Source: Armatimonadota bacterium (lineage in GTDB: Bacteria; Armatimonadota; UBA5829; DTLH01). Taken from it: a stretch of DNA of 64,000 nucleotides. Under the pieces are notes generated by a model. The model had not been told where the DNA came from. It saw nothing but the letters and a program-made list of their open reading frames with translations, and did no database searches. Below are positions 1-64,000 of this stretch, one piece after another (the stretch's first letter is position 1; each line of letters starts with the position of its first letter). The stretch spans positions 1 to 64,000 of the forward strand of contig JAKPFN010000046.1 of NCBI GenBank assembly GCA_029551395.1, given 5' to 3'. The position numbers and the translations under genes are program-made.

Positions 1-160
1 TGATAAGGCAGATCGCTCACAATCTGCTAAAAGTAAAATATACCGCAGATAACAGAAGTGTAAGACGCAAGATTAACTTGTGCTGTTGGGATAATGACTT
101 CCTAGCTTCTGTGGTTGGCGGATTTTAGTGCGTAGGCCCTGCGAAATGCGATGGCTTGCG

Positions 161-189
161 TTGTAAGTAAAGGCTGCTTGTGCTATAAT
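161..189 (+). promoter_or_regulatory. Sigma70-type promoter for the sensor kinase gene
   Basis: A TTGTAA -35-like box at 161-166 lies 17 bases before a perfect TATAAT at 184-189. The -10 is preceded by TGC, so it also has the extended form. Transcription would begin near 196, about 30 bases before the ATG at 225. A GAGGT at 209-213 serves as the ribosome-binding site. Confidence 0.65.
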
Positions 190-224
190 GCCGCTAGAGA
201 ACACTGCAGAGGTAATTCCCCAAA

Positions 225-3200
225 ATGTCGAGCGAAACCGGTAGGCAAGAGGCACTGAGAAATATGACAGCCCTCGTAAGCTCCGGCAAGCCCCCCTCAG
301 AGATAGTTGAGCAGGTGCTGGAGTCAGCGAAAAAGGTTGTTGGCGCATCCTGTCTGGCTTTGGTGGCTGCTTTTGGCGATGGTAGCCGTGTGCGGACCTG
401 GACTACTCAGTCAGATGGAGTTTCAGCGCTTGCATCTAAATGTGTAGAGGTCGGTGCAGTCGCTTGTGTTCAACCAGTAGTTCTTAATAATCAACTGGAT
501 GGGCTTATCATACTGCCGGTTCCTTCTGTTGATGGCCAGAAAGCTGTGTTGGTAAGCGATTCCTGCTCGCATCAAGAATACCTGGAACTGGTTTGCGGTT
601 GTATCTCACTGCTGTTTGTTAATGAAGCGCTAAAATCCGAGCTGGATAAGGCTAGAGAACAGGCAGATAAGCGTATAGCCGAGGTTTCTGCCGTTTATGA
701 GATCGGTCAGGCCATTAACGAGCTTGATATCGATAGACTACTACCGTTAATTACAGAAAAAGCCGCTGCTGTTATGGGTGCTCAGGCTTGTTCATTGCTT
801 TTAAAAGACCCTGACTCTGACTATCTGACCATTGAAGCCAGTTGGGGGCTTACGGATGACATAGTAAAGGGCACTCGAGTTGCTTTTGGTGAAGGCATTG
901 CAGGGACTGTTGCACAGACAGGTGAAGCTATGCTTCTTGTTGATGTTGGGTCTGATCCTCGGTTTACTGCAGGGTCTGTCCGGCCCAGAGAAGGCATTGC
1001 GTCATCTATTTGCGCTCCATTAAAGGACGAGCTAGGCCAGGTAATTGGGGTATTGAATATCCGGCGACATGTTCCGGCGCCTCCTTTCACTGATGAAGAT
1101 CTCCGGCTGTTCTGTGTTTTTGCCAGTCAGGCTGCTCTTGCCATATCCAGCGCGCAGTTATACGCAAGTCTGAATATGCGTATAGCTGAGATGTCTACAG
1201 TTTCGAATTTACTGCGTACGATCAATTCTACACTCGATTTAGATGATGTGCTTAATAAAATCACTGATGATATAGTAAGCGTTGTTGGGTTTGATCGCTG
1301 CTGTATATATCTTTTTGATTCACGGGCTGGTGAATATGTTGCTGACATCAGAAGAGGGTATGCAGATGGTGAACTGCCGGAGCATGTAAAGCCTGGAGAA
1401 GGAACAATAGGGCTTGCTGCAAGAGAGAGTATTCCAATATTTGAGCGTAGAGGCAGTTCCGATAAACAAGATCCATCATCGGGGTTTTTAGCTGCTCCTA
1501 TAGTTGTGCGCAACCAGTGTACTGGTGTCGTAGTGGTGGATAATGCTATATCCGGCAAGCCTATCCAATCTCCAGAAGTAGAGCTTCTTTCCACCTTTGT
1601 CAGTCAGGCAGGAATAGCCATTGAAAATGCGCGGCTTTATGAGGCTATGGAAGAGAAGTATTCGGAACTGAATGTGTTGTTCGAACACAGCAAGACGATC
1701 AGTTCTGCTTACGGGCTTGAGAATGTCGCGCATATATCTACAGCAGTTGCAAGACGCGCTGTATCATGTGATAGCTGCCTACTGTTATTGCTTGGTGACA
1801 AACGCGCATCCATTGCTCTTCATGCAGCATCGGGAATATCTCAGGATGCCGCATCACCAATTCGGGAATTTCTTTCTGACAGCAAAACCGTCGAGCTTGT
1901 GCGTGAATTGCGGTCACCATCAATCATTTCTGCTGAATCCTCTATCGAAGATGGAGAAGTCATGCAGGAAGTTATGAAGATGCTGGCTTGCGAAGAAGGG
2001 CAGCTCTTACTGATACCTTTACTTGCTGAAGATGTGACCGTAGGTGCGTTTGTTCTTGTTAAACGTGATAAAGAAGGCTTCGACACCGGTGAGGTGAAGC
2101 TGCTATCTATTATTGCTTCTCAAGCTGCAGTTGTTTTAAAGAATGCGCTTCGTTATGAGCAGCGTATGAAGCGGCAGGTGTTGGATTTATCGACTCTATA
2201 TGAGTTTTCAAGGCGGATCAGTGCTTCATCCAGCCTGGAAGAAGCGCTTGATGCAATATTAGCTATTGTAGCTGATCTGGTAGACAGTGATGAGTCGTTT
2301 ATATACGCAATAGACCATGAACACGGAGTGATGGTTCCAACAGCAGCGCGGTCGAACAGAGGATCCACTGGCAGACTGCCTGAGCAGCCATTGGCTGGTA
2401 ACAGTGTCATGAGCTGGACCGTCCGCGAACGCAAGGCTATTATCTCTCCAGATATCAGCAGCGATTCCCGGTTTGATCCGATTACTCCCGGTAACAGGAT
2501 TGTGCGCTCGCTTATGTCGATACCGCTTATGGTGCAGGATGAGGCTGTTGGTGTTCTTTGCGTATGTAGTTCCAGCCCTAATATGTATTCAGAGGATGAT
2601 GTTCGGGTTTTATCGATTATAGCATCTCAAAGCGCAGCCATTTACAAGGAGCTTCAAGCACTTGCTGCATTGACCAGTTACACTGACAATATTCTATCAA
2701 GTATCGCTGCTGGCGTTGTTACACTTGATAATGATGGCATAATACTCACCTGGAATCAGGCTGCTGAATTCATTACAGGGATTATGGCTTCTGAAGTATC
2801 AGGTTTGCGTTATAAAGATGTAATTGACCGGCTCGATATTGCAGATGCCGATAAAGCTTCTACAATACAGATAATTGAGAAAGTTCGGACTACAGGCAAA
2901 GTATTCCAGGGCTACAAGATGTGCTATCATCCCACAAACCGGGATGTTATGTATTTGAATATCAGCGCTTCTGTTCTTTGTAATAGCTCTGGAGATCCTA
3001 TTGGTCAGGTCATAATCTTTGAAGACATAAGCAAAGAGATTAAAATGGAGGACGAGTTCCGCAGGATGGGTGAACTTGCTGCTGTAGGTCAGTTGGCTGC
3101 AAGTATTGCCCATGAGCTTAGAAATCCTCTCAGTTCCATAAAAGGAGCTGCTCAATTCCTGCAAAAGGAATATGAAGAAGAAGGCCCAATTGTCGAGTTT

Positions 3201-3779
3201 CTTGATATTATTATAGAAGAGGTAAATGGTCTGTCTAAGCTGACTACTGAATTCCTTGAGTTTGCCAGGCCAATACAACTAGAACTCACTAGCCTGGATC
3301 TGAATGAGATCGTAAAGAAGACTCTTCAGTTCATGAGTGTAAACTTAAGTGAGAGTCATGTAGTAGTAATCGATCATCTGGACGATTCTATTCCTAAGAT
3401 TCAGGCAGACGGAAAGCAGCTTGAACAGGTTCTCAGAAACATCATAATAAATGCGCTTCAAGCTATGCCGGAAGATGGTGGGACGCTTTCTGTTCAGACC
3501 AAAACAGTTGGCCAGTTTGTTGAACTGGCTATAACGGATACTGGCTCTGGTATTCCTGAGGAAAAACTGGACAGGATATTTGTTCCGTTCTTTACAACAA
3601 AGACGAAAGGTACCGGACTGGGGCTTTCAGTAGTTCAGAAGATCGTAGAGAATCATGGAGGCCGTATAGAAGTAACTAGCGTGATAGGCCAGGGTACAAC
3701 GTTCAAGATCATGCTTCCAATTACAGGAATGGTGCGGACAACGCCCTCAGAAGCCGATACTACTGAAAGGAGGCAGTAG
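225..3779 (+). CDS. Multi-GAF, PAS sensor histidine kinase
   Basis: Very large (1184 aa) cytoplasmic two-component kinase with no membrane segment or signal peptide. After a degenerate GAF-like stretch (about 15-140) come four GAF domains at roughly 160-310, 330-475, 485-640 and 655-810. A PAS domain follows at about 820-930. The dimerisation helix carries the phospho-acceptor His963 in IAHELRNPLSSIKG, and the HATPase domain has its N box near 1072 (NIIINALQAM) and G box near 1105 (DTGSGIP), ending with GTGLGLS. GAF domains usually bind cyclic nucleotides, tetrapyrroles or other small ligands, but nothing here tells which. The next gene, 56 bases downstream, is a sigma54-type response regulator and is almost certainly its partner, so the signal would be intracellular and the output sigma54-dependent transcription. 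Confidence 0.93.
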   Translation: MSSETGRQEALRNMTALVSSGKPPSEIVEQVLESAKKVVGASCLALVAAFGDGSRVRTWTTQSDGVSALASKCVEVGAVACVQPVVLNNQLDGLIILPVPSVDGQKAVLVSDSCSHQEYLELVCGCISLLFVNEALKSELDKAREQADKRIAEVSAVYEIGQAINELDIDRLLPLITEKAAAVMGAQACSLLLKDPDSDYLTIEASWGLTDDIVKGTRVAFGEGIAGTVAQTGEAMLLVDVGSDPRFTAGSVRPREGIASSICAPLKDELGQVIGVLNIRRHVPAPPFTDEDLRLFCVFASQAALAISSAQLYASLNMRIAEMSTVSNLLRTINSTLDLDDVLNKITDDIVSVVGFDRCCIYLFDSRAGEYVADIRRGYADGELPEHVKPGEGTIGLAARESIPIFERRGSSDKQDPSSGFLAAPIVVRNQCTGVVVVDNAISGKPIQSPEVELLSTFVSQAGIAIENARLYEAMEEKYSELNVLFEHSKTISSAYGLENVAHISTAVARRAVSCDSCLLLLLGDKRASIALHAASGISQDAASPIREFLSDSKTVELVRELRSPSIISAESSIEDGEVMQEVMKMLACEEGQLLLIPLLAEDVTVGAFVLVKRDKEGFDTGEVKLLSIIASQAAVVLKNALRYEQRMKRQVLDLSTLYEFSRRISASSSLEEALDAILAIVADLVDSDESFIYAIDHEHGVMVPTAARSNRGSTGRLPEQPLAGNSVMSWTVRERKAIISPDISSDSRFDPITPGNRIVRSLMSIPLMVQDEAVGVLCVCSSSPNMYSEDDVRVLSIIASQSAAIYKELQALAALTSYTDNILSSIAAGVVTLDNDGIILTWNQAAEFITGIMASEVSGLRYKDVIDRLDIADADKASTIQIIEKVRTTGKVFQGYKMCYHPTNRDVMYLNISASVLCNSSGDPIGQVIIFEDISKEIKMEDEFRRMGELAAVGQLAASIAHELRNPLSSIKGAAQFLQKEYEEEGPIVEFLDIIIEEVNGLSKLTTEFLEFARPIQLELTSLDLNEIVKKTLQFMSVNLSESHVVVIDHLDDSIPKIQADGKQLEQVLRNIIINALQAMPEDGGTLSVQTKTVGQFVELAITDTGSGIPEEKLDRIFVPFFTTKTKGTGLGLSVVQKIVENHGGRIEVTSVIGQGTTFKIMLPITGMVRTTPSEADTTERRQ

Positions 3780-3835
3780 CTGACGCCCAATACATTAGGT
3801 GGGAGCCGTAAAACGATTTTATAGCTCTGATTGAT

Positions 3836-5047
3836 ATGAGTAATAAGAATACAGGAAGAATCCTCATAGCAGATGACGAACCTAACATCCGTAGAGTAAT
3901 TGAGGCCGTTTTAACTAAGGATGGATATGAAGTTATCTCAGCTGAGAATGGAAAACGCGCTCTGGATGCGGTTTCGACAAATACAGATATAGATGTACTA
4001 ATCTCAGATTTGATAATGCCGGATATCAACGGTGTAGAGCTTCTTGAGGCAGCACGTCAGATTAATCCAAGTATATCGGTCATTATGATAACTGCACATG
4101 GCACAATCAAAAGTGCAGTTGACGCCATGCGTTTGGGTGCCTTTGATTACATTACTAAACCGTTTGATATGGACGAGTTGAAGCTCGTCGTCAAGAGGGC
4201 ATTTGAGCGCAGGAGCCTGATTGAGGAAAACCTTGACCTAAGGCAGCAGCTAAAGACCAGATATAAGTTCGATAACATCATTGGTGCAAGCAGTGCGATG
4301 CAAGAGATATTTAAAATGGTCGAGCGTGTTGCCGACAGCCGTGCCTCTGTGCTTATCCGTGGAGAAAGCGGCACTGGAAAAGAATTGATTGCCCGCGCGC
4401 TGCATTATAATTCCAACCGTGCTCAGAATCCGTTCGTTCCTGTTGTCTGTGTTGCTTTGTCTGAGCAATTGCTCGAAAGCGAGTTGTTTGGGCATGAGAA
4501 AGGGTCGTTTACTGGCGCGATCAACCAGAAACCGGGCAGGTTTGAGATGGCACACACAGGCACATTGTTCCTCGATGAGATCGGGGACATTCCAGGTAAT
4601 GTTCAAATGAAGCTCCTTAGAGTGCTCCAGGAGCGTGAATTCGAGCGTGTTGGCGGATTGAAGACCATCAAGGTAGATGTTCGAGTAGTAACGGCGACCA
4701 ATCAGGATCTGGAAAATGCTGTTAAGGAAGGCAAGTTCAGAGAGGACTTGTATTACCGGCTCAAGGTCGTCCAGATAAACCTGCCACCGCTTAGGGACAG
4801 GATAGAAGACGTTCCGCTGCTTGTTGAGCACTTCATAAACAAGTATTCCAAGGACAACGGTAAGGTTATCAAATTCGCAAGTCCGGAGGCCCTGGAACTT
4901 ATGATGAACTACAAGTGGCCTGGCAATATCCGGGAGTTGGAAAACACACTGGAGCGAGCAATTGTGCTGGCAGATCCAGACGCGCAGATGATTACCCCAG
5001 ACCTGCTGCCTTTGAATATCCGGTCTGGTCAGAGTGTCAACCGGTAA
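3836..5047 (+). CDS. Sigma54-activator response regulator without DNA-binding domain
   Basis: NtrC-family protein of 403 aa. A receiver domain (about 8-120, phospho-acceptor Asp58 in SDLIMPD, acidic pair Asp13-Asp14) is followed by a AAA+ domain with Walker A GESGTGKE, the sigma54-contacting loop as GSFTGA, and Walker B-type LFLDEIGDI. Family members normally end with a Fis-type helix-turn-helix and are 440-480 aa long. Here the protein stops just after the lid subdomain, and the gene is followed directly by a terminator, so there is no room for the missing domain. Such HTH-less activators are known, for example chlamydial CtcC, and are thought to act on sigma54 polymerase from solution. The ATG has no clear Shine-Dalgarno site. 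It should be phosphorylated by the GAF kinase upstream. Confidence 0.93.
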   Translation: MSNKNTGRILIADDEPNIRRVIEAVLTKDGYEVISAENGKRALDAVSTNTDIDVLISDLIMPDINGVELLEAARQINPSISVIMITAHGTIKSAVDAMRLGAFDYITKPFDMDELKLVVKRAFERRSLIEENLDLRQQLKTRYKFDNIIGASSAMQEIFKMVERVADSRASVLIRGESGTGKELIARALHYNSNRAQNPFVPVVCVALSEQLLESELFGHEKGSFTGAINQKPGRFEMAHTGTLFLDEIGDIPGNVQMKLLRVLQEREFERVGGLKTIKVDVRVVTATNQDLENAVKEGKFREDLYYRLKVVQINLPPLRDRIEDVPLLVEHFINKYSKDNGKVIKFASPEALELMMNYKWPGNIRELENTLERAIVLADPDAQMITPDLLPLNIRSGQSVNR

Positions 5048-5068
5048 TTGATTTTTACTGACAATAAA

Positions 5069-5098
5069 AAGTTCCGGGACAACGTTGTTCCGGAACTT
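5069..5098. terminator. Bidirectional terminator between convergent genes
   Basis: A 30-base near-perfect palindrome of the form AAGTTCCGG...CCGGAACTT, whose only imperfection is a G-T pair. It lies 22 bases after the response regulator stop and downstream of the convergent M48 gene. Read on the minus strand the stem is followed by a T-rich tail, so it should also end the protease transcript. Confidence 0.8.
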
Positions 5099-5159
5099 AT
5101 CTTTACAGTGGGAGTGGGGTTGATCCATCTCCAGCTAACGTTAAAATCGTATTTGTTAT

Positions 5160-6281
5160 CTATAGTTCAGCAACCATCTGATTGAATAGCACCCTGCGCA
5201 ATGCATCGGCTGCTTCTGCTGCCAGTTCAGCCTGAGACTTACCTGCAAGCTGGGCATCTTCTTCAGAAAACTCCACAATTACATCACCACGGGCTGTTAC
5301 AGATGAATCACAGACCTTGATTTCCCTAAACTGTAATCCGGTATCAAGGAGAGCGTTTATTTGATTAGCAACCAGGTTTGCTCTGTCTATCTGTCCAAGA
5401 TTGCATATGATTTCGCGTCCAATTATAACTTCAGAACTGGAAATACCGTGGCAATCTGCTTGTTTGACCTGCGCCAGGAACGATGTAGTAACAAGCCGTC
5501 TGTTAATTTCAACTCCCCGGCTTAAAAGGTCTACTTTTACGGCATCGACACGTTCGCCGGTTCTTGGATGGGTCTGAAGGATACCCCAGTCAACCAAATC
5601 GGGATGCTTTGCGAGCCTTTCAAGGAAAGTAAGCATACCTACAGGATTGTAACCAGCACGGATCATATACTCAATAGCTGTTTTGTCTGCATCGTATTCA
5701 GCTTTTTGACCGTAACCGCTCATTTTACCAGTCCTGTAGAACTGAGTGCCCATCATGACATTGGACATATCTCCTGTGTCGATATTCCCAAGCAGTCCCG
5801 CGACTAGAATCAGGGCCATTTTGCCATCCAGCCTTGACTGTTCTTTAATCAGATGGACCATGTGATGGTGAGCAGCATGAGCAATCTCGTGCGCAAGAAC
5901 ACCTGCAAGCTCATGATCAGTTTCGCACTGGTCTATAAGACCTTTGTAGATGTAAATAATCCCACCGGGGAGACAGAAGGCGTTGACATCTTCACCTTCG
6001 ACTATTTTGAACTGATAATCGAATTCAGTGATTGTTGAGCTGCCGTAAGATGCATCTACTTCAACGGAGTTAGCTACAGATGCAAGTGCTTCTCCTATCT
6101 GGCGGATACGAGTATTCAACTCTTCATCTTCCACCAGAGCCTGTTCCTTGTCGATTTCTACTGATGCTTCTTTCCCTGCTGCTATTTCATCGGCACCAAT
6201 CTGCATGATTTGAGCAGAAGCTTGATGTGCAGCAGATGCAAGGAGCACCACGACTGCAATTATCGTTACGATTCTTAACAA
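5160..6281 (-). CDS. Secreted M48-family zinc metalloprotease
   Basis: Peptidase M48 (HtpX/Oma1/BepA-like) of 373 aa from the chosen start. The zinc site is HEIAH at about 131-135, with the third ligand Glu195 in AEYDADK, a typical M48 spacing. An N-terminal hydrophobic segment (LLRIVTIIAVVVLLASAA) ending before Gln is a signal peptide or anchor, placing the enzyme in the periplasm. The C-terminal about 110 residues have no motif I recognise. I start it at TTG 6281, which has a GGAGGGG site 9-10 bases upstream; an in-frame ATG at 6374 lies inside the -35 box of the divergent promoter and would put a charged tail before the signal sequence. BepA-type members do outer-membrane protein quality control; that role is only an inference here. 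Confidence 0.88.
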   Translation of the reverse strand: MLRIVTIIAVVVLLASAAHQASAQIMQIGADEIAAGKEASVEIDKEQALVEDEELNTRIRQIGEALASVANSVEVDASYGSSTITEFDYQFKIVEGEDVNAFCLPGGIIYIYKGLIDQCETDHELAGVLAHEIAHAAHHHMVHLIKEQSRLDGKMALILVAGLLGNIDTGDMSNVMMGTQFYRTGKMSGYGQKAEYDADKTAIEYMIRAGYNPVGMLTFLERLAKHPDLVDWGILQTHPRTGERVDAVKVDLLSRGVEINRRLVTTSFLAQVKQADCHGISSSEVIIGREIICNLGQIDRANLVANQINALLDTGLQFREIKVCDSSVTARGDVIVEFSEEDAQLAGKSQAELAAEAADALRRVLFNQMVAEL

Positions 6282-6367
6282 GACGAACACCCCCTCCCAG
6301 CAAAGCTGTATATGAATAGGATGCACTGAGCGTGCCACGTCAACTCGTAAAAATGCCAGTTTTTTGG

Positions 6368-6397
6368 TTGACACTTTCCTTAAACCACTAGTAAAAT
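6368..6397 (+). promoter_or_regulatory. Promoter for the CAP-domain gene
   Basis: A perfect TTGACA at 6368-6373 is followed after 18 bases by TAAAAT at 6392-6397. It drives the gene starting at 6466 and leaves a leader of about 60 bases. It overlaps the 5' side of the divergent M48 gene. Confidence 0.7.
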
Positions 6398-6465
6398 GAA
6401 CTCAGCAGTAACCTCAGGAAGAGTCGAAGTCGCCTCCCATAAGCTGCGCAAGGAGAATTTTGTGT

Positions 6466-7173
6466 ATGGATGCTAAAGCCCAATATGGAATGAATCCCTT
6501 GCCAGGGAGGAGACGATTCATGTCCAGCTTAACAATCTACCTAGCGATGCTAATGCTGGGGTCCAACTTCTCGTCCAGTACGGTTGCACAGGACCCCACC
6601 AAGCAGCAGGTAGCTAAGGTGGAACAGCCGCTTACGCAGCCCAAGCAAGATCAAGCGGCGCAGCCCTTGCAGCAGCCGGTACCTAAACCGCCGGTTCTGC
6701 AGTTCGCACCGAAACCTGCTGAAATGTCAACTTCGAAATCACAGACAGTGGTTACGGAGTCCATGACTGACGATGAGAAGCGATTTGTCGATCTCATCAA
6801 CTATGAGCGCAGGCGAATAGGCCTGAAACCGCTCAGGATAGACCCTTTGTTGGTTGAAGTATCAAGAGGTCACAGCAAAGAAATGGCCGACAAAGATTAC
6901 TTCGATCACATTTCGCCGACACCTGGTCTACGAACGGCACTTGACCGCTACTTTGCAGCGGTGAAGCGGCGTCCGTCCTGGGCTCTTGTCGGTGAGAACC
7001 TGTTCTATTGTTCGATAATCGATATCAATAGAGGCCATACCTGTTTGATGGAAAGCGTCACACACCGTGATAATATCCTGAACCCACGATTCGAACGAGT
7101 AGGTGTTGGCATCTACACGAATGAGAATGGCGAATTCTGGGTAACTCAAATGTTCCTGGCAGCCACGGATTGA
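6466..7173 (+). CDS. Secreted CAP/SCP-domain protein (YkwD-like)
   Basis: A 235-aa exported protein: an N-terminal signal region (FMSSLTIYLAMLMLGSN, cleavage probably near Ala-Gln), then a Gln/Pro/Lys-rich linker (about 40-95), then a bacterial CAP domain to the C-terminus. Family landmarks are FVDLINYERRRIGL at the domain start, HSKEMADKDYFDHISP, GENL, and the closing NPRFERVGVGIY...WVTQMF. Bacterial YkwD-type CAP proteins are extracytoplasmic and their biochemical role is poorly settled. The ATG at 6466 is 10 bases after GGAG; a TTG two codons earlier is a less well spaced alternative. The gene has its own promoter and a terminator-like hairpin directly downstream. Confidence 0.88.
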   Translation: MDAKAQYGMNPLPGRRRFMSSLTIYLAMLMLGSNFSSSTVAQDPTKQQVAKVEQPLTQPKQDQAAQPLQQPVPKPPVLQFAPKPAEMSTSKSQTVVTESMTDDEKRFVDLINYERRRIGLKPLRIDPLLVEVSRGHSKEMADKDYFDHISPTPGLRTALDRYFAAVKRRPSWALVGENLFYCSIIDINRGHTCLMESVTHRDNILNPRFERVGVGIYTNENGEFWVTQMFLAATD

Positions 7174-7209
7174 CGCAAAAGGCCAAAAATGGTAGTATAT
7201 TAGTGTAAT

Positions 7210-7247
7210 GGGAGCAGTCTGAAAAGCAGCCTGCTCCTATTTATTTA
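7210..7247 (+). terminator. Hairpin with T/A-rich tail between CAP gene and coaX
   Basis: GGAGCAG (7211-7217) pairs with CTGCTCC (7231-7237) around a 13-base loop, followed by TATTTATTTA. It probably ends the CAP transcript. Because it finishes only 6 bases before the coaX ATG, it could equally lie in the coaX leader. Confidence 0.6.
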
Positions 7248-7252
7248 CGCTT

Positions 7253-8035
7253 ATGCTGCTTGCTATTGATGTAGGAAATACAAATACGACTTTTGCTGTT
7301 TTCGACGGCGAGCGAATTGCTGCCGATTGGCGCATCGGCACTGTTCATAGCCGCACAGAAGACGAATACAGCGTGCTTCTTGCTGGATTGATGCAGTTGG
7401 CTGGACTGAAACCTCAGGATATAAGTGATGTAGCCATCTCAAGCGTCGTCCCGGCAGTAATGTTCCCCCTGCTCAAGCTTACCAGAAATCTATTCGGAAT
7501 TTCAGATCCCTTTGTACTCAACGCAGACACAGCAGGTATAGAAATCGTCTATCATCCAAAAACTGATGTAGGCGCTGACAGGCTGGCCAATGCTATAGGT
7601 GCACATGCTGTTTATGGAGGTCCGGCGGTTGTTGTAGACCTTGGCACAGCCACTACTTTTGATGCAGTTGGGGCTGATGGAGCTTATCTTGGAGGCGCAA
7701 TTGCTCCTGGGATTGAGATTTCTGTCGAGGCTCTTGCAGTGAAGGCGGCTCAGCTCAGGCGAGTGCAGTATGTCAAACCAAAGTCGGCTGTTGCTACAAC
7801 CACAGTGGAGAGCCTGCAGTCTGGTGTCTTTTTTGGGTTTGCAGGTCAGATTGACGGCATAGTAGAGCAGTTTCGGTCTGAGATAGGCCGGGATGCTCGT
7901 GTAATTGCCACAGGCGGGTTGGCAGAACTTATTTCAACACAGAGCAAGTCCATTGAGGTAGTCGATCCCCTGCTTACGCTTCATGGTCTGCGATTGGCGT
8001 TTGAGCGGCAGCAAATCAAAGCCGATAAAGGGTAG
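7253..8035 (+). CDS. coaX: Type III pantothenate kinase
   Basis: Phosphorylates pantothenate, the first step of CoA synthesis, in the cytoplasm. The 260-aa length matches the family. Diagnostic ASKHA-fold motifs are [16 protein letters not shown] at the N-terminus (phosphate-binding Asp6), the GADRLAN motif in the middle, and [13 protein letters not shown] followed by GGAIAPG. The ATG has no Shine-Dalgarno sequence, which is unusual in this window. The gene ends 8 bases before dus, and the four genes from here to 11043 probably form one transcript. Confidence 0.96.
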
Positions 8036-8043
8036 CTCTTCAG

Positions 8044-9036
8044 ATGAAACCCGGTTTTGATATAGGTGGAATCAGGGTTGACCCTCCGATCATTCTTGCG
8101 CCGATGGCCGGTATTACTAACCACCCATTTAGGATTATATGTAAAGAAGCAGGCGGATGCGGGCTGGTATCTACTGAGATGATCAGTGCCTACGCGCTTA
8201 GATATTGCCACAAGCGAACTCATCAAATGATGGACTGGACTGATGATGAGTTCCCTGTCTCTGCCCAGGTGTTTGGTCCGGACCCGGATGTTGTTGCGGA
8301 AGGTGCGCGTACCGTCGAAGAGCACGGAGCAGATATTGTGGAGATCAACTTGGGCTGTCCGGCACCGAAAGTTGTCAATTCAGGCTCAGGTTCAGCCTTA
8401 CTTAAAGATCTCAGTAAAGCTGAAAAGATGATTTCGGCTGTTATTAAGGCGGTAAGCATTCCAGTTATTATCAAGACCCGCAAAGGATGGAGTGATGACC
8501 GGGAAACGGCAGTTGAAGTTGCTAAAATGGTAGAAGCACATGGCGGCGCAGCAATAACAATACATGGCCGTACGGGAGTCCAGAGGTTTACAGGAAATGC
8601 TGATTGGGATGTAATCCGGAGAGTAAAAGAAGCCGTAAATATTCCGGTCATTGGAAATGGCGACATTAGGACTCCAGAAGATGCCCGAAGAATGTTTGAC
8701 GAAACAGGCTGTGATGGTGTTATGATAGGCAGGGGCGCGCTCGGCAATCCTTGGATATTCAAGCAGGTGCATGTGTATCTGTCTGCCGGAGTTGTTCTCC
8801 CGGATGTTGATATTTCAACCCGAGTAGATGTAGCCAGACGGCATGCACGGCTGCTGGTGGCTAGAGTAGGGGAAAAACGAGCGTCCAATGAGATGCGTGG
8901 ACATATAGCGATGTATCTCAGAGGTATGCCCGGAGCTGCAGCAATGCGTCATAAGATAATGTCTACCAGAAGCCTATCTGATATAGAGGACGTTTTGGAT
9001 GAAGCGCGTAGTAAGTGTGAGCTTGGGGTCGTCTAG
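8044..9036 (+). CDS. dus: tRNA-dihydrouridine synthase (DusB-like)
   Basis: FMN-dependent reductase that converts uridine to dihydrouridine in the D-loop of tRNA. The protein has 330 aa: a TIM barrel (about 1-240) plus a helical tRNA-binding domain. The N-terminal [14 protein letters not shown], the catalytic-cysteine segment [12 protein letters not shown], the Lys/Arg of IIKTRKGW, the IHGRTG motif and the FMN-phosphate loop IGNGDI...[13 protein letters not shown] are all present. The 3' end overlaps the next gene by 38 bases, pointing to translational coupling. Confidence 0.95.
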
Positions 9037-9922
9037 TGGGGATTCATCCTCCACAACGACACTTCTTGGAGAAGAATTCGAGATTTCCCGGATTGGGACA
9101 AACGGCAGCATGGAACGTTATGCTGAACTACTGCGCGAACTGGATGGCAATGTTGATGCCATCGGTCTGGGTGGTATCGACCTTTATCTGGCAGCAAACA
9201 ACCGGAAGTATGTCATAAGAGATGCTGCCAGACTTGCCAGGAATGTCAAAAAGACGCCTGTAGTCGATGGCAGCGGGATAAAAAACACTCTCGAGCGGGA
9301 TACCATCGAGTGGCTTCAACAGGAAGGGATAATCGACTTCAGTAAAAAGAATGTACTCGTTGTTGCAGCCGTAGACCGGTTCGGAATGGGTGAGGTCATC
9401 GGAAAGCTTGCAAAAAAGGTCGTTTACGGTGATTTGATGTTCGCTGTTGGTATTCCGATACCGCTGCGAAAGTGGATGACCATAAGGATTCTTGGTTTCC
9501 TTTTACTTCCATTAATCATCAGATTGCCGTTCAAATGGTTATATCCAACTGGAAAAAAGCAGGATACAATTACACCCAAGTATGAGAAGTATTACCGATG
9601 GGCTGATATAATTGCAGGAGATTATAAACTGATTGGGCGTTACCTTCCCACGAAGGAATCTGGCGCGCTCGTTGGAAAAACGATTATTACTAACACACTC
9701 ACTCAAAAAGATATTGAGAACTTGAAAGAGCGTGGTGTTGATACGATTATAACATCCACCAAAGACTTTGGAGGAAGGACGTTTGCTACAAATGTAGTCG
9801 AGGGGATTATCGTCACGATTGCAGGTAAACGGCCTGAAGATATGAAACCTGAGGACTACCAGGAAGTGCTTCGAAGGCTGGACTGGAAGCCCACTGTGAG
9901 AAAGCTAACGGCTGAAAGCTGA
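8999..9922 (+). CDS. Conserved protein of the family often labelled quinate 5-dehydrogenase
   Basis: A 307-aa protein resembling a family that automatic annotation calls quinate 5-dehydrogenase; I know of no biochemical support for that name and do not adopt it. Visible features are a conserved start ([12 protein letters not shown]), a GIDLYL motif near 60, a beta-strand/glycine stretch [16 protein letters not shown] near 120-135 that could be a nucleotide-binding turn, and a strongly hydrophobic segment near 157-185 ([15 protein letters not shown]) that suggests membrane association. It starts inside dus (GAGGA site 8 bases before the ATG) and is followed 32 bases later by an acyl-ACP-reductase-like dehydrogenase. 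Tight pairing suggests a joint, possibly lipid-related, function. Confidence is for a real gene, not for its role. Confidence 0.85.
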
Positions 9923-9954
9923 TTCTAAGAGCCAACTGTTGCAGGAGATTTAGT

Positions 9955-11043
9955 TTGGAGCGATTTGGATTTATTATTCACCCGCTGGATGCAAAGCGGG
10001 ATGTTGCAAGGAAGTATCCGTTTGTCAAATTTTTACCAGAGAGCATAGTGGAGTGGGGGCTTACTAAGAAAAGCTCTATGCTTGTCTCGCACATCACAGG
10101 AGTAAAATCCAAAACCGGTGTTGAGGCGGAAGGATGGTTTGTTGGATGCCCGCTTACACCCAAACAGATGCTTTCACTCCCCAAAGAGTTCGTCTATAAA
10201 AAGATAATCGATGCCGCTAAAATTGCTCAGGATATGGGAGCGAAGATAGTAGGTCTTGGGGCGTTTACTTCAGTAGTTGGAGATGGCGGCAGGACAATCG
10301 CTCAGAATGTTGACATTGCTATTACCACCGGAAACAGCTTCACTGTAGCTACAGCGGTTGATGGCGCGGTAAAGGCTGCCAGACTTATGGATATCGACCC
10401 CGCAGCAGCTTCAGTGGCCGTAGTTGGCGCTGCCGGCTCTATTGGCCGCACTTGCGCTCAGATACTCTCACGCCAGGCTGCCCATATTACGCTTGTCGGA
10501 CTTGCGACTGACCCGCTTGAGAAAGTGGCTGAGGAACTTAGGACATTTGGTTCGGCTGAAATAGGCATTTCCAGCAACGTTGAGCAGGGAATCAGGGAAG
10601 CAGACATTGTTGTGACTGTTTCAAGCGCAACTGATGCTATTGTTGAGCCTTCTTATATTAAAACTGGTGCTGTTGTCTGCGATGTTGCTCGTCCAAGAGA
10701 CGTTTCCAAACGTGTAGTGGAAGAACGGGATGATGTTCTGGTCATAGATGGTGGTGTAGTGGCAGTTCCAGGAGATGTGGAGTTCAACTTCAGCTTCGGT
10801 TTTCCTCCGAAAACTGCTTATGCATGTATGTCAGAGACGATGGCTCTCTCCCTTGAAGCCCGTTACGAATGTTTTACGCTAGGCAAAGAGCTGACGCTTC
10901 AGCAGGTGGAAGAAATATCGGCTATTTGCAGCAAACATGGATTTGAACTCGCCGGATTCAGGAGTTTCGAGAAAGCTGTTACAGATGAGCAGATAGAGAC
11001 TATCCGTCAGAACGCAAAACGGCGAAAATCCAGAGCCAAATAG
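9955..11043 (+). CDS. Acyl-ACP-reductase-like dehydrogenase (AAR/COG5322 type)
   Basis: A 362-aa NAD(P)-dependent dehydrogenase. The N-terminal half carries GLGAFTSVV and TTGNSFTVA, which match the AAR signatures GGFTS and TTGNT. The Rossmann domain starts at VAVVGAAGSIGR (about 157-168). Cys291 in YACMSETMALSLE aligns with the FACFAEAMLLEFE segment of cyanobacterial long-chain acyl-ACP reductase, whose cysteine is the acyl-enzyme nucleophile. The C-terminal SKHGFELAGF also matches. On this basis the likely substrate is a fatty acyl-ACP or -CoA rather than shikimate, although automatic pipelines may call it shikimate dehydrogenase. No aldehyde-deformylating oxygenase lies in the window. It starts at TTG, 8 bases after GGAG. 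The partner gene upstream has a hydrophobic insert. Confidence 0.82.
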   Translation: MERFGFIIHPLDAKRDVARKYPFVKFLPESIVEWGLTKKSSMLVSHITGVKSKTGVEAEGWFVGCPLTPKQMLSLPKEFVYKKIIDAAKIAQDMGAKIVGLGAFTSVVGDGGRTIAQNVDIAITTGNSFTVATAVDGAVKAARLMDIDPAAASVAVVGAAGSIGRTCAQILSRQAAHITLVGLATDPLEKVAEELRTFGSAEIGISSNVEQGIREADIVVTVSSATDAIVEPSYIKTGAVVCDVARPRDVSKRVVEERDDVLVIDGGVVAVPGDVEFNFSFGFPPKTAYACMSETMALSLEARYECFTLGKELTLQQVEEISAICSKHGFELAGFRSFEKAVTDEQIETIRQNAKRRKSRAK

Positions 11044-11111
11044 CAAATAAGAAGCAGCAATAAGTAGAAGCGGCTTCACCTGTTATAGATACTGATGCAG
11101 GTCTGATCGAA

Positions 11112-11786
11112 TTACTCACTCATTCCTTTTCTGACAAGTTGTGCGCATTCATCACAGAAGTGCTTACCCTTATAATCGGTATCCGCACGCGAGTTAGAGA
11201 AAAACATTACACATGCTGGATTAGGGCAGTGAGCTAATCCGACTACATGTCCCAATTCGTGGACAGATTCAGTTACTGATCGTTTGATTAGGACTTTATG
11301 ATCAGGTTTGTTGTTCCCGTAAAACTCAGGCCGGAGTCTGGTAACTGACATAACACAAACACTACTTCCCATTTCTGCCAGTCCGAACAGGAAGTTAAGC
11401 TCAGGGGTATAAATATCCACGTCTGCTATTCCTATAACCAGGCCTTTCTTTGATTCCGGCAATTCCTTGAGCGTTTCCAGGAACGAGCGAGCCAGATATT
11501 GTTCCCGGTCTTTATTATAAGCATCTTTGGGGATATCAAGAGGTTTATCCACTATCTTATAATCTGTGCTGTAGATTTCTGCGACTTCAGGGGCGATGTC
11601 TTCTATGATTACCTTGTCGATATCCCCAATAGGAACTAAGTAAATAGTCTTCATGGAAACTTCTACCGTTCTCTTATGCAGTCTGTTATTGCCCGTTGTT
11701 CTACCATATAGGTTATAGACTACCAGAGTAACTACAACAGCCAGCGCTGCTGTAACCAGGAGCTTTTTCCAACTTTCTACAGCCAT
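11112..11786 (-). CDS. Membrane-anchored archaemetzincin (peptidase M54)
   Basis: A 224-aa zinc peptidase. One transmembrane anchor (LLVTAALAVVVTLVVYNL, about 9-26) is followed by a catalytic domain with HELGHVVGLAHC at 176-187, then C192-x-M194 (Met-turn) and CDEC at 211-214. This is the archaemetzincin arrangement of three zinc-binding His/Glu positions plus a second, structural Cys4 zinc site. Most archaemetzincins are soluble and archaeal; this one should sit on the outer face of the inner membrane, or inside if the anchor is inverted. Substrates are unknown. It shares direction with the DUF2161 gene 47 bases upstream, so the two may be co-transcribed. GGGAG precedes the ATG. Confidence 0.88.
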   Translation of the reverse strand: MAVESWKKLLVTAALAVVVTLVVYNLYGRTTGNNRLHKRTVEVSMKTIYLVPIGDIDKVIIEDIAPEVAEIYSTDYKIVDKPLDIPKDAYNKDREQYLARSFLETLKELPESKKGLVIGIADVDIYTPELNFLFGLAEMGSSVCVMSVTRLRPEFYGNNKPDHKVLIKRSVTESVHELGHVVGLAHCPNPACVMFFSNSRADTDYKGKHFCDECAQLVRKGMSE

Positions 11787-11833
11787 GTTATTGTCTCCCT
11801 ATTAGAAGAAATTGACTGCTTTGTCGTACAGAA

Positions 11834-12565
11834 TTACTGTGGGCAGTCGATTTGAGACACAACCGTTCTATAATGATCTACAGCTTCAGGGAATTCGCTG
11901 AGTGCAGTTCTTCCTTCCGGCTTCAATCCATAGACACCTCTATCTACACGCTCAAACCACCCATAGAAGTTACTGGATAGTATTGAAAGTGTCTTAGGAC
12001 CTGTTCCCAGATCTCTTAATTGCCTTGGTGCAAGTGGGCCGAAGCGTTCGATGCAGCAGGCAATGTGTATGGCGTTCTCTCTATAAGCCGTAACTACTTT
12101 CTTTCTGGATGATCCGCCTTCGTTATAATCGCCTGACCTTGATTCTATCTCTTGAATGATAGCAGATCTTACTTTACGTCTTTTTTTGCGGTCGAATGGC
12201 AATGGATGAAAGACAATCTGGACAGAAGGTTTGCTATTTAAGGAGACAAAGATAAGCCCGAGCTCCAACCGCCTTAGCAGGTGTTTGATCCCTTTCCATT
12301 CAGCAGTATAGATTCCACTTTTTTTAGGATATGGAACAGCGATATAGACTGAGTCAGTTACCCGTTGGCGTTTGACTGCCTGTATCAAGAGAGCTATGTT
12401 GAGAGTGCGTTTCATCTCGATGATAATAAGATCATCGCCTTTGATAGCAGTTATATCGCAGTCTCGGACTTCGCCCCGCACAGTATAGCCCAGATTAGTC
12501 AGGTAATCGCAGATTGGACGATAAAGCTCCGTTTCGCTCACAGCCTTCGCTGGTTCCTTTGCCAT
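11834..12565 (-). CDS. DUF2161 protein, PD-(D/E)XK nuclease-like fold
   Basis: A 243-aa protein of the DUF2161 family. The N-terminal half has the layout of a PD-(D/E)XK nuclease: ETELYRPICDYL helix, GEVRDCDITAIKGDDLIIIEMK (Glu...Asp...Glu-x-Lys), then a helix with Gln (ALLIQAVKRQ) and VYIAVPYPKK. The C-terminal half is a small predicted winged-helix-like region. Its cellular role is not known. I start it at ATG 12565, which fits where the family begins; an in-frame ATG at 12634 would add 23 residues. Neither has a good Shine-Dalgarno site. It is divergent from ftsY and upstream of the archaemetzincin gene. Confidence 0.82.
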   Translation of the reverse strand: MAKEPAKAVSETELYRPICDYLTNLGYTVRGEVRDCDITAIKGDDLIIIEMKRTLNIALLIQAVKRQRVTDSVYIAVPYPKKSGIYTAEWKGIKHLLRRLELGLIFVSLNSKPSVQIVFHPLPFDRKKRRKVRSAIIQEIESRSGDYNEGGSSRKKVVTAYRENAIHIACCIERFGPLAPRQLRDLGTGPKTLSILSSNFYGWFERVDRGVYGLKPEGRTALSEFPEAVDHYRTVVSQIDCPQ

Positions 12566-12683
12566 AGTAGATAAATCATATACGATGACCAGTTCAGCAA
12601 TCAACAACTTTTTAGGTTCACGATATATAGTCATCAGTCTATATTGCCGAAGGTATAATGTTATAGAATGGAAGCCGGAAAAA

Positions 12684-12711
12684 CTTTACACTTTCCACTT
12701 TACACTTTACA
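12684..12711 (+). repeat. Four tandem heptamers (CTTTACA) upstream of ftsY
   Basis: Four directly adjacent copies of a seven-base unit: CTTTACA, CTTTCCA, CTTTACA, CTTTACA. They occupy 12684-12711 in the divergent region between DUF2161 and ftsY. They could be operator-like sites or a slippage product. Confidence 0.7.
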
Positions 12712-12717
12712 CTAATA

Positions 12718-12745
12718 AAGCGGTCCTGCGGGGCTGCTTCTTTTT
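12718..12745 (+). terminator. Terminator-like hairpin in the ftsY leader
   Basis: AAGCGGTCC (12718-12726) pairs with GGGCTGCTT (12731-12739) around loop TGCG, with two G-T pairs, and is followed by CTTTTT. It lies on the plus strand between the tandem heptamers and the ftsY start, 20 bases before the ATG. Since the upstream gene points the other way, it may act as an attenuator of ftsY. Confidence 0.55.
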
Positions 12746-12764
12746 GTGTGGGAGATTGAGGTAA

Positions 12765-13661
12765 ATGCGATTATTCAGAGGAATATTCCAAAAGGTAGAC
12801 CAGCTTCTGACAGGCCGCCGTGCTATTGATGATGAACTGTTCGATGAGCTGGAAGAGATCCTGGTGCAGGCCGATATAAGCATACATACGGCTGTCAAAA
12901 CAGTAGATGAGCTGAGGCAGGTGACCCGACAGGAAAAGCTTAGAGAGACTTCAGAAGTAAGAGAGAAGCTGGAGCAGATACTCATAAGAATTCTTGAGAC
13001 GGATGTAAATCCCAAACTACAACAGTCTGATACTCCTCCGACTGTATATCTGGTTGTTGGCGTCAATGGAGTAGGGAAGACAACTACAATCGCCAAACTG
13101 GCGCACAGATATAGAAAACAAGGTAAGAAGGTGCTTCTTGCTGCTGCTGATACTTTCCGGGCAGCGGCAATCGATCAACTTGAGATATGGGCTAACCGTG
13201 TGGGAGTAGATATTGTGAAGCACCAACCTGGTGCTGATCCATCTGCTGTCTTATTCGATGCAATGCAGGCAGGACTTGCCCGGCAGGTAGATTATATAAT
13301 AGCCGATACTGCCGGACGACTTCATACCAAAGTCAACCTGATGGAAGAGCTTAAGAAGATGTCTCGCGTGGTCGAGCGTGCTATAGGGAAAAATCCTGAA
13401 GAGACACTTCTGGTACTCGATGCAACAACAGGGCAGAATGCAATAATACAAGCAAAAGAATTCTTAAGTGCAGTGAATGTCACCGGGATTGTCCTGGCGA
13501 AGCTGGATGGAACGTCCAAAGGCGGGATTGTTATCACAATCAAAGACGAACTGGGGGTACCTATAAAGCTCATTGGCACAGGGGAACACTTGGATGACCT
13601 TGAAGATTTCGATGCCGGAGAGTTCGTGCGAGCATTGGTGGAAGGGCCTTCCCAGGAATAG
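12765..13661 (+). CDS. ftsY: Signal recognition particle receptor FtsY
   Basis: GTPase that docks SRP-ribosome complexes at the inner membrane for co-translational insertion. The protein is short (298 aa), with an N domain (about 1-85) and the SRP-type G domain, but without the long acidic A domain of E. coli FtsY. GTPase motifs are GVNGVGKTTTIAKLA (G1), DTFRAAAIDQL (insertion box), DTAGRLH (G3), LAKLDGTSKGG (G4 TKLD variant) and GTGEHLDDLEDFD at the C-terminus. GGGAGATTGAGG precedes the ATG. Ffh and the 4.5S RNA are not in the window. Confidence 0.97.
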   Translation: MRLFRGIFQKVDQLLTGRRAIDDELFDELEEILVQADISIHTAVKTVDELRQVTRQEKLRETSEVREKLEQILIRILETDVNPKLQQSDTPPTVYLVVGVNGVGKTTTIAKLAHRYRKQGKKVLLAAADTFRAAAIDQLEIWANRVGVDIVKHQPGADPSAVLFDAMQAGLARQVDYIIADTAGRLHTKVNLMEELKKMSRVVERAIGKNPEETLLVLDATTGQNAIIQAKEFLSAVNVTGIVLAKLDGTSKGGIVITIKDELGVPIKLIGTGEHLDDLEDFDAGEFVRALVEGPSQE

Positions 13662-13741
13662 ATAAAAAAGTTCTATAAAGACTCTACAATTACCACAACT
13701 TTTATGTTAAGCCTGCTCAGGTGCATGGAAGAACTAGAGTG

Positions 13742-13840
13742 GCGGGCCAGGTAAGTGGCCAACGGAAGCCGAATCCTGGGCCGCAGCAGAATCGTCATCG
13801 GGTATGATCCCGCGGCGAAACTGCTATGGTCTCACACCAT
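13742..13840 (+). ncRNA. Candidate structured leader RNA of the pilin gene
   Basis: The 210 bases between ftsY and the first pilin fold into several adjacent helices. Stem A is 13742-13751 with 13775-13784 (ten pairs, one mismatch), enclosing a 23-base loop. Stem B is 13785-13789 with 13821-13825. Nested inside B are 13793-13796 with 13814-13817 and 13799-13802 with 13809-13812. Stem D is 13826-13830 with 13836-13840. A GGAGGAGGTG follows at 13849-13858. I compared it by eye with c-di-GMP, cobalamin, SAM, T-box, ZTP and ydaO consensus elements and found no class match. It could be a regulatory leader of the pilin gene. Confidence 0.5.
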
Positions 13841-13871
13841 GCGAGCCTGGAGGAGGTGTAAAAAACTAAAG

Positions 13872-14258
13872 ATGCTGTGGATTAGAGGAAAGAAGCGCAA
13901 GGGAGGATTCACACTGATTGAGATCATGATCGTTGTTCTCATCATAGGGTTCCTTCTCGCCATCGCAATCCCGAACTTCATGAAAGCCAGGGAGACATCC
14001 AGAGCCAAGAGCTGCCAGGGTAACCTGAGACAGATCGAAACGGCTAAGGAACAGTGGGCGATGGACACCAAAGCTGCATCGACAGCTGAACCTAAAGCGT
14101 CAGATCTTGTAGATGAGTATATGAAGGGAACTCCGGGTACTCTCCCGGATTGCCCGTCTGGCGGAACCTACTCGATCGGTACACTGAAGGTTAGACCGTC
14201 ATGCAGCATTGGAACGAATGGAGATGCTGCTGGTTACAACGACCACGTTCTGAAATAG
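13872..14258 (+). CDS. Type IV pilin/pseudopilin, PulG-like
   Basis: A 128-aa prepilin with a short basic leader (MLWIRGKKRKGG), a cleavage site before FTLIE (mature Phe1, Glu5), and the hydrophobic N-terminal helix ending LAIAIPNFMKARE. The globular part has Cys in CQGNLRQIETAKEQW and a cysteine pair in the PDCPSGGTY...PSCS region, as in PulG-like major pilins. A prepilin peptidase (not in the window) would process it. The start is set at the ATG just before the leader peptide; upstream codons belong to the structured leader. A strong GGAGGAGGTG lies about 14 bases before it, a rather long spacing. A second pilin gene follows after a terminator. Confidence 0.92.
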   Translation: MLWIRGKKRKGGFTLIEIMIVVLIIGFLLAIAIPNFMKARETSRAKSCQGNLRQIETAKEQWAMDTKAASTAEPKASDLVDEYMKGTPGTLPDCPSGGTYSIGTLKVRPSCSIGTNGDAAGYNDHVLK

Positions 14259-14272
14259 TGTGTTCGGAAATT

Positions 14273-14306
14273 GGGCAGCGGTTACTACCGCTGCCCTTGC
14301 ATTTTT
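14273..14306 (+). terminator. Rho-independent terminator after first pilin
   Basis: A perfect ten-pair stem GGGCAGCGGT / ACCGCTGCCC (14273-14282 with 14287-14296), loop TACT, and a TTGCATTTTT tail. Confidence 0.88.
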
Positions 14307-14316
14307 CAAGTTTTAC

Positions 14317-14343
14317 GGCCGCCTGTTGTGAAGACAGGTGGCC
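14317..14343 (+). promoter_or_regulatory. Hairpin in the leader of the second pilin
   Basis: GGCCGCCTGT (14317-14326) pairs fully with ACAGGTGGCC (14334-14343) with one G-T pair and a seven-base loop. There is no T-run, so it is not an ordinary terminator. It ends 25 bases before the pilin ATG at 14369. Confidence 0.5.
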
Positions 14344-14368
14344 ATGTTTCACTTATATGGATGGCCCT

Positions 14369-14707
14369 ATGACACAGATAAAACGACGTAATGGCTTTAC
14401 ATTGATCGAGATGGCCATCGTCCTTCTGGTTATCTCGATTTTAACAGCAATTGCTATTCCATCATATATGAGGTGTCGGGAAAACTCGAAAATTAGAGTG
14501 TGCCGTAGTCATCTGCGGCATCTGCAGGACGCAAAAGACCGATGGGCGATTGAGAACCGGAAGACAAGCAGTGATAAACCTACTTTTGACGACCTGATAC
14601 CGACTTACCTGAAAGGCGCTCCTGTGTGCCCCAACAGCGGGACTTATGAACTTGGAGCAGTAGGCGAAAACGTTACCTGCACAACACCTGGACATACAAT
14701 ATACTAG
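14369..14707 (+). CDS. Second type IV pilin/pseudopilin
   Basis: A 112-aa prepilin related to its neighbour: leader MTQIKRRNG, cleavage before FTLIE, helix AIVLLVISILTAIAIPSYMR, then CRSHLRHLQDAKDRWAIEN and a C-terminal PVCPNSGTYELG...CTTPGH. The CP-x-(S/G)-GTY and Cys-x(3)-GH ending is typical of PulG-like pilins. ATG 14369 gives a nine-residue leader; ATG 14357 would give thirteen. Neither has a clear Shine-Dalgarno site. It is smaller and more divergent than the first pilin and may be a minor pilin. Confidence 0.88.
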   Translation: MTQIKRRNGFTLIEMAIVLLVISILTAIAIPSYMRCRENSKIRVCRSHLRHLQDAKDRWAIENRKTSSDKPTFDDLIPTYLKGAPVCPNSGTYELGAVGENVTCTTPGHTIY

Positions 14708-14713
14708 TGTCCA

Positions 14714-15667
14714 TTACTTCAATTGGTGTGCAAGTGCGATGGCTTGACGTTTACGTCTGGCTGCGTCCATAGGATCGTTGTGCCTCCAGTGATGGATTAC
14801 GATATACTTTTGTATCTCGTAAAGGAGATACAAGTGCTGTCGCACGTATGCAGCTTCTGAGGTGTCTCTTTCGGCTCCATAGCCTGCCCAAAAAGCATCC
14901 TGGCTAAATCCTACATAATCCAGGACTGCAAACTCTATTTCAACGTCGCCCCACAGAGCGCGGTCCATATCCAAAATACCGCTTACAGTTCCATCTGGCA
15001 TGACAAGTATATTTTGCTCCCAGACATCCATATGAAGCAGCCTTGATATTACAGGGCGGTCAAAGCAGGAGTAGTTGCTGGTGAGTAGATTTCGCATAAA
15101 ATCAGCATCTTCAGGGCTGTAATGTCCCGTTGCGGAGACATCATCTATCATTTTGTCCCACATAATCCTGAAAGCTTCAGCCCAGGAGTTTTGAGGCTCC
15201 ATAGGATGGTGAGGGCCAATATATCCATACTTATCCGTAGTAATCTCATGGATTTGCCTCAAGAAAAAACCTATCTGGAACAGCACATGGTTTCGAATAT
15301 CGATAGGCATAGTTGTCAATTCTGTCATTGGTTTACCAGGCAGGCGTTCCATGATAAGGTAATCCCGGTTTATAAGCTTACGGCTGTCATCATAGGCAAA
15401 GATTTCTGGTACAGGGACAGATGTCCGTTCGCGTACAATAGCGTGCAGCGGCGGTTCTTGCGCCATCATTCCTCTTTCGTAGAAGATAAAACCAGCATCG
15501 TCCCGGGGTGCTATCCTGAGAACCATTTCTTTGTCTGTATCGCGGACAAAATACGTTGTATTGAATTTGCCTGTAGGAACCGGTTCAAATACCAGATTTT
15601 CTTCTTTGACTGGAAGATGGTACGCTACCATCTTTCTCAACAAGTGTAGATCAAAGTTCTCTCGCAT
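14714..15667 (-). CDS. Aminoglycoside phosphotransferase-family kinase
   Basis: A 317-aa protein-kinase-like small-molecule kinase (APH/COG3173 type). The catalytic loop LHMDVWEQNILV has the HxDxxxxN pattern, and the Mg-binding ILDMDRALWGDVEIEFA follows. The N-lobe carries a Lys-free but typical MVLRIAPRD strand. The substrate is unknown; chromosomal members act on sugars, choline, homoserine or antibiotics. It lies 3 bases downstream of the OGG1-type gene, so the two are co-transcribed, although no functional link is obvious. Confidence 0.88.
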   Translation of the reverse strand: MRENFDLHLLRKMVAYHLPVKEENLVFEPVPTGKFNTTYFVRDTDKEMVLRIAPRDDAGFIFYERGMMAQEPPLHAIVRERTSVPVPEIFAYDDSRKLINRDYLIMERLPGKPMTELTTMPIDIRNHVLFQIGFFLRQIHEITTDKYGYIGPHHPMEPQNSWAEAFRIMWDKMIDDVSATGHYSPEDADFMRNLLTSNYSCFDRPVISRLLHMDVWEQNILVMPDGTVSGILDMDRALWGDVEIEFAVLDYVGFSQDAFWAGYGAERDTSEAAYVRQHLYLLYEIQKYIVIHHWRHNDPMDAARRKRQAIALAHQLK

Positions 15668-15670
15668 AAC

Positions 15671-16576
15671 TTACCTTGCAATCGGGATGGCCTGCTGCCT
15701 GCTTGTTCTCAGCAAATCTTCGTAGTACAGAAATTCCTGCGCCCAGCCTGCATAATCTCCGAATTTATCCCAGAATACCTGGACAATCTTGTCATACGCA
15801 GCAGGAGTGATTGTTTTTGTCTTGAGGTCTGGCATGTAGAACCGGACAGCAACCTGCCTGATATGTGTGTCTACTGGAACAGCTTTGTCTTTATCAAGAG
15901 AGAACAGACATACACAGTCAGCAATCTTAGCTCCGATACCGCGTAGTGCAACCAAATCTGCCTTTGCATCTTCATAACTTCTGGAACGCATCGAAAGCAG
16001 CCAACCTTTTGGATGAGACAATATCTGCCTGGCTACCGTTACTATGTTTGATCCTCGCCAACCGAGTCCTGCCTTATTACGTATCTCATCAGGATCAGCA
16101 GAGGCAAGCGCTGATATGGAAGGAAATGCGTAGTGGTCAACTCCTCCTGCTGATGCAATAAAAGTGCCGTACATTCTGGAAAGCTCATCAACGGATTTCG
16201 ATATCCTTGGCACTGAGTTGGCTGTTGAGCAGACATAAGAGATAATTGTCTCTTCAGGGTCCTGTCTTACCAGCCTTAGCCCTGCAAACTGCTTTACCAG
16301 AACAGCTAGATGTTCATCTGCATTGGAAAGATGTTCATAAATGGCTGGTACATCATCATCAAGCCTGAAATAGCTGTTGAAAAGGGCCAGGTCTGGTTTA
16401 CCAGGCAATGTTTCCCATAGAAATCCGTTGTCTTGTTCCTTGACACGAATTACTTTGCCTTTAACCGGAGCAGCCCACCAGCCTTCATTATCCTGTTTCC
16501 ACCTGAATGCCTGTCCACATGTCAGCGTATAAGTCAGGTTCAGGTATTCATGTGCATAATCCAGATATTCAGCCAT
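15671..16576 (-). CDS. ogg: 8-oxoguanine DNA glycosylase/AP lyase (OGG1-type)
   Basis: Removes 8-oxoguanine opposite C and cleaves the abasic site. The protein is 301 aa: an N-terminal OGG_N domain (LTCGQAFRWKQ, the usual GQxFRW) and the HhH-GPD core. The helix-hairpin-helix LRGIGAKIADCVCLFSLDK holds the catalytic lysine in GIGAK, and the catalytic aspartate follows in AVPVDTHI, the same order as human OGG1 (Lys249, Asp268). This eukaryote-like OGG1 family is scattered in bacteria, mostly in anaerobes and deep lineages. Confidence 0.93.
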   Translation of the reverse strand: MAEYLDYAHEYLNLTYTLTCGQAFRWKQDNEGWWAAPVKGKVIRVKEQDNGFLWETLPGKPDLALFNSYFRLDDDVPAIYEHLSNADEHLAVLVKQFAGLRLVRQDPEETIISYVCSTANSVPRISKSVDELSRMYGTFIASAGGVDHYAFPSISALASADPDEIRNKAGLGWRGSNIVTVARQILSHPKGWLLSMRSRSYEDAKADLVALRGIGAKIADCVCLFSLDKDKAVPVDTHIRQVAVRFYMPDLKTKTITPAAYDKIVQVFWDKFGDYAGWAQEFLYYEDLLRTSRQQAIPIAR

Positions 16577-16604
16577 TAGCCATTACCATTTCCGTACATC
16601 AATA

Positions 16605-16634
16605 AAGGGGCATCCCTACGATGGGATACCCCTT
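16605..16634 (-). terminator. Terminator after the DUF151 gene
   Basis: On the minus strand AAGGGGTATCCC pairs with GGGATGCCCCTT (12 pairs with one T-G) around a six-base loop, followed by TTTATT. It lies 23 bases after the DUF151 stop. Confidence 0.75.
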
Positions 16635-16657
16635 CTTAAGACTTGCCTGACGTCGGA

Positions 16658-17197
16658 TTATTCTTCGTAGACCGCTGCTTGTTCAAGGACAGATTCGGCC
16701 ATGTAAATAGGTGCTTTGGTCCTTAGACCAAGCGCAATAGCATCACTAGGTCTTGAATCGATCTCCACCACGCTGCCATTTATTACTATATGCACTTTGG
16801 CATAATAGGTCTCGTGCCAAAGATCATCAATTACAATCCGATCCACCGTTCCACCGAGACGTTGGATGATATTTTTCATCAGGTCATGAGTCATCGGACG
16901 GTCCATCGAAGCGCCTTCCAGAGCAACTGAGATGGAATATGCCTCCGGTCTGCCAATCCATATCAAGACAGACCGTCCTTGATTATCTCGAAGAAGCACA
17001 AATGCAGCAGGCTGAGCAGTTATGGAATCCTGGTGCTCGTACACGCCGACTACTTTGACTTCCTTTTCATCGAGTCGTTTATCTTCGGATGCGCCCCTGT
17101 CCGGCATATCACCCATATCACCGAACTCCGGCAGTCCTTCTGACGGTATCTCGTCTTCCGGTCTGTTTTCTTCCTCGAAGTTGCGCTCGTCGTCCAC
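16658..17197 (-). CDS. DUF151 / BFN-domain protein (bifunctional nuclease family)
   Basis: A 179-aa protein. An acidic N-terminal tail (about 1-45, many Glu/Asp) is followed by a complete BFN domain: VKVVGVYEHQD, WIGRPEAYSISVALEG, DLMKNIIQRLGG, and the conserved EIDSRPSDAIALGLRTKAPIY. Family members show DNase/RNase activity in plants and are common in bacteria without a settled role. It starts at GTG. The gene lies 55 bases downstream of rho on the same strand and is probably co-transcribed with it. Confidence 0.9.
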   Translation of the reverse strand: MDDERNFEEENRPEDEIPSEGLPEFGDMGDMPDRGASEDKRLDEKEVKVVGVYEHQDSITAQPAAFVLLRDNQGRSVLIWIGRPEAYSISVALEGASMDRPMTHDLMKNIIQRLGGTVDRIVIDDLWHETYYAKVHIVINGSVVEIDSRPSDAIALGLRTKAPIYMAESVLEQAAVYEE

Positions 17198-17252
17198 GTT
17201 ACTGCATCCCTTCGTAATTGTTCTTTACCAATTTACCCCTCTCCCGTTGGGG

Positions 17253-18524
<1,272 letters not shown>

Positions 18525-18680
18525 GTTTCTTCACCTCTTTGGCATACATTGCCGTAGAAACTATAAATATTAAAACTGCAACAGACGCTTAAGCTGGGCT
18601 GATATGGAAGGGCGAGATCGACGCACGAGTTCAAGCGCCTGTTATAAGCTGAAGTTACAAATGATGGCTAAAGAAGCTGC

Positions 18681-18698
18681 GGCCGAAGCAATTCGGCC
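18681..18698 (-). promoter_or_regulatory. Hairpin in the rho leader
   Basis: A perfect seven-pair inverted repeat GGCCGAA / TTCGGCC with a four-base loop lies within the roughly 200-base untranslated leader between the rho promoter and its GTG. Rho genes are often autoregulated through their leader; that is the inference here. Confidence 0.5.
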
Positions 18699-18727
18699 AT
18701 TTGAGGTCTTCTTACGGCTCAATAAAT

Positions 18728-18756
18728 AGTATAACTAACATTCTCAAATTTGTCCA
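18728..18756 (-). promoter_or_regulatory. Promoter for rho
   Basis: On the minus strand a TGGACA (18751-18756) is followed by exactly 17 bases and TATACT (18728-18733). This predicts transcription start near 18721 and a leader of about 195 bases before the rho start at 18524. Confidence 0.72.
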
Positions 18757-18804
18757 GTACGATGGCAAATGTTTATACGCTTGCACGCCGTATATACTAT
18801 TGAT

Positions 18805-19374
18805 CTAACCGCCGCCATAAACCTCCGGCTTGAGCACTCCAATAAACGGAAGGCTTCTATAATGGCCGTCGTAGTCCAATCCGTATCCGACTACATATTT
18901 GTCTTCAACGATGAAGCCATAGTAGTCTATGCCCACATCAACAGCCCGCCTACTAGGCTTATCAAGTAGTGTGCATACCCTCACACTCGCAGCCTTACGA
19001 GATCTAAGGTTTTCTACTATGTAGCTCAGTCGCAGCGTCCATCCCGTATCTACAATATCCTCAACAACGAGGACATGTTTACTCTCTATACTTGAATCAA
19101 GATCCTTAAGGAGCCGCACAACACCGGAAGACCGCGTGTCAGCACCGTAGCTTGATATGGCTACAAAATCATAATCTACCGGGATTGTTATGTGCCTTAC
19201 GAGGTCAGCCAAAAAAATTGCGGCTCCCTTTAATATACCCACTAGTACGAGTTCTTTACCCTCGTAATCCCTGGAAATTTGTTCTCCGAGTTCTTTGACT
19301 CTTTCCTGTATTTGTTCTTCGCTCAATAGAACTTGGGCAATATCATTGGTCAATGGCGGTTTTTGTTGTCCCAT
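18805..19374 (-). CDS. hpt: Hypoxanthine phosphoribosyltransferase
   Basis: Salvages hypoxanthine/guanine to IMP/GMP using PRPP. At 189 aa it fits the family. It has the early LVGILKGAAIFLADL pyrophosphate loop, the flexible-loop SYGADTRSSG, and the PRPP-binding signature VLVVEDIVDTGWTL; the C-terminal FIVEDKYVVGYGLDYDGHYRSLPFIGVL is standard. ATG 19374 has GGGAG 8 bases upstream and lies 5 bases after the guaA stop, so the gene completes a guaB3-guaA-hpt purine operon. Confidence 0.96.
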   Translation of the reverse strand: MGQQKPPLTNDIAQVLLSEEQIQERVKELGEQISRDYEGKELVLVGILKGAAIFLADLVRHITIPVDYDFVAISSYGADTRSSGVVRLLKDLDSSIESKHVLVVEDIVDTGWTLRLSYIVENLRSRKAASVRVCTLLDKPSRRAVDVGIDYYGFIVEDKYVVGYGLDYDGHYRSLPFIGVLKPEVYGGG

Positions 19375-19379
19375 AGTGC

Positions 19380-20945
19380 CTACTCCCACTCAATAGTCGC
19401 CGGCGGCTTAGAGCTAACGTCATACACCAGCCTGTTGACTCCCTTTACTTCATTTATGACTCTATTACTAATACGTTCCAACACTTCCCAAGGCAGGCGA
19501 GCCCAGTCGGCAGTCATAGCGTCTTCACTGGTCACTGCGCGAAGGATAATAGGATAGGAATAAGTTCTCTGGTCGCCCATAACACCGACACTTCTAACTG
19601 GAGCGAGCACTCCAAACGCTTGCCACAACGTCCTGTAGAGACCTGCACGCTTGATTTCCTCGACTATTATATCATCAGCTTCGCGCAGTGTCTCAAGCCG
19701 GTCCTTAGTTACCTCACCGATTATCCTTATTGCAAGACCAGGCCCTGGGAATGGTTGGCGCCAAACCATTTCGCTTGGCAATCCTAATTCTTCCGCCACA
19801 CGTCTAACTTCGTCTTTAAACAGGTACCTTAATGGCTCAACCAGCTTAAGGTTCATATCGTCGGGAAGACCACCTACATTATGGTGTGTCTTAATCTTGG
19901 CAGCCTGCTTGGTCCCACTTTCGATAACATCCGGGTAGAGTGTTCCCTGAGCCAGATAATCTACATGTGGAAGTTTTTTTGCTTCCTCTTCGAATATCCT
20001 GACGAATTCTTCTCCGATAATCTTCCGTTTTTCCTCAGGGTCTAACACACCTTTCAACCGGGTAAGGAACCGTTCTTCTGCATCTACATAGATGAGCCGG
20101 ACATTGAAAAAGTCCTGGAATGTCCGCCTGACCTGTTCTGCTTCATCTTTACGGAGAAGTCCATGGTTGACGAAGATACAAGTCAACTGGTCGCCGATTG
20201 CCCGATGAACCAATGCGGCTACGGTAGCGGAATCTATACCGCCTGACAACCCGCAGACGACCGATTTATCTCCGACTTGTTTCTTAATAGCATCACATGA
20301 GAGCTTAACAAATGATTCAGCCGTCCACAGGCCCTGACATCCGCACTCGGAATAAAGGAAATTACGGATTACCTCTATGCCCCAAGGAGTGTGTACTACC
20401 TCAGGATGGAATTGAACCCCATACAGCTTTTTCTCTGGGTTGGACATCGCCGCAACCGGAGAATTGGATGTACGTGCAATCACTGAGAATCCAGGAGGTG
20501 GGCTTTGAACAGCGTCACCGTGGCTCATCCAGCAGATGAGCTTCGGGTTCAGTCCCTGGAAAAGGTCTCCGTTATCAAGAACATCGAGTTCGGTCTTGCC
20601 GTATTCCCGTCTGGCACCAGAGACAACACCGCCTCCCAACTGATATGCCATAAGCTGCATACCATAACAGATGCCAAGTATAGGGATGCGGAGGTCATAT
20701 ATCCTTGGGTCGCAAGTTGGAGCGCCGTCTTCGTAAACACTGGATGGACCACCTGAGAAGATAATCCCTATAGGCTGTCTGCGGACTATTTCTTCAACAG
20801 GTGTGTCATAGGGCAGAATTTCGCAGTAGACTTTGCACTCTCTAACACGTCTTGCGATAAGCTGGCTGTACTGTGCACCAAAGTCCAACACCAGTACAAG
20901 CTGTTTAATAGCTTGCTTACTACTTGATGCCGATTTCGGCGTCAT
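19380..20945 (-). CDS. guaA: GMP synthase (glutamine-hydrolysing)
   Basis: Converts XMP to GMP. The 521-aa protein combines a class I glutamine amidotransferase domain ([17 protein letters not shown]; nucleophile Cys in [15 protein letters not shown] His-x-Glu), an ATP pyrophosphatase domain (P-loop [13 protein letters not shown]) and a C-terminal dimerisation domain ending [17 protein letters not shown]...PATIEWE. I place the start at ATG 20945, whose ATGA overlaps the guaB3 stop; a GTG at 20951 is the alternative. Confidence 0.97.
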
Positions 20946-22102
20946 CGCCACTGCCCCACGTTCTGAGCACGCTGTGCCGTCTTACCTTCTGTCGGAAGGG
21001 ACGGAGCAATTATCATCTCAGCTTCCTGTAGTTCTTTGATAGTGCGAGCGCCGCAGTAGCTCATAGCCAGCTTCAGTGCACCAATAAGATTCATAGTGCC
21101 ATTGTCGGTATTTGCTGGTCCGAACAAGAGTTCATTAAGGGAATACTTGACTCCAACCTGGACTCGAGTGCCTCTTGGCAGTCCGGGGTGAGAAGTAGCC
21201 ATGCCCCAATGGTAGCCTTTACCAGGTGCTTCGGCTGCTGCTGCTATCGGAGAGCCTATCATTACGGCATCAGCTCCAGCAACAAATGCTTTGATAATAT
21301 CTCCGCCAGTCCTCATACCGCCGTCAGAAATGATTGGAACATACTTGCCGGTACGGGCCTCAAAGTCGTCTCTCGCTGCGGCGGAATCTGCTGTAGTAGT
21401 AATCATAGGAACGCCAATACCGCAAACCTTGCGAGTAGTACAAGCTGCGCCTGGGCCAACTCCTACCAGAACAGCATCTGCTCCCGCTTCCATCAGGCTC
21501 ATTGCACCTTCATAGGTTACGGAATTGCCAACAATTACAGGAATCGGAGATTCCTTGCAGAAATCCGCAATAGAAACAGACTCACCACGAGATGAAATAA
21601 ACTGCGCGGTAGTCACTGTAGACTGGATGACCATTATATCAGCGCCGGCATTGAAAATAATCTCGGCGTATTTTTTGGCCACTGCCGGAATAGCGGATAC
21701 AGCCGCAAGTTGTCCGCCTGCCTTGATTGCTTTGATTCGATATTCTATAAGTTCAGGTTTGATTGGTTCTTGGTAGATTTTCTGTATGACTGGGATGACC
21801 GAGTCGGCAGGTGGCTCGATGATCTGCCTGATTGCTGCGTCTGCATCCTCATAGCGAGTCTGCACGCCCTCAAGATTGAGAACTGCAAGCCCACCAAGCT
21901 TCCCCATTTCGATGGCTAGACGTGGATCAGTAACGCCATCCATAGCGGAAGCAAGAATAGGAATTCGAAAACAATCGTCGCCGAGATACCAACTGGTATC
22001 TACATCAGCGACATCGATGCTAACCGCCGCGGGCACCACAGCCACCTCGTCAAATCCGTAAGACTGTCTGGCTTTTTTTCTGCCCCCGACTATAACCTCC
22101 AA
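20942..22102 (-). CDS. guaB3: GuaB3-type IMP dehydrogenase
   Basis: A 386-aa IMPDH/GMPR TIM barrel without the CBS-domain insert of canonical GuaB. Motifs are [13 protein letters not shown], the phosphate loop with the catalytic cysteine in [45 protein letters not shown], and an Arg/Tyr-flap region with [13 protein letters not shown]. GuaB3 proteins occur in cyanobacteria, actinobacteria and other Terrabacteria; a cyanobacterial one has been shown to act as an IMP dehydrogenase. The operon with guaA and hpt supports GMP synthesis. It starts at TTG with AGGAGG 8 bases before, and overlaps guaA by 4 bases. Confidence 0.93.
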
Positions 22103-22139
22103 CGTGTGTTCCTCCTGGCTTTTCGCAATATGATATCAA

Positions 22140-22175
22140 AGGCTGAGCTAGCTGTCAATCGGTCTGGCTCAGCCT
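22140..22175 (-). terminator. Terminator-like hairpin between the secreted protein gene and guaB3
   Basis: A nine-pair stem AGGCTGAGC / GCTCAGCCT with an 18-base loop. On the minus strand it is followed by TTTGATATC. It separates the upstream hypothetical gene (stop at 22205) from guaB3. Confidence 0.65.
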
Positions 22176-22204
22176 AAATAACAAGATTAAACTAATAATT
22201 ATTA

Positions 22205-23224
22205 CTACTTGTTTTCAGTCTTTGTTTCCGTTTTAGGCTCTGTTTTTTTAGGAGCTTCGTATTCGTAAGTACATTGTTTCCACACCTTAACTACACACTT
22301 TAACGAGCCTTCGCCGGCAATTGAATCAGTCCATTTGATCATCTGATTTTCTATAACAGAATAAAAACGCATTGTAACCGGATCAACAATCCACTCTCCA
22401 CGCTCAAAATACTCTACATTACACGCCTCATGACTCTTACCGGTTGAATCCAGTACTGCACTTTCCATGTTGAGAATCTGCCCAAGGTAAACATCGGCCA
22501 CATTAGGATCTACAGTTGTTCTATATTGTAGCTTTGCGCAATTATGTCCATCCTTTTGCACATTATCAACCCATGTAATATTGTTAGCTAATTTTGCACT
22601 GGTATCATCAGATACAACGGACGATATTGCATGTGTTGTAGACCACGTATCTCCCTTTTTAGCACGTAAGCCTAGAAGCCCGCGGTATTTTGAATTCCAT
22701 TCTTCTTGCATCACCATACTAATCATCTGATCGAATCCTGGGGGTACTCGAAGTTCGATTAAGTTAGGCATTTGCCTATAAGCTTCAGCAGTGATTGCTT
22801 CAAGAAGACCTTCCATTCCGTTAATACCAACACATGCTCCGTAGGAATTCAGAACGTATTCAACAGGAGTCCTATTCCTCATTTCCTGGGCAATATAGTT
22901 TACTTGTTCTTGGTAATCTGCTTCTTTGATTTTTGGTGTAGCAAATGATATTGGGGTACGCTTGACCAGATAACCATCTTCAGTTTTCTTTATTTGATAT
23001 CGCATTTTCGATTCAATAACTGATGTACTATCCACTTGGCCATCGATAGTCTTTTGATTAGTTTCTTTATAGGTCTCTATCCATGTAGTACCATCAGGTA
23101 TATTGAATCTAAAAAGAACATCTGACGCGCCCAGACAAGGTTGAGACACAAAACCTGCCAAAACAACAAGAACGATTACTATCTTACCGATAACTACTGA
23201 CGCAACTCTAAAACCGCGGTTCAT
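22205..23224 (-). CDS. Exported protein of unknown function
   Basis: I do not recognise this 339-aa protein. It has a clear signal peptide (IVIVLVVLAGFVSQPCLGA, cleavage near residue 33), then an all-beta-looking body with VLFRFNIPDGTTWIETYKET near the mature N-terminus, a central GDTWSTTHAISS stretch and WVDNVQKDGHNCAKLQY. It ends in a KTEPKTETKTENK tail. The pattern of a quantity accumulated over beta strands resembles lipocalin- or DUF6263-like exported proteins, but this is only a resemblance. The ATG at 23224 has GGAGGA 8 bases upstream; an earlier in-frame ATG (23251) falls inside a strong hairpin. Confidence 0.8.
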   Translation of the reverse strand: MNRGFRVASVVIGKIVIVLVVLAGFVSQPCLGASDVLFRFNIPDGTTWIETYKETNQKTIDGQVDSTSVIESKMRYQIKKTEDGYLVKRTPISFATPKIKEADYQEQVNYIAQEMRNRTPVEYVLNSYGACVGINGMEGLLEAITAEAYRQMPNLIELRVPPGFDQMISMVMQEEWNSKYRGLLGLRAKKGDTWSTTHAISSVVSDDTSAKLANNITWVDNVQKDGHNCAKLQYRTTVDPNVADVYLGQILNMESAVLDSTGKSHEACNVEYFERGEWIVDPVTMRFYSVIENQMIKWTDSIAGEGSLKCVVKVWKQCTYEYEAPKKTEPKTETKTENK

Positions 23225-23248
23225 GTGAGGTTCCTCCGGATGGATTAA

Positions 23249-23295
23249 CATCGGGTATGCAGCTATTTATTCTATATAAGGCTGCATACCTGATG
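23249..23295 (-). promoter_or_regulatory. Long hairpin between pyrG and the exported-protein gene
   Basis: A 15-base inverted repeat (23249-23263 with 23281-23295), with a single G-T exception and a 17-base A/T-rich loop, ends 25 bases before the start codon of the exported protein. On the minus strand it is not followed by a T-run, so it may be a leader element rather than a terminator. Confidence 0.55.
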
Positions 23296-23343
23296 ATATA
23301 CCTGGTTTTATCACGTTTGCCTGCTTTTTTGCAAGACTTTTAA

Positions 23344-25832
<2,489 letters not shown>

Positions 25833-25834
25833 CG

Positions 25835-26623
25835 TTAACCACGCTCCTTATCACCGCCTGTAAAATACCACATTTGGCCTTTTCCGAGCTTAACCGACTT
25901 CTTTATCGAAGCAACTATATAATCTTTTGCAAACTTGATGGAATCCTGAACCGAATCGCCTCGCGCAAGTCGGGCTGTGATAGCCGCAGAGAACACGCAG
26001 CCAGTCCCATGCATTGTCGGCCCTTCAACTCGCTCGCTTCTATACTCCACAAATTGAGAGCCGTCATATAACATGTCTACCGGCTCACCATCAAGATGTC
26101 CTCCCTTAATGAGAACATAATTCGGGCCAAAGTCATGAATCCGTTTTGCAGCTTCTTTTACACTATCCAGGTCAGTTACCTGGATTTTCGCTAACTCAGC
26201 TGCTTCGACCAGGTTCGGTGTTACGATCAAGCATTTCGGTATGAGTTCCTGTCTCATCCTCTGTACAGCTCTAGCAAGAAGAAGCCTGCTGCCATCTTTT
26301 GCGAATATTACCGGATCAAGCACCACGTTCGGAATTTCGCGCCTGACTATCCGTTCAGCTACTCTGCTAACAATTTCTTCAGAAAAGAGCATTCCAATCT
26401 TACAGGCATCGACTCCCATATCTCTTACGACAGAATCAATCTGTGCTGCCACTATCCTCTGCGGCACCTTGTTGATTTTCTGCACTCCAAGAGAGTTCTG
26501 TGCCGTAACTGCCGTAACCACTGACAGCCCGTAGACTCCAAGATCAGCAAAGACCTTCAGATCAGCCTGAATTCCCGCACCGCCGCTTGAATCCGAACCA
26601 GCAATTGTCAGTGCAAGCTTCAC
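25835..26623 (-). CDS. thiD: Hydroxymethylpyrimidine/phosphomethylpyrimidine kinase
   Basis: Ribokinase-fold kinase that phosphorylates HMP and HMP-P for thiamine synthesis. The 262-aa protein begins LALTIAGSDSSGGAGIQADLK, followed by GVYGLSVVTAVTAQN, KIGML, VLDPV, TPNLVEA and the catalytic-Asp-region signature GTGCVFSAAI with Cys replacing the more common GTGCTLSAAI. I use GTG 26623, six bases after GGAG, whose GTGA overlaps the HAD stop; a GTG 12 bases earlier is possible. No other thi gene is in the window. Confidence 0.93.
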   Translation of the reverse strand: MKLALTIAGSDSSGGAGIQADLKVFADLGVYGLSVVTAVTAQNSLGVQKINKVPQRIVAAQIDSVVRDMGVDACKIGMLFSEEIVSRVAERIVRREIPNVVLDPVIFAKDGSRLLLARAVQRMRQELIPKCLIVTPNLVEAAELAKIQVTDLDSVKEAAKRIHDFGPNYVLIKGGHLDGEPVDMLYDGSQFVEYRSERVEGPTMHGTGCVFSAAITARLARGDSVQDSIKFAKDYIVASIKKSVKLGKGQMWYFTGGDKERG

Positions 26624-27468
26624 TGTTCGCTCCACGATATATTCAGCAGTTCAATCAAATCATCTATAATGATTTCCGGCTTTAGCTCAAGTGGAGCAGT
26701 TTCTGCATCTTCTCTGGTTGAGATGCCTGTAGTGACCATCACTGTATGCGCACCGACTCTATTGCCTACCAGTATGTCTGTTTCCAACCTGTCGCCTACA
26801 ACGACAGTCAATTCTGAGCTGCCGCCAGCTATCTTGATGATCTTTTCTAATGCATAAGTCTCAGGTTTGCCGATAACGAATGGTGTTTGTCCTGATGCCG
26901 TCTCGATAGCGCTGACGATTGCACCTCCGCCAGGGATAACCACGCCTTCTTCTATAGGGAATGTGGCATCTCTATTGGTGGCAATGAACTTTGCTCCAGC
27001 AAGAATCGCCTGCTGTGCATTAGTCAGCTTGTCGTAGTTGAACTGGCGGTCCAGCCCTGCTATGACATAATCGACTTTTCCAACGCTTCCATTACGGAGG
27101 ACTTCCACATCTGCAGATTCCAGTTCCTGGATAAGTCCTGCTTCACCAACTACATACGCTTGTATCCTAGTTTTACCCGATTCGCGGAGAAAGAGTGCTG
27201 TAGCATAGGCTGAGGTCATAATTTCCTCAGGTTGGCATTGAATATCCATTCCCTGGAGCTTGTCTTGGTAGTCTTTTCGAGACCTGGTAGCGTTGTTAGT
27301 GTAGAAGAAGACCTTGTTTCCACGGTGCCTGAGATGCGCCACAGTCTCGCTGGCATGCGGCTGTGGTTCGTTCCCTCGGTAAATAACACCGTCGAGGTCG
27401 AAAACGTAAGTCTGCGGCCTATTAATCAATCCCACTGCCTCTCTTTTATCAACCTGAAAGTCTACCAT
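26620..27468 (-). CDS. HAD-IIA family phosphatase (NagD-like)
   Basis: A 282-aa HAD phosphatase. Motif I FDLDGVIYRG (nucleophile Asp), the FYTNNATRSR motif II region, a C2-type cap, and GKPETYALEKI / VVGDRLETDILVGNRVGAHTVMV for motifs III-IV are complete. Family members dephosphorylate small phosphates such as phosphoglycolate, NMPs or PLP; which one applies cannot be read from the sequence. It is the first gene of the run that leads through thiD and MBL to pyrG. Confidence 0.92.
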   Translation of the reverse strand: MVDFQVDKREAVGLINRPQTYVFDLDGVIYRGNEPQPHASETVAHLRHRGNKVFFYTNNATRSRKDYQDKLQGMDIQCQPEEIMTSAYATALFLRESGKTRIQAYVVGEAGLIQELESADVEVLRNGSVGKVDYVIAGLDRQFNYDKLTNAQQAILAGAKFIATNRDATFPIEEGVVIPGGGAIVSAIETASGQTPFVIGKPETYALEKIIKIAGGSSELTVVVGDRLETDILVGNRVGAHTVMVTTGISTREDAETAPLELKPEIIIDDLIELLNISWSEQ

Positions 27469-27631
27469 TAATTAGCCCATAAGTCAATTACAATAATTTT
27501 TAAATTTGAAGTTATACAGCGTCACTTACATACTCAATTTTGTGTTTGATAGACTAGCCCAAGTGTTCCAATCGATGTTGGAGGGTAGACTTGATGAAAG
27601 TATATGTGGAGTATTACCCGTGGAGGTTAAA

Positions 27632-28165
27632 ATGGAGATTGAGAAGGTTCTGCAAGGTGATTCCTGGCTTGGGCATCCTGTCCATCCGGCAATGATATCC
27701 ATTCCCATTGGTTTTTGGTTATTTGGTTCGATTATGGACGGTATTGCTGCTGTTACTGGCAGTGAATGCGCACAGGAAGCGGCTGATTATGCGATTATCG
27801 GAGGCGTTGTAGGAGCAGGTATCGCTGCAGCAACTGGAGTAGGGGAGTTCCTAAGAGTACCGCAGGGAAATACCGCTCAAAGAGATGCCGTTACTCATGG
27901 AGCGCTGAATGCTGCTGCTACTGCAATATTCGGGGTCAGTGCTTCGCTTCGAACAGGGCAGCATGGCCGGGGAAAATCTACTGGGATTTTACCAAAGCTT
28001 TTATCTTTAGCTGGAGTCGGAGTTATTATATATACAGGCTGGCTTGGCGGTAAACTGGCTTACAGCTATGGTGTTGGTGTACAAAAAGAGCATATTGAGG
28101 AAGAGGACAAACAGCCACTCAGCCAGGATATCAAAGAAGAACAAATGCCTAGAGCGCATGCTTGA
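27632..28165 (+). CDS. DUF2231 membrane protein
   Basis: A 177-aa integral membrane protein. DUF2231 starts at LGHPVHPAMISIPIGFWLFG, whose HPVHP motif is the family signature, and continues with three more hydrophobic helices (about 45-75, 85-110, 125-150), then a charged cytoplasmic tail (HIEEEDKQPLSQD). DUF2231 proteins are often near c-type cytochromes or iron functions, but no such genes are seen here. GGAGG lies 5 bases before the ATG; an in-frame upstream ATG at 27506 has no ribosome-binding site. Confidence 0.85.
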   Translation: MEIEKVLQGDSWLGHPVHPAMISIPIGFWLFGSIMDGIAAVTGSECAQEAADYAIIGGVVGAGIAAATGVGEFLRVPQGNTAQRDAVTHGALNAAATAIFGVSASLRTGQHGRGKSTGILPKLLSLAGVGVIIYTGWLGGKLAYSYGVGVQKEHIEEEDKQPLSQDIKEEQMPRAHA

Positions 28166-28341
28166 GCATTTACTTAGCAATCAGAGATAAGAACTAGGTA
28201 TTTTCCTGTTTAATAGATAACACGGGTGAAGGTCATAATACTTTTACTGTCTTCATTTACCTAAGTCCTTTCTTAAGGATGTTAATCTGACTGAGCACCT
28301 GCCTTACATCCTCATTGTTCACTACTCGGTCATAAATATTC

Positions 28342-28370
28342 TTGACTCAACAGTGCATTGCTGGTATACT
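28342..28370 (+). promoter_or_regulatory. Promoter for yebC
   Basis: TTGACT (28342-28347), 17 bases, then TATACT (28365-28370). Predicted start is about 28377, 18 bases before the TTG start codon. An in-frame ATG at 28353 lies inside this promoter and so cannot be used. Confidence 0.78.
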
Positions 28371-28394
28371 GAGCTTAGCGGGAGGTGCACTGAC

Positions 28395-29147
28395 TTGTCA
28401 GGTCATTCCAAGTGGCATAATATTAGATTGCGCAAGGGCAAGCAAGACGCAGAGCGCGGTAAAATCTTTACAAAACTTGCCCGTGAAATCATAGTTGCAG
28501 CAAAAGCTGGCGGAGGCAATCCGGATGCTAATGTTCGGCTGCGCTTGGCGATCCAAAAGGCTCGCGATAACAGTATGCCAGCCGATAACATTAAGAGAGC
28601 TATCCAAAGAGGTACCGGTGAACTCGAAGGAGTTGTCTACGAAGAGGTAACCTACGAAGGTTATGGTGTGAATGGTGTGGCTGTTCTGGCCCAATGCTTG
28701 ACCGATAACAGAAACCGTACGGTTGCAGAGCTTCGAAATGTGTTTAGCAAGTGCGGCGGAAACCTCGGAGAATCAGGTTCAGTTGCCTGGATGTTCGACC
28801 AGAAGGGTGTTGTTACGATATCTGCCGAAGCATCAGATGAAGACTCAATAATGATGGCTACGCTCGATGCCGGAGCCGAAGATATCCGTAAAGAAGACGA
28901 CACTATCGAAGTAATAACCAGACCTGAGGATCTTCAGGCTGTTCGTGATGCTTTGAACGCTGCTGGGATTCCATTTATGGATGCTGAAATCTCGATGATC
29001 CCAAAAACAACTGTTCGAGTCGAAGGAACCAAAGAAGCTGGACAGATACTCAGGCTTGTTGAGATGCTTGAAGATCTGGACGACGTGCAAAACGTCTACG
29101 CCAATTTTGATATCCCAGATGAGATTATGCAAGAAGTCGCTGCGTAA
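28395..29147 (+). CDS. yebC: YebC/PmpR-family protein
   Basis: A 250-aa protein of the YebC/TACO1 family. It was long called a transcriptional regulator and is now linked to relief of ribosome stalling. It begins LSGHSKWHNIRLRKGKQDA, matching the universal MSGHSKWxNI start, so TTG 28395 (seven bases after GGAGGTG) is the true start. Further signatures are GKIFTKLAREIIVAAKAGG, MPADNIKRAI, YEGYGVNGVAVL, LTDNRNRT and LGESGSVAWMF. It is monocistronic, with its own promoter and terminator. Confidence 0.96.
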   Translation: MSGHSKWHNIRLRKGKQDAERGKIFTKLAREIIVAAKAGGGNPDANVRLRLAIQKARDNSMPADNIKRAIQRGTGELEGVVYEEVTYEGYGVNGVAVLAQCLTDNRNRTVAELRNVFSKCGGNLGESGSVAWMFDQKGVVTISAEASDEDSIMMATLDAGAEDIRKEDDTIEVITRPEDLQAVRDALNAAGIPFMDAEISMIPKTTVRVEGTKEAGQILRLVEMLEDLDDVQNVYANFDIPDEIMQEVAA

Positions 29148-29161
29148 TCTGTAAAATTGAT

Positions 29162-29190
29162 AGGCCGGTCGCAAAAAGGCCGGCCTGTTT
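29162..29190 (+). terminator. Terminator after yebC
   Basis: AGGCCGG (29162-29168) pairs with CCGGCCT (29180-29186), loop of 11 bases, short GTTT tail. It lies 14 bases after the yebC stop. Confidence 0.65.
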
Positions 29191-29241
29191 CCCAAAGACT
29201 GGGATTATAATAATTACCTTCAAACCGGAGGTGGGTGTACA

Positions 29242-29463
29242 ATGATTAAGCTCCGGGTGGATTGGCACCAGGCTTGTCAGTCTTGTGGTACTGAAGTAGT
29301 TGTGGACTATCTAGATCAGTGTCCAAAGGAGATTCTATGTCCATGGTGCGGGGCTAAAGTGCTCATAGACATCAAGAATGGAAACCTGGATGCTAGAGAA
29401 AGGCTCACATCTGCACTTTTTGCGCTGGAATCCCAAATGAACCAGGAACTAACGCGTACCTAG
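29242..29463 (+). CDS. Small zinc-ribbon protein
   Basis: A 73-aa protein with two CxxC knuckles, CQSCG near residue 13 and CPWCG near 33, spaced like a zinc ribbon, followed by a helical C-terminus (RLTSALFALESQMN). GGAGG precedes the ATG by 9 bases. Its function is unknown; such small ribbons may bind nucleic acid or act as protein adaptors. Confidence 0.75.
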   Translation: MIKLRVDWHQACQSCGTEVVVDYLDQCPKEILCPWCGAKVLIDIKNGNLDARERLTSALFALESQMNQELTRT

Positions 29464-29649
29464 CGCATACTTGCTGGCTTACTCATCAAAACTACCTTAT
29501 AAATCTGTTGATAATACAGATGACCTGTTTCTCGCCTCTCAAATCACTCATCATTTGCCTTGAATCATAATTCCACTAAAAACATTGAATAATTCTGAAG
29601 GTTACAAGGGCCTATTGATCTAATTGATCTCTGGTGGAGGTGTATAAAA

Positions 29650-30147
29650 ATGGATGCCATAGAATGTTTGAAAACCCGAAGAAGTGTTCGAAGTTATACA
29701 AACCAGCCAGTACCCAGAGAAGTAATTGAAGATATAGTCGATGCTGGGAGGCTTGCAGCGTCTGCTATCAATATTCAACCCTGGCAGTTTATTGTTGTGA
29801 CAGACAGTAGGATGAGACAGAAACTCGCTGATATTACGGACCACGGTAAATTTATTGCCGATGCGCCTGTCTGTATTGTTGTTTTTTGCGAAGATTGTAA
29901 ATACTATCTGGAAGATGGATCAGCAGCTACACAGAATATTCTGAATGCAGCTAAAGCTCATGGACTTGGCTCATGTTGGATTGCAGGTGATAAGAAACCT
30001 TATGCTGATCAGATAAGAGATCTGTTGGGATTACCTGAGAACTACAAGCTTATCAGTCTTATCACAATAGGACATGCAGCATCCATACCAAACCCGGAGA
30101 AGAAAACCTTGTCTTCAGTGATGCACTGGGAGAGATTCTCAGGCTGA
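29650..30147 (+). CDS. Nitroreductase-family flavoprotein
   Basis: A 165-aa NAD(P)H:FMN oxidoreductase-fold protein. It starts MDAIECLKTRRSVRSYTNQ (FMN phosphate Arg pair in RRSVR), has AASAINIQPWQFIVV, and GLGSCWIAGDKK near the C-terminus, where the family has its second FMN contact. The size is at the short end of the family. GGTGGAGG precedes the ATG. A flavin-reductase-domain gene follows 31 bases later, so the two probably work in one redox route, substrate unknown. Confidence 0.88.
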   Translation: MDAIECLKTRRSVRSYTNQPVPREVIEDIVDAGRLAASAINIQPWQFIVVTDSRMRQKLADITDHGKFIADAPVCIVVFCEDCKYYLEDGSAATQNILNAAKAHGLGSCWIAGDKKPYADQIRDLLGLPENYKLISLITIGHAASIPNPEKKTLSSVMHWERFSG

Positions 30148-30178
30148 TATTTTAATATACAAAGGAGGAACTGGTTCA

Positions 30179-30640
30179 ATGGCAAGAAATATTGAGAATG
30201 CCCTTAATTCATTTACCTACGGGGTCTATGTAGTCAGCGGCCGTCGTGGTGAACGAGCCAACGGGCTAACCTGCGCATGGGTTACGCGAGTATCGATGGA
30301 GCCGGCTTTGGTTGCTGTAGCTGTCGGAAAGCCCCGTTACACTCACGATTTCATTAAAGAAGGTGGAGCATTTGCTGTGAGTGTGCTTTCAGAGAATCAA
30401 GTGGAAATCGGCCGATATTTTGGTACGGTTTCAGGCAAGGATGAGGACAAGTTTGCTAAATACTCACACTTCACAAAGACAACAGGTGTTCCTATTATTG
30501 CCGACTGCGCTGCCTGGGTGGACTGCAAGCTGATACACAGCTATGATGCAGGAGACCATACAATTTTCGTTGGTGAAGTGGTTGATGCAGGTACTTCGGA
30601 TGCTGCACCGCTCGTATTCAGACCAGGTGATTATTTCTAA
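30179..30640 (+). CDS. Flavin reductase-like (FMN-binding split-barrel) protein
   Basis: A 153-aa flavin-reductase domain protein. Typical stretches are FTYGVYVVSGRRGERANGLTC, the VSMEPALVAVAVGKPRYTHD strand-turn, and a central GGAFAVSVLSENQ...YFGTVSGKDEDKFA; it ends VVDAGTSDAAPLVFRPGDYF. Members use NADH to reduce free flavin or bind FMN as single-domain redox proteins, often called diflavin-flavoprotein-like in anaerobes. AGGAGG lies 9 bases before the ATG. It sits directly after the nitroreductase. Confidence 0.87.
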   Translation: MARNIENALNSFTYGVYVVSGRRGERANGLTCAWVTRVSMEPALVAVAVGKPRYTHDFIKEGGAFAVSVLSENQVEIGRYFGTVSGKDEDKFAKYSHFTKTTGVPIIADCAAWVDCKLIHSYDAGDHTIFVGEVVDAGTSDAAPLVFRPGDYF

Positions 30641-30751
30641 GGCAATAAATTTCTGCACGATATTGTGCAAATGTATGAAGGATAATCGTTATTGAATAGC
30701 TAATGTTTTTATATAACCACAGGGCTGACTGGCCAACAAGAGGAGGATGAT

Positions 30752-31912
30752 ATGGGGAAGGTTAAAACTGGGATTATCGGCACTGGGTTCATAGGCCCAG
30801 CACATGTAGAAGCTGTCAGACGGCTTGGCTATGTGGAAGTAGCTGCAGTTGCTGAGGCAAACAAGGACCTGGCAGAGCAAAAAGCAGCCGCTCTTTCGAT
30901 ACCAAAGGCCTATGGATCCTATCAGGAACTTCTTGCTGATCCGGAGATTCAGGTAGTGCATGTTTGTACGCCCAACACTCTCCATTATCCGATAGTGAAA
31001 GATGCCCTTCAGGCTGGCAAGCATGTTTATTGCGAGAAACCGCTTGCTATGAACAGCCGGGAATCCGCAGAACTGGTCAAGATGGCTGATGATCTTGGTC
31101 TTGTAAATGCAGTCAACTTCAACTATCGGTTTTACCCGTTAAACCAGGAAGCAAAGGCAAAGGTGCAGTCAGGAGAGATAGGCCGAACGCTTGTTATTAC
31201 TGGCAGCTATCTTCAGGATTGGCTCCTTTTACCTACGGACTACAACTGGAGGATAGAGCCTGATCTTGGAGGCGAGTCCAGAGCAGTTGCGGATATCGGC
31301 AGCCATTGGTGCGACCTCATATCGTTCATCACCGGGCAGAAATTTACCCGAGTATATGCTGACCTTGCTGTGGTCCATAAAACCCGCATGAAGCCTAAGA
31401 AAGCCATAGAGACATACGCAGGCAAGGAACTCACTCCTGAGGATTATGAAGCTGTGCCAGTTACGACTGAGGACTATGGGACTGTTATGTTTGAGATGGA
31501 TGGCGGCGCTCGGGGGGTCTTTACTGTCTGCCAGGTTTGTGCAGGCCGGAAAAATCGGCTTTACTACGAAATCGATTGCGAGAAAGCGGCTCTTGCTTAT
31601 GATCAGGAAGATGTGGAGCGGTTGTGGATTGGCCGAAGAGATGGCCCGAACCAGGTTCTGATGCGCGATCCATCTATTCTTTCAAGCCACGCTAAACAAT
31701 ATACATCATATCCTGGAGGCCACCCGGAAGGTTATCCTGATGGTCTGAAGAACTTCATGTCCAGTTTTTATGGCTTCGTGATCTCAGATAAGGATCCAAG
31801 AAAGGAAAAACCGGACTTCCCAACATTCATAGATGGGCATGCTGAGATTGCAATAGTCGAAGCTGTGTTAACCTCTGCCAAAAAGCAGGCTTGGACGGAA
31901 GTTATCTACTAA
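30752..31912 (+). CDS. Gfo/Idh/MocA-family oxidoreductase
   Basis: A 386-aa NAD(P)-dependent dehydrogenase. The Rossmann start KTGIIGTGFIGPAHVEAVRRLGY gives the dinucleotide-binding GxGxxG, followed by HVCTPNTLHYPIVKDALQAGKHVYCEKPLA with the family EKP lysine. The C-terminal alpha/beta domain has ADIGSHWCDLISFITG, with Asp and His in the usual catalytic positions. Substrates are normally sugars or cyclitols; there is no neighbour to narrow it. AGGAGGATG site before the ATG. Confidence 0.92.
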   Translation: MGKVKTGIIGTGFIGPAHVEAVRRLGYVEVAAVAEANKDLAEQKAAALSIPKAYGSYQELLADPEIQVVHVCTPNTLHYPIVKDALQAGKHVYCEKPLAMNSRESAELVKMADDLGLVNAVNFNYRFYPLNQEAKAKVQSGEIGRTLVITGSYLQDWLLLPTDYNWRIEPDLGGESRAVADIGSHWCDLISFITGQKFTRVYADLAVVHKTRMKPKKAIETYAGKELTPEDYEAVPVTTEDYGTVMFEMDGGARGVFTVCQVCAGRKNRLYYEIDCEKAALAYDQEDVERLWIGRRDGPNQVLMRDPSILSSHAKQYTSYPGGHPEGYPDGLKNFMSSFYGFVISDKDPRKEKPDFPTFIDGHAEIAIVEAVLTSAKKQAWTEVIY

Positions 31913-31951
31913 GTTGAACGGATATTTTTCCATGCGCTAAAAGCGCAGAAA

Positions 31952-32515
31952 GTGATGCCTACTGTGTCGCAGCATTACAAAATTTTAGGTTGGCTATTCC
32001 TGATTTTTGGAGTCCTGGGAGTGCTTGGAAGTCTCGGCGGAATTGTATTTATGGGGTTCATGATAGAATTTATCCAGCAGGATATTATGGAGAGTATGCC
32101 TTCATACGCGCCACAAACCGAAACGCCGGGATTAGCTCCATCTCCAACAGAACCAACACCTGTTCCAGAGCAACCAGCAACATCACCAGGAGATATACCG
32201 CAAGCAACTGATTCACAACAATCGCGGCCTGGTCAAGTTCCACCTCAGCAGTTTCTTGATATATTCAGGATAATTTGGATGGCGATTCTTGCCTTGGCAT
32301 TGATTTCATCTCTGCTGTCAGTATTAGCTGGTTGGGGGCTGTTCGCACGGAAAGCATGGGCGAAAGTAATAACAATTATTGTCTCAGTTCTGTACATTAT
32401 CAATTTTGCAGGTTTTCCCGTTATCACAGGCATTGGGATTTATGGTCTTTGGGCGATGTTCCAAACCGGCAAACCAAATGCCTGGGAGCAGTATGTAGCT
32501 GGAGAAAATCCGTAG
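31952..32515 (+). CDS. Small membrane protein with Pro-rich loop
   Basis: A 187-aa protein of no family I recognise. One transmembrane helix (about 12-37) is followed by a long Pro/Thr/Gln-rich loop (about 47-100) and two or three C-terminal helices (106-130, 138-160 and up to about 170). The pattern resembles DUF4064/DUF2127-like small membrane proteins. Start GTG 31952 or ATG 31955; no strong ribosome-binding site. Confidence 0.68.
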   Translation: MMPTVSQHYKILGWLFLIFGVLGVLGSLGGIVFMGFMIEFIQQDIMESMPSYAPQTETPGLAPSPTEPTPVPEQPATSPGDIPQATDSQQSRPGQVPPQQFLDIFRIIWMAILALALISSLLSVLAGWGLFARKAWAKVITIIVSVLYIINFAGFPVITGIGIYGLWAMFQTGKPNAWEQYVAGENP

Positions 32516-32539
32516 AAAGTAAATACTGGTTGATATTAA

Positions 32540-32571
32540 AAGGCCGGCAGCGATTCATCTGCCGGCCTTTG
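32540..32571. terminator. Bidirectional terminator between convergent genes
   Basis: A perfect 12-pair stem AAAGGCCGGCAG / CTGCCGGCCTTT with an eight-base loop. A/T-rich ends on both sides let it serve both the plus-strand membrane protein gene and nadE. Confidence 0.88.
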
Positions 32572-32575
32572 TAGT

Positions 32576-34324
32576 TTATTCTCTGAATGCGTTAGTGATT
32601 GGAAGCCGCCGGTCTTTACCGAATGCTTTGGGGGTTATTTTTACTCCCGGGGCAGCCTGCCGACGCTTATATTCGTTCCTGTCGACCATTGCAATTACCC
32701 GCCGAACAACATCCTCAGGATAACCTTTGGCTATAATCTCACCTGGAGAAGCATCCTGTTCGATGTAGAGATGCAGTATAGGGTCCAGCAGTTCATAAGG
32801 TGGAAGTGTATCCTGGTCTTTCTGGTCTGGCCGAAGCTCTGCCGATGGCGGCCTTTCTATTGTAGTCTGCGGGATGACAGGGCTTATTGTGTTCCTGTAA
32901 TTCGACAGCTCATATACGAGAGTCTTCGGCACATCTTTGAGCACAGCAAAACCACCAGCCATGTCTCCGTAAAGCGTTGCATAGCCGGTAGCCAATTCGC
33001 TTTTATTGCCTGTGGTTAAAACAAGCCATTTGAACTTGTTGGAAAGAGCCATCAGATAGTTACCGCGAATACGGGCCTGGATATTCTCCTCAGTTACATC
33101 TGATGGATAACCTTCAAATACTGGCTTGAGAGCAGTCTTATAACATTCGAAGACCTCTTGGATTGGGATGGTTATAAGATTTATTCCGAGATTCTTTGCA
33201 AGCAGCTCTGCATCGGTTTTCGTGCCTTCGGATGTGAATATAGACGGCATAGAAACGCCTGTAACATTCTCCGGGCCAAGTGCATCGACGGCTACAGCTG
33301 CTGTTAGTGCGGAATCGATTCCTCCGCTAAGTCCGATGACCACATGGCTGAACTTATTCTTCTTAACATAGTCTCGGGTGCCAAGAACAAGTGCTTTATA
33401 TACTTCCTCAACTCGCTCAGGAGGACTTACTTGCTTTGTTGCCAATCGAGGCCGTTCAATCTCTCGTTTCGGGCCAAGGTCTATCAATCGTACAGGAAAT
33501 TCAGGATCTCTACAGGCAGGAGATTCCTGTCTCCATCTAGGGTCAGCCAGACGGGTATGCCATACGCTACCGATATCAAGGTCTGCGACAACCAGTTCTT
33601 CCTCAAATGGAGTTCCGCGTGATACCAGTTTCGCACGTGGGTCTATAATCATAGAATGACCGTCGAAGACAAGCTCATCCTGACCGCCAACCTGGTTCAC
33701 ATACACAACGTACGCTGAATTATCGCCCGCACGGGTAGTGAGCATACTGTCTCGCCATTTCCACTTGAGCGAATAGAACGGTGAAGCGTTTATGTTGATA
33801 AGAACCTGTGCGCCGGCAAGCGCTTGAGCGCGGTGTGGGCCATCGGGATACCACATATCTTCGCAGATCGATACGCCAAAAACTGGGCCGCCCAGACGGA
33901 AGATAGAAGTTTCGCAGCCTTTTTGGAAGTATCGAAATTCATCGAACACTCCGTAGTTCGGCAGAAACACTTTTCGATGTACCCCGGCTAACTTGCCATT
34001 GTGGATAACGGCAGCAGCGTTATAGATATCTGCATTAACATCTACAAATCCGCAAATAGTGGTGATATCATTTGAAGCTGCAATTATTTTGTCAAGCGCT
34101 TGCAGGTTCTTCTCAAGGAATGATGGCTTAAGGAGAAGATCTTCAGGAGGGTAGCCGGTAATGGCAAGTTCGGTGAAAGCTATAATGTCCGCACCTGCAT
34201 TGCGCCCCTGGTCTATGAAGTCTATTATCTTATCAGTATTGCCTTCGATGTCTCCGACGGTTGGATTGATCTGTGCAAGAGCGATTCTCAGGCTTCCGCG
34301 AATAGATCCGGTATGGTTATCCAA
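32576..34324 (-). CDS. nadE: Glutamine-dependent NAD+ synthetase
   Basis: Makes NAD from deamido-NAD, ATP and glutamine. The 582-aa protein has an N-terminal nitrilase-type glutaminase with the Glu-Lys-Cys triad (FTELAITGYPP, HRKVFLPNYGVFDE, GVSICEDMW) and a C-terminal NH3-dependent synthetase with the P-loop [15 protein letters not shown], followed by NKSELATGYATLYGDMAGGF. TTG 34324 has GGAGG 8 bases upstream; ATG 34345, seven codons earlier, is the alternative. serC lies 74 bases upstream on the same strand, with only a weak four-pair hairpin (34368-34379) between them. Confidence 0.95.
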   Translation of the reverse strand: MDNHTGSIRGSLRIALAQINPTVGDIEGNTDKIIDFIDQGRNAGADIIAFTELAITGYPPEDLLLKPSFLEKNLQALDKIIAASNDITTICGFVDVNADIYNAAAVIHNGKLAGVHRKVFLPNYGVFDEFRYFQKGCETSIFRLGGPVFGVSICEDMWYPDGPHRAQALAGAQVLININASPFYSLKWKWRDSMLTTRAGDNSAYVVYVNQVGGQDELVFDGHSMIIDPRAKLVSRGTPFEEELVVADLDIGSVWHTRLADPRWRQESPACRDPEFPVRLIDLGPKREIERPRLATKQVSPPERVEEVYKALVLGTRDYVKKNKFSHVVIGLSGGIDSALTAAVAVDALGPENVTGVSMPSIFTSEGTKTDAELLAKNLGINLITIPIQEVFECYKTALKPVFEGYPSDVTEENIQARIRGNYLMALSNKFKWLVLTTGNKSELATGYATLYGDMAGGFAVLKDVPKTLVYELSNYRNTISPVIPQTTIERPPSAELRPDQKDQDTLPPYELLDPILHLYIEQDASPGEIIAKGYPEDVVRRVIAMVDRNEYKRRQAAPGVKITPKAFGKDRRLPITNAFRE

Positions 34325-34418
34325 TCGAATGTCCTCCAGTATCATACATGGAGTCTACACCTAAAAAGCCACTTTTGGCAAACAGGCTTAGAGGAATATT
34401 TGCTGTCCTGGCACAGCA

Positions 34419-35498
34419 TTAACCATACTTTGCCTTAAACGCTCTCATGAACGATACGAGTGCATCTACAGCTTCCTGCGGCACAGCGTTATATATGCTT
34501 GCACGGATTCCTCCGACCGATCTGTGTCCTTTCAGCCCGATCATTCCGGCTTTTTTAGCTTCTGATACAAAAAGCTCTTCCAGGTCTTCATTAGGGAGCC
34601 GCCAGACAACATTCATAATAGACCGGCATTTTCTATCGGCTGGTGTGTGCCAAAAGTTGCTGGAATCCAGTTCTTCGTAGAGTGTTGCCGCTTTATGTTC
34701 GTTCAACTTCTCTATCTCAGAGATTCCGCCCAGAGAGTCGAGCCATTCTGTCACCAGTTTCAGAATATATATTGCCCAGGTGTTTGGAGTATTGTAAAGG
34801 CTCTTTTCCTCAAGATGAGTTTTATAACGAAGGAAAATGGGTGCATCTTCAGGCACTCGATCTATTAAATCTTTACGTAGAATTACCAGTGCCAGCCCGG
34901 ATGGCCCCAGGTTCTTTTGTGCTCCGGCGTAGATCATGCCGAACTGGTTTATATCAATGACTCGTGACATAATCTCACTGGACAAATCAGCTATTAACGG
35001 TGCTTTGGTTTTTGGAAATGTGGGATAACGGATGCCTCCGATCGTCTCGTTAGAGCAGATATGAACATACTCCGCGTCTTCAGTAAGGTTGAGTTCTTCA
35101 GTCGCAGGAGTACGCATATAGTTCGCTTCTTTGCCGTCCCATATAACGTTAACGCTGCCTGTGGTCTTTGCTTCCTTGATAGCCTTTGCCGACCAACTGC
35201 CAGTGTGGATATAATCAGCAGTCTTTCCAGGACGGCGAAGGTTCATAGGAACCATAGCAAACTGCATACTGGCTCCGCCTTGAAGGAAAAGGACAGCGTA
35301 ATCGTCACTAATGCCCATCAGCTTTCTGACATTAGCCTCTGCACCTTCGATTATTGCAGCGAAATCCTTGGACCTGTGAGACATCTCCATTACAGACATC
35401 CCAGAGCCAGCGTAATCGAGCATTTCAGACTGCGCCCGCTCCAGAACAGCAAGTGGAAGCGCTGCAGGTCCAGCATTGAAGTTATAAACACGAGCCAT
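34419..35498 (-). CDS. serC: Phosphoserine aminotransferase
   Basis: PLP enzyme making phosphoserine for serine synthesis. The 359-aa protein has NFNAGPAALPLAVLE at the N-terminus, LFLQGGASMQF, DLSSEIMSR and the PLP lysine in YAGAQKNLGPSGL; the C-terminal GLKGHRSVGGIRASIYNA is typical of SerC. AAGGAGT lies 8 bases before the ATG. Upstream on the minus strand a lone TATAAT (35546-35551) could be its -10. Confidence 0.96.
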   Translation of the reverse strand: MARVYNFNAGPAALPLAVLERAQSEMLDYAGSGMSVMEMSHRSKDFAAIIEGAEANVRKLMGISDDYAVLFLQGGASMQFAMVPMNLRRPGKTADYIHTGSWSAKAIKEAKTTGSVNVIWDGKEANYMRTPATEELNLTEDAEYVHICSNETIGGIRYPTFPKTKAPLIADLSSEIMSRVIDINQFGMIYAGAQKNLGPSGLALVILRKDLIDRVPEDAPIFLRYKTHLEEKSLYNTPNTWAIYILKLVTEWLDSLGGISEIEKLNEHKAATLYEELDSSNFWHTPADRKCRSIMNVVWRLPNEDLEELFVSEAKKAGMIGLKGHRSVGGIRASIYNAVPQEAVDALVSFMRAFKAKYG

Positions 35499-35845
35499 TA
35501 ACCATACTCCTTACTCATCAATATCCTTACTCAAATATTCCATCAATTATACTGGGATTCCTTAAGATAATGTTCTTATCTTTATCTCCTTTCTCGGGAG
35601 GGATTTGAAATTCCTCACAGACGTATAGCTAAGGGATCGGTGATCCTAGATTATTATCAAAAACACCAAGGAACGGGATTGCAAATCTCTCGGTTGTTGT
35701 TCCGGGCTAAATTGCAAATTTAGCCCGAGGGTAGGGTAGGTTTAGCTCAAGGGTAGATACGAGACTGATTTGAGATATAAGCAAAGAAGCCAGAGAATAT
35801 ATCCCCAGCTTCTCGTAGAATGATTCATCTTGGAAGACTCATGTG
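35499..35845. other. Intergenic region with several hairpins upstream of serC
   Basis: A gap of 347 bases with no plausible gene. It holds three inverted repeats: an 11-pair perfect stem CGGGCTAAATT / AATTTAGCCCG at 35703-35727; a seven-pair stem AAGATAA / TTATCTT at 35564-35582; and a six-pair stem AGAAGC / GCTTCT at 35785-35813 that may end the long FHA-kinase operon on the minus strand. A minus-strand TATAAT at 35546-35551 may belong to the serC promoter. Confidence 0.6.
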
Positions 35846-36262
35846 TTACTTCAGACGTTCTTCTTCAGACTCATCTATCTCCTCGGCAAAGATTTCCTCT
35901 TCTTCCATTTCCTCCTGCCAACCTGAAACCATCTGGTTCCAATAGTTAACATGAGGCTGGATGTCCTCTGTTTTGTCAGAAAAATCAGGTGCTTCGTCAA
36001 GGTCACCTTTAGTAACAGGTAGAACGAGCTGCTTACTGGCTTCGTCCAAAAACATCAGTTCAAGCGGGACTATGGTGCAGCGATTATTGCTATAGCAGAC
36101 CGCGCCGAAGAGTATTTCTCCACTTTCAGTTTCAACAAGCATATCATCAAGGGATCCAATTACCTGACCGTCTGCGTCAGCTACATCCCATCCGAGTAGA
36201 TTAGGTTGTCCCGGTTCTACACGGTAGTCTATCTGTGTCAATCTAACAAGCTCACCAGCCAT
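35846..36262 (-). CDS. PRC-barrel domain protein
   Basis: A 138-aa soluble protein. Residues about 10-100 fit a PRC barrel: LLGWDVADADGQVIGSLDDMLVE...GEILFGAVCYSNNRCTIVPLELMFLDE. An acidic C-terminal tail follows (EEEEIFAEEIDESEEERLK). PRC barrels bind proteins or act as adaptors. It ends the long kinase-FHA operon; GGGGAGGA lies 10 bases before the ATG and 78 bases separate it from the gene upstream. Confidence 0.8.
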   Translation of the reverse strand: MAGELVRLTQIDYRVEPGQPNLLGWDVADADGQVIGSLDDMLVETESGEILFGAVCYSNNRCTIVPLELMFLDEASKQLVLPVTKGDLDEAPDFSDKTEDIQPHVNYWNQMVSGWQEEMEEEEIFAEEIDESEEERLK

Positions 36263-36340
36263 TTGTTTATGGTCCTCCCCTCTCGTGGGACTGATACATC
36301 ACACGATTATTTATGTTGCAGGGTCGCTATCTATACGGGC

Positions 36341-37114
36341 TTACCCTGTGATAACTCTCACCAAAACCTTGGAACCTAACATGAGTCCTAATTCAACAGC
36401 CACATTGCCCATATTGATGGCGATCTCCAGCTGTCCCGATGATCCAAACAGCGCTGCAGGCCCTCCGGGAGTTGCCTCTGCGTATGTTCGTATTGGTCCA
36501 TGGATCAGTTGACCAGAAACGGTGATAACAGCCGTTCGTGAACCCAACCAGTTACGGAACCGGGATTCCTCAATATCTGTAATGCAGTTTCCAAACCTGT
36601 CTATATGGATGATTCGGCCCTCAAAGGTGTTGTCAGAAGGAACAGGCGGAGGTGGAAGCATTACCGGGTCAAAAACCTGCGGCCCAAGCTCTGAAACAGG
36701 TGTGCCGAGCGATAAATAAGCTGCTGCTGGTGAGAAAATGTCTCTGCCATGGAATGTGCTGCTTATCTGTGGAAGCATGAACCGTGAATTGGTGATTTCA
36801 TAAGCCTCAAATTGCTCTTCATTTCGTAAAACTGAAGTTAAAAGGCCATTGTCTGGCGCGACAAACATCCAGCTATTCGTGCGTACAGCCAATGCGCGTC
36901 TTTCAGTACCAACTCCTGGGTCTACTACGGCAACATGGACTGTTCCAGAGGGAAAATATCGGTATGCCGACTCCAGAAGAAACGCGCCTTGTTCAATTGC
37001 CTGAGGTTGAACATCGTGGGTGATGTCTATTATAGTTGCATCAGGCGAGATAATCTGGGCAACATAAGTGTCTGATGCTCCGAAATCCGTTAGAAGTGTG
37101 ATAATTGGAGGCAT
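36341..37114 (-). CDS. SAM hydroxide adenosyltransferase family (DUF62)
   Basis: A 257-aa relative of SAM hydrolases, fluorinase and chlorinase. Conserved features are ITLLTDFGASDTYVAQ with the Asp near the start, IIDITHDVQPQAIEQGAFLLESA, VVDPGVGTERRALAV, APDNGLLT, FHGRDIFSPAAA and the C-terminal DRFGNCITDI. DUF62 members in non-halogenating bacteria hydrolyse SAM to adenosine and methionine. Oddly, about six residues are absent after YVAQ, where the family has a conserved KG turn. It begins 5 bases after the kinase stop. The link to phospho-signalling is unexplained. Confidence 0.85.
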   Translation of the reverse strand: MPPIITLLTDFGASDTYVAQIISPDATIIDITHDVQPQAIEQGAFLLESAYRYFPSGTVHVAVVDPGVGTERRALAVRTNSWMFVAPDNGLLTSVLRNEEQFEAYEITNSRFMLPQISSTFHGRDIFSPAAAYLSLGTPVSELGPQVFDPVMLPPPPVPSDNTFEGRIIHIDRFGNCITDIEESRFRNWLGSRTAVITVSGQLIHGPIRTYAEATPGGPAALFGSSGQLEIAINMGNVAVELGLMLGSKVLVRVITG

Positions 37115-37119
37115 TTCGG

Positions 37120-38799
37120 TTAGCCTGATTGTTTGTTAATGTCCGTCAATCGCTGTTCAGCTATAGGAGACCAGTCGGGGTCGAACAGCAGCGGATCTTC
37201 GGCTACCTTCCGATAAAAAGATTTAGCCTGCTCAGGATTGGATGATGCCAGCCTGTCTCCCTGGTTGATGTAGATTTCACATAATCGTTTTCTGGCAGCC
37301 TGAGCGAAGTCGTCATTACCTCCTGTTTCGATGGCCTTTCGTAATTCGGCATCATATGTAGAGTAACCAAGGTAATGGTCAGCTATTCCCAGATAGTAGT
37401 GACCAGCAGAGTATGTAGGGTCAGCGTCAACAGTCCAGCTTGCATATTGCTTTAGTGACCTATATTGGCGCTGCTCAAGAGATTTTCCTGCCAGATCTGC
37501 GTATACATGAGCAAGCCGTCTGCGTGCCTCTGCACCTGCTTTTCCTGTACCTGCAGCCCTTTTTGCATTGTTGTACTGAACAAGAGCATCATCCACTCTG
37601 CCTTCTTTCATCAGCTTGTCACCCTGGCTGATGTATTTAGTGACGATTCGAGTCCGGGTCTGTTCGTCATACTTTGAATAGGCTTCGGTTACCATCCAAA
37701 TAGCAAGTAAAAGCAAACCGGTCAGGCTGAGAACAATGAAAAGTGTTCCTAAGAATGCTCTTGTTTCCGGCGACATTCCTTTTCTTTGTGGAATCGGTGT
37801 CGGTACAGGTGACGATGGTACCGATTGAGCAAACGGATCAGGAACATATTGCCCTCCTGAAGGTGATGGAGGAGGGGAATATGTGGTTGGCGGCGCATAC
37901 GTTGTCGGTGGCGAGCCTGTGCCGTAGGTTGTCATAATGCCCTGCGGCATAGGTGGGCTGTAAGGGTCGGAATATAGAGTTGCTCCATTGGCAGGTTCTT
38001 GCTTCAGAGCATCAGCCATTTCTTCCACAGACTGGAACCGCATATTGGGGTCTTTGGCCATAGCTTTTCTGATAATAGCTACCAGGTGAGGCTGGACTCC
38101 AGGTGGCGGAGGCGGTTCTGAGTTCATAATATTGTAGGTGATAGTGACTACCGTATCACCAGCAAACGGTTTCTGGCCGGTAAGCATTTCATAAAGCAGC
38201 ACACCGAGCGAAAAAATGTCAGAGCGGCCGTCAATATTCCTGCCGGAAACCTGCTCTGGAGACATATAGCTTGGAGTGCCAAAGACCTGTCCGTTGGCTG
38301 TGATAGATGGTTCTGACATTATTCTGGCGATGCCAAAATCAGTCAGCTTAACGTGCCCGCCAGGTAATATCTGAACATTTTCAGGCTTAACATCCCGGTG
38401 GACTATATTATTCTGATGTGCCAGTGCCAGTGCTTCACAAAGCTGTAATGTAATGTCTACAGCATCCTTAACAGGTAGAGCGCCACGAGCTTTGATAGTG
38501 TCTCGAAGAGTCTGACCTCCCAGAAACTCCATTGCGATGAAGAACCGGTCACCTTCCTGACCTATTTCGTAGACTGTCACGATATTCGGGTGTTCCAGAC
38601 GTGCAGCAGCCTTGCCTTCGCGCATAAAACGCTCGATACGTTCGCGTTTTTGTGCGCCATCGATGTTGGGAGGAAAGTACAACTCTTTGAGCGCGACGCG
38701 TCGGCCCAGCGTTGGGTCAGTCGCCTCGTAGACGATGTCGTTGCTCCTCGCAATCTCTCGTATTATCTGGTATTTTCCAAGAGTGTTGGTTGATTCCAC
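37120..38799 (-). CDS. Ser/Thr protein kinase with membrane anchor and TPR-like repeats
   Basis: A 559-aa Hanks-type kinase. The kinase domain (10-265) has Lys38 (VALKEL), Glu61, HRDVKPEN at 134-141 and DFGIA at 154-158; a GTPSYMSPEQ activation-loop end is present. A Pro/Thr/Tyr-rich linker leads to one transmembrane helix (FLGTLFIVLSLTGLLLLAIWM, about 353-373) and an extracytoplasmic helical-repeat region (about 390-555) with TPR-like spacing (VDDALVQYNNAKRAAG, AGHYYLGIADHYLG). Exceptionally, the glycine-rich ATP loop lacks glycine: IREIARSNDIVYEA instead of GxGxxGxVY. It lies 3 bases after the PP2C phosphatase gene; both belong to the FHA/VWA operon. GTG start with a weak ribosome-binding site. 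Confidence 0.93.
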   Translation of the reverse strand: MESTNTLGKYQIIREIARSNDIVYEATDPTLGRRVALKELYFPPNIDGAQKRERIERFMREGKAAARLEHPNIVTVYEIGQEGDRFFIAMEFLGGQTLRDTIKARGALPVKDAVDITLQLCEALALAHQNNIVHRDVKPENVQILPGGHVKLTDFGIARIMSEPSITANGQVFGTPSYMSPEQVSGRNIDGRSDIFSLGVLLYEMLTGQKPFAGDTVVTITYNIMNSEPPPPPGVQPHLVAIIRKAMAKDPNMRFQSVEEMADALKQEPANGATLYSDPYSPPMPQGIMTTYGTGSPPTTYAPPTTYSPPPSPSGGQYVPDPFAQSVPSSPVPTPIPQRKGMSPETRAFLGTLFIVLSLTGLLLLAIWMVTEAYSKYDEQTRTRIVTKYISQGDKLMKEGRVDDALVQYNNAKRAAGTGKAGAEARRRLAHVYADLAGKSLEQRQYRSLKQYASWTVDADPTYSAGHYYLGIADHYLGYSTYDAELRKAIETGGNDDFAQAARKRLCEIYINQGDRLASSNPEQAKSFYRKVAEDPLLFDPDWSPIAEQRLTDINKQSG

Positions 38800-38802
38800 A
38801 GG

Positions 38803-39765
38803 TTATCTAAAAAATCCAAAAAACCGTTTCTTTGGTGTATCGGGTTTAGGGTCAGTGTCGTAAATCTCTTCAGATTCAGCAGCCTCATCTTTCACAATAT
38901 CTTTTATTACTACGATCATCGCAGTGATATTGTCATTCCCACCGCGTTCGTTGGCTGCGTCTATCAGATCCATTGCAGCCTGTGACGGAGCATTGCCAGC
39001 TACAATGTCGCGAATATCAGTTTCGGATAAACTGCCAGAGAGTCCATCAGAACATAAAACAATTGTATCACCTGGTTGAATCTCCTCTGCAAATACATCC
39101 GGTTCTACTACGGGAAGATTGCCAAGAGACCGGGTTATTACATTCCTGAATGGTGACAACCGTGCTTCTTCTTCAGTCATGACGCCCCGGCGGACCTGTT
39201 CAGCTATCCATGAGTGGTCTTCTGTGATCTGTCTGATGTCTCGACCGCGTATCAAGTAAGCTCTGCTGTCTCCAACCTGTACGAAATATGCTGTGTCAGC
39301 CCTGATAACGACCGCTGTCAGCGTAGTTCCCATACCTGAGCGTTCGACGATCATTTGAGCTGCGTCATAAATTAGCTTGTTGGCATCGAACACCGCACGG
39401 GTCAAGCTGCCTACTACATCAGGTGAGGAATCTTCATAATATACCTTAATCACCCGCTTGAGTGCCATCTCACTGGCTATCTGTCCGGCTGCATGACCAC
39501 CCATACCATCTGCAACAGCATAGAACAGGCCTTTATTTGCAAGGATATCTGGATCTTCAGGCTCGAAAAAGTCGAATTTATCCTCATTGTTTTCCCGCAC
39601 ACAGCCAAGGTCGGTGCGAGCAGCCATTTTTATAACAGGATGGATATGTTTGGCTCGAGTAGCGAGCTTTTCCCATTCCTGAGAAAGCTCAGAAGGTTGA
39701 AGCTCAGCCGTTGTTTCTATGTCATCGCCTGTTACAACAGGTGTTGTTTCGTTTTCCTGGTTCAT
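38803..39765 (-). CDS. PP2C-family Ser/Thr phosphatase
   Basis: A 320-aa metal-dependent phosphatase of the PstP/Stp1 type. Metal-binding motifs are present: ARTDLGCVRENNEDKF (Arg and Asp), FYAVADGMGGHAAGQ, MGTTLTAVV, VQVGDSRAYLIR, DHSW, IVLCSDGLSGSL and GGNDNITAMIVV at the end. The N-terminal about 45 residues are an extension with two ETT motifs (ENETTPVV, IETTAEL), similar to sites phosphorylated by mycobacterial PknB. It should reverse the action of the kinase gene directly downstream. No membrane segment. Confidence 0.94.
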   Translation of the reverse strand: MNQENETTPVVTGDDIETTAELQPSELSQEWEKLATRAKHIHPVIKMAARTDLGCVRENNEDKFDFFEPEDPDILANKGLFYAVADGMGGHAAGQIASEMALKRVIKVYYEDSSPDVVGSLTRAVFDANKLIYDAAQMIVERSGMGTTLTAVVIRADTAYFVQVGDSRAYLIRGRDIRQITEDHSWIAEQVRRGVMTEEEARLSPFRNVITRSLGNLPVVEPDVFAEEIQPGDTIVLCSDGLSGSLSETDIRDIVAGNAPSQAAMDLIDAANERGGNDNITAMIVVIKDIVKDEAAESEEIYDTDPKPDTPKKRFFGFFR

Positions 39766-39780
39766 AATCCAGCCTTTCGT

Positions 39781-40494
39781 TTACATGGAGCCCATTTTAA
39801 CTACGCGAGTCCTGGTCAAACGGTCGTGAAGCATTCTGCCCTGGCTATCCCATATAGCGCAGAAAATCCCAACTATTGAAACAATAGCTGGTATCAAGGA
39901 CATTAGTCTGAGAATGGCAGCACGATAGTCCAGAGCTTCGCCATTGTAGCGAACAACGCCTATATCAAGAGAAGCCATTCCAGGAGTCTGTCCATTTTCT
40001 GCAAGACTGTGCACAAAATAGATAATCGTACCACCAGTAAATATGCTCCAGAATAAAACACGCGCCCAAGGCAATTCACCAGCACCAAGTGGCACTGTAG
40101 GATCACCGAACAAAAGCCAGAATGCCATCCAGAGTATAGTCAAAGCGCATCCGAGAATCAGAATGTCGATACCTGCTGCTATGGTTCTAATAAAAAATCC
40201 AGCAGGCTCCAATTGTGCAGGGACGACTACAGGAACATCTCTCAGGAGTTCATCTTCACTCGGGCGGTCGGCACATTCGTGACAGAATGAATCACCATCA
40301 ATGAACTCCTCACATGCCTCGCATAACTCCAGACCACAGGCGCGGCAAGTACTGACTGCAAAACGCCACGGATGGTTGGCACATACCTGTTCATTGACAA
40401 CTAACCTGGATTGCAGTCCCCAACCGCACACTATGCACTTTTCAGCGTCTGGCTCGTTCTCGGCGCCGCATTTTGAGCATTTCATATTCTGCAT
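39781..40494 (-). CDS. RDD-family membrane protein with two zinc modules
   Basis: A 237-aa protein. A zinc ribbon (CSKCG...CIVCG, about 5-24) and a B-box-like module (CANHP...CRACGLELCEACE...CHEC, about 38-77) precede an RDD membrane domain with three hydrophobic helices (about 105-127, 143-165, 200-220); the RDD signature is seen as GFFIRTIAAGIDILIL...QTPGMASLDIGVV...MLHDRLTRTRVV. Its role is unknown. Zinc modules may recruit proteins of the same locus to the membrane. The gene lies 15 bases upstream of the PP2C gene in the operon, and AAGGA precedes its ATG. Confidence 0.85.
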   Translation of the reverse strand: MQNMKCSKCGAENEPDAEKCIVCGWGLQSRLVVNEQVCANHPWRFAVSTCRACGLELCEACEEFIDGDSFCHECADRPSEDELLRDVPVVVPAQLEPAGFFIRTIAAGIDILILGCALTILWMAFWLLFGDPTVPLGAGELPWARVLFWSIFTGGTIIYFVHSLAENGQTPGMASLDIGVVRYNGEALDYRAAILRLMSLIPAIVSIVGIFCAIWDSQGRMLHDRLTRTRVVKMGSM

Positions 40495-40502
40495 TCTGTT
40501 CC

Positions 40503-41564
40503 TTAGACAGTGAATCTGAATGACACCTGAGCAAATGTTACCATATCGCCGTCGTTTAACTGGCGAGGTTGGTTTGGTTCCAGCTTTTCTCCATTAACAA
40601 ATGTTCCATTGGTACTCCCGATATCGGTCAGCGTAAACGTTCCATCTTCTGCTGTTATCACAGCATGGCTGCCGGAGACATATGGATCTGCAATAGCTAT
40701 TTTATTAGTCGGTCTTCTGCCAATAGTATTCTCGCCAGGATGGATTTGAATAACATCTCCACCAGCCTCAGGTATGAGTCTGGCCAGTGAAGGTTCTTCT
40801 TCGTGTATCTCGACAGGCTGAACCGGTTCTTCAAGAGATTGTTCGGGTGTTGCAATAAACTCCGATTCAATATCCTGGCCGATTGACATTTCTACCTCTA
40901 CAGATTCTTCAGCAGCACTCTCCTGAACCTGTTCCATTTCAACAGGCGGATTCATCGGTTCTTCTGCAGCTTGCTCTACGGCAATCGATTCTTCAGAATA
41001 TTCTTCTAACTCTTCAGCTTCTTCGACTTCCCTTGCTGATTCGGCTGAAGCGATTGCCTGGTCACTAGCCGGAGCTTCAAACCTGAGCACTGTCGACCCG
41101 AACCGAATCTCCATCCCTGAAGTCACTTCCACTGGCTGGCCTGGTTCAACCTTCTTATCACCTGCATAAGTCCCGTTGGTACTGCCAATGTCTTCCAATA
41201 AGTACTTACCATCTGCGACAGTAATCTTTGCATGCCTGCGGGAGACTGTAGGATGCATAACAAGAACATCGGTATTCTCTCTGCCTATCGTGTTTTCTCC
41301 CGGATTCAGAGTAAATTCACGTCCGCCGGTTGGTTCAATAAGCTTGGGCAAGGCCGGAGCAGGCTCAGGTGATTCTACAATCTCTTCAGGTGCTGATGAA
41401 AGCAGAAAACCACAATCAGAACAGTACTGCTCTCCTGCTGGTGTGGTAGTCTTGCAAATCGGACAGGTAACGCTAACGGCCATTTGAGTGGCTTCCACAC
41501 CCGGAGCAGGCATCATCTGCGTTGCATTATCGTTTGCGAGTTGAGTTTTTTCGATATCGTTCAT
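40503..41564 (-). CDS. Soluble double-FHA protein with zinc ribbon and TQ motifs
   Basis: A 353-aa adaptor. The first 30 residues hold three Thr-Gln-(Leu/Met) sites (EKTQLA, NATQMM, EATQMA), then a zinc ribbon CPICK...YCSDCG. Two canonical FHA domains (about 80-165 and 265-350) each have GRE/GRR, SRRHA / SGSHA and STNGT(Y/F). Between them lies a roughly 90-residue Glu-rich low-complexity linker. FHA domains bind phospho-threonine, so this protein can both read and present pThr. ATG 41564 with GGAG six bases upstream is preferred to ATG 41576. Confidence 0.9.
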   Translation of the reverse strand: MNDIEKTQLANDNATQMMPAPGVEATQMAVSVTCPICKTTTPAGEQYCSDCGFLLSSAPEEIVESPEPAPALPKLIEPTGGREFTLNPGENTIGRENTDVLVMHPTVSRRHAKITVADGKYLLEDIGSTNGTYAGDKKVEPGQPVEVTSGMEIRFGSTVLRFEAPASDQAIASAESAREVEEAEELEEYSEESIAVEQAAEEPMNPPVEMEQVQESAAEESVEVEMSIGQDIESEFIATPEQSLEEPVQPVEIHEEEPSLARLIPEAGGDVIQIHPGENTIGRRPTNKIAIADPYVSGSHAVITAEDGTFTLTDIGSTNGTFVNGEKLEPNQPRQLNDGDMVTFAQVSFRFTV

Positions 41565-41606
41565 GATTATCTCCATAGAACCGGTTACGCTCAGTAAGCC
41601 GATATT

Positions 41607-42977
41607 CTATTTAGCTCCTTTGCCTCTGTCGAGATTGTAGATGGTGCCGACAAGCGTCTTTTCAACACCAGCGCCCTGCTTGATGTTGTCGATAGCCTGC
41701 TGAATCTCCTGTGCCTGCAGTGTTTTGCCTTGCTGGACAAGGATAGACATTGTCCTTTCGAGCTCCTGGACTGCTGCGGCTGGTGAAATCTGCTGGGTGC
41801 GCATTCCCATAACTGTCCGCTCGAGATTTCTGGACGCAAGCGCAACTTCTATCTCCCGCTGAACCTGCTGGTTGACGTTTGCAGCAACCAGAGCTTCATC
41901 TGGTGTGAACTCAAGGACTACATCCTCTGTAAGCCGTTCAGCCCGGCCTGTAACTGAATCATCGTAAGTAACCTCAACCCTGGCAACCCGATAAGTGCCT
42001 GCAGGTCTGGGGCCAAACTCAAGTTCAACGAGCGCGCTCTCAGCGCTGCCTCTTTCAACGTCCGGCAGAGTAGTCTCAGCAGTTCGATTGCCGAATGTAG
42101 GCAAGTGACCATAAATCTGTCTGACCTGAACCCATCTGGAAAGGTTGATTCTCAGCTTTAGGTTGCGGGCAACCACCGTCATCAGAGTCTCAAGTTCTTT
42201 TCGGAAGACCTCAGGGATTAAATCAGGCCGGGTGATGTAGTAATAATTACCTCCAGCCTTTCGCGCGATTCCTGCCAGAAGTTCTTCATTGTATTCGTTG
42301 CCGAAACCGAGTGCTGTGATTGTTATACCTCGGCTTTTTTGCTCACCGACAAGCCCTACGATGGAACTGAAGTCTTTGATACCGGCAGTTGGGTCACCAT
42401 CAGTGAAAAGCAAAGCACGGTTAACGTAATTGCCGGAATAAACGCTTGCTATCTGGCTTGCACCGGCAGCGATGCCGTCGAAAAGGTTGGTGGTATTTCC
42501 TACATCAAGCCTGTTGATATGTTCCTTGATGAGCGCCTTGTTAATTACCTTTCGAGCAGGCATTATAACCTCTACACGCTCTTCAAATGCAACGATGGAA
42601 AGAACATCGTTTGGTTCCAACAGGTCTACAACGTAACCACAGGCACGTTTTACATATTCAAGAGGCTCGCCTTCCATCGAACCGCTGCGGTCGATGATAA
42701 GACACAGATTGAGCGGCATCCTTGCGCCACCCATCACATTACTTGCCATAAGACTGACAAGCAGATGCTCTCGCGATGCGCGAGTGGAAAGCGCATACTT
42801 ATTACCTGGAATGCACTGGAGAGTGATACCCTTTTGCGGTGGGCCTACCATCTGAGTTCTGGCAGGATCGAAACCTCCAGGACCAGTCATCTGCGTTTTA
42901 TATGGGTCCTGCTGCCCAAAATTGCCTACCTGTGTGCGGTTGTTGTCGAACGGCGGAATCATTTGTGTGCTATCCAT
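41607..42977 (-). CDS. VWA-domain protein with N-terminal TQ repeats
   Basis: A 456-aa protein. The N-terminus contains four Thr-Gln-(Met/Val) sites at Thr4, Thr15, Thr28 and Thr41, spaced 11-13 residues apart. The VWA domain (about 95-275) has the MIDAS DRSGSM, a TNLFDG threonine and FTDGDPT, followed by a beta-rich region and a helical C-terminus (QRE...LASRNLERTVMGMRTQQ). No transmembrane segment is seen, so it is a cytoplasmic MIDAS protein resembling TerY/YfbK-like members. It lies between two FHA genes in the kinase operon. GAGGG precedes the ATG. Confidence 0.92.
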   Translation of the reverse strand: MDSTQMIPPFDNNRTQVGNFGQQDPYKTQMTGPGGFDPARTQMVGPPQKGITLQCIPGNKYALSTRASREHLLVSLMASNVMGGARMPLNLCLIIDRSGSMEGEPLEYVKRACGYVVDLLEPNDVLSIVAFEERVEVIMPARKVINKALIKEHINRLDVGNTTNLFDGIAAGASQIASVYSGNYVNRALLFTDGDPTAGIKDFSSIVGLVGEQKSRGITITALGFGNEYNEELLAGIARKAGGNYYYITRPDLIPEVFRKELETLMTVVARNLKLRINLSRWVQVRQIYGHLPTFGNRTAETTLPDVERGSAESALVELEFGPRPAGTYRVARVEVTYDDSVTGRAERLTEDVVLEFTPDEALVAANVNQQVQREIEVALASRNLERTVMGMRTQQISPAAAVQELERTMSILVQQGKTLQAQEIQQAIDNIKQGAGVEKTLVGTIYNLDRGKGAK

Positions 42978-43045
42978 ATAATGCCCTCATCATTGTTGGT
43001 TGCAGGTCTTGATAGACTTGTATTAATGCTATTTTAGGAATAAAA

Positions 43046-44512
43046 CTACGCTTCAAACCTAAACTTCGTGCTTCCTATCTGCACGGTATCACCGGTTTGC
43101 AGTATATGCTGGGTGATACGGTTGTTATTGACATGAGTGCCGTTGGCGCTGCCCATATCGTAAATAACGAACTGGCCACCTTCGTTTACGATTCTTGCAT
43201 GTTGCCTGGATACCGTATTATCGCTGCTTAACGATATAGTCCTATCCGACTGTCGGCCAATGGTTGTTTCCCCAACGAGTATCAGATTGAATACCTGATT
43301 TGCAAACGGTCCTGATATTGCAGTAAGTCTTGGTCCAGAACCTGCCTGTGTGCCTGCATTCAGCCCAACGGTCGGTTCCGAAATTGGTTGTGCAGCCTGC
43401 GTAGCTACAGTAGCCTGCATTGTTTGTTCTGCAGCAGTGTTGTTAGGCTGCATAGGCGGCGGGCTGCCGTTAACTGAACAAGAGCAGTTACCTGAAGCAT
43501 CTTTAATGCTTCCACAGAACGGGCAGATGTGCTGAGATGTTGGAATTCCCGATCCTGCTGTGCCGTAAAGGTCGTTCGACCTTGGGATTACTGACCGTGT
43601 TGCTTTATCTCGGAACAGCAGCTTTGTCATGCCTATCTGGATAATATCCCCATCCTTCAGCGTGTGCTGTTTGACCTTCTGCCCGTTGACAGATGTTCCG
43701 GCAAGCGTATTCAGGTCATGTAAAACATGCCTGTAGGGGTCTGCTTTTATCAGGAAATGCCTTGGTTCAACATCCGGGTCGCCGAAGATCGGTATATCAA
43801 CCAATTCATCCCTGCCGACAACAGTTTCAGGCTTATACACCAGGAATTCCTTACCTTCATTACGGCCTTTCAGATGAACAATAGAAGCCCGCTTGGTCAC
43901 TTCTTCTATGAAACCGATGAATAGTCCTGCGGAACCTGCAGTAATCATGAAACCAATCATTCTCAATAATTGCAAAGGAACGCTAAATATCCATAGGATT
44001 TGAAAAACAAACCCACCTACTGCACCACCGATGAATCCTCCGACAGCACCGTTGATCATTTTCTTGGTAGACTCGGTTGAAAGTCCTTGTGCCAGACCTG
44101 TAAAAAGCCCAATTAGCGCCCAGCCTGCTGTGCGGCCTATTAAGACAATAATAAAAGTCAAAGTATTTGGTGGGGCATCAGGATCATAACCTGAAAGCTT
44201 CAAAAGCGGTATATAGATCAACTGGTTGCCGAGAGAAAGCCCTAATGCACCGCCGACAGCGCCAACAGCAAGTCCAATAAATATGCTCTTGTACGCATCT
44301 TTCCGAGACACGCCGGACAATGCTTCGGCAAGCCCCAGCCCAAGGCCAAGAAACATGCCAAAAATCCCGCCGAGCGTTATCATCTGTGGGTATGTTAAGT
44401 CTCTATTACTCATATCACCGGATGGTGTAAGTGCCTCGATTGGTTCTACGATTATCCAGGCAATCAATCCACCCAGTGCAGCGAGTATAAGATATCGAGC
44501 AATTCTTGCCAA
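43046..44512 (-). CDS. Polytopic membrane protein with two FHA domains
   Basis: A 488-aa protein. About five to six transmembrane helices fill residues 5-205, rich in Gly/Ala (LGGIFGMFLGLGLGLAEAL and similar). A first FHA domain (about 220-300) has GRDE but EPRHF in place of SxxH. A zinc-knuckle CPFCGSIKDASGNCSC follows near 330, then a Pro/Gln/Thr linker and a canonical second FHA (about 400-488; GRQSDRTISL, SRQHA, SANGTHV). The layout suggests a membrane receptor for phospho-threonine proteins. TTG start with GGAG nine bases upstream. It lies between the VWA gene and another FHA protein gene. Confidence 0.88.
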   Translation of the reverse strand: MARIARYLILAALGGLIAWIIVEPIEALTPSGDMSNRDLTYPQMITLGGIFGMFLGLGLGLAEALSGVSRKDAYKSIFIGLAVGAVGGALGLSLGNQLIYIPLLKLSGYDPDAPPNTLTFIIVLIGRTAGWALIGLFTGLAQGLSTESTKKMINGAVGGFIGGAVGGFVFQILWIFSVPLQLLRMIGFMITAGSAGLFIGFIEEVTKRASIVHLKGRNEGKEFLVYKPETVVGRDELVDIPIFGDPDVEPRHFLIKADPYRHVLHDLNTLAGTSVNGQKVKQHTLKDGDIIQIGMTKLLFRDKATRSVIPRSNDLYGTAGSGIPTSQHICPFCGSIKDASGNCSCSVNGSPPPMQPNNTAAEQTMQATVATQAAQPISEPTVGLNAGTQAGSGPRLTAISGPFANQVFNLILVGETTIGRQSDRTISLSSDNTVSRQHARIVNEGGQFVIYDMGSANGTHVNNNRITQHILQTGDTVQIGSTKFRFEA

Positions 44513-44536
44513 TAGTTAGTCTCCAACTGACAGTTA

Positions 44537-45865
44537 TCAGACTTCGAATCTGAACTTGGTACTTCCTATCTGTATTTCATCACCAGGCTGCAACTGATGC
44601 CTTCCGGTGATGCGCATTCCATTGACATAAGTTCCGTTTGAACTGCCTTCATCGGTGATTGTAAATGAACCGTTTTCCTTTGCAATTCTTGCATGTCTAC
44701 GGGAAGCAGTATTGTCCTCTGGTAAAGCTATCTCATTGTCTGGGTCACGCCCTACAATAATGCTGTCACCAGATATCTCGAATATTCTGCTGGAATATTG
44801 ACCTTGAGTGCCTATCAACCTGGGTATTCCGATGGTGCCAGATGCAGGTGTGGCGGAAGATTGTGCATCTACACTGCAGGCACAATTGCCGGTTACAGGG
44901 TCTTTTCTCTGACCGCAGAACTGGCAGATATTTGGATCTATATGCTGTTGAGGTTCTGCTGCAGGGACAGTTCCGGCATCAGCAGTATCTTGTGGGAATT
45001 GCACTCCCAGCTTCCTCAGGCTGCTTTCAAAGCTGCCGCCTTTGGCTTTGATGATAACATAACCGATGAATCCTATCATCCCGATGATAGCAAGACCCAT
45101 AATATACTGCAGCCAGGCAAATGATGGTTGATCATCCTTTTTTGCTTTCGTAGGAGCAGGTTCGCCGTCCTCACTTACCGCAGCAGAATCGCTTGAAGCC
45201 ATAGCAGTCTTTACCTTTACAGTTCGGACTTTACCTGCTACTGGAACTTCCTCGACATAAATAGGCTCATCTCGTTCAGTCGGGATTTCAAGGTCAACCG
45301 TCATCCTTCGAGTTCCGTTGTATTGAACTTCGACACTGACAGCGCCGGCGGCAATATCATGAAACTCTGCGACTCCTTCTGACAGTGGGTCCACAAGAAC
45401 CGTAAAAACATCCGAGTTGGCATCGGTCAGCGTTACGACAGCAGACTCTAATCTCTCGTTTTCTTTGCCACTGGTTGGTTTTAGGACAACCTGAACAGTG
45501 CGGACGAGGTCGAAATCGGTATCTTTTAACTTGAGGTCTTTCTTATCCTGTAGATTCTCCAGATTTTTGGCTGCTACATTGCCGGTTTTCGGGTTGTAAA
45601 TCTTCAATGTGCCCTTTGGGAGCTTGCCTTCGACAGCGGTGAGTGCCAGATCGATGTTTGTATCGGCTCCGGCAGCGTGGACAGGGGCATTTAGCTTGAT
45701 TTTGCCTGCTTCATCTTCCAATTCAAGCCAGTAGATGTAACTGCCTTTCTCCGGGAATGTAACTTCAATGGTAGGATCAGCAATTAATGCGGTTGTCAGA
45801 AAGGAGAATGCAATTACAATCAGAACGGCTACTGCTTTTTGTCTCATATACTCATCCTTTATCAT
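44537..45865 (-). CDS. Exported/membrane FHA protein
   Basis: A 442-aa protein. A signal segment (AVAVLIVIAFSFLTTALIA) is followed by about 220 residues of beta-rich extracytoplasmic domain, then one transmembrane helix (about 255-275, YIMGLAIIGMIGFIGYVII), a zinc-knuckle CQFCGQRKDPVTGNCAC near 325 and a C-terminal FHA domain (GRDPDNEIAL, SRRHA, SSNGTYV). With the C-terminal part in the cytoplasm it could relay an envelope signal to pThr proteins. The ATG overlaps the upstream stop as ATGA. The outer domain has no family I recognise. Confidence 0.86.
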   Translation of the reverse strand: MIKDEYMRQKAVAVLIVIAFSFLTTALIADPTIEVTFPEKGSYIYWLELEDEAGKIKLNAPVHAAGADTNIDLALTAVEGKLPKGTLKIYNPKTGNVAAKNLENLQDKKDLKLKDTDFDLVRTVQVVLKPTSGKENERLESAVVTLTDANSDVFTVLVDPLSEGVAEFHDIAAGAVSVEVQYNGTRRMTVDLEIPTERDEPIYVEEVPVAGKVRTVKVKTAMASSDSAAVSEDGEPAPTKAKKDDQPSFAWLQYIMGLAIIGMIGFIGYVIIKAKGGSFESSLRKLGVQFPQDTADAGTVPAAEPQQHIDPNICQFCGQRKDPVTGNCACSVDAQSSATPASGTIGIPRLIGTQGQYSSRIFEISGDSIIVGRDPDNEIALPEDNTASRRHARIAKENGSFTITDEGSSNGTYVNGMRITGRHQLQPGDEIQIGSTKFRFEV

Positions 45866-47412
45866 TCGTTATCAGCTCCAACTTCCGCAAGTGCTCTTGG
45901 GAGCAGCGGCAGAAGGTCAGTGGCCGAAACACCGGCGTCACCTATCTTATCCTCTGTTAATTCACCAGCCCTGCCGTGTAAATAGACACCACAGATTGCA
46001 GCATCTAATGGTTCCAGCCCCTGGGCGAGGAGTCCGACGATTGCACCAGTAAGTATATCACCAGTTCCCCCGGAAGCCAGCGCAACACTGCCGGTAGAAT
46101 TGATCCATGCTTCACCGGAAGGAGATGCAATCACGGTTGAAGCACCTTTGAGCACCATAGTAACGCCAAATCTTTCAGCCGCATCCTGAGCAGCCTTCAG
46201 TCTGTTAGACTGTATGGCTTCTACTGGGGTTCCTGTGAGGCGAGACATCTCACCAGGATGAGGAGTTAGGATGGCAGGTGATTTGAGCCTGCTTAGTACG
46301 GTTGTATCCTCTGCGATGGCATTCAAACCGTCTGCATCGATAACCATCGGTTTGTCGATTTGTGGAAGCAGTTCATGAATAAAAGCGATTGTCTCAGGAT
46401 TCTTTCCAATCCCAGGGCCGATGGCGACAGCATCACATCTGTCAATCAGTTCCAGTGCTTTATCAACTGCAGAACGAGAAAATGATCGGTCTGGGGTTTC
46501 AGGAAGTGGAACAGTCATCGCTTCAGTTACTTTTACCTCAAGAATGTCGTTCAGACTCTCGGGTACGGCCAGTGTGACTAGTCCAGTTCCGATGCGGACG
46601 GCAGACATTGCAGACATTGCCGCAGCACCGGTCATACCAACAGAACCAGCAATGACTGCAGCGTGCCCAAATGTGCCTTTATGAGCGTCAGGCGGCCTTG
46701 CGGGCAGCCGCAGGAATACATCCTCTTCTTCTGTGTAGAATGTTGAGATATCAGATGATTCTATAGCTGCTTCTGGAATGCCTATCTCGGCGACCATTAT
46801 CTCTCCAGCACATTCAGCTCCTGGATAAGTAGCAAGACCGATTTTAGGCAGGCCAAAGGTTATGGTAGCGTTGGCCTGGACGCATCGCCCGCATATCTGG
46901 CCTGTATCTGCATCAAGCCCTGACGGCAGATCGACGGCTACAATAGGCCTGCCGGAGTCGTTGATGGCGTCTATGACCTCACCAGGAAGACCTGTAATCT
47001 CTCCTTTTATACCTGTGCCGAACAGTGCGTCTACAATGATGTCGCACTGAGAAAGCGCTAATCTGAGAGATTCTGCATCTGTAATTGGATTGATTGTGAT
47101 ACCGGTCTTGAGGATAATTTCGTAATTGACCCGCGCATCGCCTTTTATATCTTCAGCATTTCCTGCGAGGAAGACTATTACCTCTGCGCCGACTTCATGA
47201 AGATGCCTTGTAACGACAAAACCGTCTCCGCCATTGTTGCCGCGGCCGCAAACTATTCCGACACGATAACCTCCGACTTCCATGAGGACATCGTAAACGA
47301 AATCGAACGTCCTGAGGCCGGCATTTTCCATCAAGATGATACTCGGGACACCGAACTCGGCAGTGGCTCGCCTGTCTAACTCTCTCATTTGTGCTGCGGT
47401 TGCAATTCTCAT
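45862..47412 (-). CDS. nnr: Bifunctional NAD(P)H-hydrate epimerase / dehydratase
   Basis: Repairs hydrated NAD(P)H. The 516-aa fusion has the YjeF_N epimerase domain (about 1-215; VGIVCGRGNNGGDGFVVTRHL, VDALFGTGI, VDLPSGLDADTG) and the ADP-dependent dehydratase domain (about 225-510; HKGTFGHAAVIAGS, VIDADGLNAIA, LTPHPGEMSRL, GSVALASGGTGDILTGAI). Both active domains look complete. It starts ATG 47412. A partial copy of its first about 28 bases lies upstream at 47464-47491. Its coupling with the FHA gene downstream by ATGA suggests co-transcription with the kinase locus. Confidence 0.95.
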   Translation of the reverse strand: MRIATAAQMRELDRRATAEFGVPSIILMENAGLRTFDFVYDVLMEVGGYRVGIVCGRGNNGGDGFVVTRHLHEVGAEVIVFLAGNAEDIKGDARVNYEIILKTGITINPITDAESLRLALSQCDIIVDALFGTGIKGEITGLPGEVIDAINDSGRPIVAVDLPSGLDADTGQICGRCVQANATITFGLPKIGLATYPGAECAGEIMVAEIGIPEAAIESSDISTFYTEEEDVFLRLPARPPDAHKGTFGHAAVIAGSVGMTGAAAMSAMSAVRIGTGLVTLAVPESLNDILEVKVTEAMTVPLPETPDRSFSRSAVDKALELIDRCDAVAIGPGIGKNPETIAFIHELLPQIDKPMVIDADGLNAIAEDTTVLSRLKSPAILTPHPGEMSRLTGTPVEAIQSNRLKAAQDAAERFGVTMVLKGASTVIASPSGEAWINSTGSVALASGGTGDILTGAIVGLLAQGLEPLDAAICGVYLHGRAGELTEDKIGDAGVSATDLLPLLPRALAEVGADNE

Positions 47413-47463
47413 AGCAATGATTCCAACCTCTGGTGCCTTACACCACGACGGTTTTCAAGACCG

Positions 47464-47491
47464 CTCTCATTTGTGCTGTAGTTGCAGTCTT
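47464..47491 (-). repeat. Decayed copy of the nnr 5' end
   Basis: A stretch upstream of nnr repeats the first about 28 coding bases of nnr (47386-47412) with one deleted base and a few changes, in the same orientation about 78 bases away. The frame is broken and it has no start codon, so it is a partial duplication and not a gene. Confidence 0.6.
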
Positions 47492-47561
47492 ATATTAATT
47501 ATGGCTTTCGAGAGTGATGTGCAACTATCCTCTATCAAGAGGCAATATGCAGTATGAATAT

Positions 47562-47927
47562 TTATTCGTCACAGGCCATCAACAGCGCTGTTGCCGTGGC
47601 GTAATATTTGGAATGTGACATAGTAATCATAACCAGGCAGCCTTCAGTCAAACGTTGTGCCAGACCGGATAATCGGACTTCAGGTTTGCCCTGCGATCCA
47701 TTGATTATCTCGACATCCTGCCAGGATAATGATCTTCCTATTGCTTTTCCCACAGCCTCTTTTGCTGCGAATCGAGCCGCAAAATGCGGATAACAATCCT
47801 TTCTTGCTTTGCAGTAGTCGATTTCAACAGGTGTGAACACTCGCTTCGCAAAGCGAGGCGTATTATCTATCACCCATGCGATTCTGTCTATTTCTATAAT
47901 GTCGGTTCCAATACCAATAACTTGCAT
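47562..47927 (-). CDS. acpS: Holo-[acyl-carrier-protein] synthase
   Basis: Transfers 4'-phosphopantetheine from CoA to ACP. At 121 aa it has the family start VIGIGTDIIEIDRI (Asp metal ligand) and ARFAAKEAVGKAIG with the catalytic Glu/Lys, ending in VMITMSHSKYYATATALL. A 149-base gap to nnr contains a decayed duplication of the nnr start. It may lead the operon. Confidence 0.96.
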   Translation of the reverse strand: MQVIGIGTDIIEIDRIAWVIDNTPRFAKRVFTPVEIDYCKARKDCYPHFAARFAAKEAVGKAIGRSLSWQDVEIINGSQGKPEVRLSGLAQRLTEGCLVMITMSHSKYYATATALLMACDE

Positions 47928-48305
47928 AGTGTTTGTTATATATACGCCAAAAGACAGGTTTTTTCCTGCTTTTAAGTTATGTATACTGAGGTATTATGTC
48001 CCTGTTTATTATAGAACAAGTATTGCCACTATTTCTCTTGAGTTATTGGTTTTAATTTTAGGATGCATCTATAGTATTTGTATCTCCAAAACCAAATTGT
48101 GCACCAACCGCAGGAATTACCTGTTTTGTATACCCGATATTATTTATTCTTGGTTCAAATACCTGGCTGCATAATAATCAAATTAGCTTAGCTTTATTGA
48201 AATCAGTAGCAGGATTCTGCTAACATTCCCTACAGGTAAATAACAGGCAGGCACAACTGTCTGATATAACCAATCATTTATACAACTTAATAACAGGAGC
48301 TGGAA
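47928..48305. other. Divergent AT-rich intergenic region
   Basis: A 378-base gap between acpS (minus) and the radical SAM gene (plus) with no supportable gene. It holds -10-like elements in both directions (TATAAT on the minus strand at about 48009-48014) and a small AGCAG / CTGCT hairpin near 48207. A GGTTCAAAT string near 48153 looks like a tRNA T-loop, but no tRNA fold can be completed around it. Confidence 0.6.
48197..48226 (+). promoter_or_regulatory. Possible promoter for the radical SAM gene
   Basis: TTGAAA (48197-48202) and TAACAT (48221-48226), spaced 18 bases. The -10 is a weak match, so this is tentative. Confidence 0.4.
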
Positions 48306-49457
48306 ATGAGTTTTATTTCGATGTTGAAGAAGGGTGCCTGCGTATTTACAGATCACCCAGCTCTGATAGGATGGTATGTTCAAAATCGATTGCGTAACAC
48401 TACCTTGAAATTTGAGCAAGGCCATTTGGCTGGTCTAAGCCTGTTTGCCCGTGGTGTTACGTTTAGAATAACCTCTGCGTGTAATCTTCGGTGTAAAATG
48501 TGCAGGTTCGTTGAAAGTGGAGAAGTGTTCGGTAATCCCAACGATACTCTGCCTCTTGATTTGTGGTTATCAATTGTTGACGACCTTGCTAAATATAGAC
48601 CTTATATCAGCATAACTGGTGGCGAGCCAACACTTTATCCTCATTTGGAAGAAATCCTCGCACGAATCAGAAAATATGATATGCGAAGCACCTTAACAAC
48701 AAATGGTACCATGTTGGTCAAGTGTGGAGAAGCACTTGTGGAAAATGCACCCGATATGATGATTATATCGCTGGATGGATCTGCAGAGGTGCATAATGAA
48801 GTCCGTGGACAGCCTCGAGTATTCGAAAAAGTGGCAGAAGGATTGTCGTTCATACGGGAACTGAAGACAAAGAGAAGCCAGAATTACCCAATACTGATTA
48901 TCAATTCCTCCATAACAGCCTATAACTACAAAAATGCTGAGATGATGATCGATATAGCTAAAGAGCTAGGTGTTGATGCTTTGAACTACCAGTTTCAATG
49001 GTCGCTTACACCCAAAATGGTAGACGCACATAACAAGCTGCATGGGGATTTCCACCCACTATCAGGCGAACAACTGGGTGCTGCAGATCCTCTTTCTGTA
49101 GACATAGATGAAGTTGTGGCTGTTGTTAAACGGATCAGGAAGCGAGCATCCTCATGGGAAGAAGGCATTGTCATCACATTCCATCCTGAACTGAATAATG
49201 ATGAAGTTCGCCGGTGGTTTGAAGATCCGCATAACTGGGTTCAGAGAAAAGGGGCAGCATGTGCTTGGTTGAATACGGAGATACTTCCAAATGGGAATGT
49301 GGAACCATGCTTTGGTTTTGTCTGCGGCAATGTGAAGGAACAGCCCTTTTCGAAAATCTGGAATTCGTCAACATATCGCAAATACAGAAGAAGACTGGCT
49401 AATGCAGGTGATTTCCCAGTGTGTGTAAGGTGCTGCTCATACTTTCGAAGAGATTGA
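48306..49457 (+). CDS. Radical SAM protein with SPASM-type C-terminus
   Basis: A 383-aa radical SAM enzyme. The cluster motif is CNLRCKMC (near residues 59-66), preceded by RITSA and followed by the SITGGEPTLYP motif. The C-terminus has the SPASM pattern of auxiliary-cluster cysteines: CAWLNTEILPNGNVEPCFGF, then CVRCCSYF near the end. SPASM enzymes mature peptides, modify proteins or work on heme. No short precursor peptide or cognate partner is visible nearby, so the substrate is unknown. GGAG lies 6 bases before the ATG. Confidence 0.9.
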   Translation: MSFISMLKKGACVFTDHPALIGWYVQNRLRNTTLKFEQGHLAGLSLFARGVTFRITSACNLRCKMCRFVESGEVFGNPNDTLPLDLWLSIVDDLAKYRPYISITGGEPTLYPHLEEILARIRKYDMRSTLTTNGTMLVKCGEALVENAPDMMIISLDGSAEVHNEVRGQPRVFEKVAEGLSFIRELKTKRSQNYPILIINSSITAYNYKNAEMMIDIAKELGVDALNYQFQWSLTPKMVDAHNKLHGDFHPLSGEQLGAADPLSVDIDEVVAVVKRIRKRASSWEEGIVITFHPELNNDEVRRWFEDPHNWVQRKGAACAWLNTEILPNGNVEPCFGFVCGNVKEQPFSKIWNSSTYRKYRRRLANAGDFPVCVRCCSYFRRD

Positions 49458-49504
49458 TACAGAGATATATTTTACTTACAGGGTATATTTTGTGAATTGA
49501 GTAG

Positions 49505-49533
49505 TTGAACTTCACTGTTTAACCGGGTAGAAT
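49505..49533 (+). promoter_or_regulatory. Promoter for the URO-D-family gene
   Basis: TTGAAC (49505-49510), 17 bases, TAGAAT (49528-49533). It lies about 50 bases before the ATG at 49581. Confidence 0.6.
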
Positions 49534-49580
49534 AGAGTCAGGCTCCAATCATATTGTTATTTAGGGAGGAGCGCCTCTTA

Positions 49581-50561
49581 ATGACTAGTCGTGAGATTGT
49601 ACGGCGAAACATTACCTTCGATAATCCACCAAGGATTGCCATCAAATTCGACGTCTTTGGGTTCAACGACTGCTACGATATCTGGCTAAAGGAAGTCACA
49701 GGCTATTATCAATTAGGCGGCGGCACGGATGAATGGGGCTGCGTCTGGAGCCAGACTGAAATGCAGAATACTGGACAAGTAACCCATCATCCGCTTGCAA
49801 GTTGGGATGAATTTCCTGATTACAAGTTTCCTGACCCCGAAGCAGATGGAAAATATTCCAGCTTCATGAGCGACCTTGCTGGGGCAGGGGATAAATTCGT
49901 AATGTATTGCGCCGGATTGGGACTGTTCGAACGTTTTCACACGCTGCGCGGCTTCGAAAATGCCCTCATGGACCTTTATATGGAACCAGAAAAAACCCAC
50001 CAACTGCTTGATGGTATTTTAGACTTCCATATGAGAGCGATTACCAAGATGCACAAGCTTGGCGGCGGTAGAATAGACGCTGCAGCAATCTCTGATGACT
50101 GGGGAACTGAAGTTGCGACCATCATCAGCCCGGACAAGTTCAGAGAGTTCTTCAAACCACGCTACATAAAACTATTCAAGCATATTCATGACCTTGGAAT
50201 GCACACATGGATGCATTCATGCGGAAAAATCAACGATGTGTTGGATGATTTGATTGATGCAGGACTGGAGGTTGTGAACACGCAGCAGCCGAAGTCTGTT
50301 GGTATCGATGAATTCGGGCAGCGCTTCGCAGGTAGGATTTGCATAGAGACAATCGTTGATACACAGTTGACCTATCCGCATGGGACACTGGATGAAATCC
50401 GTGCTGAAGCCAGAGAACTGGTCGAAAAGTGGAATACGCCGCGCGGTGGATTCATTGCCAGCGATTATGGCGATGCTCAGGCCATTGGAACAACCATAGA
50501 GCGCCGCAAAGCGGCTTTCGAGGTCTTTGCAGAGCTTGCTGGTATAGAAATGCCGGTTTAG
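49581..50561 (+). CDS. Uroporphyrinogen decarboxylase-family protein (URO-D fold)
   Basis: A 326-aa TIM-barrel protein of the URO-D superfamily (COG0407). It is not HemE: it lacks the diagnostic N-terminal RQAGR-like active-site motif. Recognised parts are DDWGTEVATIISPDKFREFFKPRYI, the HTWMHSCGKINDVLDDLIDAGLEVVNTQQP barrel segment with a His-x-x-Ser-Cys-Gly, and GGFIASDYGDAQAIG. Many relatives are corrinoid-protein methyltransferases or enzymes of unknown substrate. GGGAGGAG precedes the ATG by nine bases. It is followed 40 bases later by a nitroreductase. Confidence 0.85.
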   Translation: MTSREIVRRNITFDNPPRIAIKFDVFGFNDCYDIWLKEVTGYYQLGGGTDEWGCVWSQTEMQNTGQVTHHPLASWDEFPDYKFPDPEADGKYSSFMSDLAGAGDKFVMYCAGLGLFERFHTLRGFENALMDLYMEPEKTHQLLDGILDFHMRAITKMHKLGGGRIDAAAISDDWGTEVATIISPDKFREFFKPRYIKLFKHIHDLGMHTWMHSCGKINDVLDDLIDAGLEVVNTQQPKSVGIDEFGQRFAGRICIETIVDTQLTYPHGTLDEIRAEARELVEKWNTPRGGFIASDYGDAQAIGTTIERRKAAFEVFAELAGIEMPV

Positions 50562-50601
50562 TTGTTGAGTAAAGCGAGAATCAATCTAAAAGGGTAAGGC
50601 T

Positions 50602-51165
50602 ATGGACATTAAGGAAGCAATTTATACACGCCGTTCGGTCAGGCAATATCAGAATAAGCAGGTAGATAGAGGTTTGATAGAACAAATCCTAGATGCTGCT
50701 GTCCAGGCACCCAGTGCGATGAATACACAGCCTTGGGTTTTCGGAGTAATACAGGATGCAAGCCTGTTGAGAGAAATCTCAAATAAATCCAAGGTAACGA
50801 TGCTGGAGATAATAGGTCAGGGGCCAGAGCTTGAAAGATACCGTGAGACATTAAGTGACCCTGCTTTTAATATCTTTTATAATGCACCTTCGTTGATTCT
50901 GATTATGTCTAAGCCTGGTATAAGTCCGATGCCTGAGGTAGATTGCGTTCTTGCTGCAGAAAACCTGATGCTGACGGCTAGAAGTCTGGGTTTAGGAACT
51001 TGTTGGATGGGGTTTGCCACTCCATATCTTAATACTCCTGATGGCAAAAAGATGCTTGGAATCCCGGATGAGTATTCGGTAATCGCACCGTTGATAATAG
51101 GTTATCCCGCGCAGGAATTTGAGGAGATCGAAAAGAATCCGCCAGAGATATTATTCTGGAAATAA
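50602..51165 (+). CDS. Nitroreductase-family flavoprotein
   Basis: A second nitroreductase, 187 aa. [40 protein letters not shown] and [16 protein letters not shown] mark the FMN sites. It may partner the URO-D-family protein just upstream; the substrate is unknown. A strong terminator follows at 51214. Confidence 0.9.
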
Positions 51166-51213
51166 CTCTGGCGAGAAACCAACGAGCTACACAGGTACCG
51201 ATTGTGTAGTTCC

Positions 51214-51260
51214 AGATAATGCAGGATTTCCCCCGGGTTTCCTGCATTATCTTTTTTTTT
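51214..51260 (+). terminator. Strong rho-independent terminator
   Basis: A perfect twelve-pair stem AGATAATGCAGG / CCTGCATTATCT with a 15-base loop, followed by nine T. It ends the URO-D/nitroreductase transcript. Confidence 0.95.
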
Positions 51261-51291
51261 AGATGATACCAGTGATAAACAACTCCAGGCT

Positions 51292-52602
51292 TTATTTGGA
51301 TACGGTAATCAACCCTTTGCTGTCTAGAATGTATACTTGAGTCGATAACATACACGACCGTCCTGCTGTGATAATTGGTACCTCACCTAGAACAGCCAAA
51401 TAACCACTTTTTGGCAGCGAGACCAAGGCCTGATAGCCTCCATCTATAGGGTCTGTAGGCATTGCTTCCCACTTGCTTTTTCGAAAGTCTTGAGTATCGG
51501 ACTTTACAGTCCAAACTGTAGCTGATCTGGATGCAGAATCTGTCTTTATGGTCAAGAGAAGTCCGTCTTCTTTCAGCTTGGAGTCCCATGTTAGTTTTGG
51601 AAGCTCAGATTTGGAGGCAATGGTACGTGTAAAAGCCGTTAGCGCAGTCAATACGCGGATAGGATCAGACAAGTCATGCCCGCAGTTTGGAACATACAGC
51701 ACATGTTTTGTCCCAATGAGGTCGTCCCAATAGATATTGAGCGAGTCTTGAGTCCAGTAAGGGTCGTTTGTGCCATTGATAATCAACTTAGGCATTTTTA
51801 TTCGGCTGCGGTAAGACCAGGGGTCTACTATACCGGCAAGGTATTTGCCTTTTTCTGTCTGTAAAGCTTCCTGGATGCCAAGATTAGTGTAGTCATCGAT
51901 CATACTGCTGTATTTTCCCCAGCATTCTACTTGATGAGCCATTTGACGAGACAGATTGAGATTATCATAGACCATAGGAGCAATGCCTTTGACTCGGACT
52001 GGATCTGCTGCAGCCGTAAGCCAGGTTGTCCAGCCTCTTTTAGATGCCCCAGACACTACAAACCCTTTAATCTCCTGTTTTAAATCTTGCCTGGAAAATG
52101 CTTGTATTGCGTCCATTGCTCTGACTGCGCTTTTTGTCATTGGGAAAAGTAATGGCCAGGTGTCGTCACCTGTTTCCATAGCCTTAATGAATGTATGAGC
52201 AATCAATGCATCTTCCCGTTTGCCATCAAACAATGGCTGGTTTGGAATGCCATAAAGAATCGTAATAGGGCAACCTGTTTCTGAAGCGATAATAGAAGCA
52301 GCTTTCGATTCCCAGTCTCCAACTTTGCCAAACGTTATGAATAATAAAGCAGTATCAGGATAATCACATTTAGCTGGTTTGACGATTTCGATATCATGAG
52401 TCCAGGTGATGTTCTGCCACGTTTGACTGGTCATCTTGAGTATGTAACGGGTTTGGTTGGATTCTTCTATCTGAGAGACTTTTTCCCATTTGTACGATGT
52501 ATCTGGGATTTTAATGTATGAGAGCAAATCTCCAGCATAAGCAGATACCGAGAGGGCTGACAAAATAACAAAAAGAACAACATAAACTCGAAGCTGATTC
52601 AT
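51292..52602 (-). CDS. Exported PhoPQ-activated pathogenicity-related-like hydrolase (PqaA family)
   Basis: A 436-aa exported alpha/beta-hydrolase-fold protein. A signal peptide (YVVLFVILSALSVSAYAG) is followed by the PqaA family body: the nucleophile-type elbow GFVVSGASKRGWTTW, PMVYDNLNLSRQMAHQ and LIINGTNDPYW (catalytic Asp region), VLYVPNCGHDL (His). The Ser-Asp-His order is as in hydrolases. The family was named in Salmonella for PhoPQ control; the function is unknown. ATG 52602 has AAGGAGAG 10 bases before; an earlier in-frame ATG is possible. Confidence 0.88.
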   Translation of the reverse strand: MNQLRVYVVLFVILSALSVSAYAGDLLSYIKIPDTSYKWEKVSQIEESNQTRYILKMTSQTWQNITWTHDIEIVKPAKCDYPDTALLFITFGKVGDWESKAASIIASETGCPITILYGIPNQPLFDGKREDALIAHTFIKAMETGDDTWPLLFPMTKSAVRAMDAIQAFSRQDLKQEIKGFVVSGASKRGWTTWLTAAADPVRVKGIAPMVYDNLNLSRQMAHQVECWGKYSSMIDDYTNLGIQEALQTEKGKYLAGIVDPWSYRSRIKMPKLIINGTNDPYWTQDSLNIYWDDLIGTKHVLYVPNCGHDLSDPIRVLTALTAFTRTIASKSELPKLTWDSKLKEDGLLLTIKTDSASRSATVWTVKSDTQDFRKSKWEAMPTDPIDGGYQALVSLPKSGYLAVLGEVPIITAGRSCMLSTQVYILDSKGLITVSK

Positions 52603-52830
52603 TGCAACACATCTCTCCTTTGGCGACATTAACAATTAACCAGTGACGAAGACCAACAACACAAGTTGCCTGAAGACAGACCGATTGTATAAAGGCGGAT
52701 TACTTCTTCTTACGATGCAATATCGCGGCGAATGTTCGTTTGCGGAGGGTGATTAAGATGTGATAAGATTAGAAACTGGCAAAGTACTTCTAGATTTTTC
52801 GTCATCGATTATTATAGGACCATTGGAGAT

Positions 52831-52859
52831 GGCCGGCGCATATATTACTGCTGCCGGCC
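52831..52859 (+). promoter_or_regulatory. Hairpin just before lptC start
   Basis: GGCCGGC (52831-52837) pairs perfectly with GCCGGCC (52853-52859) around a 15-base loop, ending ten bases before the lptC ATG at 52870. No Shine-Dalgarno site lies between, so the hairpin occupies the place where one would be expected. It is a possible control point of the lpt operon. Confidence 0.5.
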
Positions 52860-52869
52860 TGATGACATA

Positions 52870-53550
52870 ATGAGAGTAATCCGGATATTAACGCTTCTGA
52901 TTGCAGTTGTATTCATTGCTGGCTGTGCAAAGGATAGTCAACGCATTGAAAGTGCATCATCTTCCCAACAGCCAGAAGTGAATACTACTATCCAACGTGA
53001 ACAGCAAGGCAGTAAGAAGTCTAATGGACCATCTCAGCCTCAGACTAACGAACCAACAAAGAAACAAGATGCTGATGGATCACAGAAATCTCCAGATCTG
53101 GAGTTAAAGATTCATGGCCAGAAAGTCAATTTAACATGGCAGGATGGCGGGAAACCTAAAATGCGTGTTAAAGCAGATAAACTGGTTGGCAATACCGTTG
53201 CTGGTAGTGCATCACTTGAAAAGGTAGACGCTGAGCTGTACGAAGATGGTAAACTTGTGGCACGGTTATCAGCCCCATTGATTCAAGCTGACGAAAAGAC
53301 AAGAATAGTCATTGCAACAGGAGGTGTTACAATTACATCAGCCGATCCTGCAAGCAGTATTAAGACAATAAAAGCTAAATGGATCAAATGGTATTCTCGT
53401 GATAATAAAATCATAGGCAATGGCGGAATTACAGCCGTTGGGCCTGTTGCATCAATAAATGCTGCCGAATTCATCGCTGATACTCGTATGAAGACTGTAA
53501 GGTTCAATGCAAATCCTGCTGAGGCACGAGCAGAGGTTGGAGAGCGCTGA
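52870..53550 (+). CDS. lptC: LptC-like lipoprotein of LPS transport
   Basis: A 226-aa putative periplasmic LptC. A lipoprotein signal ends in IAGC (Cys19). A long Gln/Ser/Lys-rich linker (about 25-75) leads to the LptC-type beta-jellyroll: LTWQDGGKPKMRVKADKL, GSASLEKVDAELYEDGKLVA, VVIATGGVTITSADP. Classical LptC is anchored by a transmembrane helix; this one is a lipoprotein. It is the first gene of a run with lptA- and lptB-like genes, which supports the call more than similarity alone. Confidence 0.82.
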   Translation: MRVIRILTLLIAVVFIAGCAKDSQRIESASSSQQPEVNTTIQREQQGSKKSNGPSQPQTNEPTKKQDADGSQKSPDLELKIHGQKVNLTWQDGGKPKMRVKADKLVGNTVAGSASLEKVDAELYEDGKLVARLSAPLIQADEKTRIVIATGGVTITSADPASSIKTIKAKWIKWYSRDNKIIGNGGITAVGPVASINAAEFIADTRMKTVRFNANPAEARAEVGER

Positions 53551-53561
53551 AGGTAAATGTA

Positions 53562-54149
53562 ATGATTAGCAGATTAACCGTAACTTTATTAGTATTGATA
53601 GTCCTGGCTGTGCCAGCACTTGCACAGAAACAGGAGATTGGATCTGTTGTTATAGAACGGTTCCAGACTTTTGAGATGACGGATGATACTGTTATCGTAT
53701 CAGGTCCCAGAGTATATGTCAGGACCAAGGATGGCAAATTCGAGGCTAAGGCGGCCAGGATTACAATCAGATTCGATCCATCGAGTGTAAAAGGTGGGGT
53801 TAACGCGCTCAAAAGTGCTTCTTTGGAAGGTGATGTGTGGCTTCTGACCAAACCTGAACCAGGGCGCTCGACTGAAGCCAGGTCAGAAAGAGCAGATGTT
53901 GATTGGGCAGGTGCAAAACAGGCTGTCCTTAAAGGGAATGTAGAGGTAAAAACTGTCGATCCAACTAAGTTTCAAGGTCCGCTTACACTGGTAGCTGACA
54001 AAGCGACTATCAGCCTTAAACCTTACGGTGAGCTTAAAAACGGAGAAAGCAGGATTAAAATCGAAAGCGACCCGGAGAAGAGCCGGTTAGAGTTTACTCC
54101 ACTACCAGCAGAAACATCGGAGAAGGATAGTAGTGCGAATCAAGACTGA
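53562..54149 (+). CDS. lptA: LptA/OstA-like periplasmic protein
   Basis: A 195-aa exported protein with signal [17 protein letters not shown] and a body of beta strands repeated as in the OstA domain ([50 protein letters not shown]). It should form part of the LPS bridge between the membranes. Its end overlaps lptB by 17 bases. Confidence 0.78.
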
Positions 54150-54855
54150 GAACCTGGTCAAAATATATAAAGGTCGGCGAGTAGTAGATGGCGTCAGTCT
54201 GGAGGTTGAACGCGGCGAAATTGTCGGGTTGCTCGGGCCAAATGGTGCCGGAAAGACTACTTCTTTCTATATGGTAGTTGGTCTCGTCAGACCAAATGGA
54301 GGCAAGGTTTATCTAGATAACCGTGATATCACCCGATTTCCCATGTACTACCGTGCAAGGCTGGGCATAGGGTATCTGGCACAGGAACCGTCTGTTTTCA
54401 GAAAGCTGACAGTGCAGGAGAATATTCTTCTGGTGCTTGAGATGTGCGGACTCAGCAAGAAAGAGCGATTGAAAAAGTGTGACGAGCTTCTGGATGAGTT
54501 AGGTCTGACTAAACTCAAACATGAGAAAGGAATGGTGCTCTCAGGTGGAGAGCGCAGGCGGACAGAGATTGCACGTGCTCTTGCCAACAATCCTGCATTC
54601 ATTTTACTCGATGAACCTTTTACTGGAGTCGACCCGATAGCCATCGAGGATATCCAAACAACGATTGCCAGACTCCGAAAAGATAAAAACATCGGTATTA
54701 TCATCACTGACCACAATGTTCGTGCGACTTTGTCCATCACTGACCGGGCTTACATTATTTCGGATGGTAAAATCGCCACATCCGGTAATGCAGAAGACCT
54801 GCCGAACGACCCAATAGCCCGAAAGTATTATCTGGGCGAACGGTTCGAGATGTGA
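54133..54855 (+). CDS. lptB: LPS-transport ABC ATPase
   Basis: A 240-aa ABC ATPase: Walker [19 protein letters not shown]-loop [15 protein letters not shown], signature [15 protein letters not shown], Walker [15 protein letters not shown]-loop [12 protein letters not shown]. The LSGGERRR signature and DHNVR tail are diagnostic for LptB. GTG start inside lptA. Confidence 0.95.
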
Positions 54856-54865
54856 GGCTGCGTGG

Positions 54866-55975
54866 ATGAAAATCCTGGACAAGTTTCTTGGAAAAGAGCT
54901 TATTGGCCCGTTTTTATTTGGCGTTGCGGCATTCACTTCGATATTTTTCGCCGGTCAGTATCTTCTAAAACTCACAAGCCAGGTGTTGCAAGGCACTCCA
55001 GTCTTGACTGCAGCGGTGATGCTTGTGCTGTATCTGCCTTCAGTGGTCGTTTACACGCTGCCGATGTCTGCGCTGCTTGCAGTCCTGATTGCTTTCAGCA
55101 AACTGTCTGGAGATAGTGAGATTGTGGCTATGTATGCAAGCGGCGTGAGCCTCTATCGCGCTATAGTCCCTGTGTTAGTCCTGGGATTGATAGTCACATT
55201 TATGGGATTTGTGCTTAGTGAAGTAGTTGTACCCGCAGCAGCCAGAAAAACTCAGGCAATACAAGCCCATATTCTCAAAGAGGAAATTTCTACAGATAAG
55301 CCCTTCGTGGTGATTGATAAAGATACTAATTCCACCATATACGTTCGGGGCGGATTCAGTGCCAGGACAAAGGTCATGAAGGACGTTACCATTACGCGCT
55401 ATAATGATAATGAACCAGCCATGCTGTTTCAGGCGCGTGAGGCCCGGTGGCAAGGCGAGAATAAGTGGGGAATGAACTCGTGGGGGCTGTACGATGGGAA
55501 AATGTATGCTCTTGGAGATGACCCGCAATCATCGCTGTCGCTTACGTTCGAAGGGCTTTCTTCTGAACCGATCGAGATCAAAAAATCGCCAAACGATATA
55601 GTCCTGCATCAGCGCAAGCCTGAGGATATGACTTATAGAGAGCTGCGGAGCCATATAAAGGCTCTTGGAAATGGTGGAGTAAGACCAGAGGAGCTTCTGG
55701 AGCTAGAAGTCGAATTATATAATAAGTTTGCAATACCGCTTGCAGCACTCGTTTTTGCGCTGATAGGTGCACCGCTTGCTGTAAAGCCTGCCAGAGCAAG
55801 TACCAGCCTGGGACTTGGCTTGAGTATACTCATTATCTTTGCTTACTGGTTTACGTGGCACTTTACCACGGCACTTGCTATTCAAGGTGGAATATCTCCA
55901 TTTGCTGGAGCATTTATGGCTGATGTGTTTGGTCTGATGCTGGCAGGGATATTGCTATCTAGAACAGCGAAGTGA
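54866..55975 (+). CDS. lptF: LPS-transport permease, LptF/LptG family
   Basis: A 369-aa YjgP/YjgQ protein: three N-terminal transmembrane helices, a periplasmic jellyroll (about 135-260), and three C-terminal helices. Typical stretches are FLGKELIGPFLFGVAAFTS, LPSVVVYTLPMSALLAVLIAFS and KFAIPLAALVFALIGAPLAVKPAR. Only one LptF/G gene is here, whereas the complex usually needs two; the partner may be elsewhere or this may act as a homodimer. It starts 10 bases after lptB. Confidence 0.92.
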   Translation: MKILDKFLGKELIGPFLFGVAAFTSIFFAGQYLLKLTSQVLQGTPVLTAAVMLVLYLPSVVVYTLPMSALLAVLIAFSKLSGDSEIVAMYASGVSLYRAIVPVLVLGLIVTFMGFVLSEVVVPAAARKTQAIQAHILKEEISTDKPFVVIDKDTNSTIYVRGGFSARTKVMKDVTITRYNDNEPAMLFQAREARWQGENKWGMNSWGLYDGKMYALGDDPQSSLSLTFEGLSSEPIEIKKSPNDIVLHQRKPEDMTYRELRSHIKALGNGGVRPEELLELEVELYNKFAIPLAALVFALIGAPLAVKPARASTSLGLGLSILIIFAYWFTWHFTTALAIQGGISPFAGAFMADVFGLMLAGILLSRTAK

Positions 55976-56033
55976 TAATCTACCTGTTGGCTATGTATAG
56001 CAGTTGTTATTTCGGCTTCCGGAGGTAGCCAAA

Positions 56034-57548
56034 GTGACTTACACGGTTCTTTTTATAATCACACTGATTGTTGTATCGGGAGCGATTGCCTATTTAGGTG
56101 ATCTGCTTGGGCGTAGATTAGGCAAGCGGCGTCTAACGCTGTTTGGGCTTCGTCCAAGGCACACCGCAATTGTCGTTACTACAATCACCGGTATGCTGAT
56201 TGCCGGAGTCGTGTTTGCCACGCTTATTACCGTAAGTGCCAGCCTTAGAGAAGTTTTGCTAAGAGGCGAGAGACTGATTAATGATATTGAGATTTATCAG
56301 TCAAAGAACACGGAACTTTCAGAAAAGAACAAATTGCTGGCAGAGGGAAACAAATCACTCCAAACAAGAAATAAATCTTTATTAAGCACCCGGTCAAAAC
56401 TCGCACTGGAAGTCGAAAAAAAAGCTGATGAGGTAGATCAGGCAATACGTGCAAGGGATGAGGCAAGAAAGCGTGTAGACGAACTGCAAAGTGATATTCG
56501 GAAGAGCCAGATTGAACTGGAAAGACTCAGACAAAGCGGAAAAGCTACTGAAGAAAACCTGAGCAGAATGACTGCTAGTCTTGAAGATAAGAAAGCGGAG
56601 TTAAAAGTTGTCCGGCTGGATCTGGAAGCAAAAGAGAAAGACCTATCAGTAAAACTGCAGGAATTGGTTGCAAAGGATATAGAGCTGAACAAGATGGATC
56701 TGATGCTCAAGGAAAAGGAAAGGAGCATCAAAGACGCTGAGACAACAATTGCCAGACACGAAAATACTATAGAGACCCAAAAAGAACAGCTTATGGAAGC
56801 TGTCCAGTTTCGAGATACATATTTTACTGGAGATGTAGTGTTGTCGTTTGGGCAGGAAATCATCCGTAAAGTGATAGATTCCTCACAATCACCAGAACAG
56901 ATTCGCACGCAGCTTATTGGCTTATTTGATGAAGCAGATGCACAGGTAAAGCGGATGCATCCTGAACTCAAACAAGAGACCAGAGTTATTCGGCTGGCGG
57001 TTGTGGATACAGAAAAGAAAGTAGTGCTGTTTCCAAGGAATGATAACGACATAAACACTATCATCGACAAGCACGTAAAGGCAATTGTTGGTATTGGACA
57101 TTCATTGCCTGACCGTGGAGTGATTGTCAGGTTAGTTGTAGTAAAAAATACGCTTAGAGATGAGATTGCTCCGGTAGAGATAAACCTGTACCCAAACAGG
57201 CTTACATTTAGCCAGGGGCAAAAAATTGCCAGCAGGATTATTGATGGTAAACTCTCAGAGGGAAGAATTCTCCTAGAGGTTATGGACTTTCTTGGCCAGA
57301 ATGTAAGAATGGCAGCACAAAGTGCTGGAGTTCAACCGGTCGCCAGCCCAAACCCGGATGAAGTCGATGAACCAATATCTGGAGCGCAGTTGGACGAAAT
57401 AATGGAGCTTGTGGAAATGATCCGGGCTGGGAATAAGAAAGTCGAAGTATACGCTCGGGCTGAAAAAGATATTTATGCTGCTGGCCCGATTAGCTTGGAT
57501 AATATCGAGTTTATCATTTCTGAGATTACAACTAGCGCATCCAGATAG
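56034..57548 (+). CDS. DUF3084 coiled-coil membrane protein
   Basis: A 504-aa protein. Two N-terminal helices (LFIITLIVVSGAIAYLGDLLG and AIVVTTITGMLIAGVVFATLI) flank the family signature RRLTLFGLRPRHTA. A long coiled coil (about 85-260, heptad-rich Glu/Lys/Leu) precedes a globular C-terminal domain. DUF3084 genes, known mainly from cyanobacteria and relatives, often neighbour a YqgF-like nuclease, as here. The function is unknown. GTG 56034 follows GGAGG by 8 bases; an upstream TTG at 56004 would lack a ribosome-binding site. Confidence 0.9.
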   Translation: MTYTVLFIITLIVVSGAIAYLGDLLGRRLGKRRLTLFGLRPRHTAIVVTTITGMLIAGVVFATLITVSASLREVLLRGERLINDIEIYQSKNTELSEKNKLLAEGNKSLQTRNKSLLSTRSKLALEVEKKADEVDQAIRARDEARKRVDELQSDIRKSQIELERLRQSGKATEENLSRMTASLEDKKAELKVVRLDLEAKEKDLSVKLQELVAKDIELNKMDLMLKEKERSIKDAETTIARHENTIETQKEQLMEAVQFRDTYFTGDVVLSFGQEIIRKVIDSSQSPEQIRTQLIGLFDEADAQVKRMHPELKQETRVIRLAVVDTEKKVVLFPRNDNDINTIIDKHVKAIVGIGHSLPDRGVIVRLVVVKNTLRDEIAPVEINLYPNRLTFSQGQKIASRIIDGKLSEGRILLEVMDFLGQNVRMAAQSAGVQPVASPNPDEVDEPISGAQLDEIMELVEMIRAGNKKVEVYARAEKDIYAAGPISLDNIEFIISEITTSASR

Positions 57549-57557
57549 AAAGGACGA

Positions 57558-57983
57558 TTGGTGATTAACACTGTTTTAGCAGTCGATCCTGGCCGGTCGA
57601 AGTGTGGAATTGCTATAGTTTCCTGTAATGATGGTGTCATGGTTCGGACAATAGTCTGTCCTGCTGATGTTTCTGATACCATCCGGCTGCTTTTTGCACG
57701 GTATGAGCCTGATGCAATAATAGTAGGGGCTGGTACAGGTTCGGAAGCAGTTATAAAGATTGTTAATCAACTGCCAATAAAAGTCCATTTGATTGATGAA
57801 CGTTTGAGTACCCAGATTGCACGTTCGAGGTATTTTAAGGATAATCCTCCCAAAGGATGGCGCAGATTGATACCTCTCAGCATGCAAGTCCCTCCTTGTC
57901 CATATGATGATTATGCCGCTGTAGTACTTGCAGAAAGATTTCTAAAGTCTCAAGTACAAAAGGATCCTGCCGCTAATCTATAA
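57558..57983 (+). CDS. YqgF/RNase H-fold nuclease-like protein
   Basis: A 141-aa RNase H-like protein. Acidic residues in VLAVDPGRSKCGIAIVS (first Asp), IIVGAGTGSEA, HLIDERLSTQIARSRYFKD (Glu) and PYDDYAAVVLAERF (late Asp) fit the YqgF/RuvC pattern. It is shorter than RuvX family averages and next to DUF3084, as in cyanobacterial neighbourhoods. Canonical RuvX processes pre-16S rRNA; that role is uncertain for this variant. Start TTG 57558 or GTG 57561 with AGGA before. Confidence 0.82.
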   Translation: MVINTVLAVDPGRSKCGIAIVSCNDGVMVRTIVCPADVSDTIRLLFARYEPDAIIVGAGTGSEAVIKIVNQLPIKVHLIDERLSTQIARSRYFKDNPPKGWRRLIPLSMQVPPCPYDDYAAVVLAERFLKSQVQKDPAANL

Positions 57984-58031
57984 ATAGCTCAGTCTGTAGT
58001 CAATTTGACCGTCTAGAGCAGTCTTCGTATA

Positions 58032-58721
58032 ATGGAGTCGATGAATCATTTATTTACCGACTTTGATGCAGTGTTGTTCGATCTGGATGGTACTCTTGTG
58101 GAGACCAACATCGACTTCCCCTTAATGAAGCGCGAGATGCTAAACCTCGCAACAAGCTGTGGAGTCTCTGTATCCCAATTAGCCGGACTGGATATTCTAG
58201 CGATTGTTGACAGGATGGCTCATCATATCAGATTCAAAGAAGGTGCACCTGCTGCCGACAATGCCAGAAGGCGCGCACTGAGTATTCTTCAGGAAATTGA
58301 GCTTCGACATTCAAAAGATGCAAAAGAGATTCCGCCTGCCCGCGAACTTATTGACTATCTCAAGTGTCAAAATATAAAAGTCGGTATCGTCACAAGGAAT
58401 TGCCGAGCTGCCAGTGAAGATTCACTTGTACGAACAGGCTTGCATCCAGATGTTTTAATAGCACGTGAGGATGTCGGGCGTGCGAAACCTGCACCAGACC
58501 AACTCCGTATGGCTTTGCAATATTTGGATGTTGAGCCTGAGCGTGCAGTTATGATCGGTGATCATCCAATGGATGTTGCAGCAGGCAATGCCGCTGGAAT
58601 GAGGACTATAGGCTTACTTCCAGCAGGTAAAGAAGATAATTACTACGCATCGGTCAACCCAGACGCCATTGCGCGAGACCTTAGAGAGATTCTTAGTGCG
58701 GTTATCGATAATCATCGTTAA
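58032..58721 (+). CDS. HAD-IA family phosphatase
   Basis: A 229-aa phosphatase with motif I VLFDLDGTLVETN, an alpha-helical C1 cap, motif II IVTRN, motif III REDVGRAKPAPDQL and motif IV VMIGDHPMDVAAGNAAGM. It is like phosphoglycolate/phospho-sugar phosphatases. Its 3' end overlaps a glycosyltransferase gene by 26 bases, so a sugar-phosphate substrate is plausible. Confidence 0.9.
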   Translation: MESMNHLFTDFDAVLFDLDGTLVETNIDFPLMKREMLNLATSCGVSVSQLAGLDILAIVDRMAHHIRFKEGAPAADNARRRALSILQEIELRHSKDAKEIPPARELIDYLKCQNIKVGIVTRNCRAASEDSLVRTGLHPDVLIAREDVGRAKPAPDQLRMALQYLDVEPERAVMIGDHPMDVAAGNAAGMRTIGLLPAGKEDNYYASVNPDAIARDLREILSAVIDNHR

Positions 58722-59535
58722 TTGGAATACCAGCAAGTTGCTTGAAACCTGTCTTGAGTCGATTTACCGGAATCCTCCGGCATTCAACTTCGAGGTGGTT
58801 GTAGTTGATAACGCGTCTTCTGACTTCAATCCCAAAGAAATGGCTGAGAAGTTCAAACAAACGGTGTTTATCGTAAACAGCGAGAACCTGGGATATGCTG
58901 AAGGCAATAATCAGGCAATTAAAGCTGTTAGTGGAGACTATGTACTTCTGCTAAACCCGGATACAGAGGTTAAGAACGATGCTCTTACGGTACTCGTAGA
59001 GTTTATGGAAGCACATCCAGAAGCTGCTGCTGCTGGATGCAGGCTCGTCAGACCAGATGGCACAATTGACCGATCCTGCAGAGGCTTTCCTGAGCCAGGT
59101 CCGGTAGCTGCTGAGTTCTTTGGATTATCGAGATTGTTTCCCAACAGCAGAAAACTTGGCGCATACAGAATGACGTGGTTTGATTACAATGAAGAGGTTT
59201 CTGTCGATCAGCCAATGGGTTCATGTCTTATACTGAACCGCAAGACCATTAATGAAATAGGTGTATTTGATCAAGATTTTCCGATATTCTTTAACGAAGT
59301 TGACTGGTGTTACAGGGCAAAACAAGCCAGATGGCAGATATACTTTACTCCATCAGCCGAGATAATCCATCATGGTGGTGGAAGCACAAAGCAGGTCCGC
59401 CGTGAAATGAGAAGAGAATCGCACCGGTCGCTTATTCGGTTCTACAGGAAGCATTACAAAAAGCGGCTGTTTCCACCTGTGTATTGGTTTATTATTGCGT
59501 CAATAAAAGTCAGCGAGGTTCTTGGTGGCAGATAA
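58696..59535 (+). CDS. GT2-family glycosyltransferase
   Basis: A 279-aa rhamnosyl-transferase-like GT2 enzyme: LSIIIVNWNTSKLLETCLESI, VVVVDNASSDFN, DYVLLLNPDTEV (DxD-like metal motif), and DQPMGSCLILNRKTINEIGVFDQDFPIFFNEVDWCYRA acceptor-site loop. It has a C-terminal hydrophobic segment. Such enzymes build surface polysaccharides. GTG 58696 overlaps the HAD gene. The next gene is a paralogue. Confidence 0.93.
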   Translation: MRLSIIIVNWNTSKLLETCLESIYRNPPAFNFEVVVVDNASSDFNPKEMAEKFKQTVFIVNSENLGYAEGNNQAIKAVSGDYVLLLNPDTEVKNDALTVLVEFMEAHPEAAAAGCRLVRPDGTIDRSCRGFPEPGPVAAEFFGLSRLFPNSRKLGAYRMTWFDYNEEVSVDQPMGSCLILNRKTINEIGVFDQDFPIFFNEVDWCYRAKQARWQIYFTPSAEIIHHGGGSTKQVRREMRRESHRSLIRFYRKHYKKRLFPPVYWFIIASIKVSEVLGGR

Positions 59536-60436
59536 TTGTATTGATATCACAGTGAGTATAGTCAACTGGAATACCCGGGACGAGCTTCTGCGCTGTCTTG
59601 AAACCGTCACAGCACAAGAAGGCGTGTCTATGGAGATTATAGTTGTCGATAATGCCTCTTCAGACTCAAGTGCCGAGGCTGTCGCTGAGAAGTTCCCTCA
59701 AATCCGGTTTATTGCAAATAGTAAGAACGTTGGATTCAGCAAGGCTCAGAATCAGGCTATACGCGAGAGCAACAGCCGTTACGTTATGCTGCTGAACCCT
59801 GATGCCTTAATACATGATCGTGATACTCTTGCAAAAATCATCGAATTTGCGGATGCGAACCAGGATGTAGGCATCATTGGGCCGAAAATCGAGAATCCAG
59901 ATGGCAGCTTACAGTTTTCAGCACGCCGTTTTCCTTCTATTGGCACAGGACTGTTCCGCCGTACGCCTTTAGGCCGTCTGTTTCCAAATAATCGCTATGT
60001 CCGCAGCTACATTATGGCCGATTGGAAGCATGATGAAGTTCGGGATGTTGATTGGGTCTCCGGTGCGGCTCTTGTTATTCGTAGAAAGACTATAGATGAT
60101 ATTGGCCTGCTTGATCCTGGCTTCTTTATGTATTGTGAGGATGTCGACTGGGCTTACCGAGCTAACAAAAAAGGATGGCGCGTTACATATTATCCGATGA
60201 CCAAGGTAACTCACAGGATAGGCTCAGCCAGTGACCAGGTCCCAATTAAGATGATTATCCAGTTCCACCGCAGTATGTTCCGGTTTTACCTGAAACACTA
60301 CGCCAAGGGCCTTGCAGCGCTTCTAACACCTGTTGTACTTGCAGGGCTTACAGCCAGAGCTGTCTTTTTTGTTATCCTCACAAAGGTTCCAATCTCCCAG
60401 CAGGCTCATGATGGTGGTGAACGGCTGGTTCGCTGA
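59522..60436 (+). CDS. GT2-family glycosyltransferase
   Basis: A 304-aa paralogue of the preceding GT2: DITVSIVNWNTRDELLRCL, IIVVDNASSDSSAE, YVMLLNPDALI, VSGAALVIRRKTIDDIGLLDPGFFMYCEDVDWAYRA. It overlaps its neighbour by 14 bases. Tandem duplication with divergence suggests two different linkages in one glycan. The operon with lpt genes links both to envelope biogenesis. Confidence 0.93.
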   Translation: MVADNCIDITVSIVNWNTRDELLRCLETVTAQEGVSMEIIVVDNASSDSSAEAVAEKFPQIRFIANSKNVGFSKAQNQAIRESNSRYVMLLNPDALIHDRDTLAKIIEFADANQDVGIIGPKIENPDGSLQFSARRFPSIGTGLFRRTPLGRLFPNNRYVRSYIMADWKHDEVRDVDWVSGAALVIRRKTIDDIGLLDPGFFMYCEDVDWAYRANKKGWRVTYYPMTKVTHRIGSASDQVPIKMIIQFHRSMFRFYLKHYAKGLAALLTPVVLAGLTARAVFFVILTKVPISQQAHDGGERLVR

Positions 60437-60460
60437 CCTCACCGCTGAGTGTAAAAAAGT

Positions 60461-61627
60461 TCAGTTGACTGAGGAAAGATCCACTATCTCAACATCTGTG
60501 TAGTAGTGTTTTAGTATCTTATCGTACGTATGGTTATGAGGCTCGGATGCCATCCCGTTAGCTCCCCACTGACAGAGGCCGACGCCATGTCCGTATCCTT
60601 TACCTTCGAATATGACGTTTCCATCTTCTATTTTGACTGAGAAGATCGTGCTCTTGATGACGGTATTGCCAAGCATTGTCCTGAGCCGAGTACCACTGAT
60701 TGTTCGAGAGCCTTTATCTGCCTTTATGCTAAGGTCAGTAACTCTTCCGGTTTCATCTGTGTCAGTAACAGAGATATCTTTTAGTCCGCCCAGGTCAGAA
60801 TACGTCTTTGCAAGGATTTTTTCAAACTCAGCAACAGGCCAGGATTTACTCCAAGTATGCCCTTTATGTTCACAGTAGTCACAGTCTCCCTGTGCTGGTC
60901 TATCAACTACTGAAGACAGGTATGCTTGTCCACCGCTTTTGGTAATACCTCCGCAATCAGAGCAAAACTGGGCAGAAATGAGCTTTCCATTGTAAACAAG
61001 AACCTGTCCGGCAGTCTGTTTTACAGCCTCAGAGGTTGAAGGTTTCTCATACGCTGCACCATGATAAACTTGGCAGTCCGTAGAATCGCATAAATCGAAA
61101 CCGGACTTGCCATGCCGTCCCCGACTGTTCCAAGCGTAAGTTCTGGCTGCAACAGCCTGTGCTTTGAGCGCTTCCAGATGAAAGGTTGACGGCATCTCAG
61201 AAGGTAAAACACCGCGGACGTAGTCTTCGAGGTCTACAATATTCACGCAGGACAACTTATCATCATTCAATTTGACTTCGATCTTCCCGTGGTACTCTGC
61301 AATGGGACAATCGTTAGATGCTAGTAGCAAAATACCTTCATTTGACGCGCAGTCTATTATAATGAGGCGATCTAGTATGCCTGAAGAGCCATCTGTGCGT
61401 GACAGTATTGTTTTCGAATCTTTTACTGAAAGTGTCACTCGTTCTGCTGCTGGTATCGTGGAAAGCACTGCTCCACTTGAGTCATAGATTCGGAATTCGG
61501 CTGTTGCGCTGACTGTTATGATGGGCTGATTCTTGAACCGGCTGATAAGTCCGATGCGAAGTTCAGCCCCAGTTGCACATATGGAGAAAGATAGCAGTAT
61601 TGCAGTAATTAACAGCCTCAGTATCAT
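60461..61627 (-). CDS. SpoIID/LytB-type amidase enhancer / lytic protein
   Basis: A 388-aa exported protein with signal LLITAILLSFSICATGAE. The SpoIID domain is marked by VRGVLPSEMPSTFHLEALKAQAVAARTYA (catalytic Glu), CDSTDCQVYHG, SAQFCSDCGGITKSG and GYGHGVGLCQWGANGMA. SpoIID is a lytic transglycosylase of sporulation, but the family also occurs in non-sporulating diderms for cell-wall remodelling. It starts ATG 61627, 8 bases after the GH10-like gene stop. Confidence 0.92.
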   Translation of the reverse strand: MILRLLITAILLSFSICATGAELRIGLISRFKNQPIITVSATAEFRIYDSSGAVLSTIPAAERVTLSVKDSKTILSRTDGSSGILDRLIIIDCASNEGILLLASNDCPIAEYHGKIEVKLNDDKLSCVNIVDLEDYVRGVLPSEMPSTFHLEALKAQAVAARTYAWNSRGRHGKSGFDLCDSTDCQVYHGAAYEKPSTSEAVKQTAGQVLVYNGKLISAQFCSDCGGITKSGGQAYLSSVVDRPAQGDCDYCEHKGHTWSKSWPVAEFEKILAKTYSDLGGLKDISVTDTDETGRVTDLSIKADKGSRTISGTRLRTMLGNTVIKSTIFSVKIEDGNVIFEGKGYGHGVGLCQWGANGMASEPHNHTYDKILKHYYTDVEIVDLSSVN

Positions 61628-61635
61628 AAAAACAC

Positions 61636-63108
61636 CTAATTTACAGTATCTTGATCATCAGGAGCGGTGTTTGTTGTATTCTGAGAAGCATCACGTTTCT
61701 TGATTTCCTGTTTTGCAATCTCCATTTGCCTGGCGGCTGAAGCATAGCTGGGATCAATAGCAAGGACTTTTTCAAACTCTGCAATAGCTTCTTCAAACCG
61801 ATCTTGCCGCAAGTAGCACCGGCCAAGCCTGAAACGAGCGTCAGTATAATCAGGATCAAACTCCAGTGCCTCGTGGAGAAGTTTGATAGCGCCATCGAGA
61901 TCGCGTCCGCGAGTTGCTGCATCTATAGCATCTGCGTATCTTTGACGACTGGCTCTTCGCACCGCATCCAGCTTCCAGGGCATCTCTGGGACAAGTGCTG
62001 GTTCTGCGAAAATGCCATATTTGAGCGCAGCAACCAGTTTGATACGAGCATCTGACTGGTTGAATGCAAATCCGACCATTCCGTTCATTTCTCGTTTTCT
62101 TGACGCATCAAGCTGCTGGAGCACCATACTGACAGATTGGCTGAAGTTCAACCCGCAGTATACATGCCTGTTATACTGCCACCGTCTGCATCCCTCTATC
62201 CAGTTTCGGTACTGTTGTGCATTCTTTGGTCTGCTCTCATCCTTGTAGTTCATAGGGATGTTTGCATCCAGGATACCTTCTTCCATCCAGGCTCTCCAGT
62301 CCTGATAGACCTGCACATAGGGAGAAGTGTTGCTGAAGCTGGATGAGCAATCACCCCAGGGAATCGTTGCCGCAGTTACTTTTACTTTTGGTTTATGAAG
62401 GTTGACTTGCTGATATATTTTCCTTACAACCTTAGTTACCTGGTCTCGTCTCCACTGTTTCCATACAAGGTCGCTATTGGATGGGGTACCGGATCGATAT
62501 TTTTCCGAGTTGAACGCTACAATTGCCGCAGGAGCGTAACCGAACTCTGGGCCAGGATAACGGATATAGTCCAAATGGATGCCGTCAACATCATAGTTCT
62601 TCACAATGTCCATGCATATGTTTACTATATAGTCCTGCACTTCCGGTATACCAGGGTCCAAATACAAACCTTCACTTGCCTTAGTTTCTCCAGATGCGTT
62701 TCTGGTAATCCAATCCGGGTGTTGATGGACAACATGTGATGGATCAGTCGGCAGTTCCTGGGCAGACCATGCACGAAATGTATTCAACCATGCGTGAACT
62801 TCCAGACCTTCTGCATGAGCTTTTTCGATCACATAAGCCAGAGGGTCATAATCGGGAAGGTTCTCGATGTTTTTCGCTCTGGGTTCAAAGCTGGACTTGT
62901 AGTAGGCATCGCCGACTTTACGAACCTGTATGAAGAGCGCGTTCAAATTGGCCTCTTTAGCAAGGCGGATAGTCTCGTCAGCTTCCTCAGGAGTAAGAAA
63001 ACCGTTGGACCATGCTGTTACCCATGCTCCGCGGAACTCGTATCTCGGTCCATCTGCAAAACACAAACTCGATGATATAAGAAGCAGTAGTGCTAAAATG
63101 TATCTAAT
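61636..63108 (-). CDS. Exported GH10-like glycosidase (GHL10) with TPR repeats, ATT start
   Basis: A 490-aa protein. A signal peptide (RYILALLLLISSSLCFA) precedes a GHL10/DUF187-like TIM barrel: FRGAWVTAW, LNALFIQVRKVGDAYYKS, LEVHAWLNTFR, DGIHLDYIRYPG with Asp residues, then SFSNTSPYVQVYQDWRAWM and NGMVGFAF. Two TPR repeats (about 400-475: AIKLLHEALEFDPDYTDARFRLG...AIAEFEKVLAIDP) follow. The family is thought to act on cell-wall or extracellular glycans. An ATG, GTG or TTG that includes the signal is absent; ATT 63108 follows GGAGG by 9 bases. The only standard start (TTG 63066) would lose the signal. It overlaps no other gene and is followed by the SpoIID gene. Confidence 0.85.
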   Translation of the reverse strand: MRYILALLLLISSSLCFADGPRYEFRGAWVTAWSNGFLTPEEADETIRLAKEANLNALFIQVRKVGDAYYKSSFEPRAKNIENLPDYDPLAYVIEKAHAEGLEVHAWLNTFRAWSAQELPTDPSHVVHQHPDWITRNASGETKASEGLYLDPGIPEVQDYIVNICMDIVKNYDVDGIHLDYIRYPGPEFGYAPAAIVAFNSEKYRSGTPSNSDLVWKQWRRDQVTKVVRKIYQQVNLHKPKVKVTAATIPWGDCSSSFSNTSPYVQVYQDWRAWMEEGILDANIPMNYKDESRPKNAQQYRNWIEGCRRWQYNRHVYCGLNFSQSVSMVLQQLDASRKREMNGMVGFAFNQSDARIKLVAALKYGIFAEPALVPEMPWKLDAVRRASRQRYADAIDAATRGRDLDGAIKLLHEALEFDPDYTDARFRLGRCYLRQDRFEEAIAEFEKVLAIDPSYASAARQMEIAKQEIKKRDASQNTTNTAPDDQDTVN

Positions 63109-63136
63109 TGCCCTTTTCCTCCGTGATTGGTGCTAT

Positions 63137-63145
63137 ATTATACCA
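63137..63145 (-). promoter_or_regulatory. Extended -10 promoter for the GH10-like/SpoIID operon
   Basis: On the minus strand TGG then TATAAT (63137-63145). Predicted start near 63130 leaves a leader of about 22 bases before the ATT start, containing the GGAGG at 63118-63122. Confidence 0.55.
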
Positions 63146-63199
63146 GACGCAGAGTAAACAGCATGGGTTTCCTATAAAAATGTATACAACAGCTAATTA

Positions 63200-63228
63200 T
63201 TGACTCTATTCAAGCTCAGACATATTAT
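63200..63228 (+). promoter_or_regulatory. Promoter for alr
   Basis: TTGACT (63200-63205), 17 bases, TATTAT (63223-63228). It lies about 36 bases before the alr ATG at 63264. Confidence 0.65.
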
Positions 63229-63263
63229 ATAGGCACTTCGTATTACAAATTAAGGTAAACAAA

Positions 63264-64000
63264 ATGCAACACGGACACGATGCGTGGGTCGAAGTAGACC
63301 TTTCAGCTATAAAGCATAATGTAGAGCAGGTTCGGTCTTACATTGGACATGACATACATCTAATGGCAGTAGTCAAAGCCGATGCCTATGGTCATGGTGC
63401 CGTTGAGACAGCTAAGGCTATGCTGGATGCTGGGGCAGATGCGCTTGCTGTTACAAGGCTTAACGAAGCTGCACGGTTAAGAGCAGGTGGAGTGACAGCA
63501 CCTATCCTGGTTTTCGATGCAATCCAGCCTGAAGCAGCAGAAGAAGCAGTTGCACTGGATGTGGAGCTTACAGTATGTTCTCAAGAACTTGCTGCAGCGC
63601 TTGGCAATGCTGCCAGAAACGCAAATAAGCAGGTAAGTGTCCATCTAAAGGTGGATACAGGTATGGGCAGGCTGGGAGTGCTTCCCAAAGATGCTCCAAA
63701 CCTTACACGCACAATAGTATCATCAGGTTTGACGCTTACAGGCACTTATACCCATTTTGCAACTGCTGCAGAAAAAGACCTGACACTGGCAAAGGAACAA
63801 TTGGAACGGTTCAAAGAGGCTATTAGGTTGATAGAGCAGGCGTTTCTTGATCCTGGAATAGTTCATGCAGCCAATAGTGCGGCTATACTCAGGCTTCCGG
63901 AGTCTCATTTCGGAATGGTCAGGCCGGGAACGATTCTTTACGGACAATATCCATCGCGATATGTACCTCAATCGCTCGATTTGAAGGATACGTGGAAGCT
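63264..64000 (+). CDS. alr: Alanine racemase (partial, runs off the window end)
   Basis: The first 245 residues of a PLP-dependent alanine racemase, which makes D-alanine for peptidoglycan. The N-terminal WVEVDLSAIKHNVEQVR is followed by the PLP lysine motif VVKADAYGHGA; then VHLKVDTGMGRLG, TYTHFATA, HAANSAAILRLPE and VRPGTILYGQYP. All these are standard. AAGG lies 9 bases before the ATG. The C-terminal domain (with the catalytic Tyr) is outside the window. Confidence 0.95.
   Translation, partial: MQHGHDAWVEVDLSAIKHNVEQVRSYIGHDIHLMAVVKADAYGHGAVETAKAMLDAGADALAVTRLNEAARLRAGGVTAPILVFDAIQPEAAEEAVALDVELTVCSQELAAALGNAARNANKQVSVHLKVDTGMGRLGVLPKDAPNLTRTIVSSGLTLTGTYTHFATAAEKDLTLAKEQLERFKEAIRLIEQAFLDPGIVHAANSAAILRLPESHFGMVRPGTILYGQYPSRYVPQSLDLKDTWK

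Follow-up and report, generated by a model that had tools for sequence, protein, structure and literature searches.

A conserved gene row of Armatimonadota encoding a predicted ArnB-fold VWA protein and a candidate phosphothreonine switch

In Sulfolobus, the paired proteins ArnA and ArnB are acted on by the Hanks-type kinase ArnC and the phosphatase PP2A (PMC6509490, PMC12852372). Phosphorylation tightens the pairing of ArnB with ArnA, and the unphosphorylated proteins are held together loosely through a zinc ribbon (PMC6509490, PMC12852372). Entry 8S05 is the Sulfolobus ArnA-ArnB complex, and the ArnB architecture is widespread, mostly without a tie to phosphorylation (PMC12852372).

The window analyzed here (the whole stretch of DNA, 64,000 nucleotides from an Armatimonadota bacterium) carries ten genes between positions 35846 and 47412, all on the minus strand and separated by intergenic gaps of -4 to +78 bp (Table 1). 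Pfam and NCBIfam assign to their products FHA (five domains in three proteins), VWA, RDD with a zinc ribbon, PP2C, Pkinase, SAM_HAT and PRC, in agreement with the genes, domains and strand listed in a first-pass annotation. That annotation omitted nnr, although this gene lies inside the interval and the conserved row. We regard it as moderately probable that the locus encodes a phosphothreonine switch that acts on an ArnB-fold VWA protein and its ArnA-like partner, with its own writer, eraser and membrane docks.

Table 1. Features of the locus, with positions in the window.
Feature	Positions	Strand	Evidence
nnr, bifunctional NAD(P)H-hydrate epimerase/dehydratase	45862..47412	-	Pfam YjeF_N + Carb_kinase
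FHA1tm	44537..45865	-	Pfam FHA, AlphaFold model, conserved neighbour
TM helix of FHA1tm, residues 250-275	45041..45118	-	AlphaFold model helix, hydropathy
FHA domain of FHA1tm	44564..44761	-	canonical R/S/N in 35/35 relatives
FHA2tm, 5-6 TM helices, then FHA, zinc hairpin, FHA	43046..44512	-	Pfam, conserved neighbour
First FHA of FHA2tm	43631..43825	-	phosphothreonine-contacting Ser and Asn lost in most relatives
Second FHA of FHA2tm	43073..43267	-	canonical in 36/36
VWA protein, predicted ArnB fold	41607..42977	-	Pfam VWA, profile match to 8s05, model and Foldseek
VWA N-terminal tail, residues 1-45, predicted disordered	42843..42977	-	pLDDT < 50, motif enrichment
VWA MIDAS motif DRSGSM	42675..42692	-	sequence, relatives
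VWA C-terminal four-helix bundle, counterpart of ArnB RHB domain	41625..41870	-	model helices 370-451
dFHA, soluble adaptor, zinc ribbon and two FHA domains	40503..41576	-	Pfam, neighbourhood, relatives
dFHA N-terminal tail with KTQL, ATQM, ATQM	41475..41576	-	motif enrichment, genome pattern
dFHA zinc ribbon CX2C-X10-CX2C (C38, C41, C52, C55)	41412..41465	-	
First FHA of dFHA	41097..41291	-	canonical in 43/43
Second FHA of dFHA	40533..40727	-	canonical in 43/43
RDD membrane protein, zinc ribbon/B-box	39781..40494	-	patchy: own genome and few distant families
PP2C phosphatase (Stp1/IreP family), predicted eraser	38803..39765	-	NCBIfam, over Stp1 cut-off; motif positions
Ser/Thr kinase (STK), predicted writer, one TM helix, variable C-terminal region	37120..38799	-	Pfam/NCBIfam
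Kinase nucleotide loop REIARSNDIVYEA, glycine-free	38722..38760	-	sequence, relatives
Kinase TM helix, about residues 349-372	37684..37755	-	sequence, hydropathy
SAM hydroxide adenosyltransferase, local neighbour	36341..37114	-	Pfam, relatives
PRC-barrel protein, local neighbour	35846..36262	-	Pfam match just at cut-off; relatives

Neighbourhood conservation had been named beforehand as a test that could overturn the proposed locus, and the locus withstood it. The core order nnr, FHA1(TM), FHA2(6TM), VWA, Zn/double-FHA, PP2C, STK recurs over many Armatimonadota families, with VWA proteins 39-79% identical. Most members of the gene set first listed belong to this core; the RDD, SAM hydrolase and PRC genes lie outside it, as the neighbourhoods of relatives give them no support as members. 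The nnr gene opens the row and stands upstream of FHA1tm and FHA2tm in most families, and its product, an NAD(P)H-hydrate repair enzyme, is probably a housekeeping passenger. Some to many families have a split row, and the separated parts still co-occur: VWA and dFHA are both found in 86 genomes, neither is found in 61, and four are discordant.

Such splits bear on an alternative that we judge unlikely, namely that two unrelated operons, nnr-FHA1tm-FHA2tm and VWA-dFHA-PP2C-STK, happen to adjoin and that only the latter is the switch. It is true that several families (L193-L201) have the two blocks at separate places and that nnr has a housekeeping role. However, one joined order is found in many families: of the 42 loci with long flanking sequence, 13 retain all six neighbours, FHA2tm lies upstream of VWA in 34/49 loci, and dFHA lies downstream of it in 35/47. 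Moreover, the Fimbriimonadaceae keep FHA1tm-FHA2tm-VWA joined with dFHA relocated, and outside Armatimonadota a 6-TM/FHA gene homologous to FHA2tm is grouped with VWA and Zn-FHA genes (L101, L102).

The switch that we favour would be centred on the VWA protein, a putative scaffold for which the models predict the ArnB fold. Its AlphaFold model consists of a beta-sandwich split by the VWA domain and followed by a C-terminal helix bundle. The protein matches the 8s05 profile (E 2.5e-27), and 8S05 is also the first-ranked Foldseek match of the model, over 412 columns or nearly the full length. The MIDAS is intact, as had been claimed: 60-61 of the 61 relatives keep DxSxS, and 55/61 keep the MIDAS Thr. 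The product of the adjacent gene, dFHA, has zinc ligands spaced identically to C21, C24, C35 and C38 of ArnA, and appears to be ArnA-like with the FHA domain doubled.

The locus accounts for five of the seven FHA matches in the whole genome. The earlier count of five domains in three proteins is borne out by Pfam, but the first FHA of the 6-TM protein is degenerate; given its loss of Ser and Asn, four of the five look canonical. In these four, the phospho-binding residues are invariant in alignments of relatives. FHA1tm comprises an N-terminal hydrophobic helix, extracytoplasmic beta domains, a TM helix, a zinc hairpin and a C-terminal FHA domain whose top Foldseek matches include GarA/OdhI and DgcB; the best 50 matches are all to FHA, and none is to the extracytoplasmic part.

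Candidate phosphosites for these domains are suggested by the tails at the N-termini of VWA and dFHA. The VWA tail contains STQM, RTQV, KTQM and RTQM, and TQ is enriched in tails of both kinds (VWA, 83 occurrences vs 18.2 ± 3.7 in shuffled sequences; dFHA, 46 vs 10.1 ± 2.8). Two genome-wide pattern searches, limited to closely spaced TQM pairs, found them in frame in VWA and dFHA only; as to further carriers that might be clients, they returned one out-of-frame match.

The kinase retains the lysine of VALK, HRDVKPEN and DFG, which are conserved among its relatives. However, it is missing the GxGxxG nucleotide loop, as are all 30 of the 30 relatives examined, and its activity is therefore not certain. 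This glycine-free loop type (ARSND) occurs in 85 of 151 Armatimonadota genomes vs none of 31 others, nearly always once per genome. We weighed the idea that the protein is a pseudokinase or scaffold, with some other cellular kinase marking the tails or with the TQM tails serving as docking peptides bound without phosphorylation. Additional kinases are indeed encoded elsewhere in the genome, and the loop is consistently free of glycine, but we find this idea quite unlikely given the retained catalytic residues, the adjacent PP2C gene and the invariant phosphothreonine pockets of the FHA domains. Kinases that lack a canonical glycine loop can be active, as RIO and Bud32 are. We consider it very improbable that the row is a modified PknB-PstP-FhaA/B locus, whose kinase, PP2C and FHA proteins govern cell division and the synthesis of peptidoglycan: the component types are alike and the kinase's best PDB relatives are PknA and PknB, but the row holds no RodA, FtsW or penicillin-binding gene, and the same genome carries a separate locus of this type, in which FHA, PP2C and STK genes come after a RodA/FtsW-PBP fusion (contig C43, 64.4-73.4 kb). 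We know of no PknB locus described with an ArnB-fold VWA hub.

The anatomy of the locus fits the first-pass proposal of phosphothreonine switching between cytoplasm and membrane. In the switch that we favour, a signal sensed through the variable C-terminal region of the membrane-anchored kinase would cause it to phosphorylate Thr-Gln-Met motifs in the VWA and dFHA tails. Before this event, the zinc ribbon would keep VWA and dFHA loosely together, as it does in ArnAB of Sulfolobus. Once phosphorylated, the tails would be recognized by FHA domains, in cis or in trans, and the pair would tighten; FHA1tm and FHA2tm would bind the tails through their own FHA domains and so bring the complex to the membrane. 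PP2C would reset the switch. Tail phosphorylation, FHA-tail binding, membrane recruitment and any output we infer; no output gene was found, and genes of about 350 codons 3' of the kinase in other families (L051, L053, L055) have no Pfam match and give no pointer to one. More tentatively, we suggest a phylum-specific relay of the ArnAB type, in which a distinct kinase subfamily with the ARSND loop writes the TQM tails of its two partners, to be read by matched FHA domains both in the cytoplasm and at the membrane. If true, an ArnAB-type control device would be common to bacteria and archaea, and would form a main phospho-switch of Armatimonadota, with its own substrate code.

The ArnA-ArnB literature that we found concerns Sulfolobus throughout, and a bacterial pair of these predicted folds would place this type of switch in both domains. 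Writer, eraser and membrane readers in one operon would provide a self-contained set for reconstitution, and the phosphosite candidates and unusual kinase loop are testable with few purified proteins. We found no open-access literature joining Armatimonadetes, protein kinase and FHA, so the locus would offer an early way into the signalling of this little-studied phylum.

Our search of open-access literature revealed no fully matching system and no paper on this locus, consistent with the earlier view that the complete arrangement is undescribed. A role in anti-phage defence was considered and set aside: PADLOC hits were confined to the generic kinase domain and, weakly, to the PP2C and a single FHA region. 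The first-pass annotation had taken TerY-P and type VI secretion as its nearest comparisons, while stating that tellurite and secretion genes are absent. Like the TerY-P triad and the GAP1-N2 vWA-PP2C-kinase theme (PMC7159879), the locus groups VWA, PP2C and kinase genes, but its VWA protein is of the three-domain ArnB type with FHA partners. It shares a kinase, PP2C and FHA protein with the PpkA-PppA-Fha set. Membership in either system is rejected because searches of the genome yielded no match to TerD or to the sheath gene VipA/TssB.

GarA/OdhI and Bdellovibrio DgcB also combine an FHA domain with a threonine-bearing N-terminal tail that is bound when phosphorylated; here, two partner proteins bear the tails, which carry several TQM repeats. 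The same VWA/Zn-FHA/PP2C/STK component types occur in clusters of Chloroflexota (L098, L099, L101, L104) and a Halobacteriales archaeon (L170), for which we found no name. One Chloroflexota cluster (L101) shares the homologue of FHA2tm, and a pair of TQI motifs lies at the C-terminus of the Halobacteriales VWA. These clusters differ in having another gene order and no N-terminal TQM tail; their kinases have glycine-containing loops wherever the loop was seen, and their Zn-FHA proteins mostly have two zinc ribbons and one FHA domain.

The profile and Foldseek matches to 8S05 point to the archaeal ArnA-ArnB module, not TerY-P or type VI secretion, as the closest known system. The differences are that ArnB phosphosites lie in the C-terminal bundle whereas the candidates here lie in an N-terminal tail, and that the present locus is bacterial, has a doubled FHA and two membrane FHA proteins, lacks an archaellum (the genes of which are archaeal), and encodes its kinase and a PP2C, not PP2A, within the same row. 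The likeness lies in a predicted ArnB-fold VWA protein beside a zinc-ribbon/FHA protein with identical zinc-ligand spacing, and in an operon that itself supplies both the kinase and phosphatase types acting on the archaeal pair.

The ten genes of the locus are transcribed in the order nnr (an NAD(P)H-hydrate repair enzyme), FHA1tm (a membrane protein with one FHA domain), FHA2tm (a 6-TM protein with two), VWA (with a MIDAS), dFHA (a soluble zinc-ribbon protein with two FHA domains), RDD (a zinc-ribbon membrane protein), PP2C (a phosphatase), STK (a membrane-anchored Ser/Thr kinase), a SAM hydrolase and a PRC protein. The first-pass annotation read these domains accurately, but omitted nnr from its gene list. 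The 3.58-Mb genome contains seven FHA matches, five of them in this locus, together with four Pkinase matches above cut-off and four PP2C_2 matches. The first-pass annotation also missed that, in most relatives, the first FHA of FHA2tm is without the phosphothreonine-contacting Ser and Asn.

Coordinates of the locus, its surroundings and related features
Feature	Location	Strand	Remarks
Ten-gene locus	window 35846-47412	minus	all co-directional; gaps -4 to +78 bp
acpS	window 47562-47927		upstream of nnr; same place kept within class
Class-V aminotransferase and NAD synthetase	window 32576-35498		downstream of locus
Second signalling locus, same genome	contig C43, 64.4-73.4 kb (L207:4427-13371)		just past window; RodA/FtsW-penicillin-binding fusion, FHA, PP2C, STK with TPR repeats
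Third FHA-PP2C-STK triad, same genome	contig C105 (L208:7717-10878)		close to contig end; kinase glycine loop normal
Gene of ~350 aa, 3' of kinase	L051:4060-5121; L053:15448-16515; L055:14729-15763		several families
DnaJ-like N-terminal domain on dFHA	L060, L065, L066, L071, L072, L074, L077, L078, L090-L093		several families; Pfam DnaJ match in L065
Halobacteriales cluster	L170:9890-14673		VWA, STK (fused FHA), PP2C and zinc-ribbon protein in a row
FHA-VWA-FHA membrane protein	L102:4779-7094		771 aa; N-terminal part homologous to FHA2tm

A VWA protein search of 151 genomes of Armatimonadota, many of them draft assemblies, found strong relatives in 89; by record titles, the related loci include Chthonomonadales and Fimbriimonadaceae. 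Neighborhoods were examined in 60 regions with a VWA gene and 20 with unlinked parts; genes were called by simple ORF finding and with home-made profiles. The first-pass annotation had staked its proposal on a conserved neighborhood, and the order nnr, FHA1tm, FHA2tm, VWA, dFHA, PP2C, STK indeed recurs across many families. Among the 42 loci whose flanks are long on either side, 13 keep all six neighbors; FHA2tm is found upstream of VWA in 34 of 49, and dFHA downstream of it in 35 of 47. Other families have the row broken into two blocks, nnr-FHA1tm-FHA2tm and VWA-dFHA-PP2C-STK; the Fimbriimonadaceae mostly keep FHA1tm-FHA2tm-VWA joined and have dFHA in a different place, often with a PP2C. 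Next to the kinase, PRC was recognized in the nearest relative and the SAM hydrolase in one other relative; RDD holds the same position in a few distant families and is missing from the nearest ones. The ~350-aa gene had no match in a Pfam search.

Searched against the PDB, a profile of 20 VWA relatives matched 8s05 best (E 2.5e-27, profile positions 73-416). In the AlphaFold model of VWA (mean pLDDT 86), beta strands flank the VWA domain and the C-terminus forms a four-helix bundle. The model's top Foldseek match was 8s05, over 412 columns, followed closely by 4fx5 and the ArnB paralogue 5a8j. Structure 8S05 is the Sulfolobus acidocaldarius ArnA-ArnB complex (PMC12852372). The dFHA zinc ribbon (CX2C-X10-CX2C) is identical in spacing to the ArnA zinc finger (C21, C24, C35, C38); it is followed by two FHA domains, whereas ArnA has one. 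The ArnB architecture is widespread, mostly without a tie to phosphorylation (PMC12852372), so sharing the fold is not enough to call VWA an ArnB; the case for an ArnB counterpart gains strength from the neighboring Zn-FHA partner, kinase and phosphatase.

VWA residues 1-45 (AlphaFold pLDDT <50) contain STQM, RTQV, KTQM and RTQM, and relatives keep the motif in tails of variable length and spacing. TQ occurs 83 times in 51 VWA tails versus 18.2 +- 3.7 after shuffling, DP[NGMAL][RKA]T 45 times versus 0.1, and TQ 46 times in 31 dFHA tails versus 10.1 +- 2.8. Pattern searches of the window's genome found in-frame, closely spaced TQM pairs only in the VWA and dFHA genes; the spacing of a third match puts it out of frame. 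Multisite phosphorylation would give such a pattern of a short motif kept at varying spacing, and the motifs are putative phosphosites. Binding of a phosphorylated N-terminal tail is known from other FHA domains, such as that of Bdellovibrio DgcB (6hc1), which is among the Foldseek matches of the FHA1tm FHA domain.

In all 30 operon kinases examined, the glycine-rich loop is swapped for an RE-I-ARSND[IV]V[YW]EA-type motif (variants: GRSND and one AQSND), and the catalytic Lys, HRD and DFG are kept. The corresponding DNA pattern matched 85 of 151 phylum genomes, with a single match in all but one, which has two; its reversed control gave no match. It also matched three of three further Armatimonadota, and none of 31 genomes other than Armatimonadota. 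Median identity is 61% in the kinase domain and 18% after the TM helix, and the divergence of the latter is as expected of a putative sensor. By genome, VWA and dFHA are both present in 86, both absent in 61 and discordant in 4, and VWA and the signature kinase in 80, 57 and 14, respectively; these counts were compiled by hand from separate searches, and tests on them overstate significance by treating genomes as independent. GRSND or AQSND loops (L044, L047, L069, L071) escape the pattern, which accounts for VWA without a kinase match in at least some genomes.

Among named systems, the genome has no T6SS sheath gene and no TerD, which argues against T6SS and TerY-P membership. Nor is this likely to be a PknB cell-wall locus, as the row has no RodA/FtsW or penicillin-binding gene; the locus on contig C43 looks like one.

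Outside the phylum, VWA lies beside Zn-FHA, PP2C and STK genes in Chloroflexota (for example, L098, L099, L101 and L104), a related cluster occurs in a Halobacteriales archaeon, whose VWA carries a pair of TQI motifs at the C-terminus, and FHA2tm homologues occur in L101 and L102. The component set therefore extends beyond the Armatimonadota operon, whose own version is defined by N-terminal TQM tails, the ARSND kinase and the nnr-to-STK gene order.

ArnAB affects the archaellum and metabolism. In Sulfolobus, the zinc finger keeps ArnA and ArnB loosely paired, and the FHA domain binds phosphorylated ArnB tightly (PMC12852372). The most economical reading is that the operon would encode an ArnA-ArnB-type phosphothreonine switch with a dedicated writer, an eraser and two membrane readers; by analogy with Sulfolobus, the membrane FHA proteins would either recruit the phosphorylated tails or compete for them.

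Follow-up and report, generated by a model that had tools for sequence, protein, structure and literature searches.

Most of what is known of FHA-pThr signalling in bacteria concerns switches with a single site. TQ sites lie close together in the disordered SQ/TQ cluster domains of the Rad53/Chk2 type, where FHA domains read them, and in MDC1 the site at Thr4, which precedes a Gln, is written by a PI3K-like kinase. Genes for a VWA protein, a PP2C phosphatase and a kinase are found together in triads of the TerY type.

The solved archaeal complex ArnAB offers a multi-site precedent. Its kinase ArnC is reported to phosphorylate clustered threonines, which are bound by the FHA domain of ArnA, and ArnB and ArnA are described as a direct pair (PMC12852372); single phosphosites in ArnAB are reported to be redundant (PMC12852372; PMC6509490). 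FHA domains in general are described as reading pThr and mostly not pSer (PMC6509490). Many of them are said to demand a specific residue at position +3, and those of GarA, OdhI and DgcB are reported to bind the pThr tail at the N-terminus of their own protein (PMC6733907).

Here we analyse a locus of Armatimonadota in which a VWA protein and a zinc-ribbon protein with two FHA domains (ZnFHA) share a repeated threonine motif in their N-terminal tails. We show that this motif is real and exceeds chance. The locus is, in our judgement, probably a bacterial switch of the ArnA/ArnB kind, with pThr sites on the disordered tails of both partners. No prior paper on the VWA/ZnFHA tail system was found among the open-access papers searched, and the analysis yields a first hypothesis of function for a locus that much of this poorly studied phylum retains.

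Results

Organization of the locus

The window, that is, the whole 64-kb stretch of DNA analysed, carries on its minus strand, in transcription order, the genes for FHAa, FHAb, the VWA protein, ZnFHA, a zinc-ribbon/RDD membrane protein, a PP2C phosphatase and a Hanks-type kinase (Table 1). The first-pass annotation had reported Thr-Gln-(Met/Val) sites in the VWA protein and three early sites of this kind in the FHA protein, and both sets are borne out: T4-Q-M, T15-Q-V, T28-Q-M and T41-Q-M are read from the VWA frame, and TQL, TQM and TQM follow at T11, T19 and T30 of the longest ZnFHA frame (40503-41576, minus strand), ahead of the zinc ribbon. The ATG at 41564 is the likelier start of ZnFHA, because a Shine-Dalgarno-like stretch precedes it, and the sites are therefore renumbered T7, T15 and T26.

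Table 1. Genes, candidate threonine sites and other features of the locus, in window coordinates
Feature	Position	Strand	Remarks
FHAa, one-FHA membrane protein	44537..45865	-	Possible reader
FHAb, two-FHA membrane protein	43046..44512	-	Possible reader; linker without tail motif
VWA protein, 456 aa	41607..42977	-	Pfam VWA 2.1e-22; predicted ArnB fold
VWA domain order			Disordered N-tail 1-48, vWA 90-258, beta-sandwich, C-terminal helix bundle
VWA Thr4 codon (TQM)	42966..42968	-	
VWA Thr15 codon (RTQV)	42933..42935	-	
VWA Thr28 codon (DPYKTQM)	42894..42896	-	
VWA Thr41 codon (DPARTQM)	42855..42857	-	Thr in 34/37 aligned orthologues; last VWA tail site
VWA Thr388 codon, [KR]T[VMIL]MG, helix bundle	41814..41816	-	Thr 37/37; helix 370-393 (AF2)
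VWA Thr441 codon, EKTLxG, helix bundle	41655..41657	-	Thr 36/37; helix 439-451 (AF2)
ZnFHA, zinc-ribbon double-FHA protein, 353 aa from ATG 41564	40503..41564	-	Two FHA, Pfam 1.3e-42; ArnA-like architecture
ZnFHA Thr7 codon (EKTQL)	41544..41546	-	
ZnFHA Thr15 codon (NATQM)	41520..41522	-	
ZnFHA Thr26 codon (EATQM)	41487..41489	-	Thr in 34/34 aligned orthologues; last ZnFHA tail site
Zinc-ribbon/RDD membrane protein, between ZnFHA and PP2C	39781..40494	-	Missing from some orthologous loci
PP2C phosphatase, candidate eraser	38803..39765	-	Pfam PP2C 1.3e-14; conserved tail Thr19 in TAEL
Hanks-type kinase, candidate writer	37120..38799	-	Pfam Pkinase 8.8e-49; catalytic K, HRD, DFG present
Kinase P-loop RSNDIVYE	38725..38748	-	Second and third usual Gly missing

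The motif in the window's own genome

Codons vary from copy to copy, so the motif copies are not duplications at the DNA level. In the window's 3.58 Mb genome, a DNA pattern for three copies of TQ[MILVF] gives five matches and its control none; three of the five are the VWA and ZnFHA genes, and the other two fall near residue 114 of paralogues judged by eye to be flagellin-like. Pairs of TQ copies are mostly background (52 matches, 35 in the control), and among the 30 of the 52 that were inspected an in-frame pair within the first 30 residues occurs only in VWA and ZnFHA. The inspected set also includes a FlgD-like protein with a two-copy TQ pair starting from residue 35.

Conservation of the motif in orthologous tails

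Orthologues were sampled as one genome per genus from 88 genera, plus the window, and VWA starts were picked blind to the motif. The VWA tail count (n=88) leaves out L185, where the MIDAS regex found no match, and keeps L170 and L171 despite a wrong or missing start, while the ZnFHA statistics (n=47) omit four of 51 tails whose zinc ribbon went unrecognised (L145, L170, L185, L207). Loss of the motif in orthologues had been named in advance as the outcome that would count against the idea; the motif persists in the tails of both families.

Across the VWA tails, [KR]T.hydrophobic occurs 202 times against a shuffle mean of 7.6 (maximum 16) and is present in 81 of the 88, TQ occurs 165 times against 31 in shuffles, and PN[KR]T is found 79 times and PN[KR]S not once. 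The serine form, [KR]S.hydrophobic, appears twice where 3.5 were expected, despite 208 serines. Sites are mostly spaced 7-15 residues apart, with a mode of 10-11, and some tails hold a single site or none. The ZnFHA tails follow the same pattern, with 56 copies of TQ-hydrophobic against 6.6 in shuffles, 49 of [KR]T.hydrophobic against 3.4, and one serine form despite 111 serines. An acidic residue stands at -2 to -4 of 227/312 VWA sites and 97/135 ZnFHA sites, compared with 23/208 and 14/111 serines of the same tails; acidic upstream residues are reported to be enriched also at PknA sites of M. tuberculosis (PMC7164672).

The description of the motif as Thr-Gln-hydrophobic holds only in part: Gln follows 165 of the 440 VWA tail threonines, which makes it frequent at +1 but not obligatory. 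The consensus of the tails is the broader D-P-N-[RK]-T-x-(M/A/I/L), with +2 constantly hydrophobic and +3 variable, and the +3 preference of many FHA domains is not obviously served by such a unit. Family f25 (L185, L207, L208) has kept the ZnFHA gene and lost most tail motifs in both VWA and ZnFHA; its kinase is present in the L185 and L207 loci, and the RSND pattern of the kinase P-loop is found elsewhere in the L208 genome. This fits a parallel loss in both tails and also shows that the tails are dispensable there.

Predicted folds and FHA pockets

The AF2 model of the VWA protein (pLDDT 86) has a tail of predicted disorder (pLDDT 41-52) followed by a vWA domain, a beta-sandwich and a C-terminal helix bundle, the parts that define ArnB. 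Among the matches listed, ArnB (8S05_A) is the best (Z 34.9, rmsd 3.2, 372/381 aligned, model residues 49-454), the next being a Catenulispora vWA protein (Z 34.2) and ArnE/vWA2 (Z 31.7), and a profile comparison of the VWA protein with ArnB gives 1.2e-16. The modelled ArnB fold, which the first-pass annotation had missed, supplies a solved precedent. T388 and T441 are similar to the tail unit, and both fall within the region that carries the phosphosites of ArnB; their role may be that of sites or purely structural.

The ZnFHA model runs from a disordered tail through a zinc ribbon, an FHA domain, a helix and a linker to a second FHA domain, and so resembles ArnA, a zinc finger followed by an FHA domain, on architecture alone and with one FHA domain extra. 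Its FHA domains match structures of MDC1, FhaA, GarA, OdhI and DgcB, with the MDC1 FHA domain at the top among the matches listed, and in sequence GarA is one of the nearest FHA domains of solved structure. The four zinc-ribbon cysteines are invariant in 34/34 orthologues, as are both pThr pockets (R95, S108, H111 and N130; R283, S297, H300 and N319).

Restriction of the motif to two families

A wider regulon of proteins with TQ clusters had been envisaged, to be listed by a genome scan; the motif set looks instead like two proteins only. As a probe for the phylum, the TQ triple pattern was rejected: it matches in 69 of 251 genomes with a control of the same order, and is unspecific outside the window's genome. 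A doubled DPN[KR]T DNA pattern was chosen for the scan in its place, and this gave 92 matches in 52 of the 251 Armatimonadota genomes and none in the control. VWA or ZnFHA accounts for 85 of the 92 (41 VWA and 40 ZnFHA by coordinates, 4 ZnFHA by reading), a count that leaves out seven unread matches in five genomes. The window's own genome, whose motif flanks vary, has no match to the doubled pattern. The [KR]T motif is at chance in FHAb linkers (n=60), kinase juxtamembrane stretches (n=31) and PP2C tails (n=36). The linker of ZnFHA itself shows a small excess of [KR]T.hydrophobic (11 against 2.1).

The two genes need not be neighbours. In many of the genomes with matches, which are split and probably Fimbriimonadia, VWA adjoins FHAa/FHAb, ZnFHA lies at a separate place and the kinase is near neither; at the 20 ZnFHA loci of split genomes that were inspected the tail is present in 20/20, a kinase in the stretch in 0/20 and a called PP2C in 15/20. 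Local duplication is ruled out as the source of the shared motif, because unlinked VWA and ZnFHA genes still carry the same tail unit.

Do the two tails belong to one system?

Next to the ArnA/ArnB-like switch, the reading that survives best has both tails phosphorylated and FHA-bound, with ZnFHA reading only itself in the manner of GarA, OdhI and DgcB, and the VWA tail read by other FHA proteins such as FHAa/FHAb. The behaviour reported for those three proteins is its precedent (PMC6733907), the structures matched by the ZnFHA model include phosphopeptide complexes of the DgcB and MDC1 N-termini, and it is FHAa-FHAb, not ZnFHA, that stays beside VWA in split genomes. A direct ArnB-ArnA pairing, as reported for the archaeal complex (PMC12852372), speaks for the opposite arrangement, and so does the joint distribution of the two genes: in the 251 genomes both occur in 152, VWA alone in five, ZnFHA alone in two and neither in 92, so that ZnFHA accompanies VWA in 152 of 157 cases. 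The thresholds of the 2x2 tables, here and for the kinase, were fixed after inspection of the data, and p-values on any of the genome counts overstate independence, because the genomes are related by descent. In families f2, f4 and f16 the losses point to no fewer than three separate co-losses.

The tails themselves were compared in 52 pairs (60 were paired, and eight with fewer than two sites were dropped) for six motif features by a permutation test. VWA and ZnFHA tails are correlated in how often they use TQ and in their number of sites (rho 0.45 and 0.40), which also argues against pure self-reading. In the full set, only TQ and N[KR]T, the latter driven by Fimbriimonadia, rise above permutation among the six motif features, and the other features show no co-variation between the tails in these 52 pairs. 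Outside Fimbriimonadia, neither [KR]T nor N[KR]T usage correlates between VWA and ZnFHA, and Txx-G at +3 is suggestive only once that group is removed (39 pairs, 24 of 2000). Two of the four features expected to co-vary between the tails failed to do so. With both sides weighed, we regard exclusive self-reading by ZnFHA as unlikely.

A co-retained kinase and the phosphatase

The ArnA/ArnB-like switch calls for a writer, and the kinase of the locus bears the hallmarks of an active Hanks kinase: catalytic Lys, HRD, DFG and an activation-loop Thr. HRD and the DFG-to-SPE loop are present in 61/61 kinase rows (some of them two copies of one gene), and the VAxK stretch in most. The usual GxGxxG nucleotide loop is replaced by I[AG]RSND[IV]V[YW]E in nearly all rows in which the loop is readable. 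A DNA pattern for this P-loop (RSND) is found in at least 117 of the 157 VWA-holding genomes, a lower bound because the pattern misses TAT tyrosine codons, and in five genomes without VWA (G071, G087, G093, G129, G239).

Orthologues of the window kinase (E<=1.2e-96) are held by 19/19 genomes with the VWA/ZnFHA pair, unlinked cases included. Seven of eight pair-less genomes are without one, their best hits reaching only 1e-16 to 1e-41, and all eight contain other kinase-family matches. The one exception, G119, has an orthologue, and its pair may sit past the contig edge, because its 11 kb contig ends at the adjacent PP2C. This pattern of retention bears on the proposal that another Hanks kinase of the cell, and not the orthologue of the operon kinase, phosphorylates the tails. 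The window's genome does have five Pkinase matches, and the kinase lies away from the pair where the genome is split; since only the orthologue is co-retained with the pair, and the genomes lacking it have other kinases to spare, we consider a different writer distinctly unlikely.

The first-pass annotation had proposed a common modifying enzyme, most simply the operon kinase, with FHA domains as readers. The confinement of the motif to two families, the near-absence of Ser in place of Thr and the co-retained kinase are as this model predicts, but "operon kinase" is too narrow a term, because Fimbriimonadia-type genomes keep the orthologue even though the pair is divided between two loci there and the kinase is encoded at another place. 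Two ETT sites of the GarA/OdhI kind had likewise been reported at the PP2C N-terminus. Both are present, but orthologues keep only the second position, and as a different unit, TA[KRE][LFIV] (27 of 36 tails, where 0.5 were expected); the ETT sites were rejected as part of a shared or GarA-like code.

Discussion

If the locus is the ArnA/ArnB-like switch that we favour, a membrane Hanks kinase would phosphorylate clustered threonines in the N-terminal tails of VWA and ZnFHA, and the FHA domains of ZnFHA, perhaps with those of FHAa and FHAb, would bind the pThr tails. The strength with which VWA and ZnFHA join would be set by the number of occupied sites, the tail of ZnFHA itself could compete for the same pockets in cis or in trans, and PP2C would reverse the phosphorylation. 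Phosphorylation, the link between this kinase and these substrates, FHA binding and the output are the steps that we infer.

The specificity for threonine also bears on the idea that the motif is a short docking peptide, with the Asp of DPN[KR]T serving, for example, as a metal ligand of the VWA MIDAS, or the unit as a whole binding some partner. Asp is indeed the commonest residue at -4 (155 of 440 VWA tail threonines), and MIDAS sites are reported to bind acidic residues of partners (PMC6509490). Thr is nevertheless retained where Asp -4 is missing, as it is at most sites; Ser hardly ever takes its place, a demand that docking would not make; and the system includes a kinase, a phosphatase and intact FHA pockets. 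Docking alone is an improbable and very doubtful account of the motif. Functionless low-complexity tails rich in Gly, Pro and Asn, their repeat kept by replication slippage, are strongly disfavoured and hardly credible: the tails are disordered and vary in length and copy number, but codons differ between copies, the same unit recurs in two unlinked, unrelated families and is no commoner than chance in the disordered stretches of three other proteins of the locus, and the last ZnFHA site is invariant.

A further-reaching form of the ArnA/ArnB-like switch can be put forward tentatively, with the balance of probability against it. In this form, a phylum-wide bacterial ArnAB would carry a private phospho-motif on both tails, written by a dedicated kinase whose ATP loop is poor in glycine, and up to five FHA readers (two in ZnFHA, two in FHAb, one in FHAa) would cross-link a membrane-linked assembly controlled by valence; the helix-bundle sites of VWA would be ancestral and of the ArnB type, and the tails a later addition.

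A motif code, its two substrates, a co-retained kinase and candidate readers can here be named from sequence alone, with a solved archaeal complex as template. If the switch is as we propose, it would extend multi-phosphorylation switching of the ArnAB type to bacteria, and would provide a clean case of how binding strength is set when pThr sites are clustered and several FHA domains read them.

Comparison with known systems

Unlike the TerY-type triads, as these are described, the system has FHA proteins and motif tails at its core. It shares with the Rad53/Chk2 type clustered TQ sites in a disordered stretch, but the VWA tails do not behave as SQ/TQ cluster domains, with seven SQ where 12.9 were expected and Gln after only 165/440 Thr. 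MDC1 is similar in that an N-terminal pThr peptide is read by an FHA domain, and differs in being eukaryotic and having a single site. GarA/OdhI and DgcB resemble ZnFHA in the disordered N-terminal tail with Thr sites ahead of an FHA domain. The GarA/OdhI arrangement, however, is an ETT in the N-tail of a single-FHA protein, with one such site, whereas the ZnFHA tail is without ETT and carries several motif copies, and a VWA partner, a zinc ribbon and a second FHA domain are added.

With ArnA/ArnB of Sulfolobus acidocaldarius (kinases ArnC/ArnD, phosphatase PP2A) the locus has in common a vWA protein of predicted ArnB fold, a partner with zinc finger and FHA domain, a Hanks kinase, clustered threonines and a phosphatase. 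It differs in being bacterial, in having two FHA domains instead of one, PP2C instead of PP2A and two extra membrane FHA proteins, and in repeating its motif on the N-terminal disordered tails of both partners; the pThr sites of ArnB lie in the C-terminal helix bundle, whereas the main motif cluster here is in the N-tail. The output of ArnAB is the tuning of motility; the authors of the ArnAB work describe the architecture as widespread, mostly outside such processes (PMC12852372). The locus is best filed as an ArnAB-like module of a new variety, which agrees with ArnAB in predicted fold and in architecture, and in which phosphorylation is predicted.

A divergent kinase and the neighbouring phosphatase

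In the Hanks-type kinase of the window and in its orthologues, the GxGxxG of the nucleotide loop is replaced, with almost no variation, by I[AG]RSND[IV]V[YW]E, despite which the catalytic Lys, HRD and DFG are all intact. Judged by sequence, kinases carrying this loop are a distinct subfamily. Past the window's end, the contig holds another kinase-family match (G000:C43:71571-72065).

The N-tail of the PP2C phosphatase carries a unit, TA[KRE][LFIV], that differs from the tail motif of the VWA protein and its zinc-ribbon double-FHA partner (ZnFHA). It was found in 27 of 36 orthologous tails, with Ser never in place of Thr, and its hydrophobic residue at +3 would suit a candidate FHA ligand.

Features of the locus by window position
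Feature	Position	Strand	Remark
Kinase nucleotide loop	38725-38748	-	Window kinase and orthologues compared
PP2C N-tail conserved Thr codon	39709-39711	-	In the unit common to orthologues
VWA C-terminal helix-bundle Thr codons	41814-41816 and 41655-41657	-	Near-invariant among orthologues
ZnFHA ATG, probable start codon	41564	-	Four codons inside listed ORF

VWA and FHA proteins

Three loci of family f25 (L185, L207 and L208) have lost most motif copies from the VWA and ZnFHA tails alike, despite which the two genes still adjoin. By eye, some ZnFHA orthologues (L176, L181, L208) have a J-domain-like fragment ahead of the zinc ribbon at the N-terminus. Also by eye, a CPFCG...C.CS-type cysteine stretch precedes the last FHA domain in both membrane FHA proteins (43046-44512 and 44537-45865), and recurs in linkers of orthologues of the former.

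Both near-invariant VWA threonines sit in sequence units resembling the tail motif, within the region corresponding to the C-terminal helix bundle in which archaeal ArnB is phosphorylated.
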